In this document: positions 1-64,000 of the stretch, one piece after another
Layout: each line of letters begins with the position of its first letter
Position numbering within the stretch: the first letter of the stretch is position 1
NCBI GenBank assembly: GCA_016192425.1
Contig: JACPUE010000014.1
Coordinates: forward strand, 1 to 64,000
Length of the DNA: 64,000 nt
Reading direction: 5' to 3'
Source: Burkholderiales bacterium
GTDB lineage: Bacteria; Pseudomonadota; Gammaproteobacteria; Burkholderiales; Burkholderiaceae_C
Program-made: the position numbers and the translations under genes
Notes under the pieces: generated by a model
Seen by the model: the letters and a program-made list of their open reading frames with translations, nothing else
What the model was told of the DNA's origin: nothing
The model's database searches: none

Positions 1-1
1 C

Positions 2-475
2 GACCCGCGCAAGCCCGCGCAAAACGCGCAGGAAGCGGCCGAGCAGGAGCGCCGCCGCCAGCTCATCAAGATGCTGGCCGAGATCGAAAAGCGCATCAAC
101 GAAGAAAACTCCCGCCCCAAGAAGCGCTACATCAGCCCCGCCACGCGCGAGGAGGTGTACGCCGTCTATTACGACGCCTTGCGCCGCAAGGTCGAGGACA
201 AGGGCACGGTCAACTTCCCCGAATACGGCGGCAAGAAGCTCTACGGCGAGCTGGTCATGATCCTCACCGTCAACCACGACGGGCGCGTGCTGGGCACCGA
301 AATCGTGCAGGGCTCGGGCAACACGCGCCTGGACCGGCAGGCGCAGGCCATTGCCGTGGGCGCAGGGCCGTTCGGCAGCTTCAACCCCGACATGCGCCAG
401 AAGGCCGACCAGATCGCCGTCGTCTCTCGCTTCAAGTTCACGCGCGACCAAACGCTGGAAACCTCTGTCCGATGA
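2..475 (+). CDS. TonB-family energy transducer, C-terminal part (5' end outside window)
   Basis: The reading frame is already open at base 2 and has no start in the window, so this is the C-terminal part of a longer protein. The visible 157 residues begin with a charged Gln/Glu/Arg-rich helical stretch. They end in a TonB_C-like domain, with the LYGELVMILTVNHDGRVLG segment followed by a conserved Asp-Arg-Gln-Ala and a final FKFTRDQTL strand. TonB proteins span the inner membrane and pass proton-motive force to outer-membrane receptors; whether this one works with ExbB/ExbD cannot be judged here. Its stop overlaps the aroE start (ATGA), so the two are probably co-translated. The N-terminal membrane anchor is not visible. 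Confidence 0.8.
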   Translation, partial: DPRKPAQNAQEAAEQERRRQLIKMLAEIEKRINEENSRPKKRYISPATREEVYAVYYDALRRKVEDKGTVNFPEYGGKKLYGELVMILTVNHDGRVLGTEIVQGSGNTRLDRQAQAIAVGAGPFGSFNPDMRQKADQIAVVSRFKFTRDQTLETSVR

Positions 476-1326
476 CCCGCCCCGCCGACCTGTACTGCGT
501 CATGGGCAACCCGGTGGAGCACAGCCGCTCGCCGTGGATCCACGCCCGCTTTGCCGAACTCACCGGCCAGCGCCTGGTGTACGAGCGCCGCCTGGTGCCG
601 CTGGACGGCTTTGCCCAGGCGCTGCGCGACTTTGCCGCAGCGGGCGGACGCGGCTGCAACATCACCGTGCCCTTCAAGCTGGAGGCCGCGCAAGCCGCCG
701 CCCAGCGCAGCGAGCGCGTGCAGCTGGCTGGTGCAGCCAACACGCTGAGCTTCATCGACGGCGCCATCCACGCCGACAACACCGACGGCCTGGGCCTGGT
801 GGCCGACCTGCAGCGCAACGCGGGCTGCACCCTGGCCGGGCGCGACGTGCTGCTGGTGGGCGCGGGCGGCGCCGCCGCCGGTGCCCTGGGCCCGCTGCTG
901 GCCGCAGGCCCGCGCCGCGTGGTCGTGGCCAACCGCACGCTGGCACGCGCCCAGGCGCTGGTGCAGGCCCATGCTGCACTGGCAGCGCTGCAAAAAACAG
1001 AGCTGCTTGCGCAATCCCCGCAAGCGCTAGAGGACGATTTCGACCTCATCATCAACGCCAGCGCCAGCAGCCTGGCCGGTGCCGCAGTGCCCGTGGGCGC
1101 CCAGGTGCTGCGCGCCGGCAGCCTGGCCTACGACATGATGTACGGCAGCGCCGCACAAGGCTTCCTCGGCTGGGCACGCCAGCACGGCGCCAACGCGCGC
1201 GACGGCCTGGGCATGCTGGTAGAACAGGCGGCAGAGGCGTTCCAGATCTGGCGCGGCGTGCGCCCGCCCAGCGCCCAGGTGCTGGCGGAACTGCAAGCCC
1301 TGCTGGCCGCCCCCGCCGCGCACTGA
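472..1326 (+). CDS. aroE: shikimate dehydrogenase (NADP+)
   Basis: 284 aa, a normal AroE length. The enzyme reduces 3-dehydroshikimate to shikimate in the cytoplasm, a step of aromatic amino-acid synthesis. Visible family motifs are the substrate-binding NPVEHSRSPWIH segment near the N-terminus, NITVPFK with the catalytic Lys, NTDGLGL, the Rossmann glycine loop VGAGGAAAGA and the following ANRT that selects NADP. The ATG overlaps the upstream TonB-like stop by four bases. One oddity: codons around bases 987-1033 (LQKTELLAQSPQALED) match the dispersed repeat family 1 found in spacers elsewhere in the window. That stretch lies in the NADP domain and may be an in-frame insertion. Confidence 0.95.
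   Translation: MTRPADLYCVMGNPVEHSRSPWIHARFAELTGQRLVYERRLVPLDGFAQALRDFAAAGGRGCNITVPFKLEAAQAAAQRSERVQLAGAANTLSFIDGAIHADNTDGLGLVADLQRNAGCTLAGRDVLLVGAGGAAAGALGPLLAAGPRRVVVANRTLARAQALVQAHAALAALQKTELLAQSPQALEDDFDLIINASASSLAGAAVPVGAQVLRAGSLAYDMMYGSAAQGFLGWARQHGANARDGLGMLVEQAAEAFQIWRGVRPPSAQVLAELQALLAAPAAH
987..1033. repeat. dispersed repeat family 1, copy inside aroE
   Basis: Contains AGCTGCTTGCGC and GCAAGCGCTAGAGG, which align with the reverse complement of the spacer copy at 5405-5458. The central spacer differs. It is the most diverged of the ten copies and is read in frame as part of AroE. Confidence 0.5.
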
Positions 1327-1348
1327 GAGGCTGAGCGCCCCGCTGCCC

Positions 1349-2077
1349 ATGAAAGCCCTGCTGCGCTGGATCGGCCTGGTCGCGTTCGCGCTGCTGGCCC
1401 TGGAGCTGTTCTTCGTGCTGCGCATCGCCGCCATGGCGGTGGTCAACCCCGAATCCACCAGCTTCCAGCGCTCCGAAGCCTGGGCGCAGCTCGCCAGCGA
1501 CGGACCGCTGCGCTGGCGCCAGCAGTGGGTGCCCTATGCGCAGATCAGCAGCCACCTCAAGCGCGCCGTGATCGCGTCGGAAGACGACGGCTTCGTCAAC
1601 CACGAGGGCGTGGACTGGAACGCCATCGAAAAAGCCTGGGAACGCAACGCCAAGGCCGAAGCGCAAGCCACCAAAGCCCGCACCAGCGAAAAACCTGCGC
1701 GCGCACCCAAGATCCGGGGCGGCTCCACCATCACCCAGCAACTGGCCAAGAACCTGCTGCTCTCGGGCGAACGCACCCTCGTGCGCAAGGGGCAGGAGTT
1801 CGTGCTCACGCTGGCGCTGGAGCAGTTCCTGAGCAAGGAGCGCATCCTGGAGATCTACCTCAACAACGTGGAATGGGGCAACGGCATCTTCGGCGCCGAA
1901 GCCGCCGCGCGCCACTACTACCGCAAGAGCGCCGCCGACCTGGCCCCGCACGAGGCCGCCCGCCTGGCCGTCATGCTGCCCGCGCCCAAGCGCTTCGAGA
2001 AAACGCCCAATTCGGCCTACCTGAGCGGGCGCACGCGCACCATCCTGGCACGCATGGGTGCGGCTGAACTGCCCTGA
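1349..2077 (+). CDS. mtgA: monofunctional biosynthetic peptidoglycan transglycosylase
   Basis: 242 aa, typical for MtgA (glycosyltransferase family 51 without a transpeptidase domain). It polymerises lipid II into glycan strands at the outer face of the inner membrane. There is one N-terminal membrane segment (residues about 7-32). GT51 motifs follow: ASEDDGFVNHEGVD with the catalytic Glu-Asp, GGSTITQQLAKNL, and the downstream Glu-rich YLNNVEWGNGIFGAEAAARHYY. A Lys/Ala-rich stretch (about residues 97-120) sits between the first two motifs, as in related proteins. It starts 22 bp after aroE on the same strand and is probably in the same transcript. The aroE-mtgA order is familiar in betaproteobacteria. 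Confidence 0.95.
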   Translation: MKALLRWIGLVAFALLALELFFVLRIAAMAVVNPESTSFQRSEAWAQLASDGPLRWRQQWVPYAQISSHLKRAVIASEDDGFVNHEGVDWNAIEKAWERNAKAEAQATKARTSEKPARAPKIRGGSTITQQLAKNLLLSGERTLVRKGQEFVLTLALEQFLSKERILEIYLNNVEWGNGIFGAEAAARHYYRKSAADLAPHEAARLAVMLPAPKRFEKTPNSAYLSGRTRTILARMGAAELP

Positions 2078-2093
2078 ACCCGCCACACCACCC

Positions 2094-2588
2094 ATGGTCA
2101 ACCACCCCACCCCGCAGACACCCCGGCGCATTCTGATGGTGTGCATGGGCAACATCTGCCGCAGCCCCACCGCCCACGGCGTGCTCGAAAAAATGGTGGC
2201 CGATGCAGGCCTGGCATCGCACATCACCGTCGATTCAGCAGGAACGCACAGCTACCACGTGGGCGAGCAGCCTGACGAACGCGCCCAGCATCACGCTGCA
2301 CGGCGCGGCTACGACCTCTCGGCCCAGCGCGCACGCCACCTGGTGGCGCAGGACTTCGAGCGCTTCGACCTGGTGCTGGTCATGGACGCCGCCAACGAAT
2401 CTCATGCCCGCACCCTGTGTCCGCCCGGCCAGCACCACCGCCTGCGCCGCCTCACCGACTACTGCACCACCCTGCAGGCCCACGAGGTGCCAGACCCCTA
2501 CTACGGCGGCGCAGCCGGGTTCGAGCAGGTGCTGGACATCGTGGAAGACGCCTGCCGCGGGCTGCTGGCGACGCTGGCGCGGCGCTAG
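2094..2588 (+). CDS. low-molecular-weight protein tyrosine phosphatase
   Basis: 164 aa from the ATG at 2094; an upstream ATG at 2058 would overlap mtgA by 20 bp and add residues outside the family fold. The P-loop CX5R signature is VCMGNICRSPTA, with nucleophile Cys17 and Arg23. The general-acid Asp lies near the C-terminus in VPDPYYGG. Family members dephosphorylate phosphotyrosine in the cytoplasm; some act on capsule or exopolysaccharide kinases. No tyrosine kinase gene is nearby, so the substrate is unknown. It ends 4 bp from the convergent toxin-like gene. Confidence 0.92.
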   Translation: MVNHPTPQTPRRILMVCMGNICRSPTAHGVLEKMVADAGLASHITVDSAGTHSYHVGEQPDERAQHHAARRGYDLSAQRARHLVAQDFERFDLVLVMDAANESHARTLCPPGQHHRLRRLTDYCTTLQAHEVPDPYYGGAAGFEQVLDIVEDACRGLLATLARR

Positions 2589-2592
2589 CTCA

Positions 2593-3336
2593 CTAAGGCT
2601 CCTCGCCAAAGCGATTCCACAGCGCGTCGGCAAACCAACGTGGCATTTTTTCGGATTTCGACTCCAGTTCCACCCCATCGGTAACCTCCCCCAGCCACAA
2701 ACGATCCTGGCTGGAGTTATCAAAGATGTAGGCCCGGTCCGTCTGGCGCACGGCCTGTGCCAGCAACCCCAGCGAGCGGTGGTAGCGCTCTACGATTTTC
2801 TCTTCCGGTACGGGATGTCCGCCCATGCGCACCCGGTGTTCCACACGCGAAATGTTGATGGCCGGATCCTCGGTGGCCACGTAGTACAGGTAGGTGCGAA
2901 ACCCGTGCTCCCTGGCCTTCTGGAGAAAAGCCACCTTGTCGGGCGAAGACATTACCGTTTCGAAAGTGAAGCTGGTACGGCTTTCCAGCAGCCTGTGCCG
3001 AATGAAATCGGACAGCACGGAAGCCCAGTAGGAATTGATGGGGACGCAGCCAAACACCAGTTGGTTGTCGGCAAAGCGCAGACCGTCGATCTGCTCCAGC
3101 AGTCCCTCCTTGCGCAGCAAGGGCGATTCACGCAGAAAGGACAGTACGGCGCCCGCATCGGTGTGCACCTGGTAGGCGGAAAAATCCAGCACTCCTTGCG
3201 CGCGCATGCTCTTTTCCATGTCATCGGGGTTGACATAGACCCCCAGCAGCGCAGGCGGCAGCACCTCTTTGAGAGTACTCTTTCCGGAGCCATTGGGCCC
3301 CGCAAACATGCGCATGCGCGGCGTGGCCACCTTCAA
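2593..3336 (-). CDS. zeta-toxin-like P-loop kinase
   Basis: 247 aa. A Walker A loop lies at the N-terminus (FAGPNGSGKSTL). Further on are an FETVMSS motif and an Arg-rich segment ending in RMGGHPVPEEKI, both typical of zeta-toxin-family proteins. Characterised zeta toxins phosphorylate UDP-N-acetylglucosamine and block cell-wall synthesis, but proteobacterial relatives are largely untested. The start overlaps the stop of a 77-aa gene (3333-3566) by four bases, as in toxin-antitoxin pairs. The pair is inverted relative to its neighbours and looks less GC-rich than they do by eye, which hints at acquisition. Family assignment is good; toxicity is inference. Confidence 0.85.
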   Translation of the reverse strand: MKVATPRMRMFAGPNGSGKSTLKEVLPPALLGVYVNPDDMEKSMRAQGVLDFSAYQVHTDAGAVLSFLRESPLLRKEGLLEQIDGLRFADNQLVFGCVPINSYWASVLSDFIRHRLLESRTSFTFETVMSSPDKVAFLQKAREHGFRTYLYYVATEDPAINISRVEHRVRMGGHPVPEEKIVERYHRSLGLLAQAVRQTDRAYIFDNSSQDRLWLGEVTDGVELESKSEKMPRWFADALWNRFGEEP

Positions 3337-3566
3337 CTGCGGGCGCGCCGCTTGCTGCCTGCAGGTACGGTGATGGGCTCGGGCAAGGCCTTGAGCACGC
3401 GGTGGCTCCCATCGGGGTGGGACTCGACCAACTGGCCGTCCAACACCTCCAGCACATAACTGCCATGGGCCATGGCGCGGACGTAGGCCTGCTTGAAGGC
3501 GCCACTGGCCAGATCTGGAATACGCTTTTCCAGCGCATCCATGGCTTGTTCGCTCAATCCATTCAT
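3333..3566 (-). CDS. small protein, putative partner (antitoxin) of the zeta-like toxin
   Basis: 77 aa from the ATG at 3566, chosen because a GGAG Shine-Dalgarno sits 6-7 bases upstream. The same frame could start 25 codons earlier at 3641, but that would run into the divergent plsC leader and has no clear ribosome site. The N-terminus (NGLSEQAMDALEKRIPDLAS) looks helical and the C-terminus is basic. It resembles no antitoxin family I can name with confidence. The four-base overlap with the toxin start indicates translational coupling and supports a pair. Antitoxin function is inferred from position only. Confidence 0.65.
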   Translation of the reverse strand: MNGLSEQAMDALEKRIPDLASGAFKQAYVRAMAHGSYVLEVLDGQLVESHPDGSHRVLKALPEPITVPAGSKRRARS

Positions 3567-3662
3567 TGCAAGCTCCACAGCAAGAGAGGTATCAGTTAAG
3601 TTTACTGCAGCCCCCCGGTGGCATGCCAGCAACAGGCCCATTGCCCCCTATCATCCCACCCC

Positions 3663-4400
3663 ATGCTTGCCAAACTGATGGGCTACTTTTTGCTGGGGCT
3701 GGTGCGCGTGCTCACCGGCTCGCAGGCACGCTGGTACGGCTGCCCGCCCAAGGCGGAGCAGCGCATCTACTTTGCCAACCACCAGAGCCATGCCGACCTG
3801 GTGATGATCTGGGCCGCGCTGCCCGAGGAGCTGCGCAGCATCACCCGCCCGATTGCCGCGCGCGACTACTGGACGAAGTCACCATTTCGCCAGTGGATCA
3901 CCACGGCGGTGTTCAACGCCATTTATGTGGAGCGCCAGGCTGCCACGCCAGGCCCGGCAGCGGGCACGGCACCTGTGGGCCCTGCGCCCGACGCAGGCAG
4001 CGCCCCGCCCGGCGGGCCCGACCCGGCCAGCGAGGCGCCGCCCAGCCCAGAGGCCCTGCGCGCAGCGCTGCCCGAGGGCGACCCGCTGGCACCCCTGGTG
4101 CGCGCGCTGGAGAGCGGGGATTCGATCATCATCTTCCCCGAGGGCACGCGCGGCCATGGCGACGACCCGCAGCCCTTCAAGTCCGGCCTGTTCCGGCTGG
4201 CGCAGATGTTTCCCCACGTGGTGCTGGTGCCTGCGTGGATCAACAACGTGCAGCGCGTCATCCCCAAGGGCGAGGTGGTGCCGGTGCCCATCCTGTGCTC
4301 GGTGACCTTCGGCGCGCCCATCGCGCTGGAGCCCGGCGAGGAACGCCGCCCGTTCCTCGACCGCGCGCGCCACGCCGTCATGGCGCTGCGGGAGGTGTGA
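3663..4400 (+). CDS. plsC: 1-acyl-sn-glycerol-3-phosphate acyltransferase (PlsC family)
   Basis: 245 aa from the ATG at 3663. It acylates lysophosphatidic acid to phosphatidic acid at the inner membrane. The acyltransferase motif I is NHQSHAD (HX4D). The glycerophosphate-binding motif III is IFPEGTRGHGDD, preceded by DSIII. An N-terminal hydrophobic stretch follows the start. Oddity: a Pro/Ala/Gly-rich insert (about residues 97-145) separates the first motifs from EGTR, which most PlsC proteins lack. The next gene, 4 bp downstream, is a CdsA-like enzyme that would use the product, so the two form a phospholipid-synthesis pair. Confidence 0.88.
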   Translation: MLAKLMGYFLLGLVRVLTGSQARWYGCPPKAEQRIYFANHQSHADLVMIWAALPEELRSITRPIAARDYWTKSPFRQWITTAVFNAIYVERQAATPGPAAGTAPVGPAPDAGSAPPGGPDPASEAPPSPEALRAALPEGDPLAPLVRALESGDSIIIFPEGTRGHGDDPQPFKSGLFRLAQMFPHVVLVPAWINNVQRVIPKGEVVPVPILCSVTFGAPIALEPGEERRPFLDRARHAVMALREV

Positions 4401-4404
4401 CGCC

Positions 4405-5400
4405 ATGAATTCCTTCCTGCGCAGCCTCTCTACCACGCAGCAGATCGGGGCGCTGTTCCTTGTGGTGTTTGGCGTGCTCTCGCTGGTCACCGCCTGGGCC
4501 TTTGTGCGCGGCCTGCGCGAAACGCCGGCGGGCGATGCCGCCGCCGCCGCACGCAAGGCCAAGGGACGGCGCCTGCGCGCGCTCTTGCAGACCTCCTGGG
4601 CCATGGCCACGGTATTCTGGGTGGGCTGGGTGCTGGGCGAGACGGCGGCCACGGTGCTGTTCGGGCTGGTGGCGTTCTTCGCGCTGCGCGAGTTCATCAC
4701 GCTCTCGCCCACGCGCCGCGGCGACCACCGCAGCCTGGTGCTGGCCTTCTTCGTGGTGCTGCCGCTGCAGTTCGTGCTGGTGGGCACACGGCATTTCGAC
4801 CTGTTCACCGTGTTCATCCCGGTCTACGTGTTCCTGGCGCTGCCGGTGGTGAGCGCGCTGGCCAACGACCCGCAGCGCTTTCTGGAGCGCAGCGCCAAGC
4901 TGCAGTGGGGCATCATGGTCTGCGTGTACGGCATGAGCCATGTGCCCGCGCTGCTGCTGCTGGACTTTCCGGGGCAGGAGCCGGGCCGGGGCGCCTTCCT
5001 GGTGTTCTACCTGGTGCTGGCGGTGCAGACCTGCATGGTGGTGCAGCACCTGCTGGGGCGGCGCTTTCCGCACCAGCCCGTGGCACCCGCGGTGAGCCAG
5101 AGCTTCCAGTGGGCCAGCTGGCTGGCCGGTGTGGCCGTGGGAGGGCTGGTGGGCGGGCTGCTGTCGTTCATCACGCCGTTCAAGCCGGGGCAGGCGCTGG
5201 GCATGGCGCTGCTGGCCTGCACGGCGGGCAGCCTGGGGCACCTGGTGATGAAGGCGCTCAAGCGCGACCGGGGCGTGACAAGCTGGGGCATGCAGGGCCA
5301 GTCGGTCACCGGCGCGGGCGGCCTGCTGGACCGCGTGGACGCGCTGTGCTTTGCCGCGCCGGTGTTCTTCCACTCGGTGCGCTGGTATTTTGGTTTATGA
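4405..5400 (+). CDS. phosphatidate cytidylyltransferase-like membrane protein (CdsA family)
   Basis: 331 aa with about eight hydrophobic segments. The C-terminus carries the CdsA signature region: MKALKRDRGVTSWG, then GAGGLLDRVDAL with the conserved Asp-Arg-x-Asp. CdsA makes CDP-diacylglycerol from phosphatidic acid and CTP in the inner membrane. The protein is somewhat longer than a standard CdsA and resembles the second, YnbB-type CdsA homologues found beside an acyltransferase, so it may be an accessory copy rather than the essential one. It is tightly linked to plsC. The stop is followed at once by a family 1 repeat. Confidence 0.85.
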   Translation: MNSFLRSLSTTQQIGALFLVVFGVLSLVTAWAFVRGLRETPAGDAAAAARKAKGRRLRALLQTSWAMATVFWVGWVLGETAATVLFGLVAFFALREFITLSPTRRGDHRSLVLAFFVVLPLQFVLVGTRHFDLFTVFIPVYVFLALPVVSALANDPQRFLERSAKLQWGIMVCVYGMSHVPALLLLDFPGQEPGRGAFLVFYLVLAVQTCMVVQHLLGRRFPHQPVAPAVSQSFQWASWLAGVAVGGLVGGLLSFITPFKPGQALGMALLACTAGSLGHLVMKALKRDRGVTSWGMQGQSVTGAGGLLDRVDALCFAAPVFFHSVRWYFGL

Positions 5401-5404
5401 ATAA

Positions 5405-5458
5405 ATTGGCCTCTAGCGCCCGCAAATCAAGCGCAAGCAGCTATCAAAATAATAGCAA
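5405..5458. repeat. dispersed repeat family 1, copy between the cdsA-like gene and ruvC
   Basis: Fills the whole 58-bp spacer. It begins at GGCCTCTAGCGC just after the cdsA-like stop and ends at GCTATCAAAATAATAGC directly before the ruvC ATG. It is the best reference copy for one orientation of the family. Confidence 0.75.
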
Positions 5459-6007
5459 ATGAGAATCCTTGGCATTGACCCCGGCCTGCAGACCACCGGC
5501 TTTGGCGTGCTCGACGTGGAAGGCCACAAGCTGCGCTACGTGGCCAGCGGCACCATCCGCACCACCAAACTGTCCCTGGGCGACCTGCCCGGGCGCCTGA
5601 AGGTGCTGTTCGACGGCATTGGCGAAGTGGTGGCGCGCTACGAGCCCGACGTGGCCACGGTGGAGATCGTGTTCGTCAACGTCAACCCCCAGTCCACCCT
5701 GCTGCTGGGCCAGGCGCGCGGCGCCTGCCTGACCGCCCTGGTGGCGCGCGACCTGCCCGTGGCCGAATACACCGCGCTGCAAATGAAGAAGGCCGTGGTC
5801 GGCCATGGCCGCGCCGCCAAGTCCCAGGTGCAGGAGATGGTGCGCCGCCTGCTCGACCTGCCCGGCCTGCCCGGCACCGACGCCGCCGACGCCCTGGGCC
5901 TGGCCATCACCCACGCCCACGCAGGCGCAGCCATGGCCAAGGTGGCGCAGGTCACTGCCCTGCAGCGCCGCCAGCATGCGATGTACAAAGGCGGGCGCAG
6001 TTATTGA
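5459..6007 (+). CDS. ruvC: Holliday junction resolvase RuvC
   Basis: 182 aa. RuvC nicks Holliday junctions symmetrically with RuvAB during recombinational repair. Catalytic acidic residues are visible: Asp7 in MRILGIDPG, Glu69 in ATVEIVF, and the C-terminal pair Asp141/Asp144 in [11 protein letters not shown]. The Ser-Thr-Leu-Leu-Leu-Gly-Gln DNA-contact region is present. The ATG at 5459 has no Shine-Dalgarno because the leader consists entirely of a family 1 repeat. ruvA and ruvB are not adjacent in the window. A family 2 repeat starts directly after the stop. Confidence 0.96.
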
Positions 6008-6184
6008 GACACCCCCCTGAGGTGCTGCGCACCTTCCCCCCGCTCTCGCAGCGCTGCGCACTGCGGGCAGGGGGACGCTCCCGGCACACGCACGTGGAAA
6101 TACTGGCGGCCCTTGCGCGGGAGCCCTGGCCTGGGGCGCGCCGGTTTCATGCGTCCGGGATGCCACATTCGCGCAATGGATAAC
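6008..6184 (+). repeat. dispersed repeat family 2, copy A
   Basis: Starts immediately after the ruvC stop with ACACCCCCCTGAGG and contains the CGCTCTCGCAGCGCTGCGC hairpin block, then GGGAGCCCTGGCCTGGGGCG. It ends at ATGGATAAC. Copies B (9682) and C (16388) share the full length; copies D and E (on the minus strand near 52 kb and 55.4 kb) share the left and central parts. The remaining 77 bp before the next gene hold only its ribosome site (AGGAG). Confidence 0.8.
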
Positions 6185-6261
6185 CGATACGGTGAAGAAC
6201 GCCAACGGATTGCACGCAGGCGATTTAGACTGGGCACATTGCTTTTCCTTCAGGAGTTTTC

Positions 6262-7380
6262 ATGAGATCACTGCATGTGTTGGCTTGCGTGGGTATGGCA
6301 GCCGTGCTGTCCATGGGAGCTTCCGCCCAGGCCCAGATCAAGATCGGGCAGACTGCAGGCATCACAGGGCAGGCAGCGGCCGGCGTCAAAGAGATTACGG
6401 ACGGCGCCAAGCTGTATTTCGACGCCGTCAACGCCAAAGGCGGTGTGCACGGGCAGAAGATCGAACTGATTTCGCTGGACGACCAGTTCGACCCCAAGCT
6501 GGCCGCCGAAAATGCACGCAAGCTGATCGAGGAGCAGCAGGTGTCCGCCATGTTCCTGACGCGCGGAACACCGCACACCCAGGCCATCGTGCCGCTGCTG
6601 GACAAGCATGGCGTGCCCTTGGTGGCGCCCTCCACGGGTGCCATGGTCTTGCACCAGCCGGTTCTGAAGTACGTGTTCAACGTGCGTGCGCCCTACCAGG
6701 TCGAAGCAGAAAAAGCCATCAAACACCTCGCATCCATCGGCATGACGCGGATCGCCGCTCTGTATTCGGACGACAGCTTTGGTGCGGACGCCGTGGCTGG
6801 GGTTCACAAGGGCCTGGAGAATGCCAAGCTCACCCCGGTGGTACTCGAAAAGTTCGAGAGAGCCAAACCGGAGTTCACAGCCCTGGCCAGCAACATCGCC
6901 AAGGCGCAAGCACAAGCTGTGCTGGTCATCGCTTCGGCAGAAGCAGTCAACAAAGCCATCGACGCGCTGCGCAGCGCAGGCTCCAACGCGCAGGTGGTGA
7001 CCCTGTCGAACAACGCATCGGGCGGCTTCATCAAGAGCCTGGGCACCAAGGCCCACGGCGTGGTGGTCACCCAGGTGTTCCCTAACGAGCGCACGCTGAC
7101 TTTCGGGCTGGTCAAAGAGATGCTGGAACAGGCCAAGGCCCACAACACCCCGCAGGCCAGCCCCGCCATGCTGGAAGGCTTTGCCGGCGCCAAGGTGCTG
7201 GTCGAGGCGCTGCGGCGCGCTGGCCCCAAGCCCAGCCGCGACAAGATCCACGCCGCCCTGGAGGGCATGGGCAAGCTCGACCTGGGCGGGCTGGAACTGG
7301 GCTACAGCCCCACCGACCACACGGGGCTGGACTTCACGGACCTCTCCATCATCAGCAGCCAGGGCAACTTCCGGCGTTGA
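6262..7380 (+). CDS. periplasmic amino-acid/amide-type ABC transporter binding protein (LivK-like)
   Basis: 372 aa with a clear signal peptide (residues 1-24, Ala-Gln-Ala cleavage region). The Peripla_BP_6 fold opens with IKIGQTAGITGQAA and includes the YFDAVNAKGGVHGQ segment usual for branched-chain amino-acid/amide binding proteins. An AGGAG ribosome site lies 6-7 bases before the ATG. No permease or ATPase gene lies nearby, so it is an orphan; such orphans in Comamonadaceae often work with remote transporters or as sensors. It is 13 bp upstream of a small membrane protein gene and the radical SAM gene, so it may belong to their transcript. The ligand cannot be read from the sequence. Confidence 0.88.
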   Translation: MRSLHVLACVGMAAVLSMGASAQAQIKIGQTAGITGQAAAGVKEITDGAKLYFDAVNAKGGVHGQKIELISLDDQFDPKLAAENARKLIEEQQVSAMFLTRGTPHTQAIVPLLDKHGVPLVAPSTGAMVLHQPVLKYVFNVRAPYQVEAEKAIKHLASIGMTRIAALYSDDSFGADAVAGVHKGLENAKLTPVVLEKFERAKPEFTALASNIAKAQAQAVLVIASAEAVNKAIDALRSAGSNAQVVTLSNNASGGFIKSLGTKAHGVVVTQVFPNERTLTFGLVKEMLEQAKAHNTPQASPAMLEGFAGAKVLVEALRRAGPKPSRDKIHAALEGMGKLDLGGLELGYSPTDHTGLDFTDLSIISSQGNFRR

Positions 7381-7393
7381 AGGCGCAGTCTCC

Positions 7394-7852
7394 ATGGCCA
7401 CCCCCTTCGCCCAGTTCAAGTACCCGCACGGCGGCCGCCCCCTCATCGGCCCGGTGCGGCGCGGGGTGATTTATGGCGGTGCGGTGCTGGCACTGCTGGC
7501 CACGGTGCTGGCCTTCCCGATGGGCGCGGCGCTGTGGCTGGTGCCGCTGATGGCACGGCTGTCGGCGGCGCGCTACCTGCAGATCGGGCCACGCTACCTG
7601 CTGTGCGGCGACACCATTCTTTACTACGCCAACGTGCAGCGCATGGTGCTTGCACGTGCACAGGGGCGCCTGTCCTTGTACGGCACGGACAAGAACCAGC
7701 CGCTGGTCATCGAGCGCAGCGAGTTCCCCACCAACGCGCGCAAGCCCGACAAGATCGCCAAGAACAAAGACGCCAAGTTCGACAAGGTCTCCGCCCGCAT
7801 CATCGAGAGCGTGCTCAAGGCCGCACCCGGCACACGGCTGGAGGAGGCCTGA
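7394..7852 (+). CDS. small membrane protein next to a radical SAM gene
   Basis: 152 aa, not recognised as a known family. It has two adjoining hydrophobic segments (about residues 25-60: YGGAVLALLATVLAFPMG, then a further stretch). A hydrophilic, Lys-rich C-terminal half follows, which is probably cytoplasmic. It starts 13 bp after the binding-protein gene and stops 2 bp before the radical SAM start, so the three are almost certainly one transcript. It could anchor the enzyme or help export its product, but that is inference from position. No catalytic motif is evident. Confidence 0.7.
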   Translation: MATPFAQFKYPHGGRPLIGPVRRGVIYGGAVLALLATVLAFPMGAALWLVPLMARLSAARYLQIGPRYLLCGDTILYYANVQRMVLARAQGRLSLYGTDKNQPLVIERSEFPTNARKPDKIAKNKDAKFDKVSARIIESVLKAAPGTRLEEA

Positions 7853-7854
7853 GC

Positions 7855-9681
7855 ATGGACCGCGCAGCGCCCTCGGCACCCGCCTTCGAGCGCTCCATCC
7901 ACCTGCTCTATGTGCCCACGCTGTGCTGCAACCTGAGCTGCAGCTACTGCTACCTGGGCAAGCAGACCAGCGAGGCCGCGCTCAAGCGCGACGCGCAGCG
8001 CGCCGTGCATACGCTGCGCCACACGCTCGATGCGCTGCGCACGGCTGGTGTGCTGGCCTTCAACGTCTCGCTGCACGGCGGCGAGGTGACCACGCTGCCG
8101 CCCGAGGTGCTCGACACCCTGTTCGGCATGGTGCGCGCGCACTACCGCGCGCATTTCGATGCGCTGGGCGCCCTGGGGCACCGCAAGTCGGCGCCGCACA
8201 TCAAGACCAACCTGTTCAAGTTCGCGCCGCTCTACGAACTGTTCGACCGGCACAAGGTCTCCATCAGCGCCAGCATCGACCTGCCGCTGGCCCTGCACGA
8301 GCGCCACCGCACCACGCGCGGCGGCACCGGCTGGCTGCCGCGCACGCTGGAGAACATCCGCCTGCTGGCGCGCTACCCGCACGCCAAGAAAATTTCCGCC
8401 ACGCTCAGCAGCGAACACCTGCAGGACATGCAGGCGCTGGTGGACGACATCTGGTTCATCCACCGCGAGCTGGGCTTCGACATGAACCAGTTCAACCTGA
8501 TGTTCGCCTTCGGCTCCGAGCTCAACCGCGCGGCCAAGGGCGAGGCCGTGCTCACCCCCGCCACGCCCGAGCAGCAGCAGCGTCTGTACGACACGCTGCA
8601 CGCCGCCTTCCTGGGCACCGAATTGGAAGAGGGCCTGCGCCGCCACTGGTTCGACGAGTTCACCCCCGGCTACTGCACCAACGCCGCCAACTGCGGCGAG
8701 CGCTTCTACCTGCTGCAAAGCGACGGCTCGGTGTATTCGTGCGTGCGCGGCCAGGGCATCCCGGAGTTCCGCTACGGCAACGTGTTCGAGCAGCCCATCC
8801 TCGACATCCTGGACAACGGCGCGCGCAAAATCCGCGCGGTGCACCAGGCGCACGGCTTCGACAGCACCTGCCAGGGCTGCGGCCACCTCTCCACCTGCCA
8901 CACCGGCTGCCCGGTGGTGAAGCACCAGAACCACAGCGGTCGCTCCTACACCTGCGGCCTGCAAAAACGCATCTACGCCGACGCCCCGCTGACCTACCCC
9001 GCCGACCCGCCCGACGTGCAGCACGACTACGCGCAGCAGTACCAGCTGGCCACGCACCCCAGCCTGGCCTTCACGCAACCCGCGGCCCGGCCCGCCGCGC
9101 GCCGCCTGGTGCTGCCCAATGACCTGGGCGAAGAAAAGAACACCCTGCCCGCGCTCATCGAGGCCGACCCGGTACTGCAGGCGCTGTTCGATGGCAGCGC
9201 CTTCGTGCTCGAACTCAATGGCGAGGCCATCGCGCTCGATTCACAGTTGCTCAAACCGCAGCGCAGCGTGCACACCTTGGTGCCCGGCGACCGTGTCGTG
9301 CTGCACCTGCGCCGCGACCTGCTGGCGCACAACTGCCCCGAGGCCGTGCGCAACACCCTCTACCTGCAGATGCTGCGCGACACGCCCGTGGTCTACGGCG
9401 ACGAACAGCGCACCAAGCAGGCGCATGTGTTCACCTACCAGCTCTACGCGCAATTCCTGGAGCACAGCACACTGCTAGGCGAAGACTTCGCGCAGATGGA
9501 CCTCTCTGGCATCATCGACCTGCACCGCGCGCACTACCAGCGCGGCGTGCTCAACAACCTGTTCGTGACCACCTACTTTTTGCGCGAGTACCACTACCAG
9601 AAGCAGAAGGCCAACGCCTTCTACCATGTGCAGACGGCCAACCTGCCGTTCCAGAACTTCGAATTCCACTACCTAAAATGA
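7855..9681 (+). CDS. radical SAM/SPASM protein, probable peptide or protein modifier
   Basis: 608 aa. The radical SAM cluster motif CX3CX2C is Cys25-Cys29-Cys32 (CNLSCSYC), followed by SLHGGEVTT, the SAM-binding GGE motif. A SPASM-type region (about residues 275-370) has Cys in GYCTNAANCGERF, then DGSVYSC, CQGCGHLSTCHTGC and TCGLQKRIY. These would hold one or two auxiliary Fe-S clusters, as in anaerobic sulfatase maturases and RiPP maturases. The remaining roughly 230 residues, rich in aromatics, match nothing I recognise. The start at 7855 lies 2 bp after the membrane protein. No sulfatase is nearby; the next gene encodes a protein with a 27-Asn tail, which is the natural candidate substrate. 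Confidence 0.88.
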   Translation: MDRAAPSAPAFERSIHLLYVPTLCCNLSCSYCYLGKQTSEAALKRDAQRAVHTLRHTLDALRTAGVLAFNVSLHGGEVTTLPPEVLDTLFGMVRAHYRAHFDALGALGHRKSAPHIKTNLFKFAPLYELFDRHKVSISASIDLPLALHERHRTTRGGTGWLPRTLENIRLLARYPHAKKISATLSSEHLQDMQALVDDIWFIHRELGFDMNQFNLMFAFGSELNRAAKGEAVLTPATPEQQQRLYDTLHAAFLGTELEEGLRRHWFDEFTPGYCTNAANCGERFYLLQSDGSVYSCVRGQGIPEFRYGNVFEQPILDILDNGARKIRAVHQAHGFDSTCQGCGHLSTCHTGCPVVKHQNHSGRSYTCGLQKRIYADAPLTYPADPPDVQHDYAQQYQLATHPSLAFTQPAARPAARRLVLPNDLGEEKNTLPALIEADPVLQALFDGSAFVLELNGEAIALDSQLLKPQRSVHTLVPGDRVVLHLRRDLLAHNCPEAVRNTLYLQMLRDTPVVYGDEQRTKQAHVFTYQLYAQFLEHSTLLGEDFAQMDLSGIIDLHRAHYQRGVLNNLFVTTYFLREYHYQKQKANAFYHVQTANLPFQNFEFHYLK

Positions 9682-9845
9682 AACACCCCCCTGAGGCCCT
9701 GCGTGCCTTCCCCCCGCTCTCGCAGCGCTGCGCGCTGCGGGCAGGGAGACGCTCCCGGCGCGGCGGGGCGGCCCTTGCGCGGGAGCCCTGGCTTGGGCCG
9801 CGCCCGTTTCATGCGATGCGGGTGGCGCGCAGCGCCATGGATAAC
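9682..9845 (+). repeat. dispersed repeat family 2, copy B
   Basis: Starts directly after the radical SAM stop and spans the spacer to the poly-Asn gene. It carries the CGCTCTCGCAGCGCTGCGC block and the GGGAGCCCTGGCTTGGG block. It ends in ATG-GAT-AAC, followed by TGA, one base and the next gene's ATG. The hairpins could attenuate transcription from the upstream gene. Confidence 0.8.
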
Positions 9846-9849
9846 TGAC

Positions 9850-10323
9850 ATGAACACCAACGACCTGCAGCGCACCGCCTACACCGTGGAATGCTTTCTG
9901 AACGCCCTGCGGCTGGAGGATGGCCCGCCGCGCACGCAGCTGGAGGAAACGCTGGTGCGCTGGCTGGCCGACGGCGCGCGCGGCAAACAAGACCACCTCA
10001 TCTACCAGGAAGGCCGCATCCACTGCAACGCAGAAGGCAAGGCCCAGCAGACCTTCGACGTACCGCAGGCACGCCAGATCCAGACCCTGTGGTGCAACAG
10101 CGCCAAGCTCTCGGCCATCGACGGCGCGGCCTACAGCCGCAATGCCCAGCTGGTCATGCTGGGCACAGCCGGGTTGTTCCTGACCCTGCCCGGCCAGGCC
10201 GCCGCCAAGGACGCCAAGGACAAGGGCCGAAACAGCAATAACAACAACAATAACAACAATAACAACAATAACAACAATAACAACAATAACAACAACAATA
10301 ACAACAACAATAACAACGGATGA
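9850..10323 (+). CDS. small protein with a C-terminal run of 27 asparagines; candidate radical SAM substrate
   Basis: 157 aa, unrecognised. Residues 1-95 form a plausible small domain with three cysteines (15, 59, 82). Residues 99-119 are hydrophobic and end in GQAAAKDAKD, which looks like a membrane helix or a signal-peptidase-type Ala-x-Ala site. A short Lys/Asp linker follows, then 27 uninterrupted Asn codons (AAC/AAT) and a terminal Gly. The mixed leader-plus-repetitive-tail layout resembles RiPP precursors, and the radical SAM/SPASM gene is directly upstream. Other readings are that the tail is only a low-complexity product of a triplet microsatellite or a cell-surface linker. A three-codon mini-ORF ends one base before the start. 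Confidence 0.72.
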   Translation: MNTNDLQRTAYTVECFLNALRLEDGPPRTQLEETLVRWLADGARGKQDHLIYQEGRIHCNAEGKAQQTFDVPQARQIQTLWCNSAKLSAIDGAAYSRNAQLVMLGTAGLFLTLPGQAAAKDAKDKGRNSNNNNNNNNNNNNNNNNNNNNNNNNNNNG

Positions 10324-10362
10324 TGCGGGGGCGGTTGGCAACGCCCCGCCTCCACCCGCCGT

Positions 10363-10812
10363 TCACTTGCGTACCGGCATCTCCAGCGTCACCGTGGTGG
10401 CGCCTTCCTGCCCAGCCCCCAGGCGGGCCTGGCGCGGGCCCAGCGATTGCAGCACCAGCCCGGCGTCCACCGTGGCGCCCACGCGGTAGGGTTTGGCGGG
10501 TTTGCCGTCCACGGCGATGAGTGCGGCGCCGCTGTCGCCCTGCTGGCCAGCCAGCACACCTACCAGCGCAAAGCGGCTGGAGACGGGCGGCGGCGCCTCC
10601 TGGGGCTCGGCCTGCGCCGCCACTGCGCCCAGCAGGCGGGCCATGGCCTGCACGTCGGTGGTGACGGGCGCAGAGGCAGTTGCGGGGGCGGGCATGCCGG
10701 GTGGGGGCGCCGTCAGGCGCAGGCCCCAGTAGGCCACGCTGGCAGCAGCCAGCGCCCAGACGGCCAGCGTGCCCAGGCGCACGCCCCAAGGTTGGTGAGA
10801 TCGGGTCTGCAT
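10363..10812 (-). CDS. gspC: type II secretion GspC-like protein
   Basis: 149 aa from the ATG at 10812; an in-frame ATG nine codons upstream at 10839 is less likely. It has one N-terminal membrane helix (LGTLAVWALAAASVAYWGLRL), a Pro/Ala-rich linker, and a homology-region-like domain (SSRFALVGVLAG, then AALIAVDGKPAKPYRVGATVDAGLVLQSL). GspC links the inner-membrane platform to the GspD secretin. It lacks the C-terminal PDZ domain of enterobacterial GspC, as in short betaproteobacterial forms. It is transcribed divergently from gspG across a 65-bp gap and convergently with the poly-Asn gene. In the classic operon gspC comes first on the same strand, so the inversion is unusual. Confidence 0.82.
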   Translation of the reverse strand: MQTRSHQPWGVRLGTLAVWALAAASVAYWGLRLTAPPPGMPAPATASAPVTTDVQAMARLLGAVAAQAEPQEAPPPVSSRFALVGVLAGQQGDSGAALIAVDGKPAKPYRVGATVDAGLVLQSLGPRQARLGAGQEGATTVTLEMPVRK

Positions 10813-10877
10813 CGCGCGATTATGATTCAGCCGATGCACGGGATGGCCCGTGGCCCTTCTTCAACCGCCTGCCGACC

Positions 10878-11318
10878 ATGAACCTTTCCGACTCCTGTGC
10901 GCGCCGCACGCTGGCCCGTGGCTTCACCCTGATCGAGCTGATGGTGGTGCTGGTCATCATCGGCGTGCTGGGCGCCCTGATCGTGCCCAACGTGCTGGAA
11001 CGCGCCGACGACGCCCGCATCACCGCGGCGCACACCGATGTGACCAACCTGATGCAGGCGCTCAAGCTCTACCGGCTGGACAACCAGCGCTACCCCACGG
11101 CCGAGCAGGGCCTGCAGGCACTGATTGCCAAGCCCACCTCGGGCCCCCAGCCGCTCAACTGGAAGCCCTACCTGGAGAAGCTCCCCAACGACCCCTGGGG
11201 GCGCCCGTACCAGTACCTCAACCCTGGCATCAAGGGCGAGGTGGACGTGATGTCCTTTGGTGCCGACGGGCAGTCCGGCGGCGAAGGCAAGAATGCCGAC
11301 ATCGGCAGCTGGCAGTAA
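10878..11318 (+). CDS. gspG: type II secretion major pseudopilin
   Basis: 146 aa. The prepilin peptidase site is ARG-FTLIELMVVLVIIG, with cleavage before Phe and Glu at +5. The GspG C-terminal body shows YRLDNQRYPTAEQGLQALI and NDPWGRPYQYLNPG, with the acidic Ca-binding loop region near DVMSFGADGQSGGEG. It polymerises into the pseudopilus that pushes exoproteins through GspD. Processing needs GspO/PilD, which is not in the window. It is first in the plus-strand gsp run. Upstream residues in the same frame belong to the intergenic region, so the ATG at 10878 is preferred. Confidence 0.95.
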   Translation: MNLSDSCARRTLARGFTLIELMVVLVIIGVLGALIVPNVLERADDARITAAHTDVTNLMQALKLYRLDNQRYPTAEQGLQALIAKPTSGPQPLNWKPYLEKLPNDPWGRPYQYLNPGIKGEVDVMSFGADGQSGGEGKNADIGSWQ

Positions 11319-11754
11319 GCCGCTGTGGCGCCCGCAGCCGCTGCGGGGCTTCACGCTGCTGGAGCTGCTGGTGGTGCTGGCCATTGTGGGCCTGGCCATG
11401 GCCGGTGTGGGCCTGGCGCTGCGCGACAACGGCGGCGCCCTGCTGGAGCGCGAAGGCGAGCGCCTGGCCGCGCTGCTGGAGGCGGGCCGTGCACAGTCGC
11501 GCGCCAGCGGTGTGGCGGTGCGCTGGCGTACCGATGGGCAGGGTTTTCACTTCGACGGCCTGCCCGACAAGGCACTGCCCACGCAATGGCTGGATGCACA
11601 GACCCAGGTGCGCGGCCCTGGCGAGTTGTGGCTGGGCCCCGAGCCGCTGATTGGGCCGCAGCAGGTCACCCTGGCGCACCCTTCCTGGCCCGACCGCAGC
11701 GTGCGCGTGTCCACCAATGGCTTGCGCCCCTTCACGGTGGAGATTGCGCAGTGA
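11293..11754 (+). CDS. gspH: type II secretion minor pseudopilin GspH
   Basis: 153 aa from the ATG at 11293, which overlaps the end of gspG by 26 bp. The prepilin motif is RGFTLLELLVVLAIVG. The rest is a GspH/FimT-like body, with GERLAALLEAGRAQSRASG and a conserved VRWRTDGQGF strand. GspH is a minor pseudopilin near the pseudopilus tip. The leader before Gly-Phe is about 18 residues, slightly long, and the exact start is uncertain (an upstream ATG at 11257 exists). It is coupled to gspI by a GTGA overlap. Confidence 0.88.
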   Translation: MPTSAAGSKPLWRPQPLRGFTLLELLVVLAIVGLAMAGVGLALRDNGGALLEREGERLAALLEAGRAQSRASGVAVRWRTDGQGFHFDGLPDKALPTQWLDAQTQVRGPGELWLGPEPLIGPQQVTLAHPSWPDRSVRVSTNGLRPFTVEIAQ

Positions 11755-12122
11755 CGCCCCGGCCACTGCAGGCGCAGCGCGGCTTCACGCTGGTGGAGGT
11801 GCTCACGGCCCTGGCCATCGTGGCGATTGCCTTGCTGGCGGGTTCGCAGGCCAGCAGTGCGCTGGTGCGCAATGCGCAGCGCCAGTCCGACGTGCTGCTG
11901 GCCCAGATCTGCGCCGAGAACGCGCTGATCGCCACACGCCTGTCGCGCCAGATGCCGCCCATTGGCGACACCATGCAGCCCTGCAACCAGGCGGGCCGGG
12001 GCCTGCTGGTCAACCTGGTGGTACGCCCCACGCCCAATCCGGCCTTCCGCCGGGTGGATGCGCAGGTGTTCGACGATTCCCAGCCGGTGCTTCGTCTCTC
12101 TACCATCGTAGGCCGACGCTGA
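11751..12122 (+). CDS. gspI: type II secretion minor pseudopilin GspI
   Basis: 123 aa starting with GTG at 11751 inside the gspH stop (GTGA). The only alternative would extend into gspH. The prepilin site is QRGFTLVEVLTALAIVAIALLAG, with Glu+5. The C-terminal part shows CAENALIATRLSRQMPP, typical of GspI, which nucleates the GspI-J-K tip complex. Length is normal. Its stop shares one base with the gspJ start (TGATG). Confidence 0.9.
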   Translation: MTPRPLQAQRGFTLVEVLTALAIVAIALLAGSQASSALVRNAQRQSDVLLAQICAENALIATRLSRQMPPIGDTMQPCNQAGRGLLVNLVVRPTPNPAFRRVDAQVFDDSQPVLRLSTIVGRR

Positions 12123-12784
12123 TGCAGAAAGCACGCGGGTTCACGCTGATCGAGCTGCTGGTGGCCATTGCCATCCTGGGGCTGGTGGCCATTTTGAGCT
12201 GGCGCGGGCTGGACAGCATGGTGCGCACCCAGGCACAGACACGCGAGCGCAGCGAGCAACTGCTGACGCTGCAGGCCGCCCTGGGGCAATGGAACGCCGA
12301 CCTGGATGCGCTGCTGCCCCTGGCGCACACCGTGCCCATCGACTGGGACGGCCAGGTGCTGCGCCTGACGCGCCGCAGCCCGGTCGATGCGGGCCAAGGC
12401 GCACTGGTGGTGGCCTGGGCGCGGCGCAACGTACAGGGGCAAGACCTGTGGCTGCGCTGGCAGTCCGCCCCGCTGCGCACGCGCGGTGCCTGGCTGCAGG
12501 CGTGGCAGCAGGCGGCCCAGTGGGCGCGCAACCCTGGCGACGCAGACCGGCGCAGCGAAGTGGCCATCCTGCCGCTGAGCGACTGGCACGTGTTCTATTA
12601 CCGGGGCGACGCTTGGAGCAATCCGCTGTCCAGCCCCGGCACGCCGCCGGGCGACCTCAACGCCGTGGGCGCGCTCATCCCCGACGGCGTGCGCCTGCAG
12701 CTGGACCTGCCCGCCAGCGCATCCCTGGGCGGGACACTGGTGCGCGACTGGGCAAACCCCCTGCGCGGCGGAGGCAAGTCATGA
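12122..12784 (+). CDS. gspJ: type II secretion minor pseudopilin GspJ
   Basis: 220 aa. A very short leader (MQKARG) precedes the FTLIELLVAIAILGLVAILSWRG segment, which matches GspJ (the WRGLD motif after the helix is characteristic). The body includes DLDALLPLAHTVPIDWDGQ and a LSDWHVFYYRGDAWSNPLSS region. It is a tip pseudopilin partner of GspI and GspK. The start overlaps the gspI stop by one base and the stop overlaps the gspK start by four. Confidence 0.92.
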   Translation: MQKARGFTLIELLVAIAILGLVAILSWRGLDSMVRTQAQTRERSEQLLTLQAALGQWNADLDALLPLAHTVPIDWDGQVLRLTRRSPVDAGQGALVVAWARRNVQGQDLWLRWQSAPLRTRGAWLQAWQQAAQWARNPGDADRRSEVAILPLSDWHVFYYRGDAWSNPLSSPGTPPGDLNAVGALIPDGVRLQLDLPASASLGGTLVRDWANPLRGGGKS

Positions 12785-13740
12785 GCCCCACCCCACCCCC
12801 CCGGCAGCGCGGCGCCGCCCTGCTGGCCGCCATGCTGACCGTCACGCTGGTCGCTACCTTTGCAGCGGCAGCGCTGTGGCAGCAATGGCGCAGCATCGAG
12901 GTCGAGACGGCCGAGCGCGCGCGCATCCAGGCAGCCTGGATCCTGATCGGCGCACTCGACTGGTCGCGCCTGATCCTGAGCGAAGACAGCCGCGCGGGCG
13001 GCGCCGACCACCTGGCCGAGCCCTGGGCCGTGCCGCTGGAAGAAGCGCGCCTGTCCACCTTTCTGGCGGCAGACCGCGGCGTGACGCAGATCGACGAGGC
13101 AGGCGGCGCCGAGGAGGCCTTCCTCTCGGGCCAGATCATCGACATGCAGTCGCGCCTGAACCTGTCCAACCTGGTGAGCAGCGACACGGTCAACGAAGCG
13201 GCGCTCGCACAGTTCGAACGCCTGTTCGCCCAATTGGGCCTGCCCCTGGCCGAGCTGGCCACGCTGGTGCAGGCCCTGCGCCAGGCGCAGGCGCCAGGCA
13301 GCGAAAACACCGACGCACCGCTGATGCCGCAGTCCCCCAACCAACTGGCCTGGCTGGGCCTGGCACCACGCACCCTGGCACTGCTGGCCCCGCACGTGAC
13401 GCTGTTGCCAGAGCACAAGCCCGTCAACCTCAACACCGCCGGGGCCGAGGTGCTGATGGCCAGCATCCGCGGCCTGGACCGTGCGGGCGCCGACAGGATC
13501 ATGGCGGTGCGGCAGTTGCAGCATTTCCGCTCGATGGACGATGTCAAAAAACTGCTGGGCAACCAGATCGAACTCAACGGCACCGAGCACGGTGTTGCAT
13601 CCTCCTACTTCGAGGTGCATGGCCGCCTGCGCATGGGCCAGACGGTGGTGCAGGAGCGCTCCTTGGTGCGCCGCACGGGCCTGGAGGCCACCACCGTATG
13701 GCGCGAACGCACGGGGGCGCAGGTGCCGGGGATTTCCTGA
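12781..13740 (+). CDS. gspK: type II secretion minor pseudopilin GspK
   Basis: 319 aa, the largest pseudopilin, as expected. After a short basic leader (PPPRQRG) the processed helix is AALLAAMLTVTLVATFAAAALW. It lacks Glu at +5, as GspK does. The C-terminal half has a helix-hairpin-helix-like segment, PVNLNTAGAEVLMASIRGLDRAGADRIMAVR, typical of GspK. It caps the pseudopilus. It is translationally coupled to gspJ (ATGA). Confidence 0.93.
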   Translation: MSPTPPPRQRGAALLAAMLTVTLVATFAAAALWQQWRSIEVETAERARIQAAWILIGALDWSRLILSEDSRAGGADHLAEPWAVPLEEARLSTFLAADRGVTQIDEAGGAEEAFLSGQIIDMQSRLNLSNLVSSDTVNEAALAQFERLFAQLGLPLAELATLVQALRQAQAPGSENTDAPLMPQSPNQLAWLGLAPRTLALLAPHVTLLPEHKPVNLNTAGAEVLMASIRGLDRAGADRIMAVRQLQHFRSMDDVKKLLGNQIELNGTEHGVASSYFEVHGRLRMGQTVVQERSLVRRTGLEATTVWRERTGAQVPGIS

Positions 13741-13787
13741 GCGGGCCAGACACACACGCCCCCTACAATGGCCCGCGAACTTTTTCC

Positions 13788-15002
13788 ATGAGCACCCTGA
13801 TCCTCCACCTCCCCCTGGCACGCAACGGCGGCGCCACCGAATACCGCTACACGCTCAGCGCAGACGGCCACCAGGCCACGCGCCACGGCACTGCGGCCGC
13901 CAGCACACTGCCCGCCGTGGGGCGTGCGAGCGAGATCGTTGCCCTGGTGCCGGTGCGCGCGCTGTCCTGGCAGCGCGTGGCGCTGCCCCCCGGCGTGGGG
14001 CCGCAAAGCCCGCGCCTGCGCAGCGTACTCGAAGGCCTGCTCGAAGACCGCCTGCTGGACGACCCCGCACAACTGCATTTCGCGCTGGAGCCCGGCGCAC
14101 GCCCCGGCGCCAGCGCCTGGGTGGCCATTTGCAACCGCGCCTGGCTGCGCGACGCACTCCAGGCGCTGGAAGCCGCAGGCCGCCCCGTGGCCCGCGTGGT
14201 GCCCGAACTTGCCCCCGGCGCCACCGACGCCGTGCTGGTGCTGGGCACCTGCCCCGAAGACGCCCTGCTGGCCGCCACGCCCGGCCCCGACCAGGGCGTG
14301 CTGCTGCTGCCCCTGGCCGCCGCCAGCCTAGCCCTCACCGGGCTGGACACCGACCCGCCCCCGCCCCTGGTGGCCGAGCCCGCCGTGGCGGCGCTGGCCG
14401 AACAGGCCCTGGGCCGCAGCGCACAACTGCAAACCGAACACGAGCGTGCCCTGCTGGCCGCGCGCAGCCCCTGGGACCTGGCCCAGATGGACCTGGCCAG
14501 CAGCGGCCGCTCCCGCACCCTGCGCAAGGCCGGGAGCCTGGCGGGCCAACTGCTGCGCGCGCCCCAGTGGCGCGCAGCCCGCTGGGGCGCCGCCGTGCTG
14601 CTGCTGGCGCACCTGGCCGGGCTCAACGCCTGGGCCTGGCAAGAGCGCCAGATGCTGGCCGCCAAGCAGGCCGCAGCGCGCAACGCGCTCACGCAGACCT
14701 TCCCGCAGGTCAAGGTCGTGGTCGATGCGCCGCTGCAAATGGAGCGCGAACTGGCCCAGTTGCGCCAGGCGGCGGGCGGCCTCTCGCCGCGCGACCTGGA
14801 AGCCCTGCTCGCCGCCGCAGCCCAGGCCCTGCCTGCGCAAGCGCAGCCCAGCGCCATTGACTTTGGCGCGGGCGAGCTGCGCCTCAAGGGCCTGCCCCTG
14901 CCCGAGGCGAACCTGGCCGACGCCAATGCACGCGCACGCGCCACGGGCCACCAATTGCGCCTGGAAGACGGCACCCTGCTCGTGCGCGAGCAAGCCCAAT
15001 GA
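13788..15002 (+). CDS. gspL: type II secretion inner-membrane platform protein GspL
   Basis: 404 aa. An N-terminal cytoplasmic actin-like domain (about residues 1-255) precedes one membrane helix (WGAAVLLLAHLAGLNAWAW, about residues 265-285) and a periplasmic ferredoxin-like domain. GspL recruits the GspE ATPase to the membrane and pairs with GspM. The ATG at 13788 lies 47 bp after gspK; residues upstream in the same frame are out-of-phase gspK sequence. It is rich in Ala, Pro and Leu, as usual here. Confidence 0.9.
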   Translation: MSTLILHLPLARNGGATEYRYTLSADGHQATRHGTAAASTLPAVGRASEIVALVPVRALSWQRVALPPGVGPQSPRLRSVLEGLLEDRLLDDPAQLHFALEPGARPGASAWVAICNRAWLRDALQALEAAGRPVARVVPELAPGATDAVLVLGTCPEDALLAATPGPDQGVLLLPLAAASLALTGLDTDPPPPLVAEPAVAALAEQALGRSAQLQTEHERALLAARSPWDLAQMDLASSGRSRTLRKAGSLAGQLLRAPQWRAARWGAAVLLLAHLAGLNAWAWQERQMLAAKQAAARNALTQTFPQVKVVVDAPLQMERELAQLRQAAGGLSPRDLEALLAAAAQALPAQAQPSAIDFGAGELRLKGLPLPEANLADANARARATGHQLRLEDGTLLVREQAQ

Positions 15003-15009
15003 GCACCCC

Positions 15010-15534
15010 ATGACCCGCACCGCATCCCCCGCTTCTTCCCTGCAAGCCGCCTGGAACAAACTTGCCCCGCGCGAGCAAACCCTGGTGCGCGCCGCCGCTG
15101 CCGTGGTGGGCCTGGCCCTGCTGTGGTGGCTGCTGCTGGCCCCTGCGCTGCACACGCTGCGCAGCGCCAGCGCCCAGCACGCCGCACTGGACGCCCAGTT
15201 GCAGCACCTGCAGGCGCTGGCGTCCGAAGCCCAGCAACTGCAGGCCCAGCCCCGCACCAGCCCGGAAGACGCCGCGCGCGCGCTGCAGGCATCGGTCACC
15301 TCCACCCTGGGCGCCGGTGCCAAGCTGGCCCTGGCGGGCGACCGCGCCACGCTCACGCTCCAGGGCGTGCATGCCGAAGCCCTGGCCACCTGGCTGGCCC
15401 AGGCCCGCAACAACGCCCGCGCCGTGCCGCAAGAGGCCCACCTCACCCGCAGCGCCAGCCCGCGCCAGGGCAATGGCGCCGCAGCCCCCGTGCGCTGGGA
15501 CGGCACCCTGGTGCTGAGCCTGCCCACCCGTTGA
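15010..15534 (+). CDS. gspM: type II secretion inner-membrane protein GspM
   Basis: 174 aa. It has a short cytoplasmic N-terminus with KLAPREQTLVRAAAAVVG, a membrane helix (LALLWWLLLAPALHTL), a coiled-coil-like Ala/Gln/Leu stretch and a periplasmic ferredoxin-like domain. This matches GspM, the partner of GspL. It starts 7 bp after the gspL stop. Confidence 0.9.
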   Translation: MTRTASPASSLQAAWNKLAPREQTLVRAAAAVVGLALLWWLLLAPALHTLRSASAQHAALDAQLQHLQALASEAQQLQAQPRTSPEDAARALQASVTSTLGAGAKLALAGDRATLTLQGVHAEALATWLAQARNNARAVPQEAHLTRSASPRQGNGAAAPVRWDGTLVLSLPTR

Positions 15535-15548
15535 CCCGCACCGCCACC

Positions 15549-16379
15549 GTGCCCAGCCGTCCATCCCCTTTGCACCGCCCGCCGCGCACCGCACGCACGG
15601 CAGACGCCGCCCCGCGCACGCCCTGGGGCTGGGCGCTGGCCGGGGCCCTGGCCGGTGCGCTGCCCGCCCTGCTGGCCTTTGCGCCCGCCCACTGGCTGGC
15701 GGCCGCCGTGGCCCAGGCCAGCGGCGAGCAACTGCAGTTGCTGGCGCCCAGCGGCACGGTATGGACGGGCTCGGCCCAGCTGGTGCTGACCGGCGGCCCC
15801 GGCAGCCAGGACCGCGCCGCACTGCCCGCACGCCTGCACTGGCGCCTGCGCCCCGCCTGGGGCGGCCTGCGTGCCGAACTGCAGGCCGACTGCTGCACCC
15901 CCGCCCCGCTGCAGGTGCGCCTGGGTGTGCACTGGGGCGGCGCCCGCGTGGCGCTGGCTGATGGCCAGAGCCAGTGGCCCGCCGCCGTGCTGACCGGCCT
16001 GGGCACCCCCTGGAACACCTTGCAGCCGCAAGGCCAGCTCTTGCTGCAAACCATGGGCCTGCAGGCCGAATGGGCGGCGGGCCGCCTGATGGTGGCCGGC
16101 AGCGCGCAGCTCGACGCGTTGGCCATGTCTTCGCGCCTGTCTACGCTCAAGCCCATGGGCAGCTACCGCATCACCCTGCAAGGGGGCGAGGCGGTGGCGT
16201 TGCAACTGCAAACGCTGCAGGGCGACCTGCAGCTCAGTGGCAGCGGCCAGTGGGTGGGCCAGCGCCTGCGCTTTGCCGGGGAGGCCAGCGCCACGCCCGA
16301 GCGCGAGGGCGCCCTGTCCAATCTGCTCAACATCATCGGGCGGCGCAACGGCGCGCGCTCGCTCATCACGCTGGGTTGA
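15549..16379 (+). CDS. gspN: type II secretion GspN-like protein
   Basis: 276 aa from a GTG at 15549; a TTG at 15531 overlapping the gspM stop would add six residues. There is no ATG upstream in frame outside gspM. An N-terminal membrane helix (WALAGALAGALPALLAFAP) is followed by a long beta-rich periplasmic domain that includes GTVWTGSAQLVL and PWNTLQPQGQLLL, as in GspN/PulN. GspN is accessory and absent from many systems. A family 2 repeat begins 8 bp after the stop and separates it from gspD. Confidence 0.82.
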   Translation: MPSRPSPLHRPPRTARTADAAPRTPWGWALAGALAGALPALLAFAPAHWLAAAVAQASGEQLQLLAPSGTVWTGSAQLVLTGGPGSQDRAALPARLHWRLRPAWGGLRAELQADCCTPAPLQVRLGVHWGGARVALADGQSQWPAAVLTGLGTPWNTLQPQGQLLLQTMGLQAEWAAGRLMVAGSAQLDALAMSSRLSTLKPMGSYRITLQGGEAVALQLQTLQGDLQLSGSGQWVGQRLRFAGEASATPEREGALSNLLNIIGRRNGARSLITLG

Positions 16380-16387
16380 ACCTGAAG

Positions 16388-16569
16388 TGAAACACCCCCC
16401 TGTGTCGCCTTCGGCGCCTTCCCCCCGCTCTCGCAGCGCTGCGCACTGCGGGCAGGGGGACGCTCCCGGCGCCCGTACATGGGAATGCTGGCGGCCCTTG
16501 CACGGTGGCCCTGGCCTGGGGCGCGCCGGTTTCATGCGTCACGGGTGCCGCGTTCGCGGAATGGATAAC
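16388..16569 (+). repeat. dispersed repeat family 2, copy C
   Basis: Occupies the gspN-gspD spacer. It runs from ACACCCCCCTGTG through the CGCTCTCGCAGCGCTGCGC block and the GGCCCTGGCCTGGGGCGCGCC block to ATGGATAAC, followed by TAA, one base and the gspD ATG. It shares nearly its full length with copies A and B. Confidence 0.82.
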
Positions 16570-16573
16570 TAAT

Positions 16574-18775
16574 ATGACCTGCTTGAACATGCCAACACGT
16601 TCTTTTGCTATTAAAACAATAGCTGCTGCCGCTTTATGGATGGGCGCCACAGGCCAAATTCATGCTCAAAACGTGCTGCAGCCCGGCACTGCCAGCGTGC
16701 GCCCCGGCGAGCCGGTGACGCTGAACTTTGCCAATGCCGAGATCGAGGCCGTGGCGCGCACCATGGCCACCATCACTGGGCGCAACGTGGTGGTCGATCC
16801 GCGCGTGCGCGGGCAGATCAACCTCGTCACCGAACACGCCGTGCCGCCCGCCAAGGCGTTTGACCAGTTTCTGGCAGCGCTGCGCCTGCAGGGCTTCACG
16901 GTGGTGGAGGCCAGCGGCCTGTACAAGGTGGTGCCCGAGGCCGACGCCAAGCTGCAGGGCGGCAGCGTGAGCGTGGCCCAGAGCGGCGCCAGCGGCCCGG
17001 CGGGCGGGCAGATCGTGACGCAGATCTACCGCCTCAACCACGAAAGCGCCGCCAACCTGGTGCCCGTGCTGCGCCCGCTCATCAGCCCCAACAACACCAT
17101 CAACGTAAGCCCCGGAACCAACGCGCTGGTCATCACCGACTATGCCGACAACCTGCAGCGCCTGGGCAAGATCATTGCGGCCATGGATGTGTCCACCGCC
17201 AGCGATGTGGAGATCATCCCGCTCAAACACGCCATTGCCAGCGAACTGGCGCCGCTGGTGGCGCGGCTGGTGGATTCGGGCGGCACCGGTGGCACCGCCG
17301 GCGGCGCCGCACCCGGCCAGAGCGACACCAGCACCAAGACCACGCTGCTGGCCGAGCCGCGCAGCAACGCCCTGGTGCTGCGCGCCGCCAACCCCGCACG
17401 CGTGGCGCAGGTGCGCGCCCTGGTCGAAAAGCTCGACCAGCCGCCCGCACCGGGCAGCAGCGCCGCCAGCGGCAACATCCACGTGGTGTACCTGAAGAAC
17501 GCCGACGCCACCAAGCTCGCCACCACGCTGCGCGCCGCCATGGCAGCGGGCAGCGCCAATGCGGGGAGCACCAGCACAAGCGCTGCACCTTCCCCTTCCT
17601 CGTCCACGGCCACCACCAACACCACGCCCTCCCTGGGCACCACTTCCGCCAGCAGCGGCCTGGGGGCAGGCGCCAGCAACAGCACGAACACGTCCAACCA
17701 GCCCTCCACGGGCGGGCAGATCCAGGCCGACCCGGCGACCAACTCGCTCATCATCACCGCACCCGAGCCGCAGTACCGGCAGTTGCGCACCGTGATTGAC
17801 AAGCTCGACGGGCGCCGCGCGCAGGTGCTGGTCGAAAGCCTGATCGTCGAGGTCAACGCCAACAAGCTGGCGCAGTTCGGCATCCAGTGGCAAAGCGTGC
17901 TGGGCAAGCAAGGCGACGGCACCGTGGGCGTGATCGGCAACAACTCGGGCACCTCGGGCGCCAACATCCTGGGCGTGACCGCGGCGCTGGCCTCGGGCGA
18001 CTCCAGCGCCATCGGCAAGGCGGTCGGCGGCCTGGGCGGCGGGCTGAACCTGGCGCTGGCTCCGCGCATCAACGGCCAGTACTACCTGGGCGCGCTGGCC
18101 AACTTCCTGCAAAACAGCGGCGATGCCAACGTGCTCTCCACCCCCAACCTGATGACGCTGGACAACGAGGAAGCCAAGATCGTCATCGGCAACAACGTGC
18201 CTTTCGTCACCGGCTCCTATGCCAACACCACGGGCAGCAGCACGGTCAACCCCTTCACCACCGTGGAGCGCAAGGACGTGGGCCTGATGCTGCGCGTGCG
18301 CCCGCAGATCAACGAGAACGGCACGGTCAAGATGGCGATCTACCAGGAGGTCTCCAAGATCGACTCGGCCACGCTCAAGGACACCAACGGCCCCACCACC
18401 AGCAAGCGCTCCATCGAGTCCAACGTGCTGGTGGAGGACGGCAGCATCATCGTGCTGGGCGGCCTGCTGGAAGACAGCTACGCACAGGCCGAGGACAAGG
18501 TGCCCCTGCTGGGCGACGTGCCCGTGGTGGGCAACCTGTTCCGCAGCGAGAACCGCGCACGCAAGAAGACCAACCTGATGGTGTTCCTGCGCCCCGTGGT
18601 GGTGCGCGATGCCGCAGAGAGCGATGCGCTCATGATTGACCGCTACGAATCCATCCGCGCACTGCAGCAGCAGGTGCAGCCCGCCTCCAGCACCCTGCTG
18701 GGCACAGTGCCCAGCGCGCCGGTACTGCCTGCGCTGCGCATGGAACGCAGCGCCGCGCCACAAAACGCCCAGTGA
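16574..18775 (+). CDS. gspD: type II secretion outer-membrane secretin
   Basis: 733 aa. A signal peptide (residues 1 to about 31) is followed by the N0 domain ([17 protein letters not shown]), N1-N3 domains with the [16 protein letters not shown] repeats, a Ser/Thr-rich linker inside N3, and the C-terminal secretin core ([16 protein letters not shown]). It forms the outer-membrane channel. The start at 16574 directly follows repeat family 2 copy C. Residues 12-33, which cover the signal-peptide core and cleavage site, coincide with a family 1 repeat (see findings). It overlaps gspE by four bases (GTGA). A GspS-type pilotin was not seen. Confidence 0.96.
16607..16672. repeat. dispersed repeat family 1, copy inside gspD (signal peptide)
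   Basis: 66 bp from GCTATTAAAACAATAGCTGC to GGCCAAATTCATGCTCAAAAC. It aligns along its full length with the pepN copy at 63857-63919 with a one-codon length difference, in the same orientation and reading frame. Confidence 0.8.
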
Positions 18776-20166
18776 CCATGCGCCACCCCCTGCCCTACGC
18801 CTTTGCCCGCGCCGCCCAGTTGCTGCTGGAGGACGACGGCCAGCAGCCCGTGCTCTGGCACGGCCCGGCACCCGACATGGCCTTGCTGGGCGAGGTGCTG
18901 CGCAAGCATGCCGTGCGCCACCTGCAGGTGCTGGACGCTCCGGCCCTGGCCCAGCGCATCAGCGCCGCCTACGCACAGGGCGAATCGAGCGCCGCCACGG
19001 TGGTCAGCGAGGTCGAGGAAGGCACCGACCTCTCGCGCATGATGCAGGATCTGCCCGCCGTGGAAGACCTGCTGGAGGCCGCCGACGACGCGCCCATCAT
19101 CCGCATGCTCAACGCCCTGCTCACGCAGGCCGCGCGCGACGGCGCGAGCGACATCCACATCGAGCCCTACGAGCGCCACAGCAGCGTGCGCTTTCGCGTG
19201 GACGGCACGCTGCGCGAGGTGGTGCAGCCCAACCGCGCGCTGCACGCCGCGCTGATCTCGCGCCTGAAGATCATGGCCGAGCTGGACATTTCCGAAAAAC
19301 GCCTGCCGCAGGACGGCCGCATCAGCCTGCGCCTGGGCACCCGCGCCATCGACGTGCGCGTCTCCACCCTGCCCAGCGCCCATGGCGAGCGCGCCGTGCT
19401 GCGCCTGCTGGACAAGAGCGAGAGCAAGCTGAGCCTGGAGTCCGTGGGCATGCAGGGCGACACGCTCAAGCGCTTCACGGGCCTGATCGCACAGCCGCAC
19501 GGCATCGTGCTCGTCACCGGCCCCACGGGCTCGGGCAAGACGACCACGCTGTACGCCGCCCTGAGCCGCCTGGACGCGGCGCGCAGCAACATCATGACGG
19601 TGGAAGACCCCATCGAATACGAACTGCCGGGCGTGGGCCAGACGCAGGTCAACCCCAAGATCGACCTGACGTTTGCCAAGGCCCTGCGCGCCATCCTGCG
19701 CCAGGACCCGGACATCATCATGATCGGCGAGATCCGCGACTTCGAGACGGCGCAGATCGCCATCCAGGCCTCGCTCACCGGCCACCTGGTGCTGGCCACG
19801 CTGCACACCAACGACGCCGCCAGCGCCGTCACGCGTCTGACCGACATGGGCGTGGAGCCTTTCCTGCTCAGCTCCTCCCTGCTGGGCGTGCTGGCCCAGC
19901 GCCTGGTGCGCAAGGTCTGCCACGCCTGCACCGGCAAGGGCTGCGAGGCCTGCGGCCACACCGGCTACGCGGGGCGCACCGGCCTGTTCGAACTGCTGGT
20001 GGTGGACGACCCCCTGCGCGCCCTGGTGCACAACCGCGCCAGCGAGGCCGACATCCGCGCCGCCGCGCTGGCGGGGGGCATGCAGCTCATGCGCGAGGAT
20101 GGCGAGCGGCTGATCGCTGCCGGGGTGACCACGCGGGAAGAAGTGCTGCGGGTGACGCGGGATTGA
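18772..20166 (+). CDS. gspE: type II secretion ATPase GspE
   Basis: 464 aa from the GTG at 18772 (inside the gspD stop) or 462 aa from the ATG at 18778. Walker A is GPTGSGKTT (residues about 250-258). An Asp box ([13 protein letters not shown]), Walker B ([16 protein letters not shown]) and a His box ([12 protein letters not shown]) follow. A zinc-binding segment [16 protein letters not shown] is near the C-terminus. This hexameric ATPase drives pseudopilus assembly from the cytoplasm via GspL. The N-terminal domain is shorter than in enterobacterial GspE. gspF, which normally follows, is missing; instead a family 1 repeat and a long palindrome follow the stop. Confidence 0.96.
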
Positions 20167-20232
20167 GATTTTTTTGATCTCTAACGCTTATGTAGAAAGC
20201 GCTGGCAGCTATCTTTTTGATAGTTGACGCTG
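20167..20232. repeat. dispersed repeat family 1, copy after gspE
   Basis: Begins 1 bp after the gspE stop. It contains AGCGCTGGCAGCTATC and TTTTTGATAG, matching the spacer copies at 42.2 kb and 58.6 kb. Confidence 0.65.
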
Positions 20233-20247
20233 AGTCTTTGCTGAAGC

Positions 20248-20893
20248 CGTAGGCCGGGGTGTGCGCCCGGCGGCGCAGTAACTTTCTCTTGTCTCGCCAA
20301 GAGAAAGTCACCAAAGAGAAGGCGACCCTACTGTCCGTGTCCCCTGCGCTTCGCTCCGGGGCAACCTGCGATGCTCGCGCAGAGGGTGTGCCGTGGAACT
20401 CACTGCGCGCCTGCGGCGCTCCGTTCGGACAGCCACGGCAAGCTAGAGCACGAAGCATGCGTGTCCTGCGGCACGCATGCCCACCCCCTGCGCTGCGCTT
20501 CTCGGCACGGCCAGAAGGGAACCCGGGAATCGAACAGCCCCACGGGCCATCGCTGCGCTCGGCCCCGAGGGGCGCAGGCGCTTCGCGCCGCGCAGCGCCA
20601 GGCCGAGCGCAGCGATGGCCCGTTTGGGCTCCCACCCCTTGTGGCTGCGCCTGCGGCGGGGCGCTTGCGGGGTGGCATGCGCGTCGGAGCGCGCATGCTT
20701 CGTGAACTGACTCGCCGGGGATGCATGAACGGAGCTGCGCAGCAGCGCAGTGAGTTCCACGGCGCACCCCGCAAGCGCACCGCCGCAGGTTTGCCCCGAA
20801 GGGGTCGCAGACTAGGGTCGCCTTTCTTTTGGGTACTTTTCTTTGGCGAAGCAAAGAAAAGTACCTCGCCCGCCGGGGCGAGACCCGGCCTCC
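20248..20893. repeat. long imperfect palindromic element of about 640 bp, no gene
   Basis: Fills most of the 748-bp gap between gspE and hisF. The outer arms are GCCAAGAGAAAGTCACCAAA (left) and, inverted on the right, GCCAAAGAAAAGTACCC, each followed inward by AAGGCGACCCT. Inner matching arms are GTGGAACTCACTGCGC (20393) with GCGCAGTGAGTTCCAC (20745), and GGGCCATCGCTGCGCTCGG (20544) with its complement at 20603-20621. Symmetry centres near 20575-20582. Open frames in it run on both strands without homology or ribosome sites and look like by-products. Similar TTTCTTTGG-type palindromes are, from memory, common in Burkholderiales and Pseudomonas genomes. Confidence 0.75.
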
Positions 20894-20914
20894 GCCCTCA
20901 GCAAGAGCAACACC

Positions 20915-21715
<801 letters not shown>

Positions 21716-21774
21716 GCGCTGGCTCTTGAAAAATGGAAGAAGAAGGCCCGCAAGATACCACGGGGGGAAGAAGA

Positions 21775-22797
21775 TCAGAGGGCGCCGCCCGCCAGCCTGC
21801 GCGCCTCGCCGCTCTGCCAGCGCCAGGCGTCCTCGCACATGCGCTGCACGCCGTGCTGTGCACGCCAGCCCAGCAGCTCCTGCGCCAGCGTGGGGTCGGC
21901 CCAGCAGGCCGCCACGTCGCCAGGGCGGCGCGCCACCACCTGGTAGGGCACGGGACGGCCGCTGGCCTGCTCGAAGGCGCGCACCATCTCCAGCACCGAC
22001 ACCGGGCGGCCCGTGCCCAGGTTCACCGTCAGCAGGCCGGGGCGCTGCTGCAGGGCGCGCAGCGCGGCCACATGGCCTTCGGCCAGATCACACACGTGGA
22101 TGTAGTCGCGCACCCCGGTGCCGTCGGACGTGGGGTAATCGTCGCCATAGACGCTCAGGCGCTCGCGCTGGCCCACCGCCACCTGCGCCACGTAGGGCAA
22201 CAGGTTGTTGGGAATGCCCTGCGGGTCTTCGCCGATGAGGCCGCTTTCGTGCGCACCCACGGGGTTGAAGTAGCGCAGCCGCGCCAGCCGCCACTGGCCG
22301 GGCTCGGAGGCGTCCAGGTCGGCCAGCACCTGCTCCATCATGAGCTTGGTCCAGCCGTAGGGGTTGGTGGCGCTGAGCGGGAAGTCCTCGCGGATGGGCA
22401 GCTGTGCCGGGTCGCCATACACCGTGGCCGACGAGGAAAACACCAGCGTGCGCACCCCGGCGCGCTGCATGGCCTGCAGGAGCGAGACCGTGCCCGCCAC
22501 GTTGTTGTCGTAGTAGCGCAGCGGCTCGCGCACCGACTCGCCCACGGCCTTGAGCGCCGCGAAGTGGATCACCGCCTGGATGGGGTGGCGCGCAAACAGA
22601 TCGTCCAGCAGGGCCGCGTCGCGCACATCGCCCTGCACATGCGCAGGCACCTGGCCGGTGATGCGCCCGACGCGCTCCAGCACATCGGGACGGCTGTTGC
22701 AGAAGTTGTCCAGCACCAGGCAAGGCATGCCCGCCTGCGCCAGCGCCACGCAGGTGTGGGAACCAATAAAGCCCGCGCCGCCAGTGACCAGAATCAT
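21775..22797 (-). CDS. galE: UDP-glucose/UDP-N-acetylglucosamine 4-epimerase
   Basis: 340 aa, a full-length GalE. The NAD-binding loop is [12 protein letters not shown]; the catalytic set is Ser in SSSATVYG with Tyr147 and Lys151 (PYGWTK). The GalE C-terminal signature [13 protein letters not shown] carries Cys298 where E. coli GalE has Tyr299. In E. coli the Y299C change, and in human GALE a natural Cys, allow UDP-GlcNAc/UDP-GalNAc epimerisation. This is consistent with supplying UDP-GalNAc for Pel, whose operon diverges from this gene across 221 bp. Dual specificity is inferred from that residue and the context. Confidence 0.93.
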
Positions 22798-23018
22798 GCA
22801 GCCTCTCCATCAAAACAAACAATAATGAACATTTCAAAGATTTACACAAACTATAGCCGTTTGTCTAAAATCAAAAAGTTATGTGACGTCTGGAAACAAA
22901 TTTGCGGCAGCGAACTCCCGCAAATGTCCAACAGATCATGCGGATCCATTCCGCAAGAGCCTTCGGTTCCTCCCCTTCCCTTCTTGCTTTTTATTCGACC
23001 GTGCAGAGACACTCTGGC
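22798..23018. promoter_or_regulatory. AT-rich divergent regulatory region between galE and pelA
   Basis: 221 bp, markedly more AT-rich than its surroundings (for example ATCAAAAAGTTATGTGACG), as expected for the promoters of both galE and the pel operon. It contains a 26-bp palindrome (22900-22925) and a small GCGGA/TCCGC hairpin near 22940. I could not assign -35/-10 pairs with confidence. No gene is visible. Confidence 0.5.
22900..22925. promoter_or_regulatory. palindromic putative operator upstream of pelA
   Basis: Perfect 8-bp inverted arms ATTTGCGG and CCGCAAAT separated by 10 bases, about 94 bp before the pelA start. The dyad size suits a dimeric regulator. Which protein binds is unknown. 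Confidence 0.4.
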
Positions 23019-25829
23019 ATGCTGCGGGCATTGTGCTTTCTTGTCTTGCGCCGCTGGCCCTTGTGGCTGGCGGCCTGCCTGTGCCTGCCCCTGGCAGCAC
23101 GGGCCGAACCTGCGGTCGCGCTCTACTACGGCGAACGCGCCGGCCTGGCGGACTTTCGCGCGTTTGATGTCGTGGTGGTCGATCCGGACCATCACCGCCA
23201 GCAAGCGCTGCCCGCCTGGGAAGGCACGCGATTCTATGCCTATGCCTCGGTGACCGAGGTGCAGCCTTCGCGGGCCTATTTCGCCGACATTCCATCCACC
23301 TGGAAGATCGGGCGCAACAGCGCCTGGGGATCTGAAATCATCGACCAGGCCGCCCCCGGCTGGGCCGATTTTTTTGCCGCGCGGGTGATTGCGCCATTGT
23401 GGGCGCAAGGCTTTCGGGGCTTTTTTCTGGATACGCTGGATTCGTACCGGCTGGCCGAGCGCTTTGACGAACAGGCGCAGCAACAGGGGCTGGTGCAGCT
23501 CGTGCGCGCACTGCACCAGCGCTTTCCCGGCATCCGGCTCATCCTGAACCGGGGCTTCGAGATCGTGCCGCAACTGCAGGGCATGGTCGAGATGGTGGCG
23601 GCCGAGTCCCTCTACCGGCGCTGGAACGCCGCACAGCGCCGCTACGAAGAAGTCCCCGAGGCCGACCGCGCCTGGCTGCGCGGCCAGTTGCTGCAGGTGC
23701 GCGAGCGCCAAGGCCTGCCAGTGCTGGTGATCGACTATGTGCCGCCGCATGACCGGGCACTGGCGCGCGCTACGGCCCAGAAAATCCTGGCCGACGGGTT
23801 CACGCCCTGGGTCAGCGATGCCGACCTGTCCAGCGTAGGCGTGGGACGCATCGAGCCAGTGGCGCGGCGCATTCTGGTGGTGTACAACGCCGCCGAGTCC
23901 CCAGCGCTCAATTACTCGGACGCACACCGCTTTTTGCAAATGCCGCTCAACCACCTGGGCTACACGGTGGACTACGCCGACGCCCAGCAGCCGCTGCCCG
24001 AACCTATTTTTCCCGACCGCTACGCTGGCATTGTGCTGAGCTTTTCGGGCTACCTGCCGGAGACACGCTTCCGCGCGCTGGAACAATGGCTGCTGGCACG
24101 CCTGGACCACGGCATGCCCATGGCCCTGGTAGGCAGTTTCCCAATGCCGCTGCCGCGCACGCTTGCGCAGCGCTGGGGCTTGATGACCGACCAGGAACCC
24201 CAGCCCCCGCTGCACGCGGACACCCGCCACGCCATGCTGGGGCTGGAAACCACGGCGCCTTTGCCCGGCCCATCGCATGAAATGCCGCGCCTGGCACCCG
24301 CCGCCACCGCCACAGCACAGGTTCTGGTACGGGTGCGCGATGGCCGCGGCCAAACCTACGTACCCGGCGCACTCATGCCCTGGGGCGGGTACATCCTGGA
24401 ACCCTACACCTATGTGGAGATTCCGGGTTCCGACCAGTACCGCTGGGTCATAGACCCCTTCGCCTTCCTCGCGCAGGCCCTGCGGCTGCCGCCCATCCCC
24501 GTCCCCGACACCACCACCGAAAACGGCCGCCGCCTGCTGCTGGCGCATGTGGACGGCGATGGATTCCCCTCGCTGGCCGAACTGCCCGGCAGCCCGCTGG
24601 CGGCCGAGGTGCTGCTGCGCGACGTGTTCATGCGCTACCGCATTCCACAGACCATGTCGGTCATCGAGGCCGAAGTGGCCCCCCATGGCCTGTACCCCAA
24701 GCAAAGCCCGCAGTTGCAGGCCACAGCCAAGGCCATGTTCCGGCTGCCCCACATCGAGGTGGCCAGCCACACCTACTCCCACCCCTTCCTGTGGGACCGC
24801 TCGGTACGCCACGGCGTGTTCAAGGAAGACGGCGAAGCCGCCTACCAGTTGCCCGTGCCCAATTACCAGTTCGACCTGCAACGCGAGATCACCGGATCGG
24901 CCGCCTACATCCGCGAGCACCTGGCGCCCCCTGGCAAGCCCGTACGCATCCTGCAATGGTCGGGCGACACGGCGCCCGGCGCCGACGCGCTGCGCATCAC
25001 CGAGGAAGCCGGGCTGCTCAACATCAACGGCGGAGACACCTTCATCACGCGGGCCAACCCATCGCTCACGGCCATCGGGCCACTGGGCATCCGCAAGAGC
25101 GGGCACCTGCAGGTGTATGCGCCCATCACCAACGAGAACATCTACACCAATCTCTGGAAAGGCCCGTTCTACGGCTTCGAGCGCGCCATCGAAACCTTCG
25201 AGCTGACCGGCACCCCGCGGCGCATCAAGCCTGTGGGCATTTATTACCACGTCTATTCGGCCAGCAAGCCCGCAGGGCTCAAGGCGCTGCACAAGGTCTA
25301 CGGCTGGGCGCTGGCACAACCGCTGCACCCGGTGTTCACATCGGAATTCATTGCCAAGGTGCAGGACTTCCATGGCCTGGCCCTGGCACGCGAAGGCGAC
25401 GGCTGGCGCGTGCGCGGCAGCGGCGCCCTGCGCACGCTGCGCTTGCCCGCCGCTCTAGGGCTTGCGCAACCGGGGCCCAGCCAGGGTGTTGCCGGCTGGA
25501 GCGAAGGCCCCGAAGGCACCTACGTCCACCTGACCGGATCCCAGGCCTGGCTGCGCACCGCTGAAAGCCCCGCAGCCGACGGCCCGGCACTGCACGAAGC
25601 CAACGCCCGCATCACCCACTGGGCCATGCAGCCCCAAGGGGGCGAGTTCCAGTTGCAAGGCCATGTACCGCTGGAATTCAGCCTGCGCCTGCGCCCAGAA
25701 TGCCAGGTGCGCGCCCACCAGCGCCCCCTGCCCTCCCAGTCCGGCCGTACCCCGGCCCGGACGGACATCCGCCACTACCGCCTCAACGATGTCACAGCGC
25801 GTATCCAGATACTCTGCCCAGCGCCCTGA
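23019..25829 (+). CDS. pelA: Pel polysaccharide deacetylase/hydrolase
   Basis: 936 aa from the ATG at 23019, close to the 948 aa of P. aeruginosa PelA; this start gives a clean signal peptide ending LAARA. The N-terminal glycoside-hydrolase domain shows GFRGFFLDTLDSY and Glu196 in VAAESLY, the likely catalytic acid. A Rossmann-like middle region (residues about 290-400) follows. A CE4-like deacetylase domain has Asp512/Asp514 (HVDGDGF) and metal-binding His584/His588 (SHTYSH). PelA partly deacetylates the GalNAc-rich polymer in the periplasm and can cleave it. It is first in the pel operon and overlaps pelB by 41 bp. Confidence 0.94.
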   Translation: MLRALCFLVLRRWPLWLAACLCLPLAARAEPAVALYYGERAGLADFRAFDVVVVDPDHHRQQALPAWEGTRFYAYASVTEVQPSRAYFADIPSTWKIGRNSAWGSEIIDQAAPGWADFFAARVIAPLWAQGFRGFFLDTLDSYRLAERFDEQAQQQGLVQLVRALHQRFPGIRLILNRGFEIVPQLQGMVEMVAAESLYRRWNAAQRRYEEVPEADRAWLRGQLLQVRERQGLPVLVIDYVPPHDRALARATAQKILADGFTPWVSDADLSSVGVGRIEPVARRILVVYNAAESPALNYSDAHRFLQMPLNHLGYTVDYADAQQPLPEPIFPDRYAGIVLSFSGYLPETRFRALEQWLLARLDHGMPMALVGSFPMPLPRTLAQRWGLMTDQEPQPPLHADTRHAMLGLETTAPLPGPSHEMPRLAPAATATAQVLVRVRDGRGQTYVPGALMPWGGYILEPYTYVEIPGSDQYRWVIDPFAFLAQALRLPPIPVPDTTTENGRRLLLAHVDGDGFPSLAELPGSPLAAEVLLRDVFMRYRIPQTMSVIEAEVAPHGLYPKQSPQLQATAKAMFRLPHIEVASHTYSHPFLWDRSVRHGVFKEDGEAAYQLPVPNYQFDLQREITGSAAYIREHLAPPGKPVRILQWSGDTAPGADALRITEEAGLLNINGGDTFITRANPSLTAIGPLGIRKSGHLQVYAPITNENIYTNLWKGPFYGFERAIETFELTGTPRRIKPVGIYYHVYSASKPAGLKALHKVYGWALAQPLHPVFTSEFIAKVQDFHGLALAREGDGWRVRGSGALRTLRLPAALGLAQPGPSQGVAGWSEGPEGTYVHLTGSQAWLRTAESPAADGPALHEANARITHWAMQPQGGEFQLQGHVPLEFSLRLRPECQVRAHQRPLPSQSGRTPARTDIRHYRLNDVTARIQILCPAP

Positions 25830-28800
25830 CCGCCCGGTGCTGGCCCCCGACTGGCTGATCGCCATGCTGACCTGCATGGTCGCTGGCGGCTTGTGGCTGC
25901 TGTACCCGCGCCAGGCCCTGGAGCGCCGCCTGGCCGAAACAGCGGCAAGCCCGCTGTCTGCAGCCTACCTGCACAACCTGCTGCGCAGCGACCCGGAAAA
26001 CCCCGGCCTGCGCCTGCTGCTGGCGCGCCAGCAAATCCTGCACGGTGAAATGGCCCAGGCACGAAACACGCTGGAGCCAGCGCTGGCCTCCCGCAACCCG
26101 GACATCCACCGCGACGCCCTGTGGGCCTTGTGGGAACTGCAGCACACGCAGTACCTGCGCACCCCCGAAGAGCGCCAGAACGCACGCCAGGCGCAACTGC
26201 TGGAGCTGCGCGCCCTGCTGCGCACGCTGGCCGCCGAGCAATGGCCCCAGGACCGCCAGCGCAGAATCATGGCCATGGCCACCCAGTTCGGCGACAAGAC
26301 CTTGCGCAAGGAGCTGGAGCAGCAGTGGGCCCTGGCACAGCCCCAGACCCAGGGCAGCACCGAATCCTACGAGGCCGCGGCGCGCGAAGCGCTGGCGGCA
26401 GGCGACTACGCGGGCAGCGCAGAGCTGTACCTGCTGGCACGCAGCACCAGCAGCAATGCAGCGCAGGCCAAGCACTACTTTCACGAAGCCCTGCGCACCC
26501 TGCGCGCTGGCAACGACCCTGCGGGGGCACTGGCCCTGGCCGAGCGCAGCATCGGCCCCTTGGAAGACGACCCGGACACCCTGGTCCTGCTCATCGAGAT
26601 TGCACGCGCCGCCGGACGCCCCGACCTGGCCGACCGCTATGCGCGCCGCCTGCTGCGCCTGTCGCTGCTGCGTGCCTGGCCCGGCGAGGCCCCCCCAGAG
26701 CCCGCGCCCGCCACGGCCCGGTATGACGACGGCGCAAGCCTGCTGCAATCGGGCATGCAGGGCATGCAGACAGTGGCATGGCCGGTGCAAGCCAAACCCT
26801 CGCCCAAAACCCCTGAACTGCCATTCGACGACAAGGTCTATGCGCTGGGCTACGAAGTGTTCCTCGAAAACGGCAAACCCGAGGACGCCTGGGCCGTGGC
26901 CCAGGCCGCTGTGCGCGCCCAACCCGGCAGCCTGGTCTGGCGCGAGCGCCTGGCACGCGTGTCCGAATGGACCGAACGCCCGGCCCAGGCGCTTGAGCAA
27001 TGGCTGGCGATCGCGCGCCAGACCCAGCGCGACGAAGCCTGGCAGGCTGTGCTGCGCCTGGCGCCAGGCCTGTTTGAAGACGCCGCGCTGGTCGAAGCGC
27101 TGCACTACCAACTGCGCCGCAAGCCTGGTGACATGGTGCTCATCCGGGAACTGGTAGCGGCCCACGAGCGCCTGGGCGACCCCGGCCCGGCGCTCACCTA
27201 CCTGCAGCAGCACGCACGCAGCCCCGAAGCCCTGGAACTGCTGGCCTGGCTGGCCGAGCGTGCAGGCCAACCGGACACCGCCCTACAAGCCTGGCGCACC
27301 CTGCTGGCCGACCCCGCACAGGCCACCCCGGCACGGGCCGTACCCGCCGCCGTGCTGGCCCTGATGCAAGGCCGCCCCGACGAGGGCCTGGCCTGGATGG
27401 AGGCCGCGCAGCAACATCTGCCCGCCGAAGGCAACGCCTCCGAATTCTGGCGCCTGACAGGACAGATTGCCGAAAGCCGCCAGCGCCGCACGCTGGCCCT
27501 CACAGCCTACCGCCAGCTTGCCCGCAGCCCCGACGCCCCGGTGGAAGACCTGGACGCACTGATCCGCCAACTGCTGCCAGACCACCCGCTGGAAGCGGCC
27601 CAGGTGGCCTTGCGCGCCTGGGAGCGCCATGACCAGCCGCGCCATCTGATCCAGGCCCTCACGCTCTACTCAGGCCGTGGGGAATGGGCGCCGTTCGACC
27701 GCGTGCTGTCCCTGCTCGACCCGGCCCCCGATGCCGCCCGCCGCTCGCTGCGCAAGCTTTGGCGCATGCCCGAATACCTGCGGCTCATGGGCTCGCACCA
27801 CCAGAATGCCGGGCGCCTGGCGCTGGCGCGCGAGCACCTGCAAGCCGGCCTGGCAGCCAGCCCCGACTCTGCAGACATGCAGTCCGCCCTGTTGTGGCTG
27901 CTGATCGACAGCAACGACGCCGCTGCCCTGCGCGAACTACTGGCCCGGCACGAGGTCGCCTGGAGCCGCCAGGCCGCCGTGCACGATGCCCTCGCATCGA
28001 GCTACCAGGCCCTGTCGCAACCGCAGGTGGCGCTGGAGCGCTACCTCACCCCCCAGCTGCAGGCGCGGCAGGACGATTTCCTGTGGATGATGAACTACGC
28101 CGACGCGCTGGACCAGAACCAACAGTTCGACCGCGCGTGGGAGCTGCGCCGGCACCTGCTGCGCCAACAGTGGCGCCAGCTTGCCCAGGCCCCGCAGGGG
28201 GGAGCGCCCCGCAGCCATGGGCAGGTACGCGCACAGTGGCTGACGGAACAAGGCCTGGACGCCACGCGGCGCGTGGCGCGCGCTCGCCTGCAGATCACGC
28301 AAAACCCCGGCGACCCGGCCTACGCCGTGCTGCGCGAACTGCTGCGCCTGGACCTGGACAGCCAGGGCCAGCTCTCCAACGCAGCGGCAGAGACCGCCAT
28401 CGGCTGGTTGCAGGACCAGGGGGAATACCAGGCCGAGCGGCGCTTCCTATGGCACCAGTACGCCCGAGGCCGCAGCACGCGCACCCACCGCCCGCTGTGG
28501 GCCGACATCACCATGGCGCTGGCCGAAGACGACCGCCTGGCATCGGGCGAACTGCTGCAGGCCTTTGACGAGCGGCTGCCGCGCTACGACCGCGTGAACG
28601 CGGCACGCGCCGTGGGCGACCTGCGCGCGGCGCAAAGCGCAGCCTTTGACGCCCAGCACGCACAGCACGACGACGCAACCGTGCACCTGCAACTGAGCGA
28701 GTCGCTCCTGGCATTCAGCGACCACGCCGAGACCACGGCCAAGTGGCAGGATCTTTCAGGCATGGACGAAACACAGGCCGGTGCCATCGTGCACCTGGCC

Positions 28801-29637
28801 TTGTCCATTCCGCTGCGGCTGGATGTGGAGTGGAACAGCATCCGCCGCCAGTCCACCGACACGCGGGTGGTGTACCAGCCACCGCACGAGCGGCTGTGGG
28901 GGCTGCGCCTGCGCTGGACAGCGCGCGATGCCGAGACGCGGCTCGGGCTGTGGCGGCGCGAAGGCTGGCGCAATACCGGCGCCTGGCAGCTCACGCACGA
29001 GCAGCGTCTGGACAGCCGCCTGACCCTGCTGGCCGAGCTGGGCCAGCACCTGCCCAGCGAAGAAAGCCTGGCCATGCGCCTGGCAGGCATGAAAGACCAG
29101 GCAGGGGTGGGCCTGCGTTACCAGTTCTCACGCCTGGACAGCGTGCTGCTCAACTACCAGGCAGAGGAATACCGGCTGCAGACGGGCCAGCGCCTGGGCA
29201 GCGGCCGCCATGCCAGCCTGCGCTACACCCACACCTACCGGCTGGATCTGCCCCAGTTGGAGTTCAGCGCTTTTGGCTCCGACAACGTCTACAGCATCGA
29301 CACCCAGGCCCAGGCCTGGCCCACGCTGGACTTCCTGCCCCCCGGCGTCCTGGAGGGGCCGCGCACCTTTGTGCCGCGCAGCTTTGGCTTCTACGGCATC
29401 GAAGTGGCCAGCAACATGCGGCTGGAGCAGGACTACACGCGCACCCTGCAGCCGTACGCCAGCATCAGCCGCACCTGGCACACACGCCTGGGGCCAGGTT
29501 ACGGCATCCGCCTGGGTGTGGCCGGCAGCGTGCTGGGCGCAGACCATTTCAGCATGACCTGGGGCCTGGGCAAATCCGGCCCCCAATCGCAAGACCGCAG
29601 CCGTGAGCTGCAGCTGCGCTACCGCCTCCATTTTTGA
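25789..29637 (+). CDS. pelB: Pel export protein: TPR domain plus outer-membrane beta-barrel
   Basis: 1282 aa from the ATG at 25789 inside the end of pelA (P. aeruginosa PelB is 1193 aa). It has an N-terminal membrane helix (WLIAMLTCMVAGGLWLLYP), about 800 residues of tetratricopeptide-type helices with typical Ala/Leu/Tyr spacing, then a C-terminal 16-strand-barrel-like region. The last strand ends with aromatic Phe (LQLRYRLHF), as expected for BAM insertion. PelB exports Pel across the outer membrane and docks PelA with its TPRs. Confidence 0.93.
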   Translation: MSQRVSRYSAQRPDRPVLAPDWLIAMLTCMVAGGLWLLYPRQALERRLAETAASPLSAAYLHNLLRSDPENPGLRLLLARQQILHGEMAQARNTLEPALASRNPDIHRDALWALWELQHTQYLRTPEERQNARQAQLLELRALLRTLAAEQWPQDRQRRIMAMATQFGDKTLRKELEQQWALAQPQTQGSTESYEAAAREALAAGDYAGSAELYLLARSTSSNAAQAKHYFHEALRTLRAGNDPAGALALAERSIGPLEDDPDTLVLLIEIARAAGRPDLADRYARRLLRLSLLRAWPGEAPPEPAPATARYDDGASLLQSGMQGMQTVAWPVQAKPSPKTPELPFDDKVYALGYEVFLENGKPEDAWAVAQAAVRAQPGSLVWRERLARVSEWTERPAQALEQWLAIARQTQRDEAWQAVLRLAPGLFEDAALVEALHYQLRRKPGDMVLIRELVAAHERLGDPGPALTYLQQHARSPEALELLAWLAERAGQPDTALQAWRTLLADPAQATPARAVPAAVLALMQGRPDEGLAWMEAAQQHLPAEGNASEFWRLTGQIAESRQRRTLALTAYRQLARSPDAPVEDLDALIRQLLPDHPLEAAQVALRAWERHDQPRHLIQALTLYSGRGEWAPFDRVLSLLDPAPDAARRSLRKLWRMPEYLRLMGSHHQNAGRLALAREHLQAGLAASPDSADMQSALLWLLIDSNDAAALRELLARHEVAWSRQAAVHDALASSYQALSQPQVALERYLTPQLQARQDDFLWMMNYADALDQNQQFDRAWELRRHLLRQQWRQLAQAPQGGAPRSHGQVRAQWLTEQGLDATRRVARARLQITQNPGDPAYAVLRELLRLDLDSQGQLSNAAAETAIGWLQDQGEYQAERRFLWHQYARGRSTRTHRPLWADITMALAEDDRLASGELLQAFDERLPRYDRVNAARAVGDLRAAQSAAFDAQHAQHDDATVHLQLSESLLAFSDHAETTAKWQDLSGMDETQAGAIVHLALSIPLRLDVEWNSIRRQSTDTRVVYQPPHERLWGLRLRWTARDAETRLGLWRREGWRNTGAWQLTHEQRLDSRLTLLAELGQHLPSEESLAMRLAGMKDQAGVGLRYQFSRLDSVLLNYQAEEYRLQTGQRLGSGRHASLRYTHTYRLDLPQLEFSAFGSDNVYSIDTQAQAWPTLDFLPPGVLEGPRTFVPRSFGFYGIEVASNMRLEQDYTRTLQPYASISRTWHTRLGPGYGIRLGVAGSVLGADHFSMTWGLGKSGPQSQDRSRELQLRYRLHF

Positions 29638-29661
29638 ACCTTGACTCACAGGAATCCCCCC

Positions 29662-30216
29662 ATGACCCTGCTCCAACGCCTCCGCACCCTTCGGTTCTGG
29701 CCTGCCTGCGCCCTGCTCGGCACGGCGCTGCTGCTGGGCGCCTGCTCCTCGCTCGACCGGGGCCATGCCCCCGCGCTGGAACCCCAGGCCACCTGGACCG
29801 TGCTGCCCTTTGCCAACCACACCGAAACCCCCATGGCCGGCAGCCGGGCGCAGGCCATCGCCCAGTCGCTGCTGCTGGCCCGTGCGGGCAAGGTGCAGCC
29901 AGCGCCCGCCAACACCGAGCAAGAGGCCTTGTTCGACGCAGCCGACGCCAGCCGGCGCCAGCAGGCCCTTGAATGGGCACGCAGCCAGAAAGTGCGCTAC
30001 GCACTGACCGGCACTGTGGAAGAGTGGCGCTACAAGGTGGGCGTGGACGGCGAACCCGCAGCCGGGGTGACGCTGCAGATCATCGACGTGGCCACGGGCG
30101 AGATACTCTGGAGCGGCTCGGGCGGCAAGAGCGGCTGGAGCCGCGAAGCCCTGTCCGCCGTGGCGCACAAGCTCATCCGCGACCTGATCGATGCCGGCCT
30201 TGCGGGTACCCGCTGA
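29662..30216 (+). CDS. pelC: Pel export lipoprotein
   Basis: 184 aa from the ATG at 29662, preceded by a CAGGAA ribosome site. Signal peptide with lipobox LLGAC, lipidated Cys28. The body has VLPFANHTETPMAG and YALTGTVEEWRYKVG, typical of PelC, which forms a dodecameric ring on the periplasmic face of the outer membrane and funnels polymer to PelB. It is 24 bp after pelB. Confidence 0.93.
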   Translation: MTLLQRLRTLRFWPACALLGTALLLGACSSLDRGHAPALEPQATWTVLPFANHTETPMAGSRAQAIAQSLLLARAGKVQPAPANTEQEALFDAADASRRQQALEWARSQKVRYALTGTVEEWRYKVGVDGEPAAGVTLQIIDVATGEILWSGSGGKSGWSREALSAVAHKLIRDLIDAGLAGTR

Positions 30217-30232
30217 TCCCTCCACCAACCGC

Positions 30233-31618
30233 ATGCAGGACTCCATCCTTCCACCCGAGGACGCTTCGGGCAAGCGCTCCGTGCCAGAGGCCCCCATGCG
30301 CAAGCTGTGGCCCCTGCACCTGCTGGGCAAGCTCACGCAGACGCGGCAGCGCCCTGCAGTGCTTGCCGCAGAAACACTGCTGCTGCCGCTCATCGCCATG
30401 GCGCTGGGCCTGGCGTGGAGCCCACAAGATCCGCTGTGGACACTCTCCGCATTTCCCTGGGCCTGGCTGGCGCCGGTCGTGCTGGCACTGCGCTACGGCC
30501 CCTTGTCCGGGCTGGGCGGTGCAGCCGTATTGCTGCTGGGGTGGCTGGCCTTGAACATCGGGCATTGGGATCAGTTTCCACAAATCCACTTCCTGGGCGG
30601 CCTGATCCTGGTGATGGTCGTGGGTGAATTCTCCAGCCTGTGGCAGGCCCGGGCCCGGCGCAGCGAAACCCTGCAGCTGTACCTGGACCAGCGGCTGGAA
30701 CACCTGGTGCGCCAGCACTACCTGCTGCGCCTGTCGCACGACAGGCTGGAGCAGGAACTGATCGGCCGCCCCATGTCCATGCGCGACGCTCTGGCCACGC
30801 TGCAGGCCCTGGGCGCCGAAGGCTCCAACAGTGCAACCGGCGCCCAGGCGCTGCTGCGCCTGCTGGCCCAGTATTGCCAGCTGGAATCCGCAGGTGTTTA
30901 CGCCGTCCACGAAGACCTTGCCGATGCCCGGTGCCTGGCCGCGTTGGGCAGCCCGCCCCCCCTGCTTGCACAAGACCCGCTGGTGCGCCAGGCCCTGGAA
31001 ACGCACCGGCTGTGCCACATCAGCCAGGCACTGGCGGGCGGGCAGACCTCGCATTACCTTGCGGTGGCGCCGCTGCTCGACCTGGCAGGCGAGGTCTATG
31101 GGCTGCTGGCCATCACCGAAATGCCGTTTTTTGCCTTGCAGACGGAAAACCTGCAAACCATCAACCTGCTGCTCGGGTACTACACCGACGGGCTGTCCAT
31201 GCAGGCCCTGGCACAGCCCATCATGGCGCAATTGCCCGATTGCCCGCCGGCCTTCGCCTTTGAGGCTCAGCGCCTGGCCCACATGCAGCAAAGCACACAG
31301 GTCAGCAGCATCGTGGTGGTGCTGGAATGCCTGCCCCGCGCCGTGGAACAGGACGTGCCTGCCCAGATCCACCGCTTCAAGCGCGAATTGGACGAAATCT
31401 GGGAAATCCCTGGCGCGCAGCGCACCTTGCTGGCCATCCTCATGCCCCTGGGCAATGCGGCCACGGCCGAGGGCTACATCGCACGCCTGGAAACCTGGCT
31501 TCAGCAGAAAAGCGGCCAGGGCATGGCACAGGCCGGTATCTTTCCGCAGGTCATGCCGCTGGACGCACAGTCCCCCGTGACCACGCTGCAACGCCTGCAC
31601 GCAATGGCTCATGCTTAA
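30233..31618 (+). CDS. pelD: c-di-GMP receptor of the Pel machinery
   Basis: 461 aa from the ATG at 30233; starts at 30191 (overlapping pelC) or 30296 are possible. Four hydrophobic segments (residues about 40-140) precede a GAF-like domain and a degenerate GGDEF domain that has lost the GG(D/E)EF active motif. An I-site-type RxxD (Arg384-Glu-Leu-Asp387) is present, matching the c-di-GMP-binding arginine/aspartate pair known from P. aeruginosa PelD. PelD activates synthesis through PelE/F/G at the inner membrane when c-di-GMP is high. It overlaps pelE by 8 bp. Confidence 0.92.
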   Translation: MQDSILPPEDASGKRSVPEAPMRKLWPLHLLGKLTQTRQRPAVLAAETLLLPLIAMALGLAWSPQDPLWTLSAFPWAWLAPVVLALRYGPLSGLGGAAVLLLGWLALNIGHWDQFPQIHFLGGLILVMVVGEFSSLWQARARRSETLQLYLDQRLEHLVRQHYLLRLSHDRLEQELIGRPMSMRDALATLQALGAEGSNSATGAQALLRLLAQYCQLESAGVYAVHEDLADARCLAALGSPPPLLAQDPLVRQALETHRLCHISQALAGGQTSHYLAVAPLLDLAGEVYGLLAITEMPFFALQTENLQTINLLLGYYTDGLSMQALAQPIMAQLPDCPPAFAFEAQRLAHMQQSTQVSSIVVVLECLPRAVEQDVPAQIHRFKRELDEIWEIPGAQRTLLAILMPLGNAATAEGYIARLETWLQQKSGQGMAQAGIFPQVMPLDAQSPVTTLQRLHAMAHA

Positions 31619-32612
31619 TCCCAAGCTCGGATTGTCGGCCCTGCTGCTGGAGGTGGGCGCCTGGAGCGGCCCGCTGCTGCAGGGCCATTCGGACCATGCG
31701 CTGGCAAGCTACCTGCTGCTGCACGCCGTGGCCTGCGCACTGCTGGCGCTGTTCCTGCTGCCGCTGCTGCCCAGCGAGCGCGCGCGCCCGCGCGTGCCAG
31801 CGCTGCTGCTGATCGTGGCTTGCAGCTATGCCGTGCCGGTGGCCGGTTTCCTGGGCGTGGTGGCGGCCGCGCTGTCGTTGCACTACCTGGGCCGCACCCA
31901 TGTGGGGACGGATTTTGAATCCGTGCAGTTGCCTGAATTTGACCTGCACCAGCACCGCCAGGGCAATTTCCGCCATGCGGGCTTGCGCTCGTTCCTGGGC
32001 AACAGCGGCGCCCCCATCCAGGCGCGCATGCGCGCCATGGTGGCCCTGCAGTATGTGTCGGGCCGCACTGCATCGCCCCTGCTGCGCTCGGTGCTCAGCG
32101 ACCCCAGCGAAGACCTGCGCCTGCTGGCCTACGGCATGCTCGATTCGCTGGAAAAACGCATCAACCTGGCCATCGACCAGGAGCTGACGGTGCTGCAGGC
32201 GCCCCAGGAGCAGTCCACGGCCAGTGCGGTGCTCGAATCCCAGCGGCGCCTGTCCGACCTGTACTGGGAACTGGTGTATCAGGAACTGGTGCAGGGCGAC
32301 CTGCGCGAGCACGCCATCCGCGAGTCGCTGCGCCATGGCGAGGCCGTGCTGCAGGCCCAGCCCGATAACGCGCCGCTGCACCTGCGCCGAGGCCGCCTGC
32401 TGCACGCGCTGGGCCACCCGCAGGATGCGCAGGCCGCATACGAACAGGCCAGCCGCCTGGGCCTGCCCGCCACGCGGGTGCTGCCCTACCAGGCGCAACT
32501 GTGCTTCGAGCGCGGCGACTACACCCAGGCCCGAGCCCTGGTGCAGGCCCTGGGCCCGTGGGATGCCCTGCCGCGCCTGCGCCCCGTGATCGAATACTGG
32601 AGCGCCCCATGA
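31611..32612 (+). CDS. pelE: Pel inner-membrane TPR protein
   Basis: 333 aa (P. aeruginosa PelE 329). Two N-terminal membrane helices (about residues 30-53 and 62-83) are followed by a cytoplasmic helical domain with HEAT/TPR-like repeats (NAPLHLRRGRLLHALGHPQD, then a further unit). PelE connects PelD and PelG in the synthase complex. The start overlaps pelD and the stop overlaps pelF (ATGA). Confidence 0.92.
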   Translation: MLNPKLGLSALLLEVGAWSGPLLQGHSDHALASYLLLHAVACALLALFLLPLLPSERARPRVPALLLIVACSYAVPVAGFLGVVAAALSLHYLGRTHVGTDFESVQLPEFDLHQHRQGNFRHAGLRSFLGNSGAPIQARMRAMVALQYVSGRTASPLLRSVLSDPSEDLRLLAYGMLDSLEKRINLAIDQELTVLQAPQEQSTASAVLESQRRLSDLYWELVYQELVQGDLREHAIRESLRHGEAVLQAQPDNAPLHLRRGRLLHALGHPQDAQAAYEQASRLGLPATRVLPYQAQLCFERGDYTQARALVQALGPWDALPRLRPVIEYWSAP

Positions 32613-34150
32613 CCACGCCGCACCCCAAGGCGGCGCAGGCCGACATTGCCCTGGTGCTCGAAGGCACCTTCCCCTACGTGAGCGGCGGGGTGTCGAGCTG
32701 GATCAACCAGATCCTGCGCGCCTATCCGCAGTACCGCTTTGCGCTGGTGTTCCTGGGCAGCCGCCGTGCCGACTACGGCGCCTTCAAGTACCAGTTGCCG
32801 GACAACGTGGTGCACTTCGAGGAGCATTTCCTCTACGAGCACCTGAACGCCGACTTCCAGCCCGCGCCGCGCAAGGGCCATGCCCATGCGTTCGACCAGG
32901 TGGAGCAGCTCATTGCCGCCGTGGAACGTACCGGTACCGACAGCCCGCAGGCCATGGCCCTGTTCCAGCAGGTGGTGCGCGCCATGCTGCCTGGCGGCAG
33001 CATGCACCTGGAGGATTTCCTTTACAGCGAACGCGCCTGGAACCTGCTGTGCGATGTGTACCGCAAGCACTGCACCGACCCGTCGTTTGTGGACTACTTC
33101 TGGACGGTGCGCATCATGTTCCAGCCCCTGTGGCTGCTGGCGCGCGTGGCGCAGGGCCTGATTCCGGTGCGCGCGGTGCACTGCGCGTCCACGGGCTACG
33201 CGGGCTTTCTGGGCGCGCTGCTGGAGCAGACGCGCGGAACGCCGCTGATCCTGTCTGAACATGGCATCTACACCAAGGAGCGCAAGATCGACCTGTTCAA
33301 GAGCGAGTGGATCCGCGACAACCGCAACATCTTCCAGCGCGACCCGACCGAACTGTCGTTCTTCCGCCAGATGTGGATCCATTTCTTCGAATGGCTGGGC
33401 CGCTACTGCTACGCGTCGGCCGACCCCATCATCGCGCTCTACGAGGCCAACCGCCTGCGCCAGGTGGCCGACGGCGCATTGCCCGAACGCAGCTTCAACA
33501 TCCCCAACGGCATTGCGCTGGCGCGCTTTGCGCCGCTGCGCAGCCAGCGCCCCGCAGAGCCTCCGCCCGTGCTGTGCCTGATCGGGCGCGTGGTTCCCAT
33601 CAAGGACATCAAGACCTTTGTGCGTGCCATGCGCCGCGTGGTGAACCAACTGCCCCAGGCCGAGGGCTGGATTGCGGGCCCGGCCGACGAAGACCCCGCC
33701 TACGCCCAGGAATGCGAGAACCTGGTGCGCAGCCTGGGGCTGCAGGAGCATGTCAAGTTCCTGGGCTTCCAGCGCGTGGAAGACCTCATGCCGCGCATCG
33801 GCCTGGTGGTGCTCTCGTCCATCAGCGAGGCGCTGCCCCTGGTGCTGCTCGAAGGTTATGCCGCGGGCGTGCCCGCCGTGTCCACCGACGTGGGCTCCTG
33901 CCGCCAGTTGGTCGAAGGCCTGGACGAGGACGACCGCGCACTGGGCGCGTCAGGCCGCATCGTGCCGATTGCCGACCCGCAGCAACTGGCCGATGCCTCG
34001 CTCGCCCTGCTCAAGGACCCTGTTGCCTGGCAGACCGCCAGCCAGGCCGCCATTGCGCGTGTGGAGCGCTATTACACCGACACCATGATGTTCGACCGCT
34101 ACCGCACCGTGTACGAGGCCGCGCTGGCGCGCACCGAGGGAGCCCGCTGA
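32609..34150 (+). CDS. pelF: Pel glycosyltransferase (GT4)
   Basis: 513 aa (P. aeruginosa 507). Starts at the ATG at 32609 overlapping the pelE stop. GT-B fold: an N-terminal loop EGTFPYVSGGVSSWINQI and a C-terminal nucleotide-sugar site with IGRVVPIKDIKTF and SSISEALPLVLLEGYAAG (EX7E). PelF is the soluble polymerase using UDP-GalNAc/GlcNAc. It shares one base with pelG (TGATG). Confidence 0.95.
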   Translation: MTTPHPKAAQADIALVLEGTFPYVSGGVSSWINQILRAYPQYRFALVFLGSRRADYGAFKYQLPDNVVHFEEHFLYEHLNADFQPAPRKGHAHAFDQVEQLIAAVERTGTDSPQAMALFQQVVRAMLPGGSMHLEDFLYSERAWNLLCDVYRKHCTDPSFVDYFWTVRIMFQPLWLLARVAQGLIPVRAVHCASTGYAGFLGALLEQTRGTPLILSEHGIYTKERKIDLFKSEWIRDNRNIFQRDPTELSFFRQMWIHFFEWLGRYCYASADPIIALYEANRLRQVADGALPERSFNIPNGIALARFAPLRSQRPAEPPPVLCLIGRVVPIKDIKTFVRAMRRVVNQLPQAEGWIAGPADEDPAYAQECENLVRSLGLQEHVKFLGFQRVEDLMPRIGLVVLSSISEALPLVLLEGYAAGVPAVSTDVGSCRQLVEGLDEDDRALGASGRIVPIADPQQLADASLALLKDPVAWQTASQAAIARVERYYTDTMMFDRYRTVYEAALARTEGAR

Positions 34151-35523
34151 TGGCAGGCATTGGCTTTGAGCTGCGGCGCATGCTGCGCAAGGACACGCTG
34201 CTGGGCCTGGTGCAGGCCTATGCCTACGCCAGCGTCATCGGTTCCGGGCCCTGGGTGCTGTCCATCGTGGGCATCCTGCTGGTCGGTATCTTCAGCGCCA
34301 GCGTGGTGGTGCCGGGGGTGCTGGTGACGCAGTTCCAGACATCGGTGACCTACCTGGTGGCCTGCAGCCTGATCTACACCGGCCTGGTGCAGCTGGCGTT
34401 CACGCGCTTCATCTCCGACCGGCTGTTTGAAAAGCGCAAGGACATGGTGCTGCCCAACCTGCACGGCCTGCTGGTGCTGGTGCTGCTGGGGGCCTGCGTG
34501 CTGGGCACGGCGGCGCTGTTCATCGCGCTGCCGGGCCTGGGGCTGGTGTACCGGCTGCTGATGCTGGCGGGCTTTGCCCTCCTGTGCGGCGTGTGGGTGC
34601 TGACAGTGCTTCTGTCGGGCATGAAGCGCTACAAGGCCATCGTGCTGCTGTTTGGTGTGTCCTACGGGCTCATCGTGGTGAGCGCGCTGCTGATGCGCCC
34701 CTGGGGCCTGGAGGGGCTGCTGGGCGGCTTTGTGCTGGGCAACTACGTGCTGCTGGTAGGCATGTGGCTGCTGGTGGTGCGCGAGTTCAACCCCGCAGGC
34801 CCCATCATCGCTTTCGATTTTGCGCGCCGCGCCATGCTGTACCCCACGCTCATGGCCATTGGGCTGCTCTACAACCTGGGCGTGTGGATCGACAAGTTCA
34901 TGTTCTGGTACTTCCCGCCCACGTCGGACGCCATCATCGGCAGCCTGCGCGCGTCCATCATCTACGACCTGCCGGTGTTCCTGTCCTACCTGTCCATCAT
35001 CCCCGGCATGGCGGTGTTCCTGGTGCGCATCGAGACGGATTTCGTCGAGTTCTACGACAAGTTCTACGACGCGGTGCGCGGCGGCGGCTCGCTCGAATAC
35101 ATCGAGACCATGCGCGACGAAATGGTGTATTCGATCCAGCAGGGCCTGGGCGAGATCGCCAAGATCCAGACCCTGGCGGTGCTCGTCACCTTTGTGGCCG
35201 GGCCGGTGCTGCTGGACGCGCTGGGCATCTCGCGCCTGTACCTGCCGCTGCTGCAGGTGCAGGTGATCGGCGCGGGCCTGCAGGTGGGCCTGATGGCCGT
35301 GCTCAACGTGTTCTTCTACCTGGATCAGCGCCGCACCGTGCTGCTGCTGTGCGTGCTGTTTGTGCTGCTCAACGTACTGCTCACCGGCTGGACCCTGGCC
35401 TACGGTGCGGCCCTGTATGGCTACGGCTTCGCACTGGCCACCCTGCTGACGCTGGGCGTAGGGCTGGCGTTGCTCACACGCAGGCTCAACCGGCTGGAAT
35501 ACCAGACCTTCATGCTGCAGTGA
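34150..35523 (+). CDS. pelG: Pel polysaccharide transporter, inner membrane
   Basis: 457 aa (P. aeruginosa 456) with about 12 membrane helices of the MOP/Wzx-like exporter fold. Conserved features include the N-terminal AGIGFELRRMLRKDT and the ETDFVEFYDKFYDAVRGGGSLE loop. It moves Pel across the inner membrane together with PelD/E/F. It is last in the operon; 54 bp downstream lies a MITE whose hairpins may end transcription. Confidence 0.95.
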   Translation: MAGIGFELRRMLRKDTLLGLVQAYAYASVIGSGPWVLSIVGILLVGIFSASVVVPGVLVTQFQTSVTYLVACSLIYTGLVQLAFTRFISDRLFEKRKDMVLPNLHGLLVLVLLGACVLGTAALFIALPGLGLVYRLLMLAGFALLCGVWVLTVLLSGMKRYKAIVLLFGVSYGLIVVSALLMRPWGLEGLLGGFVLGNYVLLVGMWLLVVREFNPAGPIIAFDFARRAMLYPTLMAIGLLYNLGVWIDKFMFWYFPPTSDAIIGSLRASIIYDLPVFLSYLSIIPGMAVFLVRIETDFVEFYDKFYDAVRGGGSLEYIETMRDEMVYSIQQGLGEIAKIQTLAVLVTFVAGPVLLDALGISRLYLPLLQVQVIGAGLQVGLMAVLNVFFYLDQRRTVLLLCVLFVLLNVLLTGWTLAYGAALYGYGFALATLLTLGVGLALLTRRLNRLEYQTFMLQ

Positions 35524-35577
35524 GTGCAAGGCTTTACAACGCCTTTGCACACACCGCTGGCCTCGCAGGCACAATTA

Positions 35578-35844
35578 GGGCGTGTCATCATTCAATTCCC
35601 CCACGCGAAAGCCAGCCAGGCCGTGCAGTGCTAGGCGCCCTGAGTGCCGTGCAGCCCCGCTGCACAAGCGAAGGGCAACGACACAATGCGCGGCCTGGCT
35701 GGCTTTCCCTTCGGGCTGGCCCCGCAATGCGGCGTCTGCTTTGTCGGGCGGCTTGCCCATGGATAACCATGGGCTGCGCCACCCTTCGCGCATCCATCCG
35801 CATTGCGGGGCCAGCGCGTGGGGGAATTGAATGATGACACGCCC
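35578..35844. mobile_element. 267-bp MITE with perfect 30-bp terminal inverted repeats
   Basis: Left end GGGCGTGTCATCATTCAATT and on to 35607; the right end 35815-35844 is its exact complement over 30 bp. Both ends are flanked by TA (35576-35577 and 35845-35846), a target duplication like that of IS630/Tc1-type elements. Each half contains its own hairpin: AAAGCCAGCCAGGCC (35608-35622) with 35692-35706, and CTGGCCCCGCAATGCGG (35716-35732) with 35798-35814. An inner palindrome GCCCATGGATAACCATGGGC is at 35755. No transposase is encoded. It occupies most of the 343-bp gap between pelG and the next gene. Confidence 0.88.
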
Positions 35845-35866
35845 TAGGCAGCCCCAAAAAGGGTTC

Positions 35867-36688
35867 TCAGCCCAGCACTTCCTTCAACGCCCCGTCGTAA
35901 AGATCGGTCAGCTTGTCGAGAACCTCCGCAAGCCGCTCGCTGGTGGTTGCAACTGTTTCCATGCCCTTGCCATCCGGTGCGCGCTGCATGGCAGCTTCAA
36001 AAAAGAGCCATTGCGCCCGCCCCAGTTCCAGTTCATTACGGATAGCCGGGGTGCTGACGGGCGCGGCCGCCAGCGTTTCCAGACCCTTGCGCACCTCCGC
36101 CATGTCGGCTTTCATCTGCTCCTGCAAACCCTTGCCATCTAGCTTGGCGGCGATCAGGAAGTAGTCCAGTGCAATGCGCTGCGACACCGCCCGCTGACGA
36201 CCTGCGAGGTTGATCAGTTTGGCCGAGCCCACCTTGGCAATCTTTTCAAAAGCCTCGGCAGTGGATTGTGACGCAGCCATGACCTTTTCTGCCTGCTGTG
36301 CGACGGCAGAAACGGCTTCGCGCGTGGGCGGAAACACCAGCAAGGCATCTGCAGCGTCGGCCAGTTTTTTGAGGTCTGCCACACGGCTGGCCAGCTCGGG
36401 AGGCATCGATGTCTTGGCCAGTTCGTCAAATCCCGTGCGCACCTGTTGGCGCACATCGGCCAATGTTTTGGCCGAAAACTCGGGCAACACTCCCAGCAGG
36501 AGCTGGCAATAGGTCTTGGCCAGGCGCTGCGACAAGATTCGGTTGCGCGCAGCGCGGTTGAATGCCGTGGACATTGGCAACTGGGCTTGAGCCACCCCCA
36601 CTGTGGAACCCAGCAACAGGGCCGCCACGGACTGGATCGCCATCCGGCGGGAAAAGACATCGGCAACGCGGTTATCAATAGTCATCAT
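35867..36688 (-). CDS. exported PilJ/NarX-type sensor-domain protein
   Basis: 273 aa from the ATG at 36688, which has GGAGG five bases upstream. A twin-arginine-like signal (SRRMAIQSVAALLLG) ends in QAQLP. Two PilJ-domain repeats follow, marked by RNRILSQRLAKTY and GRQRAVSQRIALDY, the motif that binds nitrate in NarX-like sensors. The protein has no transmitter or chemotaxis domain, so it is a stand-alone periplasmic sensor module. It is divergent from moaA with an FNR-type box between, which suggests a role in nitrate respiration. Function is inferred. Confidence 0.8.
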   Translation of the reverse strand: MMTIDNRVADVFSRRMAIQSVAALLLGSTVGVAQAQLPMSTAFNRAARNRILSQRLAKTYCQLLLGVLPEFSAKTLADVRQQVRTGFDELAKTSMPPELASRVADLKKLADAADALLVFPPTREAVSAVAQQAEKVMAASQSTAEAFEKIAKVGSAKLINLAGRQRAVSQRIALDYFLIAAKLDGKGLQEQMKADMAEVRKGLETLAAAPVSTPAIRNELELGRAQWLFFEAAMQRAPDGKGMETVATTSERLAEVLDKLTDLYDGALKEVLG

Positions 36689-36744
36689 AGATGCCTCCCA
36701 TTGACAAAGTTGCCCATTGTGCACCCAAAATCTCTGTGATTTGG

Positions 36745-36758
36745 TTGATTCAAATCAA
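36745..36758. promoter_or_regulatory. FNR/Anr-type binding site between the PilJ-domain gene and moaA
   Basis: TTGATTCAAATCAA is a perfect match to the FNR consensus TTGAT-N4-ATCAA. It lies 82 bases before the moaA start and 57 before the divergent gene start, a position able to control either. It implies induction under low oxygen if an Fnr/Anr regulator is present. Confidence 0.8.
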
Positions 36759-36839
36759 ACCCAAACCACCGCCTGGCGCAACTCCGGAAACACCGGCACC
36801 GCGTCTGCCCCCAATGGACAGTTACGGCACAATCGTGCC

Positions 36840-37976
36840 ATGTCTGAACGCGTCATTCCTCTGGTGGATCAGCGCAGCGCAGCGCTGGCGGCGCGGGTGC
36901 CGGCAGCGCCCATTGCTGCCACCGGCCTGCTGTCTGACACCCTGGGCCGCCCGCTGCGCGACCTGCGCATCAGCGTGACCGACCGCTGCAATTTCCGCTG
37001 CAACTACTGCATGCCCAAGGAAGTGTTCGGCAAGGACTACCCCTACCTGCCACACAGCGACCTGCTGAGCTTTGAAGAAATCACGCGCCTGGCAGCCATC
37101 TTTCTGCGCCATGGCGTGCGCAAGATCAGGCTCACGGGCGGCGAGCCGCTGCTGCGCCGCAACATCGAAGCGCTGATCGCCCAGCTGGCTGCCCTGCGCA
37201 CGGTGGAGGGGCAGCCACCCGAGATCACCCTCACCACCAACGGCTCCTTGCTGGCGCGCAAGGCTGGGGCGCTGCGCGAAGCGGGCCTGCAGCGCGTGAC
37301 CGTCAGCCTGGACGGGCTGGACGACGCCGTGTTCCGGCGCATGAACGATGTGGACTTTCCGGTCGCCGAGGTGCTGGAGGGCATTGCCGCCGCACGCGAT
37401 GCGGGCCTGCACCCGGTCAAGGTGAACATGGTGGTCAAGCGCGGCACCAACGAACATGAAATCCTGCCCATGGCACGGCACTTCAGGGGCACCGGCGTCA
37501 TCCTGCGCTTCATCGAATACATGGATGTGGGCGCCACCAACGGCTGGCGCATGGACGAGGTGCTGCCCTCGCGCGAAGTCATCGCCCGCCTGCGCGCTGA
37601 GCTGCCGCTGGTGCCGCTGCAAGCCAGCGCACCGGGCGAAACCGCCGAACGCTGGGGCTATGCCAACACCCAAGGGCAGCACGACCCCGCACTGGGCGAG
37701 GTGGGCGTCATCAGCAGCGTGACCCAGGCCTTTTGCGGCGACTGCAACCGCGCCCGCCTCTCGACCGAGGGGCGCCTGTACCTGTGCCTGTTTGCCGACA
37801 AGGGCTACGACCTGCGCAGCCTGCTGCGCACGGGCGCCAGCGACGAAGACCTGGCCAGCGCGCTGGGTGCCATCTGGCAGGGCCGCAGCGACCGCTACTC
37901 CGAACTGCGCGCCAGCCTGCCGCCGGAATCAAGCCAGGCCAAGCGGCGCATTGAGATGAGCTACATCGGCGGATGA
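36840..37976 (+). CDS. moaA: GTP 3',8-cyclase, molybdenum cofactor synthesis
   Basis: 378 aa from the ATG at 36840. Radical SAM CX3CX2C motif CNFRCNYC, then [11 protein letters not shown]. The C-terminal second cluster motif is [21 protein letters not shown], and the C-terminus ends in Gly-Gly, which is needed for activity. With MoaC it converts GTP to cyclic pyranopterin. It is longer than E. coli MoaA (329 aa) because of an N-terminal extension and a small loop. An FNR-type box upstream points to anaerobic use, for example for nitrate reductase. mobA follows 16 bp downstream. Confidence 0.96.
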
Positions 37977-37992
37977 TCGCCCTGCCCCACCC

Positions 37993-38619
37993 ATGATCGC
38001 AGCGCACGACATCACCGGCCTGGTGCTGGCAGGCGGCCAGGGCAACCGCATGGGTGGTGTGGACAAAGGACTGCAAGCCTGGCACGGCGAGCCGCTGGCG
38101 CAGCACGCGCTGCGCAGGCTGCAGGCCCAGGTGGGTGCGGTAATGCTGAGCGCCAACCGGCACCTGGACACCTACGCCGCCATGGGCGCACCGGTGTGGC
38201 CCGACCGCCAGAGCGGCTATTGCGGGCCGCTGGCCGGCCTGCTCAGCGGGCTTGAGCATTGCCCGACACCGTGGCTGCTGACCGTGCCCTGCGATGCACC
38301 GCTGTTCCCCACAGACCTTGCACAGCGCCTGGCCCAGGCTGCGGCGCACAGCGGCACCCTGCTGGCCATGGCCAGTGCCCGCGAAGGCGCCCCACCCGCC
38401 CCGCTGCGCCCGCAACCGGTGTTCTGCCTGGTGCACCGCAGCCTGCGCGACGACCTGGCACGCTACCTGGCCGACGGCGGGCGCAAGGCCATGGCCTGGG
38501 CCAGTGCACACCAGCCCGCCCTGGCAGCCTTTGACGCACCCGGCGACGATCCGAACGCCTTTGCCAATGCCAACACCCTGGCGGAACTGGCGGCGCTGCA
38601 GGCCGCAGCAGCGCCGTGA
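37993..38619 (+). CDS. mobA: molybdenum cofactor guanylyltransferase
   Basis: 208 aa. GTP-binding loop LAGGQGNRMGGVDKGL near the N-terminus, then PDRQSGYCGPLAGLLSGL and VPCDAPLFP with the metal-binding Asp. MobA joins GMP to molybdopterin to make the MGD cofactor used by DMSO-reductase-family enzymes such as nitrate reductase. It is in the same transcript as moaA. The 92 bp to the next (convergent) gene show no feature. Confidence 0.94.
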   Translation: MIAAHDITGLVLAGGQGNRMGGVDKGLQAWHGEPLAQHALRRLQAQVGAVMLSANRHLDTYAAMGAPVWPDRQSGYCGPLAGLLSGLEHCPTPWLLTVPCDAPLFPTDLAQRLAQAAAHSGTLLAMASAREGAPPAPLRPQPVFCLVHRSLRDDLARYLADGGRKAMAWASAHQPALAAFDAPGDDPNAFANANTLAELAALQAAAAP

Positions 38620-38711
38620 TATGCAGGGCGATGGACCCCGCCCCTGCTGGCGGAACTGCACCCGCGAGCGCCAGGAAGCAATGGCTCAGAGGCTTTGATG
38701 GATCTGGCGAC

Positions 38712-40103
38712 CTACACCCCCCCGCAGGCCACGATGCGGCAGGCCTTGCCGCTGCGGCCCCTGGGCACGCTGTGGCCCAGCTCGGTGCGCACCTGGATGG
38801 GCGCCAGCCCCTGGCTCGCAGCGTAGCCTTTGAGCACTGTGCGGCAGCGCGCCGCAGCGGCCCGCCCCTCTTCGCCGCACTGCGGCAGGCGCAGCAGCAG
38901 GGTGCTGGCATCGATCTGGCGCAGGTGAAAGTCGAACACCCCGGCGCCCTCCTCCAGCACCGTGCTCAACGCCAGAGGCAGCAGGGTGGCCTTTCCGCCG
39001 TCACGGCGCGCCATGCGCAGGGGATCGTCCTGGCGGCCGCGCACCTCGATCACCGGCAAGGGCGATCCGCAGGTGCAGGGCTCGGTCCGCACCAGCACCT
39101 GGTCGCCCAGCTCGTAGCGGATGAGCGGCTGCACATGGTTTGCCAGGCTGGTCAGCAGCACGCTGCACGCAGGCTCGCCCGCAGGCACGGGACGGTGCTT
39201 TTCGTCCACCGGCTCCAGGATGACCCAGTCGGCGTTGAGGTGCATGCGCCCCTGCGCGCATTCCCAGCCCATGGCCAGGAATTCCGACGCCCCATAGCTG
39301 TTGCGCAGCACCCCGCCCAACCCCTGGAGGATGTGCGCGCGCACCGCCGGGCTGAGGGTTTCGCCACCGGTCCAGATCTCGCGCGGCGCAATGTGCAGAC
39401 GCCCTTCCAGCGCCTCCTGCGCGAGCAAAGCCGCCGCCGTGGGGTAGGTGATGAGCACTGTGGGTGCAAAGTCATTGAGTCCGTCCACCAGCTGGGCGAT
39501 GGGGGACTGGATGGAAAAGCTGCGCGTGGTGGCCGCTATCCAGGGGTTGATGCTGCGCAGCCGCTGCAGCGACACCATGCTGGCGAAATGTCCGCCGGTG
39601 GCGCCCACAAAGGCATGGCGCTCGGCCAGGTGCAGCGGATCCATCCAGTGCGCCAGCGGGCGCGGCTGGCTGCGGCGCAAGGCTTCGAGCGCGTCGTACA
39701 CGGCCATGGCGTGGCCGTCCTGCACAAAAATGCCCGACATGCCGGTGGTGCCCGAGCTCTCCCACACCATGTAGCGGCCCAACCAGGGCTCGGCAATGCG
39801 TTCGGGGTCGGTGGTGAGTTCACGCAGCTCGTCCAGGCGCAGGCGCGGATCGGTCACCCAGTCGTCAAAGCGCTCCATGAGCTGGCCGCGCGTGACCGCC
39901 GACAGATCCTGCAGCGGCGTGTTGGTGTGCACCCGTGGGCCCAGGTGTTCCTGGTAAAAGCGCGAGCCGCGCAGTGCGCTGTCCAGCAGTTGGGACAGCC
40001 GGCTGTGCTGGCGCTGGGCAATGCCGGCGCGGCCACCGCGCTGCGCCGACATCACGTCCATCGACACGAGCGACAGGTGCAACAGGTCAAACACCGGGTT
40101 CAT
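38712..40103 (-). CDS. AMP-forming CoA-ligase-like enzyme (PaaK/AMP-binding family)
   Basis: 463 aa from the ATG at 40103; upstream in-frame ATGs would add a Cys/Ala-rich stretch without homology. The AMP-binding phosphate loop is ESSGTTGMSG and the aryl-CoA-ligase-like YGASEFLAMGW follows. A CTCGSPLPV segment resembles the CxCG element of phenylacetate-CoA ligase-like proteins. Family members adenylate and thioesterify aromatic acids; the substrate here is unknown. It is divergent from phaC across 272 bp. Confidence 0.78.
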   Translation of the reverse strand: MNPVFDLLHLSLVSMDVMSAQRGGRAGIAQRQHSRLSQLLDSALRGSRFYQEHLGPRVHTNTPLQDLSAVTRGQLMERFDDWVTDPRLRLDELRELTTDPERIAEPWLGRYMVWESSGTTGMSGIFVQDGHAMAVYDALEALRRSQPRPLAHWMDPLHLAERHAFVGATGGHFASMVSLQRLRSINPWIAATTRSFSIQSPIAQLVDGLNDFAPTVLITYPTAAALLAQEALEGRLHIAPREIWTGGETLSPAVRAHILQGLGGVLRNSYGASEFLAMGWECAQGRMHLNADWVILEPVDEKHRPVPAGEPACSVLLTSLANHVQPLIRYELGDQVLVRTEPCTCGSPLPVIEVRGRQDDPLRMARRDGGKATLLPLALSTVLEEGAGVFDFHLRQIDASTLLLRLPQCGEEGRAAAARCRTVLKGYAASQGLAPIQVRTELGHSVPRGRSGKACRIVACGGV

Positions 40104-40375
40104 GCACTGGCCTTTGGGGTGGCAGCGCAGGGCGGCTGCGGCAGACGTGCAGGGTAGAGGCTTGGCTGGGGCATAGTCGCAGGGGCTCCGTGGGCATGCA
40201 GACAAAAACCTGTGCAGCAGCGCCATGCGTGCGGCCAGGGCCACTTGCGCATCATAGGAAGCATGGCGCCCGCCAGCAATGGAGGTTCTGCGCGGCGGTG
40301 CGGCTGGGTTTGACCTGCATCACAAACCGGTGATTACGGCGGCGCAAAATCAAAAAGTCCCATCACGGAGTTTTC
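40104..40375. other. intergenic region upstream of phaC
   Basis: 272 bp between divergent genes. Apart from a CACGGAG ribosome site just before the phaC ATG and moderately AT-rich sequence near 40350 (GCAAAATCAAAAAGTCCC), I see no repeat, hairpin or RNA. Confidence 0.4.
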
Positions 40376-42178
40376 ATGCCCCGCAAGACAGCCACCGCCC
40401 CAGCCGCAGTATCTTCCGCTGTACGGCCCCCCATTCCCCGCCCGCCCCGCCTGGCAGAGACGCCGACCCAGAAGCTCGACCGCCTGGCACAGGCCGTTGC
40501 CGCGCCACTGACCGGCGGGCTCTCGCCGGTATCGCTGGGGCTGGCCGCTGCCGACTGGGCCTGGCACCTGGCGCTCTCTCCAGGGCGCCAGCTTGAACTG
40601 GCCGCACTGGCCCTGCAATTGGGGCGCCAGCACCTGCAAGAAGGCTGGGCGCCATCCGATGAGCCCCCGCCGCCCGAAGACGACCCGCGCTTTCGCCACG
40701 GGGCCTGGGCGCAGTGGCCCTACCGCCAGTGGCGCGCGGGCTTCCATGCGGCCGAGGCCTTCTGGCACGAGGCCGCGCAGGTGCCCGGCATGACCACGCA
40801 CCACGCCCAGCTCACACGCTTCTTTGCGCGCCAGTGGCTGGACATGCTGGCCCCCGCCAACTGGCCCGCCACCCACCCCCAGGTACAGCAGGACCTGTGG
40901 CACAACGGCGGCGCCCACCTGCGCCAGGGCCTGCAGCACTGGCTGGCCGACACCACCGGCACCCCGGACAGCGACACCCCGCCGCAGCGCTTTCGCGTGG
41001 GGCATGACGTGGCCGTCACCCCAGGCAAGGTGGTGTACCGCAACGCACTGATCGAACTGATCCGCTACACGCCGCAAACCGCCACGGCGCACCCCGAGCC
41101 CGTGCTCATCGTGCCGTCGTGGATCATGAAGTACTACATCCTCGACCTCTCGCCGCACAACTCCATGGTGCGCTACCTGGTGCAGCAGGGGCACACGGTG
41201 TACATGCTGTCCTGGCGCAACCCAGACGCGCGCGACGCCGAGCTGACCATGGACGACTACCTGCGCCTGGGCGTGCTGGACGCCCTGCAGGCCGTCGGCG
41301 CGCAGCACGGCACCGACACCCCCGTGCACGCCATGGGCTACTGCCTGGGCGGCACGCTGCTGGCCATTGCCGCCGCCGCGCTGGCCAGGCCCCAGGGCGT
41401 GGCCGGGCAAAACCAGTTGCCGCCGCTGCAGACACTCTCGCTGCTGGCGGCCCAGACCGACTTCTCCGAGCCCGGCGAGCTGGGCCTGTTCATCGACGAA
41501 GGCCAGATCGACTGGCTGGACCACATCACGCGCGGCCAAGGCTACCTGTCGGGCAAGCAGATGGCGGGTTCGTTTGAATTTCTGCACTCGCGCGACCTGG
41601 TGTGGGCGCGGCGCATGCGCGAATACCTGCTGGGCGAGCGCGACCAGCCCAACGACCTGATGGCCTGGAACGCCGACACCACGCGCATGCCCGCCCGCAT
41701 GCACCACGAGTACCTGACCGACCTGTACCTGAACAACGCCCTGGCGCGCGGCAGCTACCGGGTGGAGGGCCGCCCCGTGTCGCTGGACGACCTGCGCCGC
41801 CTGCCCGTGTTCGTAGTGGGCACGCAGCGCGACCACGTGTCGCCCTGGACATCGGTGTACAAGCTGCACCACCTGTGCGATGCCGAAATCACCTTCACAC
41901 TGACCAACGGCGGCCACAACGCAGGCATCATCTCCGAGCCCGGCCACACCGGCCGCCACTACCAAATGGCCACCCGCCCGGCGCACGGCCCCTGGACCGA
42001 AGCGGCAGACTGGGCCGCCAGCGCCCCCCGGCACGAAGGCTCGTGGTGGAGCGCATGGCAGGCCTGGCTGGCCGCCCGCTCCTCAGCGCCGCGGCCCGCC
42101 ACCGGCATCCCCAAAGCCAGCGTGGTGTGCGACGCGCCGGGCACCTATGTGCTGCAGCGCTACCGCGAGAGAAATTAG
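40376..42178 (+). CDS. phaC: class I polyhydroxyalkanoate synthase
   Basis: 600 aa, the usual class I length. The lipase-like box is GYCLGG with nucleophile Cys323; the other triad members are Asp486 (TQRDHVSPW) and His514 (GGHNAG), at nearly the same spacing as in Ralstonia PhaC. A Pro/Ala-rich N-terminus precedes the alpha/beta hydrolase fold. It polymerises 3-hydroxyacyl-CoA into storage granules. phaA, phaB and phasin genes are not adjacent, which is atypical for the main operon and may mean this is a second synthase. A GGAG ribosome site precedes the ATG. A family 1 repeat follows the stop directly. Confidence 0.93.
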   Translation: MPRKTATAPAAVSSAVRPPIPRPPRLAETPTQKLDRLAQAVAAPLTGGLSPVSLGLAAADWAWHLALSPGRQLELAALALQLGRQHLQEGWAPSDEPPPPEDDPRFRHGAWAQWPYRQWRAGFHAAEAFWHEAAQVPGMTTHHAQLTRFFARQWLDMLAPANWPATHPQVQQDLWHNGGAHLRQGLQHWLADTTGTPDSDTPPQRFRVGHDVAVTPGKVVYRNALIELIRYTPQTATAHPEPVLIVPSWIMKYYILDLSPHNSMVRYLVQQGHTVYMLSWRNPDARDAELTMDDYLRLGVLDALQAVGAQHGTDTPVHAMGYCLGGTLLAIAAAALARPQGVAGQNQLPPLQTLSLLAAQTDFSEPGELGLFIDEGQIDWLDHITRGQGYLSGKQMAGSFEFLHSRDLVWARRMREYLLGERDQPNDLMAWNADTTRMPARMHHEYLTDLYLNNALARGSYRVEGRPVSLDDLRRLPVFVVGTQRDHVSPWTSVYKLHHLCDAEITFTLTNGGHNAGIISEPGHTGRHYQMATRPAHGPWTEAADWAASAPRHEGSWWSAWQAWLAARSSAPRPATGIPKASVVCDAPGTYVLQRYRERN

Positions 42179-42233
42179 GCCCCAGGGCAATAGATACGGG
42201 CGTAAGCAGCTATCAAATATATAGCATCAATGC
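42179..42233. repeat. dispersed repeat family 1, copy between phaC and the RND gene
   Basis: Fills the convergent spacer and runs a few bases into the end of the RND gene. Core GTAAGCAGCTATCAAATATATAGC. Confidence 0.65.
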
Positions 42234-45200
42234 CGCGCCTGTGCGGGCTGCACCTGGGCGTCGCGCGGCCCCGGCACAGCTGCGCGTGCCAGCAAGGCAT
42301 ACATGGTGGGCACCACAAACACCGTGAGCACCGTGCCCAGGCCCATGCCGCCGACGATGACCCAGCCGATCTGCATGCGGCTCTCGGCGCCAGCGCCACT
42401 GGCCAGGGCCAGCGGAATGGCACCCAGCACCATGGCGCCGGTGGTCATGAGGATGGGGCGCAGGCGCTGGCTGGAGGCCTGCACCAGCGCATCGACCATC
42501 TCCAGCCCCTGGGCGCGCAACTGGTTGGCAAATTCCACGACCAGGATGCCATGCTTGGTAATCAGCCCCACCAGGGTGATCAGCCCGATCTGTGAATACA
42601 CGTTGAGCGATCCCCCTCCCCATTGGAGCGCCAGCAGCGCCCCCACCAGGGACAAGGGCACCGACAGCAGGATGACCAGCGGGTCGATGAAGCTCTCGAA
42701 CTGCGCCGCCAGCACCAGGTAGATGAACACCAGCGCCAGCACAAACACCACGCCCAGCGATCCTTGCGAACTGCGGAACTCGCGCGAGATGCCATTGAGC
42801 TCGGTGGTGTAGCCCGGCTTGAGCACCTGCGCCGCCGTGCGGTCCATGAAGGCCAGCGCCTCGCCCAGCGAATAGTCGGGCGCCAGGTTGGCGGTGATGG
42901 TGGCCGAACGGCGCTGGCCGAAGTGGTTGAGCTCACGCGGGCTCACGCTCTCCTGCACGCTGACCAGGCTGGACAGCGGCACCATGGCATCGCCGCGCCC
43001 GCGCACATGGATGGCGTCGATGTCCTGCGGCGTGCTGCGGCTGCCGCCCTCGGTCTGCACGATCACGTCGAACTGCTCGGCGTCGCGCTTGTAGCGCGTG
43101 ACGGTGCGTCCGCCCAGCATGGTCTCGATGGCGCGCGCCACCACATCTACGTTCACGCCCAGGTCGGCCGCGCGTTCGCGGTTCACGCTGATGCGCAGTT
43201 CGGGCTTGTTCAGGCGCAGGTCCACGTCGGGCGAGAGGATGCCGGGGTTCTTGGCCACCTCGGCCATGATGCGCAAGACGGCGGCGTTCAGTTCCTCGTA
43301 GCTTTCAGAGGTCTGCACCACGAAGTTGAGCGGCCGCGAGCGAAAGCCCTGCCCCAGCGACGGCGGCGTGATGGGAAATGCACTCACCCCCGGCAGGCTG
43401 CTGATGCGGCCTTGCATCTCGCGCACCAGTTGCAGGGTGCTGCGCTGGCGCTGCTCCCAGTCCACCGCGCGATAGACCACGCTGCCCTGCGACACCGTGG
43501 GGTTGCCCACGTTGGCATAGATGCGGTCGAACTCGGGGTAGTCGCGGCCGATTTTCTCCAGCTCGCGCGCATAGCGGTCGGTGTATTCCAGCGTGGCGCC
43601 GTCGGGCGCGCTGAAGCTCGCCAGAATGGTGCCCCGGTCCTCCAGCGGCGAGAGCTCCTGGCGCATGCCGGGGTACAGCCAGGCAATGGCTGCGGCGCAG
43701 GCCAGCATGGCCGCCACCACCAGCCAGCGTGCCTGCAGCAGCCCTGCGTGCCAAGGCGCACCCGCCGCACGCCGCGTGAGCACCCAGCGCAGTACGCGCC
43801 CGTAGCCCTGCGCCAGCGCAGTAAGCCAGCGCTCCATGCTGCAGTCAAACCAGCCGGGGCGGGGGTTATGGCGCAGCAGCAGCGAGCACATCATGGGCGA
43901 GAGCGTGAGCGCCACGAAGCCCGACACCAGCACCGCCCCGGCCAGCGCCAGCGCAAACTCGATGAACAGCCGCCCCGTGCGCCCCGGCGTGAAGGCCAGC
44001 GGCGCATACACGGCCACCAGCGTGAGCGTCATGGCCACAATGGCAAAGCCGATTTCGCGCGCACCGCGGATGGCTGCGCTGAAAGGCTCCATGCCTTCCT
44101 CGATGTGGCGGAAGATGTTCTCCAGCATGACGATGGCGTCGTCCACCACCAGCCCGATGGCCAGCACCAGCGCCAGCAGCGTGAGCGTGTTGATGGAAAA
44201 CCCCGCCAGGTGCATGAGCGCAAAGCTGCCGATCAGGCTGACCGGAATGGTGACGATGGGAATGATGGACGCACGCACCGTGCGCAAGAAGACGAAGATC
44301 ACCAGCGCCACCAGCACCACTGCCTCCAGCAACGTGGCAAACACGCTCTTGACCGAGCGGTCGATGAAAAGCGAGTTGTCGTTGGCAATTTCCACCGACA
44401 CCTCGGGCGGCAGGTCGGCCTGAAGCTGGGGCAGCATGGCGCGCACGCCCTTGGAGATTTCCAGCGGGTTGGCCGTGGTCTGGCGGATCACGCCCACCGA
44501 GATGGCATCGCGCCCATTCAGGCGCACACGGCTGCGGTCGTTGGCCGGGGCCTCTTGCACCCGCGCCACATCGCCCAGGCGCACGGCAAAGCCGTTGACG
44601 CTGCGCACCACGATGTCGGCAAACTCCTGCGGCTGCGCCAGGCTGGTCTGCGCAGTCACGCTGAACTCGCGCTCCATCGACTCGATGCGCCCGGCAGGCA
44701 GCTCCAGGTTGCTGCGGCGGATGGCATCCTCCACGTCCTGCGGGGTGAGCCGGTAGCCCGCCATGCGCTGCGGGTCCAGCCACACGCGCATGGCGTAGCG
44801 GCGTTCTCCGTAGATGGGCACGTCGGCCACACCGCTCACGGTCTGCAGCCGGGGCTTGACGATGCGCACCAGCAGGTCGTTGATCTGCAACGGCGAAAGC
44901 GTGTCGCTGCTGAAGGCCAGCCACATCACGGGCGATGCGTCGGCCTCGACCTTGGCGATCACGGGTTCGTCCACCCCATCGGGCAGGCGGTTGCGCACGC
45001 GCGAGGTGCGGTCGCGCACCTCGGCGGCGGCGTTATCGGCATCTTTTTCGAGCCGAAAGCGCACGCTGATCTGGCTTTGCTCGGCACGGCTGAGCGAGGT
45101 GATGACATCGACCGCATCGATGCCTGCAATCGAGTCCTCCAGCGGCTTGGTGACCTGCGCCTCCATCACCTCGGCCGAAGCGCCGCCGTAGCGCACGCTC

Positions 45201-45340
45201 ACGGTGACCACAGGCTCGTCGATGCGCGGGTACTCGCGCACCGACAGGCGGGTGAAGCTCACGGCGCCAATCAACAGCACCAGCAGCGACAGCACGGTGG
45301 CCAGCACCGGGCGGCGAATGGAGATTTCAGCCAACTGCAT
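42227..45340 (-). CDS. RND multidrug efflux permease (AcrB/HAE1 type)
   Basis: 1037 aa, full length with 12 expected membrane helices. N-terminus MQLAEISIRRPVLATVLSLL; the proton-relay Asp pair is in LAIGLVVDDAIVMLENIFRH; FTPGRTGRLF and a C-terminal GLITKHGILVVEFANQLR are typical of RND pumps. It would export drugs or other compounds from the periplasm with the adaptor encoded 21 bp upstream and a TolC-type channel. No outer-membrane channel gene is in the window, so a shared TolC must be elsewhere. The substrate is not predictable. Confidence 0.94.
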   Translation of the reverse strand: MQLAEISIRRPVLATVLSLLVLLIGAVSFTRLSVREYPRIDEPVVTVSVRYGGASAEVMEAQVTKPLEDSIAGIDAVDVITSLSRAEQSQISVRFRLEKDADNAAAEVRDRTSRVRNRLPDGVDEPVIAKVEADASPVMWLAFSSDTLSPLQINDLLVRIVKPRLQTVSGVADVPIYGERRYAMRVWLDPQRMAGYRLTPQDVEDAIRRSNLELPAGRIESMEREFSVTAQTSLAQPQEFADIVVRSVNGFAVRLGDVARVQEAPANDRSRVRLNGRDAISVGVIRQTTANPLEISKGVRAMLPQLQADLPPEVSVEIANDNSLFIDRSVKSVFATLLEAVVLVALVIFVFLRTVRASIIPIVTIPVSLIGSFALMHLAGFSINTLTLLALVLAIGLVVDDAIVMLENIFRHIEEGMEPFSAAIRGAREIGFAIVAMTLTLVAVYAPLAFTPGRTGRLFIEFALALAGAVLVSGFVALTLSPMMCSLLLRHNPRPGWFDCSMERWLTALAQGYGRVLRWVLTRRAAGAPWHAGLLQARWLVVAAMLACAAAIAWLYPGMRQELSPLEDRGTILASFSAPDGATLEYTDRYARELEKIGRDYPEFDRIYANVGNPTVSQGSVVYRAVDWEQRQRSTLQLVREMQGRISSLPGVSAFPITPPSLGQGFRSRPLNFVVQTSESYEELNAAVLRIMAEVAKNPGILSPDVDLRLNKPELRISVNRERAADLGVNVDVVARAIETMLGGRTVTRYKRDAEQFDVIVQTEGGSRSTPQDIDAIHVRGRGDAMVPLSSLVSVQESVSPRELNHFGQRRSATITANLAPDYSLGEALAFMDRTAAQVLKPGYTTELNGISREFRSSQGSLGVVFVLALVFIYLVLAAQFESFIDPLVILLSVPLSLVGALLALQWGGGSLNVYSQIGLITLVGLITKHGILVVEFANQLRAQGLEMVDALVQASSQRLRPILMTTGAMVLGAIPLALASGAGAESRMQIGWVIVGGMGLGTVLTVFVVPTMYALLARAAVPGPRDAQVQPAQARH

Positions 45341-45361
45341 GGGGCCAGTGCTCCGGCGCTT

Positions 45362-46537
45362 TCAACGGCCCTGGGCCGGGGCGCTGCTGGCGGGTGCCCG
45401 GGCAGCGCTGGCGGCCTGCGCCGCTGGCTGTGCCTGCGGCCCGGCCCTGTGCACCGGCATGCCGTCGCGCTGCAGGCGCTGCTGGCCTGCGGTGACCACC
45501 TGGTCTTCAGCGGCCAGGCCCTGGCGCACTTCGACCACACCCTCGCGGCGCTGGCCCAGTTGCACACTGGTGCGGCGCGCCACCCAGCCCTGGCCCGAGA
45601 CGTCGGCCTCCAGCCTGAAGACATAGGGGCTGGTGCCTTGGGGCACGATGGCTTCCTCGGGCACCACCAGCGCCTGTACCGGGGCGCCAAACACCGCGGT
45701 CACGCGCGCAAACATGCCGGGGCGCAGAACGCCCTGGCGGTTGTCCAGCCCCGCGCGCACCGCCACCGAACGGCCGTTGGCGTCGATCTGCGGGTCAATG
45801 GCCCACACCTGTGCCTCAAAGCTGCGGCCCGGCAGCGCGTCCAGCTCCACCCGCACGGCCTGGCCCGCGCGCAGCTGGGGCTGGTAGCGCTCGGGCAGGC
45901 GAAAGTCCACCACCATGCTGTCGATGTCCTCGATGTTGACGATGTCGGCCCCGTCCTTGAGGTAGTCGCCCACGTGCACATTGCGGATGCCCGCCATGCC
46001 ATCGAACGGCGCCACGATGCGCAGCCGCGCCACTTGCGCCTGCGCCAGCGCCAGCTTGGCCTGAGCCACCTGCAGGCTGGCGGCGCTTTCATCGAGCGAA
46101 CGCTGGCTCACAAAGCCCTGCGCCACCAGTTCGCGGTTGCGCTGGTGGTTGGCCTGGGCAATGGACAGCTCGGCCTGGGCCTGCTGCACCTGGGCCTGGA
46201 GCAACTGGTCGTCAAACTGCACCAGCACCTGGCCTTTGCGCACGCGCGCACCGTCGCTGAAGTGGATGTGCGTGACGCGCCCGCTCACCTCAGGCCGCAG
46301 CACCACGCTGCGGCGCGAGCGCAGGCTGCCCACGGCCTGGGCTTCGTCGCTCAGCGCCATGCGGCGCACGGGCGCCACCTCTACGTCCACGGGCTGCAGC
46401 GCACCTGGCGCATGCGCGCCCTGGAGCTGCGCCACAGGGCGTGCTGACGGGCTGGCAGGTTTTTGCAGCCACCATGCGGCCCCCAGGGCGACGGCCAGGC
46501 CACAGGCGGCAATGACCAGGGTGGCGGCCCTTGCCAT
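45362..46537 (-). CDS. RND efflux periplasmic adaptor (membrane fusion protein)
   Basis: 391 aa. An N-terminal membrane anchor or signal (AATLVIAACGLAVALGAAWW) without a lipobox Cys precedes a lipoyl half (EVSGRVTHIHFSDGARVRKG), an alpha-helical hairpin with Gln/Ala repeats, and a second lipoyl half (RIVAPFDGMAGIRNVHVGD). The C-terminus is Ala/Pro/Gln-rich and low in complexity. It bridges the RND pump and the outer-membrane channel. The start codon shares one base with the rnhA stop (TGATG), an unusual coupling of an efflux gene to a housekeeping gene. Confidence 0.92.
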   Translation of the reverse strand: MARAATLVIAACGLAVALGAAWWLQKPASPSARPVAQLQGAHAPGALQPVDVEVAPVRRMALSDEAQAVGSLRSRRSVVLRPEVSGRVTHIHFSDGARVRKGQVLVQFDDQLLQAQVQQAQAELSIAQANHQRNRELVAQGFVSQRSLDESAASLQVAQAKLALAQAQVARLRIVAPFDGMAGIRNVHVGDYLKDGADIVNIEDIDSMVVDFRLPERYQPQLRAGQAVRVELDALPGRSFEAQVWAIDPQIDANGRSVAVRAGLDNRQGVLRPGMFARVTAVFGAPVQALVVPEEAIVPQGTSPYVFRLEADVSGQGWVARRTSVQLGQRREGVVEVRQGLAAEDQVVTAGQQRLQRDGMPVHRAGPQAQPAAQAASAARAPASSAPAQGR

Positions 46538-46986
46538 CAGCGCCGTCCCAGGGCTTGTTCCACGCCCCGGTTGGCCAGGGCATCGGCGCGCTCGTTGCCG
46601 GGGTCGCCCGAATGCCCTTTGACCCAGCGCCAGTCAATGCGGTGGCCGCTGCCCTGCACCAATGCATCGAGCCGCTGCCACAGTTCGACGTTTTTCACCG
46701 GCTGGCGCGACGCGGTGCGCCAGCCCTTGGCCTTCCAGCCATGGATCCACTCGGTGATGCCTTTGCGCACGTATTCGCTGTCGAGGTAAAGCTGCACGTC
46801 GCACGGACGCTTGAGCGCAGAGAGCGCTTCGATCACCGCCATCAGCTCCATGCGGTTGTTGGTGGTACCCAGTTCGCCGCCAAAGAGTTCTTTTTCTACC
46901 GCCCCCGAGCGCAACAACACGCCCCAGCCGCCGGGGCCGGGGTTGCCTTTGCAGGCGCCGTCGGTGTAAATCTGTATCTGGTTCAC
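46537..46986 (-). CDS. rnhA: ribonuclease HI
   Basis: 149 aa starting with GTG at 46986, immediately after the methyltransferase stop. It cleaves RNA in RNA-DNA hybrids. Catalytic residues are Asp9 ([12 protein letters not shown]), Glu47 (NNRMELMAV), Asp69 (LYLDSEYV) and Asp135 (NERADALAN), with His125 in the flexible loop. The order methyltransferase-rnhA beside gloB is as in E. coli (yafS-rnhA), though dnaQ does not follow here. Confidence 0.97.
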
Positions 46987-47781
46987 TCAAGTTCCTGTCT
47001 TGTGGTGGCTTTTTGCGCCCCGGCGCACCAGTGGCACCGTGGCGGCGGCACGTGTGCGCGTGCTGCGCCAGGAGGGTTCCAGCAGGCGCATGCCATGCAC
47101 CCGCTTGATGCCCACCATGAAATACGAGGCCCCGAGTATGGGCCAAAGCCGCTCGCCCACGCCGTCCATCCAGGCGGTGCGCTGCAACCAGCGTTCAGTG
47201 CGCACGGCCGGGCGGTAGCAGCCGTACTGCACGGCGTCGAGCTCGAAGTTCAGCAGCCGCAGCCAGTCGCGCAGGCGCCAGGGGCCGATGAATTCGCCCA
47301 CATCGGGCAGGAACAGCCGCCCGCGCCCGCCCGCCAGGCGCCGGTACAGGTGCTGGCGCTGCTGGCGCAGGCCCCACAGGCTGACCGGGTTGAGCCCGGT
47401 GATGACCACCCGGCCCTCCGGCACCAGCACGCGCGCCACCTCGCGCAGCGCGGTGTGCGGGTCGTGGCTCAGTTCCAGCGCGTGCGGCAGCAGCACCAGG
47501 TCCAGGCTGTTGTCGGGAAAGGGCAGCGCCACGGCGTGCGCCAACAGGTGCGGTGTCGCGGTGCTTTCGGGCAAGGGCTGGGGCCATTCGTCCAGCGCCA
47601 GCCAGCGGTGGGGCATGCGGTTGGCACGCAAGCCGTCCAGCAGCGGCATGCCCACCTGCAGGCTGTGGTAGCCAAACACGTCGGCCACGGCCTCGTCGAT
47701 GCGCGCCTGCTCCCAGGCCAGCAGGTAGCGCCCGGGCGGGGTTTCGAACCAATGGTGCAAACCTATAATTTGATCGCTCAT
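46987..47781 (-). CDS. SAM-dependent methyltransferase, YafS-like
   Basis: 264 aa from the ATG at 47781; an ATG at 47814 would overlap gloB by 35 bp. Class I methyltransferase features: VALPFPDNSLDLVLLPHALELSHDP, the post-II region, and REVARVLVPEGRVVITGLNP. The N-terminal glycine loop is degenerate. The substrate is unknown. In E. coli the homologous yafS lies between gloB and rnhA, so the neighbourhood is conserved. The start codon overlaps the gloB start on the other strand (CATG). Confidence 0.82.
   Translation of the reverse strand: MSDQIIGLHHWFETPPGRYLLAWEQARIDEAVADVFGYHSLQVGMPLLDGLRANRMPHRWLALDEWPQPLPESTATPHLLAHAVALPFPDNSLDLVLLPHALELSHDPHTALREVARVLVPEGRVVITGLNPVSLWGLRQQRQHLYRRLAGGRGRLFLPDVGEFIGPWRLRDWLRLLNFELDAVQYGCYRPAVRTERWLQRTAWMDGVGERLWPILGASYFMVGIKRVHGMRLLEPSWRSTRTRAAATVPLVRRGAKSHHKTGT
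47764..47769 (+). promoter_or_regulatory. -10 element of gloB (TATAAT)
   Basis: A perfect TATAAT ends 10 bases before the gloB ATG; a weak TTTCGA lies 16 bases upstream as a possible -35. Transcription would start near 47776, leaving a leader of only a few bases. The promoter lies inside the divergent methyltransferase gene. Confidence 0.6.
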
Positions 47782-48556
47782 GAACCTGCTCGCGTTGCCC
47801 GCCTTTGCCGACAACTACCTCTGGCTGCTGCACGACGCGCACAGTGCGGTGGTCGTCGATCCTGGCCAGGCAGAGCCCGTGCTGCAGGCGCTGCAAGAAC
47901 GCGGATTGCGCTTGCAGGCCATTCTAGTCACGCACCACCATGGCGATCATGTCGGCGGCGTAGAGACCCTGCGCGAGGCCACCGGCGCCACCGTGTACGG
48001 GCCTGCGCGCGAGTCCATTCCTGCCCCGTTCATCCCCCTGGCCCAGGGCCAGACGTTGCGCGCGCTGGGGCTGGACTTTGCGGTGCTGGACGTGCCGGGC
48101 CATACGGCCGGGCACATTGCCTACTTTTGCGCACAGGCCGAGGGCGGGCCACTGCTGTTTTGTGGCGACACCTTGTTCTCGGGCGGCTGCGGGCGCCTGT
48201 TCGAAGGCACGGCCGCGCAAATGCTGGCCTCGCTGGACCAGCTTGCCGCACTGCCCGGCGACACACGCGTCTGCTGCGCCCACGAATACACACTTGCTAA
48301 CCTGAAATTTGCCCGCGCGGTGGAACCCTGCAATGCCGATCTGCTCCACTACAGCGCCCAGTGCGAGGCGCTGCGTGCGCAGGGCCTGCCCACGCTGCCC
48401 TCGCGCATGGCGCTGGAACGTGCGATCAACCCCTTCCTGCGCACCCGCATGCCCGCTGTGGCGGCGGCGGCTGCAGGTTTTGCCCCTTCTACCGATACCC
48501 GCAATGCCGTGGCCGTACTGGCTGCGCTGCGCGAATGGAAAAACGGATTCCAATGA
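47780..48556 (+). CDS. gloB: hydroxyacylglutathione hydrolase (glyoxalase II)
   Basis: 258 aa. The metallo-beta-lactamase zinc motif is THHHGDHVGG, followed by the second-metal His in PGHTAGHIAY and a CCAHEYTLANLKFA segment typical of GloB. It hydrolyses S-lactoylglutathione to lactate and glutathione in methylglyoxal detoxification. It has no room for a normal leader: the -10 box ends 10 bases before the ATG. It is coupled to mltD by an ATGA overlap. Confidence 0.96.
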   Translation: MNLLALPAFADNYLWLLHDAHSAVVVDPGQAEPVLQALQERGLRLQAILVTHHHGDHVGGVETLREATGATVYGPARESIPAPFIPLAQGQTLRALGLDFAVLDVPGHTAGHIAYFCAQAEGGPLLFCGDTLFSGGCGRLFEGTAAQMLASLDQLAALPGDTRVCCAHEYTLANLKFARAVEPCNADLLHYSAQCEALRAQGLPTLPSRMALERAINPFLRTRMPAVAAAAAGFAPSTDTRNAVAVLAALREWKNGFQ

Positions 48557-50106
48557 AGCTCCTCCACATTGCCTGCCTGGCGGGCCTGCTTTGGCTCTCA
48601 GGCTGTGCCACCCAGGTGGGCGCCCCCGGCGCCCCCAGCACAGCCAGCACCGACAGCGCTGCGCCCGCGGCTACGGCAACCCCCGCGCCCGAGGCGTCGC
48701 ACACACCGCAAATCCCCTCGGGGCCACTGCTGCCCATCGCACCCGCTCGGGCCTCGCGCCTGGAGGTGATGCCGCTGTTCACGCCGTCGGATCTGTGGGA
48801 CCGCATCCGCCGTGGCTTTGCCATGCCCGACCTGCAAAACGACCTGGTGCAGGACCGCGAACAGTGGTACGCCAACCGCCCCGACTACATGCAGCGCATG
48901 ACCGAACGCTCGCGCAAGTACCTGTTCCACATCGTCGAGGAGCTGGAGCGCCGCGACATGCCCACCGAGCTGGCGCTGCTGCCCTTTATCGAGAGCGCCT
49001 TCAACCCGCACGCCGTCTCCACGGCCAAGGCGGCGGGCATGTGGCAGTTCATGCCGGCCACGGGCAACTACTTCGACCTCAAGCAAAACGCCTTCCGCGA
49101 CGACCGGCGCGACGTGCTGGCCTCCACCCGCGCCGCGCTGGACTACCTGCAAAAGCTCTACGGCATGTTTGGCGACTGGCACCTGGCCCTGGCCGCCTAC
49201 AACTGGGGCGAAGGCAGCGTGAGCCGCGCCATCGCACGCAACCAGAAGGCGGGCCTGGGCACCAGCTACACCGACCTGACCATGCCCGGCGAAACGCGCC
49301 TGTACGTGCCCAAGCTGCAGGCGGTGAAAAACATCGTGGCCAACCCCGAAGCCTTCCGCAGCGAGCTGCCGCTGATCGAGAACCACCCCTACTTCCAGAC
49401 GGTGGACATCACGCGCGACATCGACGTGGCGCTGGCCGCCCGGCTGGCAGACGTGGACCTGGCCGACTTCAAGGCACTCAACCCCTCGCTGGACAAGCCC
49501 GTGATCCTGGCCGCAGGCACGCCCCAGATCCTGCTGCCCTGGGACAACGCCAAGGTGTTCGAGCGCAACCTTGCGGCCTACAAGGAAGGCCAGTACGCAA
49601 GCTGGACCGTCTGGACCCTGCCCTCGACCATGAGCACCGCCGAGGTGGCCCGCCGCGTGGGCATGGACGAGACCGAGCTGCGCACCATCAACCGCATCCC
49701 GCCGCGCATGCTGGTCAAGGCGGGTTCGGCGCTGATCGTGCCGCGCTCCATCGCCACGCGGACCGACGTGGGCCTGCACGTGGCCGACAACGGCAAGCTC
49801 TCGCTCACACCCGAGGTGGTCACCCGGCGCAGCGTAGTGCGCGCCCGCAAGGGCGATACCGTGGCCAGCCTTTCCAAGCGCCACCGCGTAAGCCCTTCCA
49901 ACCTGGCGCAATGGAACAGCGTGAAGCCCAGCGCCAGCTTCAAGGCCGGGCAGGAGGTGGTGCTGATGCTGCCCGTACGCATGCAGGCAAGCCGCGACAG
50001 CCGGGACAGCCGCGACACCAAAGCCAGTGCAGGCAAGCGCACGGCACGCAAGGGCTCCGCGCCCGTCAAGCGCGAAAGCAAGCCCTCCAGGAAAAAACGG
50101 CGCTGA
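48553..50106 (+). CDS. mltD: membrane-bound lytic murein transglycosylase D
   Basis: 517 aa. Lipoprotein signal with lipobox LSGC, Cys18 lipidated. The SLT domain has the catalytic Glu in LPFIESAFNPHAVSTAKAAG, then MWQFMPATG and AAYNWGEG. At least one clear LysM peptidoglycan-binding repeat (KGDTVASLSKRHRVSPSNL) is near the C-terminus, with a degenerate one before it, and a basic Arg/Lys/Ser tail ends the protein. It cleaves glycan strands at the outer membrane. The gloB-mltD order matches E. coli. Confidence 0.94.
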   Translation: MKLLHIACLAGLLWLSGCATQVGAPGAPSTASTDSAAPAATATPAPEASHTPQIPSGPLLPIAPARASRLEVMPLFTPSDLWDRIRRGFAMPDLQNDLVQDREQWYANRPDYMQRMTERSRKYLFHIVEELERRDMPTELALLPFIESAFNPHAVSTAKAAGMWQFMPATGNYFDLKQNAFRDDRRDVLASTRAALDYLQKLYGMFGDWHLALAAYNWGEGSVSRAIARNQKAGLGTSYTDLTMPGETRLYVPKLQAVKNIVANPEAFRSELPLIENHPYFQTVDITRDIDVALAARLADVDLADFKALNPSLDKPVILAAGTPQILLPWDNAKVFERNLAAYKEGQYASWTVWTLPSTMSTAEVARRVGMDETELRTINRIPPRMLVKAGSALIVPRSIATRTDVGLHVADNGKLSLTPEVVTRRSVVRARKGDTVASLSKRHRVSPSNLAQWNSVKPSASFKAGQEVVLMLPVRMQASRDSRDSRDTKASAGKRTARKGSAPVKRESKPSRKKRR

Positions 50107-50127
50107 GCGCCTGGCACGCGCTGGCGC

Positions 50128-50280
50128 CTACCAGCGCCACTGCTGCAGGCCCAGCAGGCCCAGCACGCCCATCAGAATGAGGTACAGCGCCACAATGGTG
50201 CTGAGCAGGCGCGGAAACACCAGAACGAGAATGCCCGCCACCAGGGCGATCAATGGGCCGAGACTGAGGTGAAGGGTCAT
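50128..50280 (-). CDS. DUF3096 small membrane protein
   Basis: 50 aa from the ATG at 50280. It is nearly all hydrophobic: two helices, LGPLIALVAGILVLVFP and TIVALYLILMGVLGLLGL, joined by a short Arg-containing turn. This pattern matches the widespread DUF3096 family of unknown function. It is convergent with mltD. Confidence 0.75.
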   Translation of the reverse strand: MTLHLSLGPLIALVAGILVLVFPRLLSTIVALYLILMGVLGLLGLQQWRW

Positions 50281-50332
50281 GGCTGCACGCGATGCAAAAG
50301 CCCACAAGCATACGCGACGGGCGGGGCGCCCC

Positions 50333-51379
50333 TCATGCGCTGAATTTCTGTTTGGCCTTGCGCGCAAACTCCTGCGTGAAGCTGCGCGCCAGATCGCTTT
50401 GGCGCACGGCCAGGGCAGGGTTCAAGGCCGCCAAGGTGCGCAGCGCCGTGCGCGGAGCGTCTTCGGGCATGAGTCCATCGGGGGACATGGCGTCGCGCGC
50501 GCGCGCCAGTGCCGCCAGGTACAGGCTGCGTTCGGCCAGCAGGCCCGAGGGAGGCACATGCTTGACCACATCGGCGGGCTCGGCGGTCTGCAGCCACTTG
50601 AGGGCGTGCACCAGCCCATGCACCAGTGCCTGCGCCTGCGCTGCCCGGCCCTGCACAAAGCCAGCGGGCGCCAGCAGGCAGGTGCCCGGCTGGGTGCCGC
50701 CAAACACCGTTTGCGAACCCACCAGGCCGCGCGCATCGGCCACGATGCGCACTTCGCCCTGCTGCTCCAGCGGCGCCAGCACCGCATCGGCATGGCACAG
50801 CGCGTGCACCTGGCCGCTGCGCAGCGCCGCCTGGGCACGTTCGCCCTCGCCCACGGCCACAAAAGCGACCTCGGCGCCATCCACGCCAGCCTGCGCCAGC
50901 ACCACGCGCGCCATGGCATGGCCCAGCGCACCAAACCCCGCGACACCCACACGGCCACGCCGCAAATCGGCCACGCTGCGATAGGCGGGCAATGCCTTGG
51001 TAGACACCGCCAGCGCCAACTGCGGCACACGCGTCTGCAAGACCAGCGAACGCAGCCCCTCGGGGGCCGCAGCCAGGGGCAGCGCATGCTCAAAACCCAC
51101 AGCAGCCACATCGGCCACCCCCTGCTTCAGCGCCTGCAGGGCCAGCAGGTCGTTGGCGTATTCCAAGGTGGTGACCTCCAGGCCCTCCTGCCGGAAGAAG
51201 TCCAGTTGCTCCGCCACGCTCAGGGGTAACTGGCGCAGTGGCTGGGCGCTGCGCGCGCCCACCGCCAAGCTGATGCGCCCCAGCCCAGCCGCCCGCGCGC
51301 GCAAGACCGCACCAGGCCCCGCCATGGACAAGGCACAGAGCGCGCCCAAGGCGCGACGGCGGGACAGCAGGCCATGCAT
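50333..51379 (-). CDS. NMT1/SsuA-like periplasmic binding protein
   Basis: 348 aa. An Arg-rich signal (LSRRRALGALCALSMAG) resembles a twin-arginine leader, ending at RARAAG. The mature part has the ThiY/SsuA-type pattern QLDFFRQEGLEVTTLEYANDLLALQALKQGVADVAAVG. Such proteins deliver sulfonates, nitrate or thiamine precursors to ABC transporters. No permease or ATPase is nearby, so the ligand is unknown. The roughly 100 bp before the next gene show nothing notable. Confidence 0.82.
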   Translation of the reverse strand: MHGLLSRRRALGALCALSMAGPGAVLRARAAGLGRISLAVGARSAQPLRQLPLSVAEQLDFFRQEGLEVTTLEYANDLLALQALKQGVADVAAVGFEHALPLAAAPEGLRSLVLQTRVPQLALAVSTKALPAYRSVADLRRGRVGVAGFGALGHAMARVVLAQAGVDGAEVAFVAVGEGERAQAALRSGQVHALCHADAVLAPLEQQGEVRIVADARGLVGSQTVFGGTQPGTCLLAPAGFVQGRAAQAQALVHGLVHALKWLQTAEPADVVKHVPPSGLLAERSLYLAALARARDAMSPDGLMPEDAPRTALRTLAALNPALAVRQSDLARSFTQEFARKAKQKFSA

Positions 51380-51480
51380 GGTGGCGAAACCGCGGGGATA
51401 TTTTGTTGCGACGCAGCAATTTTGCCGCTTACCCCTGATCGGCGCATCAGGGAAGTCCCGTGCGGATATCTACGTATGGT

Positions 51481-51903
51481 TCAGCGATAGCCGAGAAAGA
51501 AAATGGCGGCGTTGACCGCAAATGCCCCGCCCCACACGATGCTGCGGGCCTGGGGTATGTCTGCCACGTACATCAGGATGTAGAACAGGCGCAGCAGCAC
51601 CCACAGCAGGGCCAGCAGGTCCAGCGCCGTCTGCCCGGCGCCCAGTTGGTGGGCGATGATGACCGCCCCCATGAAGAAAGGCAGCGCCTCGAAGCTGTTG
51701 GCCTGCGCCGCATTGGCCCGGGCCGCAGCCCCGCTCTGCCGCGCCAGCCAGGCACGGGGCTCGTGGTTGTCGTACCCACCCTGCGACCGCTTCTTGCCAA
51801 AACCCGCGCGCTTGGCAATGACCGAGCACGCCAGCGGCAACAGCACCGCCACAAAAACACACCAGTAGGCCACGGTGAACGGCATCCAATGGGTATTGTT
51901 CAT
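51481..51903 (-). CDS. MAPEG-family membrane protein
   Basis: 140 aa from the ATG at 51903; an in-frame ATG at 51936 would read through a family 1 repeat and is rejected. Four membrane helices, with the MAPEG-type RANAAQANSFEALPFFMGAVI segment after helix 1 and LRLFYILMYVADIPQARSIVW near the end. Family members are glutathione-linked or of unknown role in bacteria. It stands alone, with repeats upstream. Confidence 0.85.
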   Translation of the reverse strand: MNNTHWMPFTVAYWCVFVAVLLPLACSVIAKRAGFGKKRSQGGYDNHEPRAWLARQSGAAARANAAQANSFEALPFFMGAVIIAHQLGAGQTALDLLALLWVLLRLFYILMYVADIPQARSIVWGGAFAVNAAIFFLGYR

Positions 51904-51907
51904 GACA

Positions 51908-51962
51908 AAAATGGCCTCCAGCGCCCTATTTATCAACGCAAACAGCTATTAAATTTATAGCG
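51908..51962. repeat. dispersed repeat family 1, copy upstream of the MAPEG gene
   Basis: Contains GGCCTCCAGCGCC and AACAGCTATTAAATTTATAGC, matching the 5.4-kb copy in the same orientation. Confidence 0.65.
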
Positions 51963-51981
51963 AAAATCATCAGGCTGACTT

Positions 51982-52128
51982 TACAGGTCCCGCAGTCGCC
52001 AAAACTGGCGCTCTCCAAACCAGGGCTCCCGCGCAAGGGCCGCCCCGCCGCGCTGGGAGCGTTCCCCTGCCCGCAGCGCGCAGCGCTGCGAGAGCGGGGG
52101 GAAGGCGCGCAGCGCCACAGGGGGGTGC
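51982..52128 (-). repeat. dispersed repeat family 2, copy D
   Basis: Read on the minus strand it starts about 4 bases after the recR stop with GCACCCCCCTGTGGCG, then the CGCTCTCGCAGCGCTGCGC block and GGGAGCCCTGGTTTGG. It has the same placement relative to the upstream gene as copies A-C. The right end is diverged and lacks ATGGATAAC. Confidence 0.75.
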
Positions 52129-52131
52129 TCC

Positions 52132-52722
52132 CTATCTCCTATCCGCCAACGCATGCGCAATGGTGCCCAGGTCCACGTATTCCAGCTCGCTGCCCACGGG
52201 CACGCCGCGCGAGAGGCGCGTGACGCGCAGTCCACGCGCACGCAGCGCCTCGCCCACCACATGGGCCGTGGCCTCGCCTTCGGCAGTGAAGCCAGTGGCC
52301 AGGATGACCTCTTGCACCACGCCGTCGCAGGCGCGCTCCAGCAGGGCCTGCACGCCGATGTCGCGCGGGCCCACGCCGTCCAGCGGCGACAGCCGCCCCA
52401 TGAGCACGAAGTACAGCCCGCTGAATGCGCCGGTGCGCTCCATGGCGGACTGGTCGGCGGGCGTCTCGACCACGCACAGCCGCGTGGCATCGCGCCGCGC
52501 GTCCAGGCAGGTGGCACAGACGGGCGCTTCGGTAAAGGTGTGGCAGCGCTCGCAATGGCGCACCTGGTTCACGGCCTGCTCCAGCGCCTGCGCCAACTGG
52601 CGCGCACCCGCGCGGTCGTGCTGCAGCAGATGAAACGCCATGCGCGCCGCCGACTTGGCCCCCACCCCCGGCAGCCGCCGCAGGGCCTGGATCAATGCGT
52701 CAAGCGTATGGGTGTTGGACAT
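52132..52722 (-). CDS. recR: recombination mediator RecR
   Basis: 196 aa. Helix-hairpin-helix at the N-terminus ([20 protein letters not shown]), the zinc finger [16 protein letters not shown], and a Toprim domain with [36 protein letters not shown]. With RecO/RecF it loads RecA at gaps. It is third in the conserved dnaX-ybaB-recR order. Confidence 0.97.
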
Positions 52723-52737
52723 AAAAATAAGAAGGAA

Positions 52738-52912
52738 CCAGGAAGAGGGTTTGCGCCATTCACCCCGCCCTCAAGGGCGTAGCGAGCGCCTGCCAGGCTA
52801 GGCGGACGGAGCGCAGCAACCGGAACGTACTTGCGGTACGTGAGGATTGCGAGCACCGCTCAACGACTTGCGAGCACCGCCCAACGACGCATGGCTGGCG
52901 CGCAGTAGCCCA
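52738..52912. repeat. hairpin and tandem repeat in the recR-ybaB spacer
   Basis: The 193-bp spacer holds a CGTACTTGCGGTACG hairpin flanked by GCGCAGCAACCGGAA. A direct tandem repeat of about 21 bp follows (TTGCGAGCACCGCYCAACGAC, units at 52847 and 52868). No gene or terminator with a T-run is visible. Confidence 0.5.
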
Positions 52913-52915
52913 CCC

Positions 52916-53248
52916 TCAGAAAGGGAATTTCATGCCGCCGGGCAGGCCTGGCATCCCTTGCGTGATCTTGCCCATCTTCTCGGCAGAAGTCTCCTCGGCC
53001 TTGCGCACGGCGGCGTTGAAGGCGGCGGCCACCAGGTCTTCGAGCATGTCCTTGTCGTCCTGCAGCAGGCTGGGGTCGATGGTGACGCGCTTGACGTCAT
53101 GCTTGCAGGTCATCACGACCTTCACGAGGCCTGCGCCGGATTCGCCTTCGACCTCGATGCTGCCCAGCTCGTCCTGTGCCTTCTTGAGGTTGTCCTGCAT
53201 GGCCTGGGCCTGCTTCATGAGACCGGCGAGTTGTCCTTTGTTGAACAT
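52916..53248 (-). CDS. ybaB: nucleoid-associated protein YbaB/EbfC
   Basis: 110 aa, normal length. [18 protein letters not shown], the conserved [30 protein letters not shown] core, and a Gly/Pro-rich tail ([14 protein letters not shown]). It is a dimeric DNA-binding protein that affects nucleoid structure. It lies 45 bp after dnaX on the same strand. Confidence 0.96.
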
Positions 53249-53293
53249 GGAAAGACCTTTCGTTGATGGGGTGGGAAATGAAAAAAGGGATGT

Positions 53294-55324
53294 TCAGAGC
53301 GGCTGCACGCTGCCGGGCACGATGCGCGCATCGAACTCGCGCACCAGGGTCTGAACGAAGGGGTCGTTCTGCACAAGCTCCAGCGCGCGCTCCTGGCGGG
53401 CGTTCTGCCGCGCGGTGTTGCGCAGTGCGGGGCTGTCGGACACAGGCCCCAGCTCCACGCTGATGTCTTGCGCCAGGCCCGCGGCCTCCAGCGCGGCGCG
53501 CAGGCGCTCGCGGGTGCCGCTCTGGTTGAGCGATTCGCGCTCCACGCGCAGCAGCCAGTGCCCGCCGTCGCGCGCCACCAGTTGGGACTGCAAGGCCAGC
53601 TCGCGCACCAACGCAGTGATGGCCTCGCTGGCCACCAACTGCTGCACGGCGGCGTACCAGACCTCACCCTCCTCAGTGGGCACCAGGCGCCGGGCAGCGG
53701 GCGCGCCCCCGGGCTCGGCGGGCCGGGGCTGCAGGCGGGTGCTGTCCTGGCGCGGCTCACGCACGGGGATGGGGGCAACGCGCGGCGCGCCCTGCATCGC
53801 CAGCGGGGCGGGGCCAGGTGCTGCGGGCTGCGCTTGCGGCGCAGGGGCCAGGGCCTCGGGGTGGCGCACGGGCAGGCTTCTCAGGGGTGTGGGCGCTGTG
53901 GGTGGGCTGGCTGCCTCGGCCTGGACGCCAGGCGCTGCAGCGTCGGCCCGCGCTGGCCTCGGCGGGGCGAGCGGTGCTTCTGGCACTGCGGTGGGCTCGG
54001 GGGCGGGTGCCGCGCGGGCGGGCGACTCGGGGGCTGCAGGCGCAGCCAAGGGTTCCGCAGGTGCGTCTTGCGCTATTGTTTTGATAGCTGCTTGCGCAGT
54101 ATATTCGGGCACTGGGGCCGATTTTTGCTCAAAATCCTGCGACGCCGCCGCTGCGCTGGCGCCTGCCGCCGTGGCGCCATTCTCAGCAGGTTTCAGTGTT
54201 TTTTTTTCTGCCGCACCCCCTGGGGCTTTGAAGGGCAGCAAGCGCAGCAGCACCATGGTGAGCGCAGCGTATTCGTCGGGCGCCAGGCCCAGTTCGGCGC
54301 GGCCGTGCAGGCAGATGCTGTAGAGCAGCTGCGTCTCATCGGCGGGCAGCAAGGCGGCCAGGCGCTGCACCTCGGCCGCCTCGGGGTCGCTGGCGTCGCC
54401 GCCGTCCAGGCCCGGCACGGCCTGCAGCACGGCCATGCGCTGCAGCACGGTGACCATTTCCTCCAGCGTGGAGGCGGCGGACAGGCCCAATTGGCGCAGC
54501 GCCTCGACCGTCTGCACCACGGTGCGGCCGTCGGCCTGGGCCAGGGCTTCGATCAGGCGCAGCACATGGCTGCGGTCCACGCTGCCCAGCATCTGGCGCA
54601 CGGTGGCTTCTTCGAGGCTGCCGCCGCCAAAGGCGATGGCCTGGTCGGTGAGCGAGAGCGCGTCGCGCATGGAGCCGCGCGCCGCGCGCGCCAGCAGGCG
54701 CAGGGCCTGGGGCTGCGCCTGCACCTGCTCGGTGGCCAGCACCTGGGCCAGGTGCTCCAGCACCGTCTCAGGCGCCATGGGGCGCAGGTTGAACTGCAGG
54801 CAGCGGCTGAGCACGGTGACCGGCACCTTCTGCGGGTCGGTCGTGGCAAGCACGAACTTGAGGTACTCGGGCGGCTCTTCCAGCGTCTTGAGCATGGCGT
54901 TGAAGGCCGTGTTGGTCAGCATGTGCACTTCGTCGATCATGAAGACCTTGAAGCGCCCCTGCACCGGCTTGTAGACGGCCTGCTCCAGCAGGCCCTGCAC
55001 CTCGTCCACGCCGCGGTTGGAGGCCGCGTCCAGCTCGGTGTAGTCAGGGAAACGGCCGCTGTCGATGTCGGTGCAGGCCGGGCACACGCCGCAGGGCGTG
55101 GCGGTGATGCCGCCCTGCCCGTCAGGCCCCTGGCAGTTGAGCGACTTGGCCAGAATGCGCGACACCGTGGTCTTGCCCACGCCGCGCGTGCCCGTGAACA
55201 AATAGGCATGGTGCAGCCGCTGCTGCGTGAGCGCGTTGGTCAACGCCTGCACCACATGCTGCTGCCCCACCATTTCAGTGAAGTTGCGCGGGCGGTACTT
55301 GCGGGCGAGCACGAGGTAAGACAT
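53294..55324 (-). CDS. dnaX: DNA polymerase III subunits tau/gamma
   Basis: 676 aa from the ATG at 55324; longer frames upstream run through repeat DNA. Clamp-loader ATPase with YLVLARKYRPRNFTEMVGQQHV, Walker A GTRGVGKTTVSRI, a four-Cys zinc module, MIDEVHML and ATTDPQKVPVTVLSRCLQF (SRC motif). Domains I-III end near residue 370, followed by a long Ala/Pro-rich linker and the tau-specific polymerase-binding C-terminus. A run of nine A at codons 373-376 marks the point where a shorter gamma form could be made. A family 1 repeat lies in frame in the linker. Confidence 0.95.
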   Translation of the reverse strand: MSYLVLARKYRPRNFTEMVGQQHVVQALTNALTQQRLHHAYLFTGTRGVGKTTVSRILAKSLNCQGPDGQGGITATPCGVCPACTDIDSGRFPDYTELDAASNRGVDEVQGLLEQAVYKPVQGRFKVFMIDEVHMLTNTAFNAMLKTLEEPPEYLKFVLATTDPQKVPVTVLSRCLQFNLRPMAPETVLEHLAQVLATEQVQAQPQALRLLARAARGSMRDALSLTDQAIAFGGGSLEEATVRQMLGSVDRSHVLRLIEALAQADGRTVVQTVEALRQLGLSAASTLEEMVTVLQRMAVLQAVPGLDGGDASDPEAAEVQRLAALLPADETQLLYSICLHGRAELGLAPDEYAALTMVLLRLLPFKAPGGAAEKKTLKPAENGATAAGASAAAASQDFEQKSAPVPEYTAQAAIKTIAQDAPAEPLAAPAAPESPARAAPAPEPTAVPEAPLAPPRPARADAAAPGVQAEAASPPTAPTPLRSLPVRHPEALAPAPQAQPAAPGPAPLAMQGAPRVAPIPVREPRQDSTRLQPRPAEPGGAPAARRLVPTEEGEVWYAAVQQLVASEAITALVRELALQSQLVARDGGHWLLRVERESLNQSGTRERLRAALEAAGLAQDISVELGPVSDSPALRNTARQNARQERALELVQNDPFVQTLVREFDARIVPGSVQPL
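54069..54134. repeat. dispersed repeat family 1, copy inside the dnaX linker
   Basis: Full-length copy from GCGCTATTGTTTTGATAGCT to ATTTTTGCTCAAAA, read in frame on the minus strand. The segment AAIKTIAQ matches the gspD and pepN copies (AIKTIA), but the flanking part of the repeat lies on the N-terminal side here. Confidence 0.75.
54199..54207 (-). promoter_or_regulatory. A9 slippage site in dnaX (putative gamma-producing signal)
   Basis: On the coding strand GCA-GAA-AAA-AAA-ACA contains nine consecutive A. Gaining one A, or a -1 ribosomal shift, leads to a TGA after five codons. Losing one A leads to His then TGA. Either product would be about 376-380 aa, just past domain III. This resembles the Thermus dnaX transcriptional slippage site. 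Confidence 0.55.
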
Positions 55325-55407
55325 TCGCGCGATTCTACGGCCCATGGACTGCAAGGTTTTGGTAGGGCGTCCACCACCCTCTACTGCACTTTGTCGCTCT
55401 ACCATAC

Positions 55408-55534
55408 TTGCAATACTGGCGCGCACCACGCGAGAGATGCCGCGCAAGGGCCGCCCCGCAGCGCTGGCATCGTCCCCCTTCCCGAATTGCGCAGCAATTC
55501 GAGAGAAGGGGGAAACGGCGCAGCCGTTCAGGGG
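55408..55534 (-). repeat. dispersed repeat family 2, copy E
   Basis: On the minus strand it runs from CCCCCTGAACGGCTGCGCC, through the TCTCGAATTGCTGCGCAATTC hairpin and GGGGCGGCCCTTGCGCGGC, to GTGCGCGCCAGTATT, with moderate divergence from copies A-D. It lies between the divergent dnaX and 4.5S RNA genes, and its left end abuts the RNA promoter. Confidence 0.65.
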
Positions 55535-55535
55535 G

Positions 55536-55541
55536 TAGAAT
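55536..55541 (+). promoter_or_regulatory. -10 element of the 4.5S RNA gene (TAGAAT)
   Basis: TAGAAT lies 6 bases before the predicted first base of the SRP RNA, the expected distance. A good -35 is not evident; that position falls inside repeat copy E. Confidence 0.5.
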
Positions 55542-55547
55542 CCCATC

Positions 55548-55645
55548 TTGACGGGCCTCCCCGCATGGTGAAGCGGCCAACCGGGTCAGGTGGGGAACCA
55601 AGCAGCCCTAACTGTGGAGCCAGTGCCGGGGGTAAGGCTCGTCAA
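55548..55645 (+). ncRNA. ffs: signal recognition particle 4.5S RNA
   Basis: The conserved apical domain GGGTCAGGTGGGGAACCAAG with following CAGCCC matches the SRP RNA consensus (GGUCAGG, GGAA tetraloop-type, AAGCAGCC). The ends TTGACGGGCCT and AGGCTCGTCAA pair to close the long hairpin, giving about 98 nt, normal for a small bacterial 4.5S RNA. It binds Ffh to target nascent membrane proteins. It is divergent from dnaX, a usual neighbour of ffs in proteobacteria. An open frame from 55590 that reads through it is not a real gene start. Confidence 0.9.
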
Positions 55646-55709
55646 CTTCTTCTTTGCGCACCCCAACCGGGGCTGCGCTTTCCACCGCAACCGAACGCTG
55701 CCCTGCCCC

Positions 55710-57281
55710 GTGCGTTCCTCCCACACCATTGCCCCGTATTGCCTGCGCTGGTTTTTGTGGCTGGCCTGCGCCCTGGCGGCGCCCGTGTGGGCGGGCCCCT
55801 GGGTGGACGCGGCGGGTCGCCCTACCCCTGCAGCGCACCAGGCCACCGCCCTGCTGGCCGATGCCGCCAGCGAGGGCCTGCGCCCTCAGGACTACGCTGC
55901 CGACACCCTGGCACGCGCGGTGCAGGCCGCGTCCCAAGGCCCGGCCCTGGATGCAGCGCGCGCCGCGCTGCTGGACAATGCGCTCCATGCCGCCCTGCAG
56001 GCCTATCTGGCCGACCTGCACACGGGCCGCATCCACCCGCAGGCGGTGCAGGCCGGCTTCCGCCCCGACCGCTTGCCAGCGTTCGACCCCGGCAGCTTTT
56101 TGCAAACGGCGCTGGCAGCCCCCGCCCTGGGCCCGGCGCTGCGCGCCGCCGCTCCCGGCGTGCCGCAGTACGCACTGCTGCGCACGGCGCTGGCGCAGTA
56201 CCGCACCCTGGCGCACCGCCCCGCATGGGATGCGCCCCTGCCGCCCCTGCCCGCAGGCCGCAAGCTGGAACCCGGCCAGGCCTGGCCCGGCCTTGCGCGG
56301 CTCGCCCAGCGGCTTGCGGCGCTGGGCGACCTGCCTGCCAGCACCCCGGCCCTCACCACCTACGACGCTGCGCTGCAGGACGCCGTGCGCGCCTTCCAGC
56401 AGCGCCACGCACTGGCAGCCGACGGCGTGCTGGGCCGTTCCACCATTGCGCAGCTGGAGGTCACGCCCGAACAGCGGGCACAGCAAATCATGCTCACCAT
56501 GGAACGCCTGCGCTGGACGCCGCTGCAGCAGGCCGCGCGCGTGGTGGAAGTGAACGTGCCCGAATTTGTGCTGCGCGCCTACGAGCTGCGGGCAGGCCAG
56601 CACACCCCGGTGCTGCAGATGAACGTGATCGTGGGCAACTCGGTGCGCAAAACGCACACGCCGCTGTTCGACGAGGACATGCGCTCCATCGAATTCAACC
56701 CGTACTGGAACGTTCCGCCCTCCATCGCGCACGAGGAAACCGTGGCCCACCTGCGCCGCAACCCGGCCTATTTCACGCAGCAGGGCCTGGAGTTTGTGGA
56801 CGCCCAGGGCCAGGCCCACACCGCGCTGAATGACGCCGACCTGGAGGCCGTGCTGCAGGGCCAGATGCGCCTGCGCCAGCGCCCCGGCCCGCGCAACGCC
56901 CTGGGCGACATCAAGTTCGTGCTGCCCAACAGCAACAGCATTTACCTGCACCACACGCCCAGCACCGGGCTGTTTGCGCGCGAGCGGCGCGACTTCAGCC
57001 ACGGCTGCATCCGGGTGCAGGACCCGGTGGCGCTGGCGCACTTCGTGTTGCAGGACGACCCCGCCTGGACGCCCGAGCGCATCCGCCAGGCCATGGGCCG
57101 GGGCCAGCCCCATACCGTGCGCCTGCCCCAGCCTGTGCCCGTGGTGATTGCCTACAGCACCGCCGTCGTCAAAGACGGCCGGGTGCATTTTTTTGCCGAC
57201 CTCTACGGCCAGGACCGGCTGCTGGCCAATGCCCTGGAGCGCGAATCACGTGCACGGCAAGCCAAGCTCCAGGCACGCTGA
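55710..57281 (+). CDS. L,D-transpeptidase (YcbB/LdtD type)
   Basis: 523 aa from the GTG at 55710; the only in-frame ATG upstream (55590) lies inside the 4.5S RNA. This start gives a signal peptide (CLRWFLWLACALAAPVWAG). A helical scaffold domain, a PG_binding_1 motif (LQDAVRAFQQRHALAADGVLG) and the YkuD domain follow, with HTPSTGLFARERRDFSHGC and catalytic Cys433. It forms 3-3 cross-links in peptidoglycan. It is followed by a 20-bp convergent gap to plsY. Confidence 0.9.
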   Translation: MRSSHTIAPYCLRWFLWLACALAAPVWAGPWVDAAGRPTPAAHQATALLADAASEGLRPQDYAADTLARAVQAASQGPALDAARAALLDNALHAALQAYLADLHTGRIHPQAVQAGFRPDRLPAFDPGSFLQTALAAPALGPALRAAAPGVPQYALLRTALAQYRTLAHRPAWDAPLPPLPAGRKLEPGQAWPGLARLAQRLAALGDLPASTPALTTYDAALQDAVRAFQQRHALAADGVLGRSTIAQLEVTPEQRAQQIMLTMERLRWTPLQQAARVVEVNVPEFVLRAYELRAGQHTPVLQMNVIVGNSVRKTHTPLFDEDMRSIEFNPYWNVPPSIAHEETVAHLRRNPAYFTQQGLEFVDAQGQAHTALNDADLEAVLQGQMRLRQRPGPRNALGDIKFVLPNSNSIYLHHTPSTGLFARERRDFSHGCIRVQDPVALAHFVLQDDPAWTPERIRQAMGRGQPHTVRLPQPVPVVIAYSTAVVKDGRVHFFADLYGQDRLLANALERESRARQAKLQAR

Positions 57282-57301
57282 GCCCTTGGCCCAGGACATG
57301 C

Positions 57302-58012
57302 TCAGTGCTTGTGCTTTTTGGGCCTTGCCTTGTGCGTACCCTGCGGGGCCGGTGGCTGCGCCGCCCCTGGAGCCCCCTGCGCCGCCTTGCCCTTGCTGCC
57401 CAGGCGCGATTCCTTGCCCTGGATGAGCCGGGTGATGTTCTCCTTGTGGCGCCAGACCAGCAAAGCAGCCATCACCACGATGGCGCCGGTGACGGGGCGT
57501 TCGGCATTCCACAGCAGGCCCGAGGCCAGCACATACGCCACCGGCGACAGCACCGCGGCCGACAGCGATGCCAGCGACGAATAGCGCGAAACCGCCGCCA
57601 CCGCCAGCCACAGCAGGCCCAGCACCAGCCCCAGCCAGGCGCTGATGCCCACCAGCACCCCCAGCGCCGTGGCCACGCCCTTGCCGCCCTCGAAGCGGAA
57701 GAACACCGGCCACAGGTGGCCCAGGAAAGCCGCCAGCCCCACCAGCGCCAGCGTGAATTCACCCATGCCCCAGGGCTCGCCAAACCAGCGCACCAGCACC
57801 ACGGGCAGCCAGCCCTTGACGGCGTCGAGCAGCAGCGTGACCACCGCCGCCGCCTTGCTGCCCGAGCGCAGCACATTGGTGGCGCCAGGGTTCTTGCTGC
57901 CGTAGGTGCGCGGATCGTTCAGCCCCATGGCGCGGGAGACGATGACGGCAAACGACAGCGAACCCAGCAAATAGGCCGCCAGCACGGCGAGAACGGAATA
58001 GACGACGGGCAC
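57302..58012 (-). CDS. plsY: acyl-phosphate glycerol-3-phosphate acyltransferase
   Basis: 236 aa from a GTG at 58012, preceded by AGGAG at a good distance; the frame extends upstream but without a ribosome site. Five membrane helices with the three PlsY motifs: GSLSFAVIVSR, the GSKNPGATNVLR glycerol-phosphate loop, and FEGGKGVAT. A Lys/Pro/Gly-rich tail follows. It starts phospholipid synthesis from acyl-phosphate. Confidence 0.95.
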   Translation of the reverse strand: MPVVYSVLAVLAAYLLGSLSFAVIVSRAMGLNDPRTYGSKNPGATNVLRSGSKAAAVVTLLLDAVKGWLPVVLVRWFGEPWGMGEFTLALVGLAAFLGHLWPVFFRFEGGKGVATALGVLVGISAWLGLVLGLLWLAVAAVSRYSSLASLSAAVLSPVAYVLASGLLWNAERPVTGAIVVMAALLVWRHKENITRLIQGKESRLGSKGKAAQGAPGAAQPPAPQGTHKARPKKHKH

Positions 58013-58102
58013 GAAACACTCTCCTGAATTCAGCAATGCGCCGCGAGGCTGCGGCACGGTGCGGGGGCCATTCTGCCAGCCCCCGCCGGGCACCCTGCCC
58101 TG

Positions 58103-58606
58103 TCAGTCCGCCAGCGCGCACTGCACAGGCTTGGCCCCCAGCAGGCGCACGCAGACCTGCGGGTCCATCTGTACCAGGTAACCCCGGCGCCCGCCGTTGA
58201 TGGCGATGCGTGACAGTTGCAGGATGCTTTCCTCGATATAGACGGGCATGTCGCGCCGCGTGCCGAACGGCGAGGTGCCGCCCACCAGGTAACCACTGTG
58301 GCGCTGGGCCACCTCGGGCGTGCAGGGCTCGACCGACTTGGCGCCGATCTGGCGCGCCAGGTTCTTGGTGGAGACCTTGCGGTCGCCGTGCATGAGCACG
58401 ATCAGCGGCTTGGCATCCTGGTCCTGCATCACCAGGGTCTTGACCACATGGTGCTCGTCCAGCCCAAGCTGGCGCGCCGACTCGGCCGTGCCGCCGTGCT
58501 CCACATACTCGTAGGGGTGGCCGGTGAACTCCACCTGGTGCGCCTTGAGCATCTGTGTGGCGGGGGTTTCGCTCACATGCGCGGTCTTACCTTCTTTTTT
58601 GGCCAT
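58103..58606 (-). CDS. ybaK: Cys-tRNA(Pro) deacylase YbaK/EbsC
   Basis: 167 aa. The YbaK fold shows VKTLVMQDQDAKPLIVLMHGDRKVSTKNLA, GYLVGGTSPFGTRRDMPVYIEESI and RIAINGGRRGYLVQMDP. It hydrolyses cysteine mischarged onto tRNA-Pro. It is downstream of the aldo/keto reductase; the 71 bp between them is a family 1 repeat. Confidence 0.94.
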   Translation of the reverse strand: MAKKEGKTAHVSETPATQMLKAHQVEFTGHPYEYVEHGGTAESARQLGLDEHHVVKTLVMQDQDAKPLIVLMHGDRKVSTKNLARQIGAKSVEPCTPEVAQRHSGYLVGGTSPFGTRRDMPVYIEESILQLSRIAINGGRRGYLVQMDPQVCVRLLGAKPVQCALAD

Positions 58607-58610
58607 TTTA

Positions 58611-58675
58611 CTATGATTTTGATAGCTGCTTACGCTTTACCAATAAGCGCTGCAGGCCAATTTTGCCTCAAAAAC
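58611..58675. repeat. dispersed repeat family 1, copy between the aldo/keto reductase gene and ybaK
   Basis: Full-length copy including TTTTGATAGCTGCTTACGC, AATAAGCGCTGCAGGCCAA and TTTTGCCTCAAAAACC. It is one of the best-preserved spacer copies and shows the full 65-bp form. Confidence 0.8.
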
Positions 58676-58677
58676 CA

Positions 58678-59754
58678 TCACAAGGCCGGGTCGCCCAGCT
58701 CCCAGCGGATGGCGTCAATCTGCGCCAGCAGCTCGGGCGACAGCTGCGTGCCCCAGGCATCCAGGTCTTCGTCGAGCTGCGCGAGCGAAGTCACGCCGAT
58801 GATGGTGCTGGCCACCTGCCACTTGGTGTAGCAGAACGCCAGCGCCATGCGCGTGGGCGTGAGGCCGTGCTCGCGCGCGAGCTGGTTGTAGCGGCGCGCC
58901 GCCTGCAGCGCCTCAGGCCGGCCCCAGCGCTGCTTGCGCACCGATTCATAGCGCGCCATGCGCGCGCCCTGGGGCGCATCCGGGCCGGTGGTGCCGCTCT
59001 GGTCGAACTTGCCCGTCAGCAGGCCGAAGGCCAGCGGTGAATAGGCCAGCAGCGGCACACCCAGGCGGTGGCAGGTTTCGTCGAGCGCGTTTTCATACGT
59101 GCGATTCAGCAAGCAGTACGGGTTCTGCACCGAGGCCACGCGCGGCAGGCCATGCTGCTCGGCCAGGCGCACGAACTCGTGCACGCCGTAAGGCGTTTCG
59201 TTCGACAGGCCGATGGCGCGCACCTTGCCCGCCTTCACCAGGCCCGCCAGCGCATCAAGCTGCTCGCGGATGGGCGTCTGCGAGACCTCCTTGGCCGGGT
59301 CGTAGTAACGCGTGCCAAAGGCGGGCACATGGCGCTCGGGCCAGTGGATCTGGTAGAGGTCGATCACCTCGGTCTGCAGGCGGCGCAGGCTGCCCTCGCA
59401 CGAGGCCACGATGTCGGCTGCCGTCAGCCCCAAGCCCTCGCGGATCCAGGGCATGCCGCGCGAAGGGCCGGCCACCTTGGTGGCCAGCACCAGCTTCTGC
59501 CGCTGGCCGGGGTGCTGCGCGAACCAGCGGCCCAGGATGGTCTCGGTGGCGCCGCAGGTCTCGGCCCGCGCGGGCACGGAATACATCTCGGCCGTGTCGA
59601 GGAAGTTCACGCCACGCCCGAAAGCGCGGTCGAGGATGGCAAACGCATCCGGCTCGGCCACCTGCTCGCCGAAAGTCATGGTGCCCAGGCAGATGGGAGA
59701 AACTTTCAGGCCGCTGTGGCCCAGGGCGACGGTCTTCATAGGTAATGTGGTCAT
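58678..59754 (-). CDS. aldo/keto reductase, Tas-like
   Basis: 358 aa from the ATG at 59754, or 353 aa from 59739; neither has a strong ribosome site. (beta/alpha)8 barrel motifs: ICLGTMTFGEQ, the catalytic Asp/Tyr in NFLDTAEMYSVPARAET, Lys in LATKVAGPSRGM, and LQTEVIDLYQIHWPER. It closely resembles E. coli Tas. It is an NADPH-dependent reductase; the substrate is unknown. It is divergent from an alpha/beta hydrolase. Confidence 0.9.
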   Translation of the reverse strand: MTTLPMKTVALGHSGLKVSPICLGTMTFGEQVAEPDAFAILDRAFGRGVNFLDTAEMYSVPARAETCGATETILGRWFAQHPGQRQKLVLATKVAGPSRGMPWIREGLGLTAADIVASCEGSLRRLQTEVIDLYQIHWPERHVPAFGTRYYDPAKEVSQTPIREQLDALAGLVKAGKVRAIGLSNETPYGVHEFVRLAEQHGLPRVASVQNPYCLLNRTYENALDETCHRLGVPLLAYSPLAFGLLTGKFDQSGTTGPDAPQGARMARYESVRKQRWGRPEALQAARRYNQLAREHGLTPTRMALAFCYTKWQVASTIIGVTSLAQLDEDLDAWGTQLSPELLAQIDAIRWELGDPAL

Positions 59755-59875
59755 CGGAAAATGCTGGAATAGTCCAGTGTACGGGGCCTGGCCACAGCCT
59801 GCAGCGTCACCCGCGCGACAAGCTGCGGGGCCTGGGCAGATATACACAAAGCATTTGCTTGGTAATAATCCAGCC

Positions 59876-60799
59876 ATGTACCAGGAACTCCAACCCGCGC
59901 GCAGCGAATACGTCCCCATCCGGCAACTGAACTACCACGTGCGCCTGTGGGGGCCCGACACCTCAGCCCTGCCGCCGCTGGTGCTGGTGCATGGCTGGAT
60001 GGACGTGTCCGCGTCCTACCAGTTCGTGGTCGACGCGTTCTCGCAGGCCTTTGCGCAGGGGCGCCGCATCATCGCGCCCGACTGGCGCGGCTTTGGGCTG
60101 ACGGCGCCGCCCGTGCCCACGGACCACTACTTCTTCCCCGACTACCTGGCCGACCTGGACCAGCTGCTGGACCACTACGCACCGGGCACGCCGGTCGATC
60201 TGGTGGGCCACAGCATGGGCGGCAACGTGGCCATGTTCTACGCCGGGGTTCGGCCCACGCGCGTGCGCCGCCTGGTCAACCTGGAAGGCTTTGGCATGCC
60301 CGCCAGCAAGCCCGCCAAGGCCCCCCAGCGCTACGCCGAGTGGATGGACGAGCTCAAGGCCCTGCAGCGCGGCGAGATGGCCCTGAAAACCTACGGCAGC
60401 GCCGACGGCGTGGCCCGCCGCCTGATGAAGACCAACCCGCGCCTGCCCCAGGACAAGGCCCAGTGGCTGGCCCAGCACTGGGCACGCCCCAATGCGCAGG
60501 GGCAGTGGGAAATCCTGGGCGACGCCGCGCACAAGGTGACCAACGCCACGCTCTTCCGCCTGGAAGAAGCCCTGGCGCTGTACGCCGCCATCACCGCGCC
60601 CACGCTCAGCATCGAGGCCAGCGACGACAGCCTGGGCCTGTGGTGGAAGGGCCGCTACACGCTGGAGGAATACCACCAGCGCCTGCAAAGCGTGCCCGAC
60701 TGCCGCATCGCGCGCGTCGAAGACGCAGGCCACATGCTGCACCACGACCAGCCGCAGGCCGTGGCCGCATTGATCGAGGGTTTTCTGCAATCTGAATAA
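59876..60799 (+). CDS. alpha/beta hydrolase
   Basis: 307 aa from the ATG at 59876. Oxyanion HGWMD, nucleophile elbow GHSMGGN (Ser), and the His in VEDAGHMLHHDQP; RRLVNLEGFGMP follows the elbow. A soluble esterase- or epoxide-hydrolase-like enzyme of unknown substrate. An AT-rich leader (GGTAATAATCC) precedes it. It is followed by a family 1 repeat. Confidence 0.85.
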   Translation: MYQELQPARSEYVPIRQLNYHVRLWGPDTSALPPLVLVHGWMDVSASYQFVVDAFSQAFAQGRRIIAPDWRGFGLTAPPVPTDHYFFPDYLADLDQLLDHYAPGTPVDLVGHSMGGNVAMFYAGVRPTRVRRLVNLEGFGMPASKPAKAPQRYAEWMDELKALQRGEMALKTYGSADGVARRLMKTNPRLPQDKAQWLAQHWARPNAQGQWEILGDAAHKVTNATLFRLEEALALYAAITAPTLSIEASDDSLGLWWKGRYTLEEYHQRLQSVPDCRIARVEDAGHMLHHDQPQAVAALIEGFLQSE

Positions 60800-60802
60800 A
60801 AA

Positions 60803-60858
60803 GGCCTCTAGAGCCCGTTGACAGGGCGCTAGAAGCTATATATTTGATAGCACCACTC
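60803..60858. repeat. dispersed repeat family 1, copy upstream of prfB
   Basis: From GGCCTCTAGAGCCC to GAAGCTATATATTTGATAGC, a shortened form of the family, in the spacer before prfB. Confidence 0.6.
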
Positions 60859-60949
60859 GCCCAGAGCGTGCCTGCGCGCACTGCAAGCCCGGGAGCGGCC
60901 CGCGCATGAGAAAATCGCGGGTTATTCAGAACACTCAGGATTGCACACC

Positions 60950-62054
60950 ATGGAAGCAGAACGCATCAACCAGATCGGCAACACCCTCCAGGACTTGGCC
61001 ACGCGCACGGCCGAGTTACGGAGGTATCTTTGACTTCGATGCCAAGTTTGAACGCCTGCGCACGGTAAACGCCTCGCTCGAAGACCCCTCGGTCTGGAAC
61101 GACCCCAAGAAGGCCCAGGAGCTGGGCAAGGAACAGAAGTCGCTCAACGCCGTCGTGCTCACGCTAGACAAGCTCACGCGCGAGCTGGCCGACAACGCCG
61201 AGCTGTTCGAGATGAGCAAGGAAGAAGGCGACGACGCGGGCCTCACGACCATCGAGGCCGAGGCCGACAAGCTGCGCCCGCTGGTGGAGGAACTCGAATT
61301 CCGCCGCATGTTCCGCAACGAGGCCGACCCGCTGAACTGCTTTGTCGACATCCAGGCCGGCGCCGGTGGCACCGAGGCCTGCGACTGGGCCAGCATGCTG
61401 CTGCGCCAGTACCTCAAGTACGCCGAGCGCAAGGGCTTCAAGGCCACGGTGGAAGAAGAAACCCCCGGCGACGTGGCGGGCATCAAGAGCGCCACCATCC
61501 ACATCGAGGGGGAATACGCCTACGGCCTGCTGCGCACCGAAACTGGCGTGCACCGCCTGGTGCGCAAATCGCCGTTCGACAGTTCGGGGGGCCGCCACAC
61601 GAGTTTCGCCTCGCTGTTCGTCTACCCCGAGATCGATGACTCGATCGAGATCAACATCAACCCGTCCGACGTGCGCACCGACACCTACCGTGCCAGCGGC
61701 GCGGGCGGCCAGCACATCAACAAGACCGACTCGGCCGTGCGCCTGACGCACTTGCCCACCGGCATCGTGGTGCAGTGCCAGGACGGCCGCAGCCAGCACG
61801 GCAACCGCGACATCGCCTGGCAGCGCCTGCGCTCCAAGCTCTACGACCACGAGATGCGCAAGCGCCAGGAAGAGCAGCAAAAGCTCGAAGACACCAAGAC
61901 CGACGTGGGCTGGGGCCACCAGATCCGCAGCTACGTGCTGGACAACAGCCGCATCAAGGACCTGCGTACCAACGTCGAGATTTCCGCCACGCAAAAGGTG
62001 CTGGACGGTGACCTCGACGCCTTCATCGAAGCCTCGCTCAAGCAAGGCGTATAA
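60950..62054 (+). CDS. prfB: peptide chain release factor 2 (programmed +1 frameshift)
   Basis: 367 aa joined as 60950-61030 plus 61032-62054. The first 27 codons ([16 protein letters not shown] onward) end in CTT followed by an in-frame TGA; a +1 shift at CTT-TGA-C continues into [11 protein letters not shown]2 features are the SPF-type tripeptide (KSPFDSSG) and GGQ at residues 252-254. It ends translation at UGA and UAA; low RF2 promotes the shift and so restores supply. Its length fits E. coli RF2 (365 aa). An unshifted frame from 60906 gives a false N-terminus. Confidence 0.96.
61020..61034 (+). promoter_or_regulatory. prfB programmed +1 frameshift site
   Basis: The internal Shine-Dalgarno GGAGG (61020-61024) is followed by TAT-CTT-TGA-C, the canonical RF2 frameshift signal at standard spacing. 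Confidence 0.95.
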
Positions 62055-62065
62055 GAAAGCAACCC

Positions 62066-64000
62066 ATGCCACACCTGCGTGACGGGCAGGCGGCCCCTGC
62101 CGCCATCTTCCGTGCCGACTACCAGGCGCCCGCCTGGTGGATCGACAGCGTGGAACTCATCTTCGACCTGGACCCGGCCAAGACCCGCGTGCTCAACCGC
62201 ATGCGCGTGCGCCGCAACGCTGCCGTGCCCGCGCAGCCCCTGCGCCTGGACGGCGAGGACCTGAACCTGGCCCGTGTGCTGGTGGGTGGTGCAGGCACCA
62301 GCTTCAAGATGGAAGGCCAGCAGCTTGTGCTGGAAAACCTTCCCGAAGGCACCGAGCCGGTGGAGCTGGAGATCTTCACCACCTGCGCCCCCGAGAAGAA
62401 CACCCAGCTCTCGGGCCTGTACGTGAGCCAGGGCGCCTTCTTCACGCAGTGCGAGGCCGAGGGCTTCCGCCGCATCACCTACTTCCTGGACCGGCCCGAC
62501 GTCATGGCCAGCTTCACCGTGCTGCTGCGCGCCGACAAGGCCGCGTACCCGGTGCTGCTGTCCAACGGCAACCTGGTCGAGCAGGGCGAGCTGGACGGCG
62601 GGCGCCACTTCGCCAAATGGGTTGATCCGCACAAGAAGCCCTGCTACCTGTTCGCCCTGGTGGCGGGCACGCTGGTGGCGCGCCAGCAGCGCATCCTCTC
62701 GCGTTCGGGCCAGGAGCATTTGCTGGAGGTGTATGTGCGCCCCGGCGACCTGGGCAAGACCGAACACGCCATGAACTCGCTCATGGCCAGCGTGGCATGG
62801 GACGAGGCGCGCTTTGGCCTGCCGCTGGATCTGGAGCGCTTCATGATCGTCGCCACCAGCGACTTCAACATGGGCGCGATGGAGAACAAGGGCCTCAACA
62901 TCTTCAACACCAAGTACGTGCTGGCCAGCGAAGCCACAGCCACCGATGCCGACTTCGCCCACATCGAAAGCGTGGTGGGGCACGAGTACTTCCACAACTG
63001 GACGGGCAACCGCGTCACCTGCCGCGACTGGTTCCAGCTCAGCCTGAAGGAGGGCCTCACCGTCTTCCGCGACCAGGAATTCAGCATGGATCTGGCGGGC
63101 TCCCCTTCAGCGCGCGCCGTCAAGCGCATCGAGGACGTGCGCGTGCTGCGCACCGCGCAGTTCCCCGAAGACGCCGGCCCCATGGCCCACCCGGTACGGC
63201 CCGACAGCTACATCGAGATCAACAACTTCTACACCGTCACCATCTACGAAAAGGGTGCCGAGGTGGTGCGCATGCAGCACAACCTGGTGGGCCGTGAGGG
63301 CTTCGCGCGGGGCATGAAGCTCTACTTCGAGCGCCACGACGGCCAGGCCGTGACCTGTGACGATTTCGCCCAGGCCATTGCAGACGCCAACCCTGGGTCT
63401 GAGCTGGCCCAGCGGCTGGAGCAGTTCAAGCGCTGGTACAGCCAGGCCGGCACGCCGCATGTGCGCGCCACGGGCCAGTACGATGCCGCAGAGCGCCGCT
63501 ACACCCTCACCCTCACGCAAAGCTGCGCGCCCACGCCGGGCCAGCCCAGCAAGGCGCCCTTCGTCATCCCGGTGGAGCTGGGCCTGCTTACGCAGGAGGG
63601 CCAGGCCCTGCCCCTGCAACTCGACGGCGAAGCCGCCCCCGGCGCCACCACGCGCACCGTGGTGCTGGCCGATGAGAGCCTGCAGCTCACCTTCGTGAAT
63701 GTGGACAGCGCCCCCGTGCCCTCGCTGCTGCGGGCTTTTAGCGCCCCGGTGGTGCTGGACTGCGACTACAGCGATGCCGCGCTGCTGACCCTGCTGGCAC
63801 ACGACAGCGACGCCTTCAACCGCTGGGAAGCAGGCCAACGCCTGGCACTGCGCATTGCTATCAAAACAATAGCTGATAGCGCAATACAGACGGGCGCCGA
63901 AGGCCAAATTGATCAAAACATTCTGCCCGACAACTTCGTTCAGGCCATGCGCGGCGTGCTGCGCCACCCTGGGCTGGATGCCGCGTTCAAGGAGCTGGCG
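62066..64000 (+). CDS. pepN: aminopeptidase N (M1 family), 3' end outside window
   Basis: 645 codons visible, open at the window edge; full-length PepN is about 870-900 aa. The start at 62066 is 11 bp after prfB. Zinc-protease motifs are GAMEN (residues 270-274) and HEYFH (306-310), with the third zinc Glu in the following LKEGLTVFRDQEF. It removes N-terminal residues from peptides in the cytoplasm. Near residue 598 a full family 1 repeat is read in frame (IAIKTIAD), in a region between the catalytic and C-terminal domains. Confidence 0.95.
   Translation, partial: MPHLRDGQAAPAAIFRADYQAPAWWIDSVELIFDLDPAKTRVLNRMRVRRNAAVPAQPLRLDGEDLNLARVLVGGAGTSFKMEGQQLVLENLPEGTEPVELEIFTTCAPEKNTQLSGLYVSQGAFFTQCEAEGFRRITYFLDRPDVMASFTVLLRADKAAYPVLLSNGNLVEQGELDGGRHFAKWVDPHKKPCYLFALVAGTLVARQQRILSRSGQEHLLEVYVRPGDLGKTEHAMNSLMASVAWDEARFGLPLDLERFMIVATSDFNMGAMENKGLNIFNTKYVLASEATATDADFAHIESVVGHEYFHNWTGNRVTCRDWFQLSLKEGLTVFRDQEFSMDLAGSPSARAVKRIEDVRVLRTAQFPEDAGPMAHPVRPDSYIEINNFYTVTIYEKGAEVVRMQHNLVGREGFARGMKLYFERHDGQAVTCDDFAQAIADANPGSELAQRLEQFKRWYSQAGTPHVRATGQYDAAERRYTLTLTQSCAPTPGQPSKAPFVIPVELGLLTQEGQALPLQLDGEAAPGATTRTVVLADESLQLTFVNVDSAPVPSLLRAFSAPVVLDCDYSDAALLTLLAHDSDAFNRWEAGQRLALRIAIKTIADSAIQTGAEGQIDQNILPDNFVQAMRGVLRHPGLDAAFKELA
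63857..63919. repeat. dispersed repeat family 1, copy inside pepN
   Basis: 63 bp from GCTATCAAAACAATAGCTGA to GGCCAAATTGATCAAAAC. Same orientation and reading frame as the gspD copy, encoding residues 598-618. Confidence 0.8.

Follow-up and report, generated by a model that had tools for sequence, protein, structure and literature searches.

Radical SAM/SPASM enzymes encoded next to proteins with C-terminal asparagine runs in Comamonadaceae and Campylobacter Mu-like phages

A conserved gene trio in Comamonadaceae

The window (the whole 64,000-nucleotide stretch analyzed here, positions 1 to 64,000 of contig JACPUE010000014.1) contains, within about 4 kb, genes for a periplasmic binding protein, a small membrane protein, a radical SAM/SPASM enzyme and a protein with a long Asn tail (Table 1). 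All four open reading frames and the 27-residue tail are present as described in the original prediction, which had been made from the DNA sequence alone and had grouped the four genes into one cassette. The binding protein had to be removed from this grouping, because a tblastn search (E 1e-5) found its gene in none of the seven other loci. The remaining three genes are kept together in all eight Comamonadaceae loci. In six of them the trio is preceded by ruvC, while in L006 and L008 it sits elsewhere.

Table 1. Features of the trio locus in the window
Feature	Position	Strand	Remark
Periplasmic binding protein gene (Peripla_BP_6)	6262..7380	+	Outside the system; among eight loci, present in the window only
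Small membrane protein, 152 aa	7394..7852	+	Conserved trio member
Radical SAM/SPASM enzyme, 608 aa, extra C-terminal domain	7855..9681	+	Unnamed subfamily, phrog_1802 in PHROGs
CxxxCxxC radical SAM cluster motif, Cys25/Cys29/Cys32	7927..7950	+	Invariant in 15/15 aligned sequences
SPASM region, eight invariant Cys (274, 280, 296, 339, 342, 348, 352, 367)	8674..8955	+	By sequence; model poor here
C-terminal domain, ~residues 430-608	9142..9678	+	Ends in motif YHYxK..NAFYHxQ..NLPF..EF
Interspersed repeat between enzyme and Asn-tail genes	9682..9849	+	Outside the system
Asn-tailed protein, 157 aa	9850..10323	+	Presumed substrate
Run of 27 Asn codons (19 AAC, 8 AAT)	10237..10317	+	

In the window the enzyme gene starts 2 bp past the end of the membrane protein gene, and the Asn-tailed gene starts 168 bp past the enzyme stop. 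The latter gap, pointed out in the original prediction, is real but not general: it is shared with L002 only and is itself an interspersed repeat. The repeat is 97% identical between the two gaps, has further copies in the window at 6009-6187, 16391-16570, 52002-52127 and 55415-55535 (75-91% identity), and its exact core occurs there four times versus 0.02 expected. The enzyme gene and the Asn-tail gene share an ATGA overlap in five loci (L003-L007), and L008 has 28 bp between them.

Hydropathy analysis of the small membrane protein indicates a strongly hydrophobic region at about residues 25-50, followed by a soluble C-terminal part. It matched no family above any cut-off in the family libraries searched, and the same libraries gave no methyltransferase, transporter or peptidase match for any member of the trio. 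The Asn-tailed protein consists of a conserved N-terminal domain, a hydrophobic stretch at about residues 99-119, a basic/Ser linker, 27 Asn and a final Gly. Its structure model is poor (mean pLDDT 51.9), and the 13 matches to solved structures (E 0.2-0.9) mostly hit an Asn-rich linker in constructs with maltose-binding protein.

Across the loci the tail proteins are 139-183 aa long. Homologs lacking the tail, named at the outset as evidence against its importance, were not encountered: the Asn run is present in 8/8 proteins, has a length of 9-27 and lies at the very end in seven, the same fraction as for a C-terminal Gly. The exception is L003, in which 42 other residues follow the run instead of Gly-stop. 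Altogether, the eight runs are encoded by 87 AAC and 33 AAT codons. The hydrophobic helix ending in Ala-Ala-Ala, also part of the original prediction, can be seen in the window protein, but the Ala triplet is found in this one protein of the eight.

Enzyme and tail protein are strictly linked in their distribution. Of 299 genomes in the family, the same two contain each of these proteins, and the window genome is one of the two. In the genus set (26 genomes including the window genome, 15 of good quality) the enzyme is present in six. Runs of eight AAY codons occur in exactly these six, just behind the enzyme gene and nowhere else, and in none of the 20 enzyme-free genomes; the Asn tail is therefore not a chance feature. 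A profile of the enzyme's C-terminal domain matched the window genome alone among 398 genomes of the phylum, and all six genomes of the related loci other than L006. In Comamonadaceae neither gene was found without the other; in phages (see below) the small protein is missing, and the enzyme adjoins a different Asn-ended protein.

The enzyme and its relatives

The SPASM pattern CX9-15GX4C...CX2CX5CX3C...C can be traced through residues 280-G291-296, 339/342/348/352 and 367, invariant in all 15 aligned enzymes. Two SPASM models score above their cut-offs (TIGR04085, 43 vs 27 bits; PF13186, 24 vs 21.5). The remaining NCBIfam matches, among the best 25 of 45, are below cut-off. For Pfam Radical_SAM the window enzyme falls below the cut-off (20.7 vs 29.5), whereas its homolog from Campylobacter Mu-like phages (32% identity over 97%) exceeds it (45.6). 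The 11 invariant Cys can all be assigned to predicted clusters, three to the radical SAM cluster and eight to two fully ligated auxiliary clusters. No other Cys is invariant among the 15 enzymes; Cys24 and Cys494 occur in eight each. The structure model is of modest quality (mean pLDDT 64.7, with about 30 for residues 341-420), and the fold-search matches lie mostly within residues 11-378. Among PDB sequences, nothing matched the C-terminal domain up to E 1.

The phage family phrog_1802 matches residues 20-605 (E 2.9e-43). Scanning IMG/VR with the window enzyme gave no matches, and scanning it with the phage protein, the alignment and the C-terminal motif gave only Campylobacter-type phages (12 contigs by the C-terminal motif). 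Other phages and plasmids contain matches at about 21-28% identity, which we left uncounted; none of those listed (10 of 40 in one search) extends past residue 429. Judged by sequence, these enzymes make up an unnamed radical SAM/SPASM subfamily, characterized by full-length homology including its own C-terminal domain and by a neighbor with an Asn-run end. A defense-system reading was rejected: the sole PADLOC match, to viperin, was weak (E 0.0014) and limited to a portion of the common core.

Anaerobic sulfatase-maturating enzymes (anSMEs), which modify a whole protein, rank first in PDB both by sequence profile and by Foldseek, and stand close behind ChlB by Z. In anSMEcpe the Asp of GSVYPCD is the catalytic base; at the position after the Cys our alignment has Val in 8/15 enzymes and His in 7/15. 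The radical SAM and SPASM core is common to both, and the eight auxiliary-cluster Cys follow in the same order and with nearly the same spacing as the anSMEcpe ligands given in sections of PMC5715301. However, the present enzymes have an extra C-terminal domain and an Asn-ended partner, and score far below the anSME cut-off (TIGR03942, 349 bits; window enzyme 69, phage enzyme 82).

Radical SAM maturases of RiPPs (DynA, GrrM/OscB, AmcB, PapB, HxsB and others) likewise have a related core and a gene adjoining that of a small partner whose C-terminus is of low complexity. Here, by contrast, the partner is a 139-183 aa protein or a phage tail fibre. RiPP pathways in general split the precursor into leader and core and include a peptidase or exporter; the trio has no transporter or peptidase match, but such genes might lie elsewhere in the genome. 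Scores also remain below the cut-offs for HxsB of the His-Xaa-Ser system (TIGR03978, 370 bits; window enzyme 48, phage enzyme 43) and for GrrM/OscB, XyeB, FxsB, YhhB and AmcB (60, 28, 34, 50 and 61 vs 310, 450, 370, 445 and 425 bits). The latter form cyclophanes, for which the core cross-link motif is an aromatic residue followed by X-X. Seven of the eight Comamonadaceae tails lack aromatic residues from the hydrophobic stretch onward; in the phage fibres aromatic residues stand a few positions before the Asn run, or last.

Asparagine-ended fibres of Campylobacter Mu-like phages

In the phages the enzyme gene lies directly behind the genes for the receptor-binding fibre and a 211-aa protein. 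The fibres of all 14 enzyme-bearing records have at least two Asn in the last five residues (NNNNY, CNNNNN, GNNF, GNNS). Since four have only two (GNNF in L022, L024 and L034; GNNS in L023), it is chiefly the NNNNY and CNNNNN types that support a common Asn rule. As a control we used 30 loci with homologous fibres, two of which run off the contig. Ends with at least two Asn were found in 8/8 fibres with the enzyme versus 0/20 without it, or 0/18 once two loci are set aside in which the DNA downstream of the fibre gene is too short to rule the enzyme out. The phage loci are related, and these counts are therefore not independent. Fibre ends vary in both sequence and Asn codons, so that the Asn run is not merely one inherited DNA end.

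In a reverse search of IMG/VR, [STPA]NNNNY-TAA occurred in 64 stretches; in seven it closes an open frame of 100 aa or more, and six of the seven have the enzyme. Three loci from this search (L113, L139 and L145) gave weak enzyme-profile matches (21 bits) and no C-terminal-domain match. The enzyme frame is broken in two phages (L023 and L034/L059), whose fibres still end in GNNS and GNNF.

The 12 IMG/VR contigs with the enzyme motif are also those that contain full-length homologs of the 211-aa protein. Mu-like phages usually have a tail-fibre chaperone (Tfa/DUF4376) module behind the receptor-binding fibre gene, studied in CJIE1 H-fibres (parts of PMC7882524 and PMC11464564; the word 'radical' is absent from both). 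The 211-aa protein and the enzyme occupy that very place, and are exchanged along with the fibre knob as a cassette in the same manner as the chaperone. We found no similarity of the 211-aa protein to the tail protein or the membrane protein, and none between the Comamonadaceae tail protein and the phage fibre. Distant relatives of the last ~70 residues of the 211-aa protein are encoded behind fibre-like genes (by eye) in four IMG/VR loci, with neither the enzyme nor an Asn run at the end of that gene; such relatives are also present in two named phages. A diversity-generating retroelement was considered as the source of the variable knob patch and set aside, as the changes extend beyond A positions.

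Group II (T4-like) Campylobacter phages also have radical SAM genes, but in the portions of PMC2853527, PMC3322345 and PMC12398825 covered these are linked to metabolism or DNA methylation and not tied to tail fibres. They are not among the enzyme matches in the phage collection, which may not include those phages. Among the matches listed, the open-access literature (titles and abstract starts) describes neither an Asn-tail radical SAM system nor radical SAM modification of tail fibres. Together with the family libraries this agrees with the initial impression that these genes do not form a described system.

Proposed function and competing explanations

Conserved linkage, strict co-occurrence of the enzyme with C-terminal Asn in two unrelated contexts, and intact cluster motifs are all observed. 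The reading we favor on this wholly comparative evidence, with a probability of roughly 0.7, is that the trio would be a maturation system in which the radical SAM/SPASM enzyme modifies C-terminal Asn runs, including those at phage receptor-binding tips. That the enzyme acts on the Asn tail was the central guess of the original prediction, and the genetic evidence (the tails, the shared genomes and the phage branch) lends it strong support. The enzyme would recognize the partner protein, probably through its subfamily-specific C-terminal domain, and alter the Asn run, which we infer to be the substrate, by radical chemistry. In Comamonadaceae the N-terminal domain of the partner would then be the docking part, and the membrane protein, for which the original prediction proposed a part in localization or export, would put the product at the inner membrane. 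In the Campylobacter phages the same type of enzyme may act on the C-terminal tip of the fibre, assisted by the 211-aa protein, which would replace the usual DUF4376 chaperone.

The chemistry is the weakest step. Net oxidation or a cross-link at Asn carbons is our tentative choice; it is favored over epimerization because both predicted auxiliary clusters have a full set of ligands, as those of anSMEcpe do, with no invariant Cys left as an H-atom donor. In proteusins of the polytheonamide type, an Asn-containing region is modified by radical SAM enzymes. Epimerization to D-Asn by analogy with them would fit the Asn-rich targets, and the epimerase EpeE is among the structural matches, even though its Z (11-12 vs 17-18 for ChlB and anSMEcpe) is what the shared core fold gives anyway. 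We consider it quite unlikely, as the 11 invariant Cys all fit the three predicted clusters and none is available as the H-atom donor that the active-site Cys provides in YydG (PMC5682303), although the lineage-specific Cys24 or Cys494 might serve. Moreover, no proteusin model is among the best 25 of 45 NCBIfam matches. A donor Cys of this kind has been suggested for proteusin enzymes as well, and sections of PMC5682303 give the general account of radical SAM modification in this group. The trio further differs from proteusins in having no recognized leader family. With no methyltransferase match and no spare invariant Cys, the polytheonamide analogy of the original prediction (epimerization and N-methylation) is weak.

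Alternatively, the Asn run might be a docking or spacer tag bound by the enzyme, with the modification placed on another residue, such as the preceding Ser/Thr/Cys, a terminal Tyr/Phe or the globular domain. One of Ser, Thr or Cys does directly precede every run of at least four Asn, some phage ends have as few as two Asn, and MftC, which modifies the C-terminal Tyr in mycofactocin, provides a precedent. Yet a terminal aromatic residue is absent from the Comamonadaceae proteins (Gly in 7/8) and from the fibres of L023 (Ser) and L031 (Asn), and Asn is the residue type common to all these C-termini; we regard such a tag as unlikely. It might also be argued that the enzyme has no bearing on the Asn residues: the fibre end could simply belong to the enzyme-bearing haplotype, and the Comamonadaceae tail could be a functionless microsatellite, given that the phage loci are related, that trinucleotide runs grow by slippage and that run length varies. 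This is highly improbable, since an Asn end is retained across several knob types and is encoded there by different codons, the Comamonadaceae runs mix AAC with AAT and are interrupted by no other codon (a criterion that also served to delimit them), comparable runs are confined to the enzyme locus within the genus, and the same residue stands at the same end in two unrelated lineages.

Most of what is known of radical SAM/SPASM maturases concerns small peptides, sulfatases and a few further enzymes. We see an even chance that the receptor-binding tail tip of these phages carries a radical SAM-installed modification, with knob, fibre-associated protein and enzyme exchanged as one cassette, and that bacteria use the same Asn-tail chemistry in a membrane-linked trio on the chromosome, in which the small protein is dedicated to this purpose. 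Because of this cassette exchange, a modified Asn end would give phages a novel means of producing or varying the surfaces that bind the host. With the Asn-run rule, substrates can readily be predicted for these unstudied enzymes, and in a tail of a single residue type the chemistry should be easily read by mass spectrometry. A subfamily marking the C-termini of receptor-binding fibres would add a new level to phage-host recognition, and would be a caution that a fibre produced in the absence of its enzyme may not be complete.

Gene trio in Comamonadaceae

When the ORFs were re-read in the window, the gene coordinates, the gaps of 2 and 168 bp and the Asn tail of the original prediction all proved correct. 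Elsewhere in the window, a zeta-toxin-like gene and its partner look, judged by eye, like a toxin-antitoxin pair.

Features of the window at the locus and beyond
Feature	Positions	Strand	Basis or remark
zeta-toxin-like ATP-binding protein gene	2593-3336	-	GPNGSGKST
small partner upstream of zeta-toxin-like gene	3333-3641	-	
ruvC	5459-6007		RuvC domain match; flanks the four-ORF stretch on one side
periplasmic binding protein	6262-7380	+	Peripla_BP_6 match
membrane protein, 152 aa	7394-7852	+	ORF
radical SAM/SPASM enzyme, 608 aa	7855-9681	+	ORF and family matches
Asn-tailed protein, 157 aa (27 consecutive Asn, last residue Gly)	9850-10323	+	ORF
gene with type II secretion C domain	10363-10839	-	domain match; flanks the four ORFs on the other side
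interspersed repeat, ~120-180 bp, five copies	9682-9849, 6009-6187, 16391-16570, 52002-52127, 55415-55535		sequence comparison

We collected loci with the trio (membrane protein, enzyme and Asn-tailed or 'tail' protein) by a scan of one genome per species, with the tail protein's N-terminal portion as the query. This yielded seven other loci (L002-L008), whose record titles name Acidovorax, Giesbergeria (two), Simplicispira, Rhodoferax, Burkholderiaceae and Burkholderiales. The order membrane protein, enzyme, tail protein is kept in all seven, and the anticipated pairing of the tail protein N-terminal domain with this radical SAM enzyme holds in each. The binding protein, originally counted as a cassette member, does not belong to it, as a search at E 1e-5 detected none in the seven other loci (0/7). 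Among the eight loci, only that of the window genome has a binding protein gene separating ruvC from the trio. The trio follows ruvC in six loci (the window, L002-L005 and L007); ruvC was not found in the available DNA of L006 and L008, where the neighbours are different. Thus, the trio remains a unit across different locations. In L003-L007, the stop codon of the enzyme and the start codon of the tail protein overlap as ATGA; the two genes are 28 bp apart in L008 and 168 bp apart in the window and L002. The window gap is a copy of the interspersed repeat, with 75-91% identity for the four further copies; the L002 gap, which also holds the repeat, is 97% identical to it.

Far from being missing in most homologues, the Asn run, delimited as unbroken Asn, is present in all eight tail proteins (27 residues in the window and 17, 13, 18, 10, 12, 9 and 14 in L002-L008, respectively). 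Ser precedes the run in all eight, and in seven of them Gly and the stop follow, with no other residue between Ser and Gly-stop; the exception is L003, with 42 other residues after the run. The eight runs use 87 AAC and 33 AAT codons. Within the genus, the enzyme was found in 6 of 26 genomes (the window genome included), and a run of eight AAY codons occurred in the same six, a few hundred bases behind the enzyme each time and nowhere else. Fifteen of the 26 genomes are of good quality, four of them positive for the AAY run. The reversed-pattern control is uninformative, since the run matches both readings and the counts are therefore equal. A scan of 299 family genomes detected the tail protein in two, one of them the window genome, and the enzyme in exactly those two. 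In the genomes of these two scans, enzyme and tail protein were never found apart. The trio system is rare and accessory.

Enzyme family and conserved cysteines

Among the 25 of 45 NCBIfam matches listed, general relatives score below their cut-offs, the sole pass being the SPASM domain model. Nearly the full enzyme length is matched (E 2.9e-43) by PHROG 1802, a phage family whose only name is 'radical SAM domain-containing protein'. Relatives were found in Campylobacter phage CAM-P21 and in a Campylobacter coli plasmid record carrying such a prophage; phage and window enzymes are 32% identical over 97%, C-terminal domain included. Exactly 11 Cys are invariant in 15 aligned enzymes (eight Comamonadaceae, seven phage). 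Three form CxxxCxxC; in the alignment, the other eight come in the same order, and at nearly the same spacing, as the ligands of the two auxiliary clusters of the anaerobic sulfatase-maturating enzyme anSMEcpe (Cys255, 261, 276, 330 and 317, 320, 326, 348; PMC5715301). Where anSMEcpe has Asp after the third of these eight Cys, the enzyme here has Val or His. Confidence in the AlphaFold model is modest overall (mean pLDDT 64.7) and very low from residue 341 to 420, a stretch covering part of the SPASM region; therefore, the cluster assignment rests on sequence. The model core best matches ChlB and anSMEcpe (Z 17-18, rmsd ~4, ~300 residues). Of the 18 ten-residue blocks that make up the C-terminal domain, 14 reach pLDDT 68-89 and the other four 53-61.

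Fibre ends in Campylobacter Mu-like phages

The phage enzyme gene comes immediately after the genes for a tail fibre and a 211-aa protein. Downstream of it, CAM-P21 and the C. coli record carry a DUF1353 gene, then another fibre-like gene and the tail sheath gene. The CAM-P21 fibre ends in STNNNNY. We counted 14 enzyme-bearing phage records (L013-L024, L031 and L034; L025-L030, L032 and L033 repeat the same contigs), and all 14 fibres have at least two Asn within the last five residues: nine end in NNNNY, three in GNNF, L023 in GNNS and L031 in CNNNNN (the L016 contig carries the fibre end only). The enzyme frame is broken in L034 (L059) and in L023, the record with GNNS instead of GNNF. In tail proteins and phage fibres alike, every run of four or more Asn is directly preceded by Ser, Thr or Cys. 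The enzyme-bearing fibres comprise several distinct knob types. Compared over the last 100 residues, the CAM-P21 type is ~30% identical to the L020/L021 type, gives no hit to L031, and none better than E 0.06 to the GNNF/GNNS types. Asn codons differ between knob types. Near the 3' end of the L013-L019 fibre genes, a ~20-base knob patch, not limited to A positions, varies between phages otherwise nearly identical there.

As a control, homologous fibres were collected by their N-terminal domain regardless of the enzyme (30 loci, two of which run off the contig). An Asn-run end was present in 8/8 loci with the enzyme and in 0/20 complete fibres without it, one of which ends in a single Asn; without L050 and L053, whose <0.9 kb behind the fibre is too short to exclude the enzyme, the latter count is 0/18. 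The naive exact probability for 8/8 versus 0/20 is 3e-7, the loci being related and so not independent. A reverse search of all IMG/VR for DNA encoding [STPA]NNNNY-TAA, a pattern that misses L021 owing to its Ser codon, returned 64 stretches; in seven cases the stretch closes an open frame of 100 aa or more, counted from stop to stop, and six of these are enzyme-bearing fibres. The phage loci contain 242 ORFs of at least 80 aa that are distinct in their last 30 residues, spurious ones counted; NN occurs within the final five residues of 12, of which 10 are enzyme-associated fibres. The full-length 211-aa protein, searched separately, hit 12 contigs, and these coincide with the 12 contigs carrying the enzyme motif.

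The five enzyme-free phages with ORFs examined encode a 166-170 aa protein behind the fibre, and the single one scanned (from L047) contains a DUF4376 domain. Neither the 211-aa protein nor the enzyme had a match in the eight enzyme-free loci tested. With the 166-170 aa protein in the one group and the 211-aa protein plus enzyme in the other, the knob is exchanged along with its chaperone and the enzyme, which would be expected of an enzyme acting on the knob end. H-fibres of this kind from CJIE1 prophages are reported to bind the major outer membrane protein and to co-purify with the DUF4376 protein, which one of two fibres requires for activity (PMC11464564, PMC7882524). Neither paper contains the word 'radical'. 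In L164-L167, phages without the enzyme, proteins encoded directly behind fibre-like genes resemble the C-terminal ~70 residues of the 211-aa protein, a similarity suggesting that this part may be a wider fibre-associated domain.

Proposed activity and relation to known systems

The data establish linkage, co-occurrence, conserved clusters and C-terminal Asn in two unrelated settings. The Asn run would be the target of the enzyme, probably recognized through the enzyme C-terminal domain and the globular part of the partner. The 211-aa protein may help the fibre, and the membrane protein may anchor or present the bacterial product, whose membrane role in Comamonadaceae is guessed from that protein. 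As to chemistry, we weakly favour a net oxidation or cross-link at Asn carbons: both auxiliary clusters appear complete, and none of the invariant Cys remains to serve as an H-atom donor of the kind described for the epimerase YydG (PMC5682303).

In agreement with the original view that the gene set is not a described system, the trio is not named in any family library searched, and the titles and abstract openings retrieved from the open-access literature contain no account of an Asn-tail radical SAM system or of tail fibres modified by radical SAM enzymes. Reports on T4-like Campylobacter phages also mention radical SAM genes, and the passages concerned link these to metabolism or methylation, not fibres (PMC2853527, PMC3322345, PMC12398825). 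A radical SAM/SPASM maturase with a neighbouring substrate is a known kind of system; what is new is the enzyme subfamily, the Asn-run rule and the apparent use on phage receptor-binding fibres.
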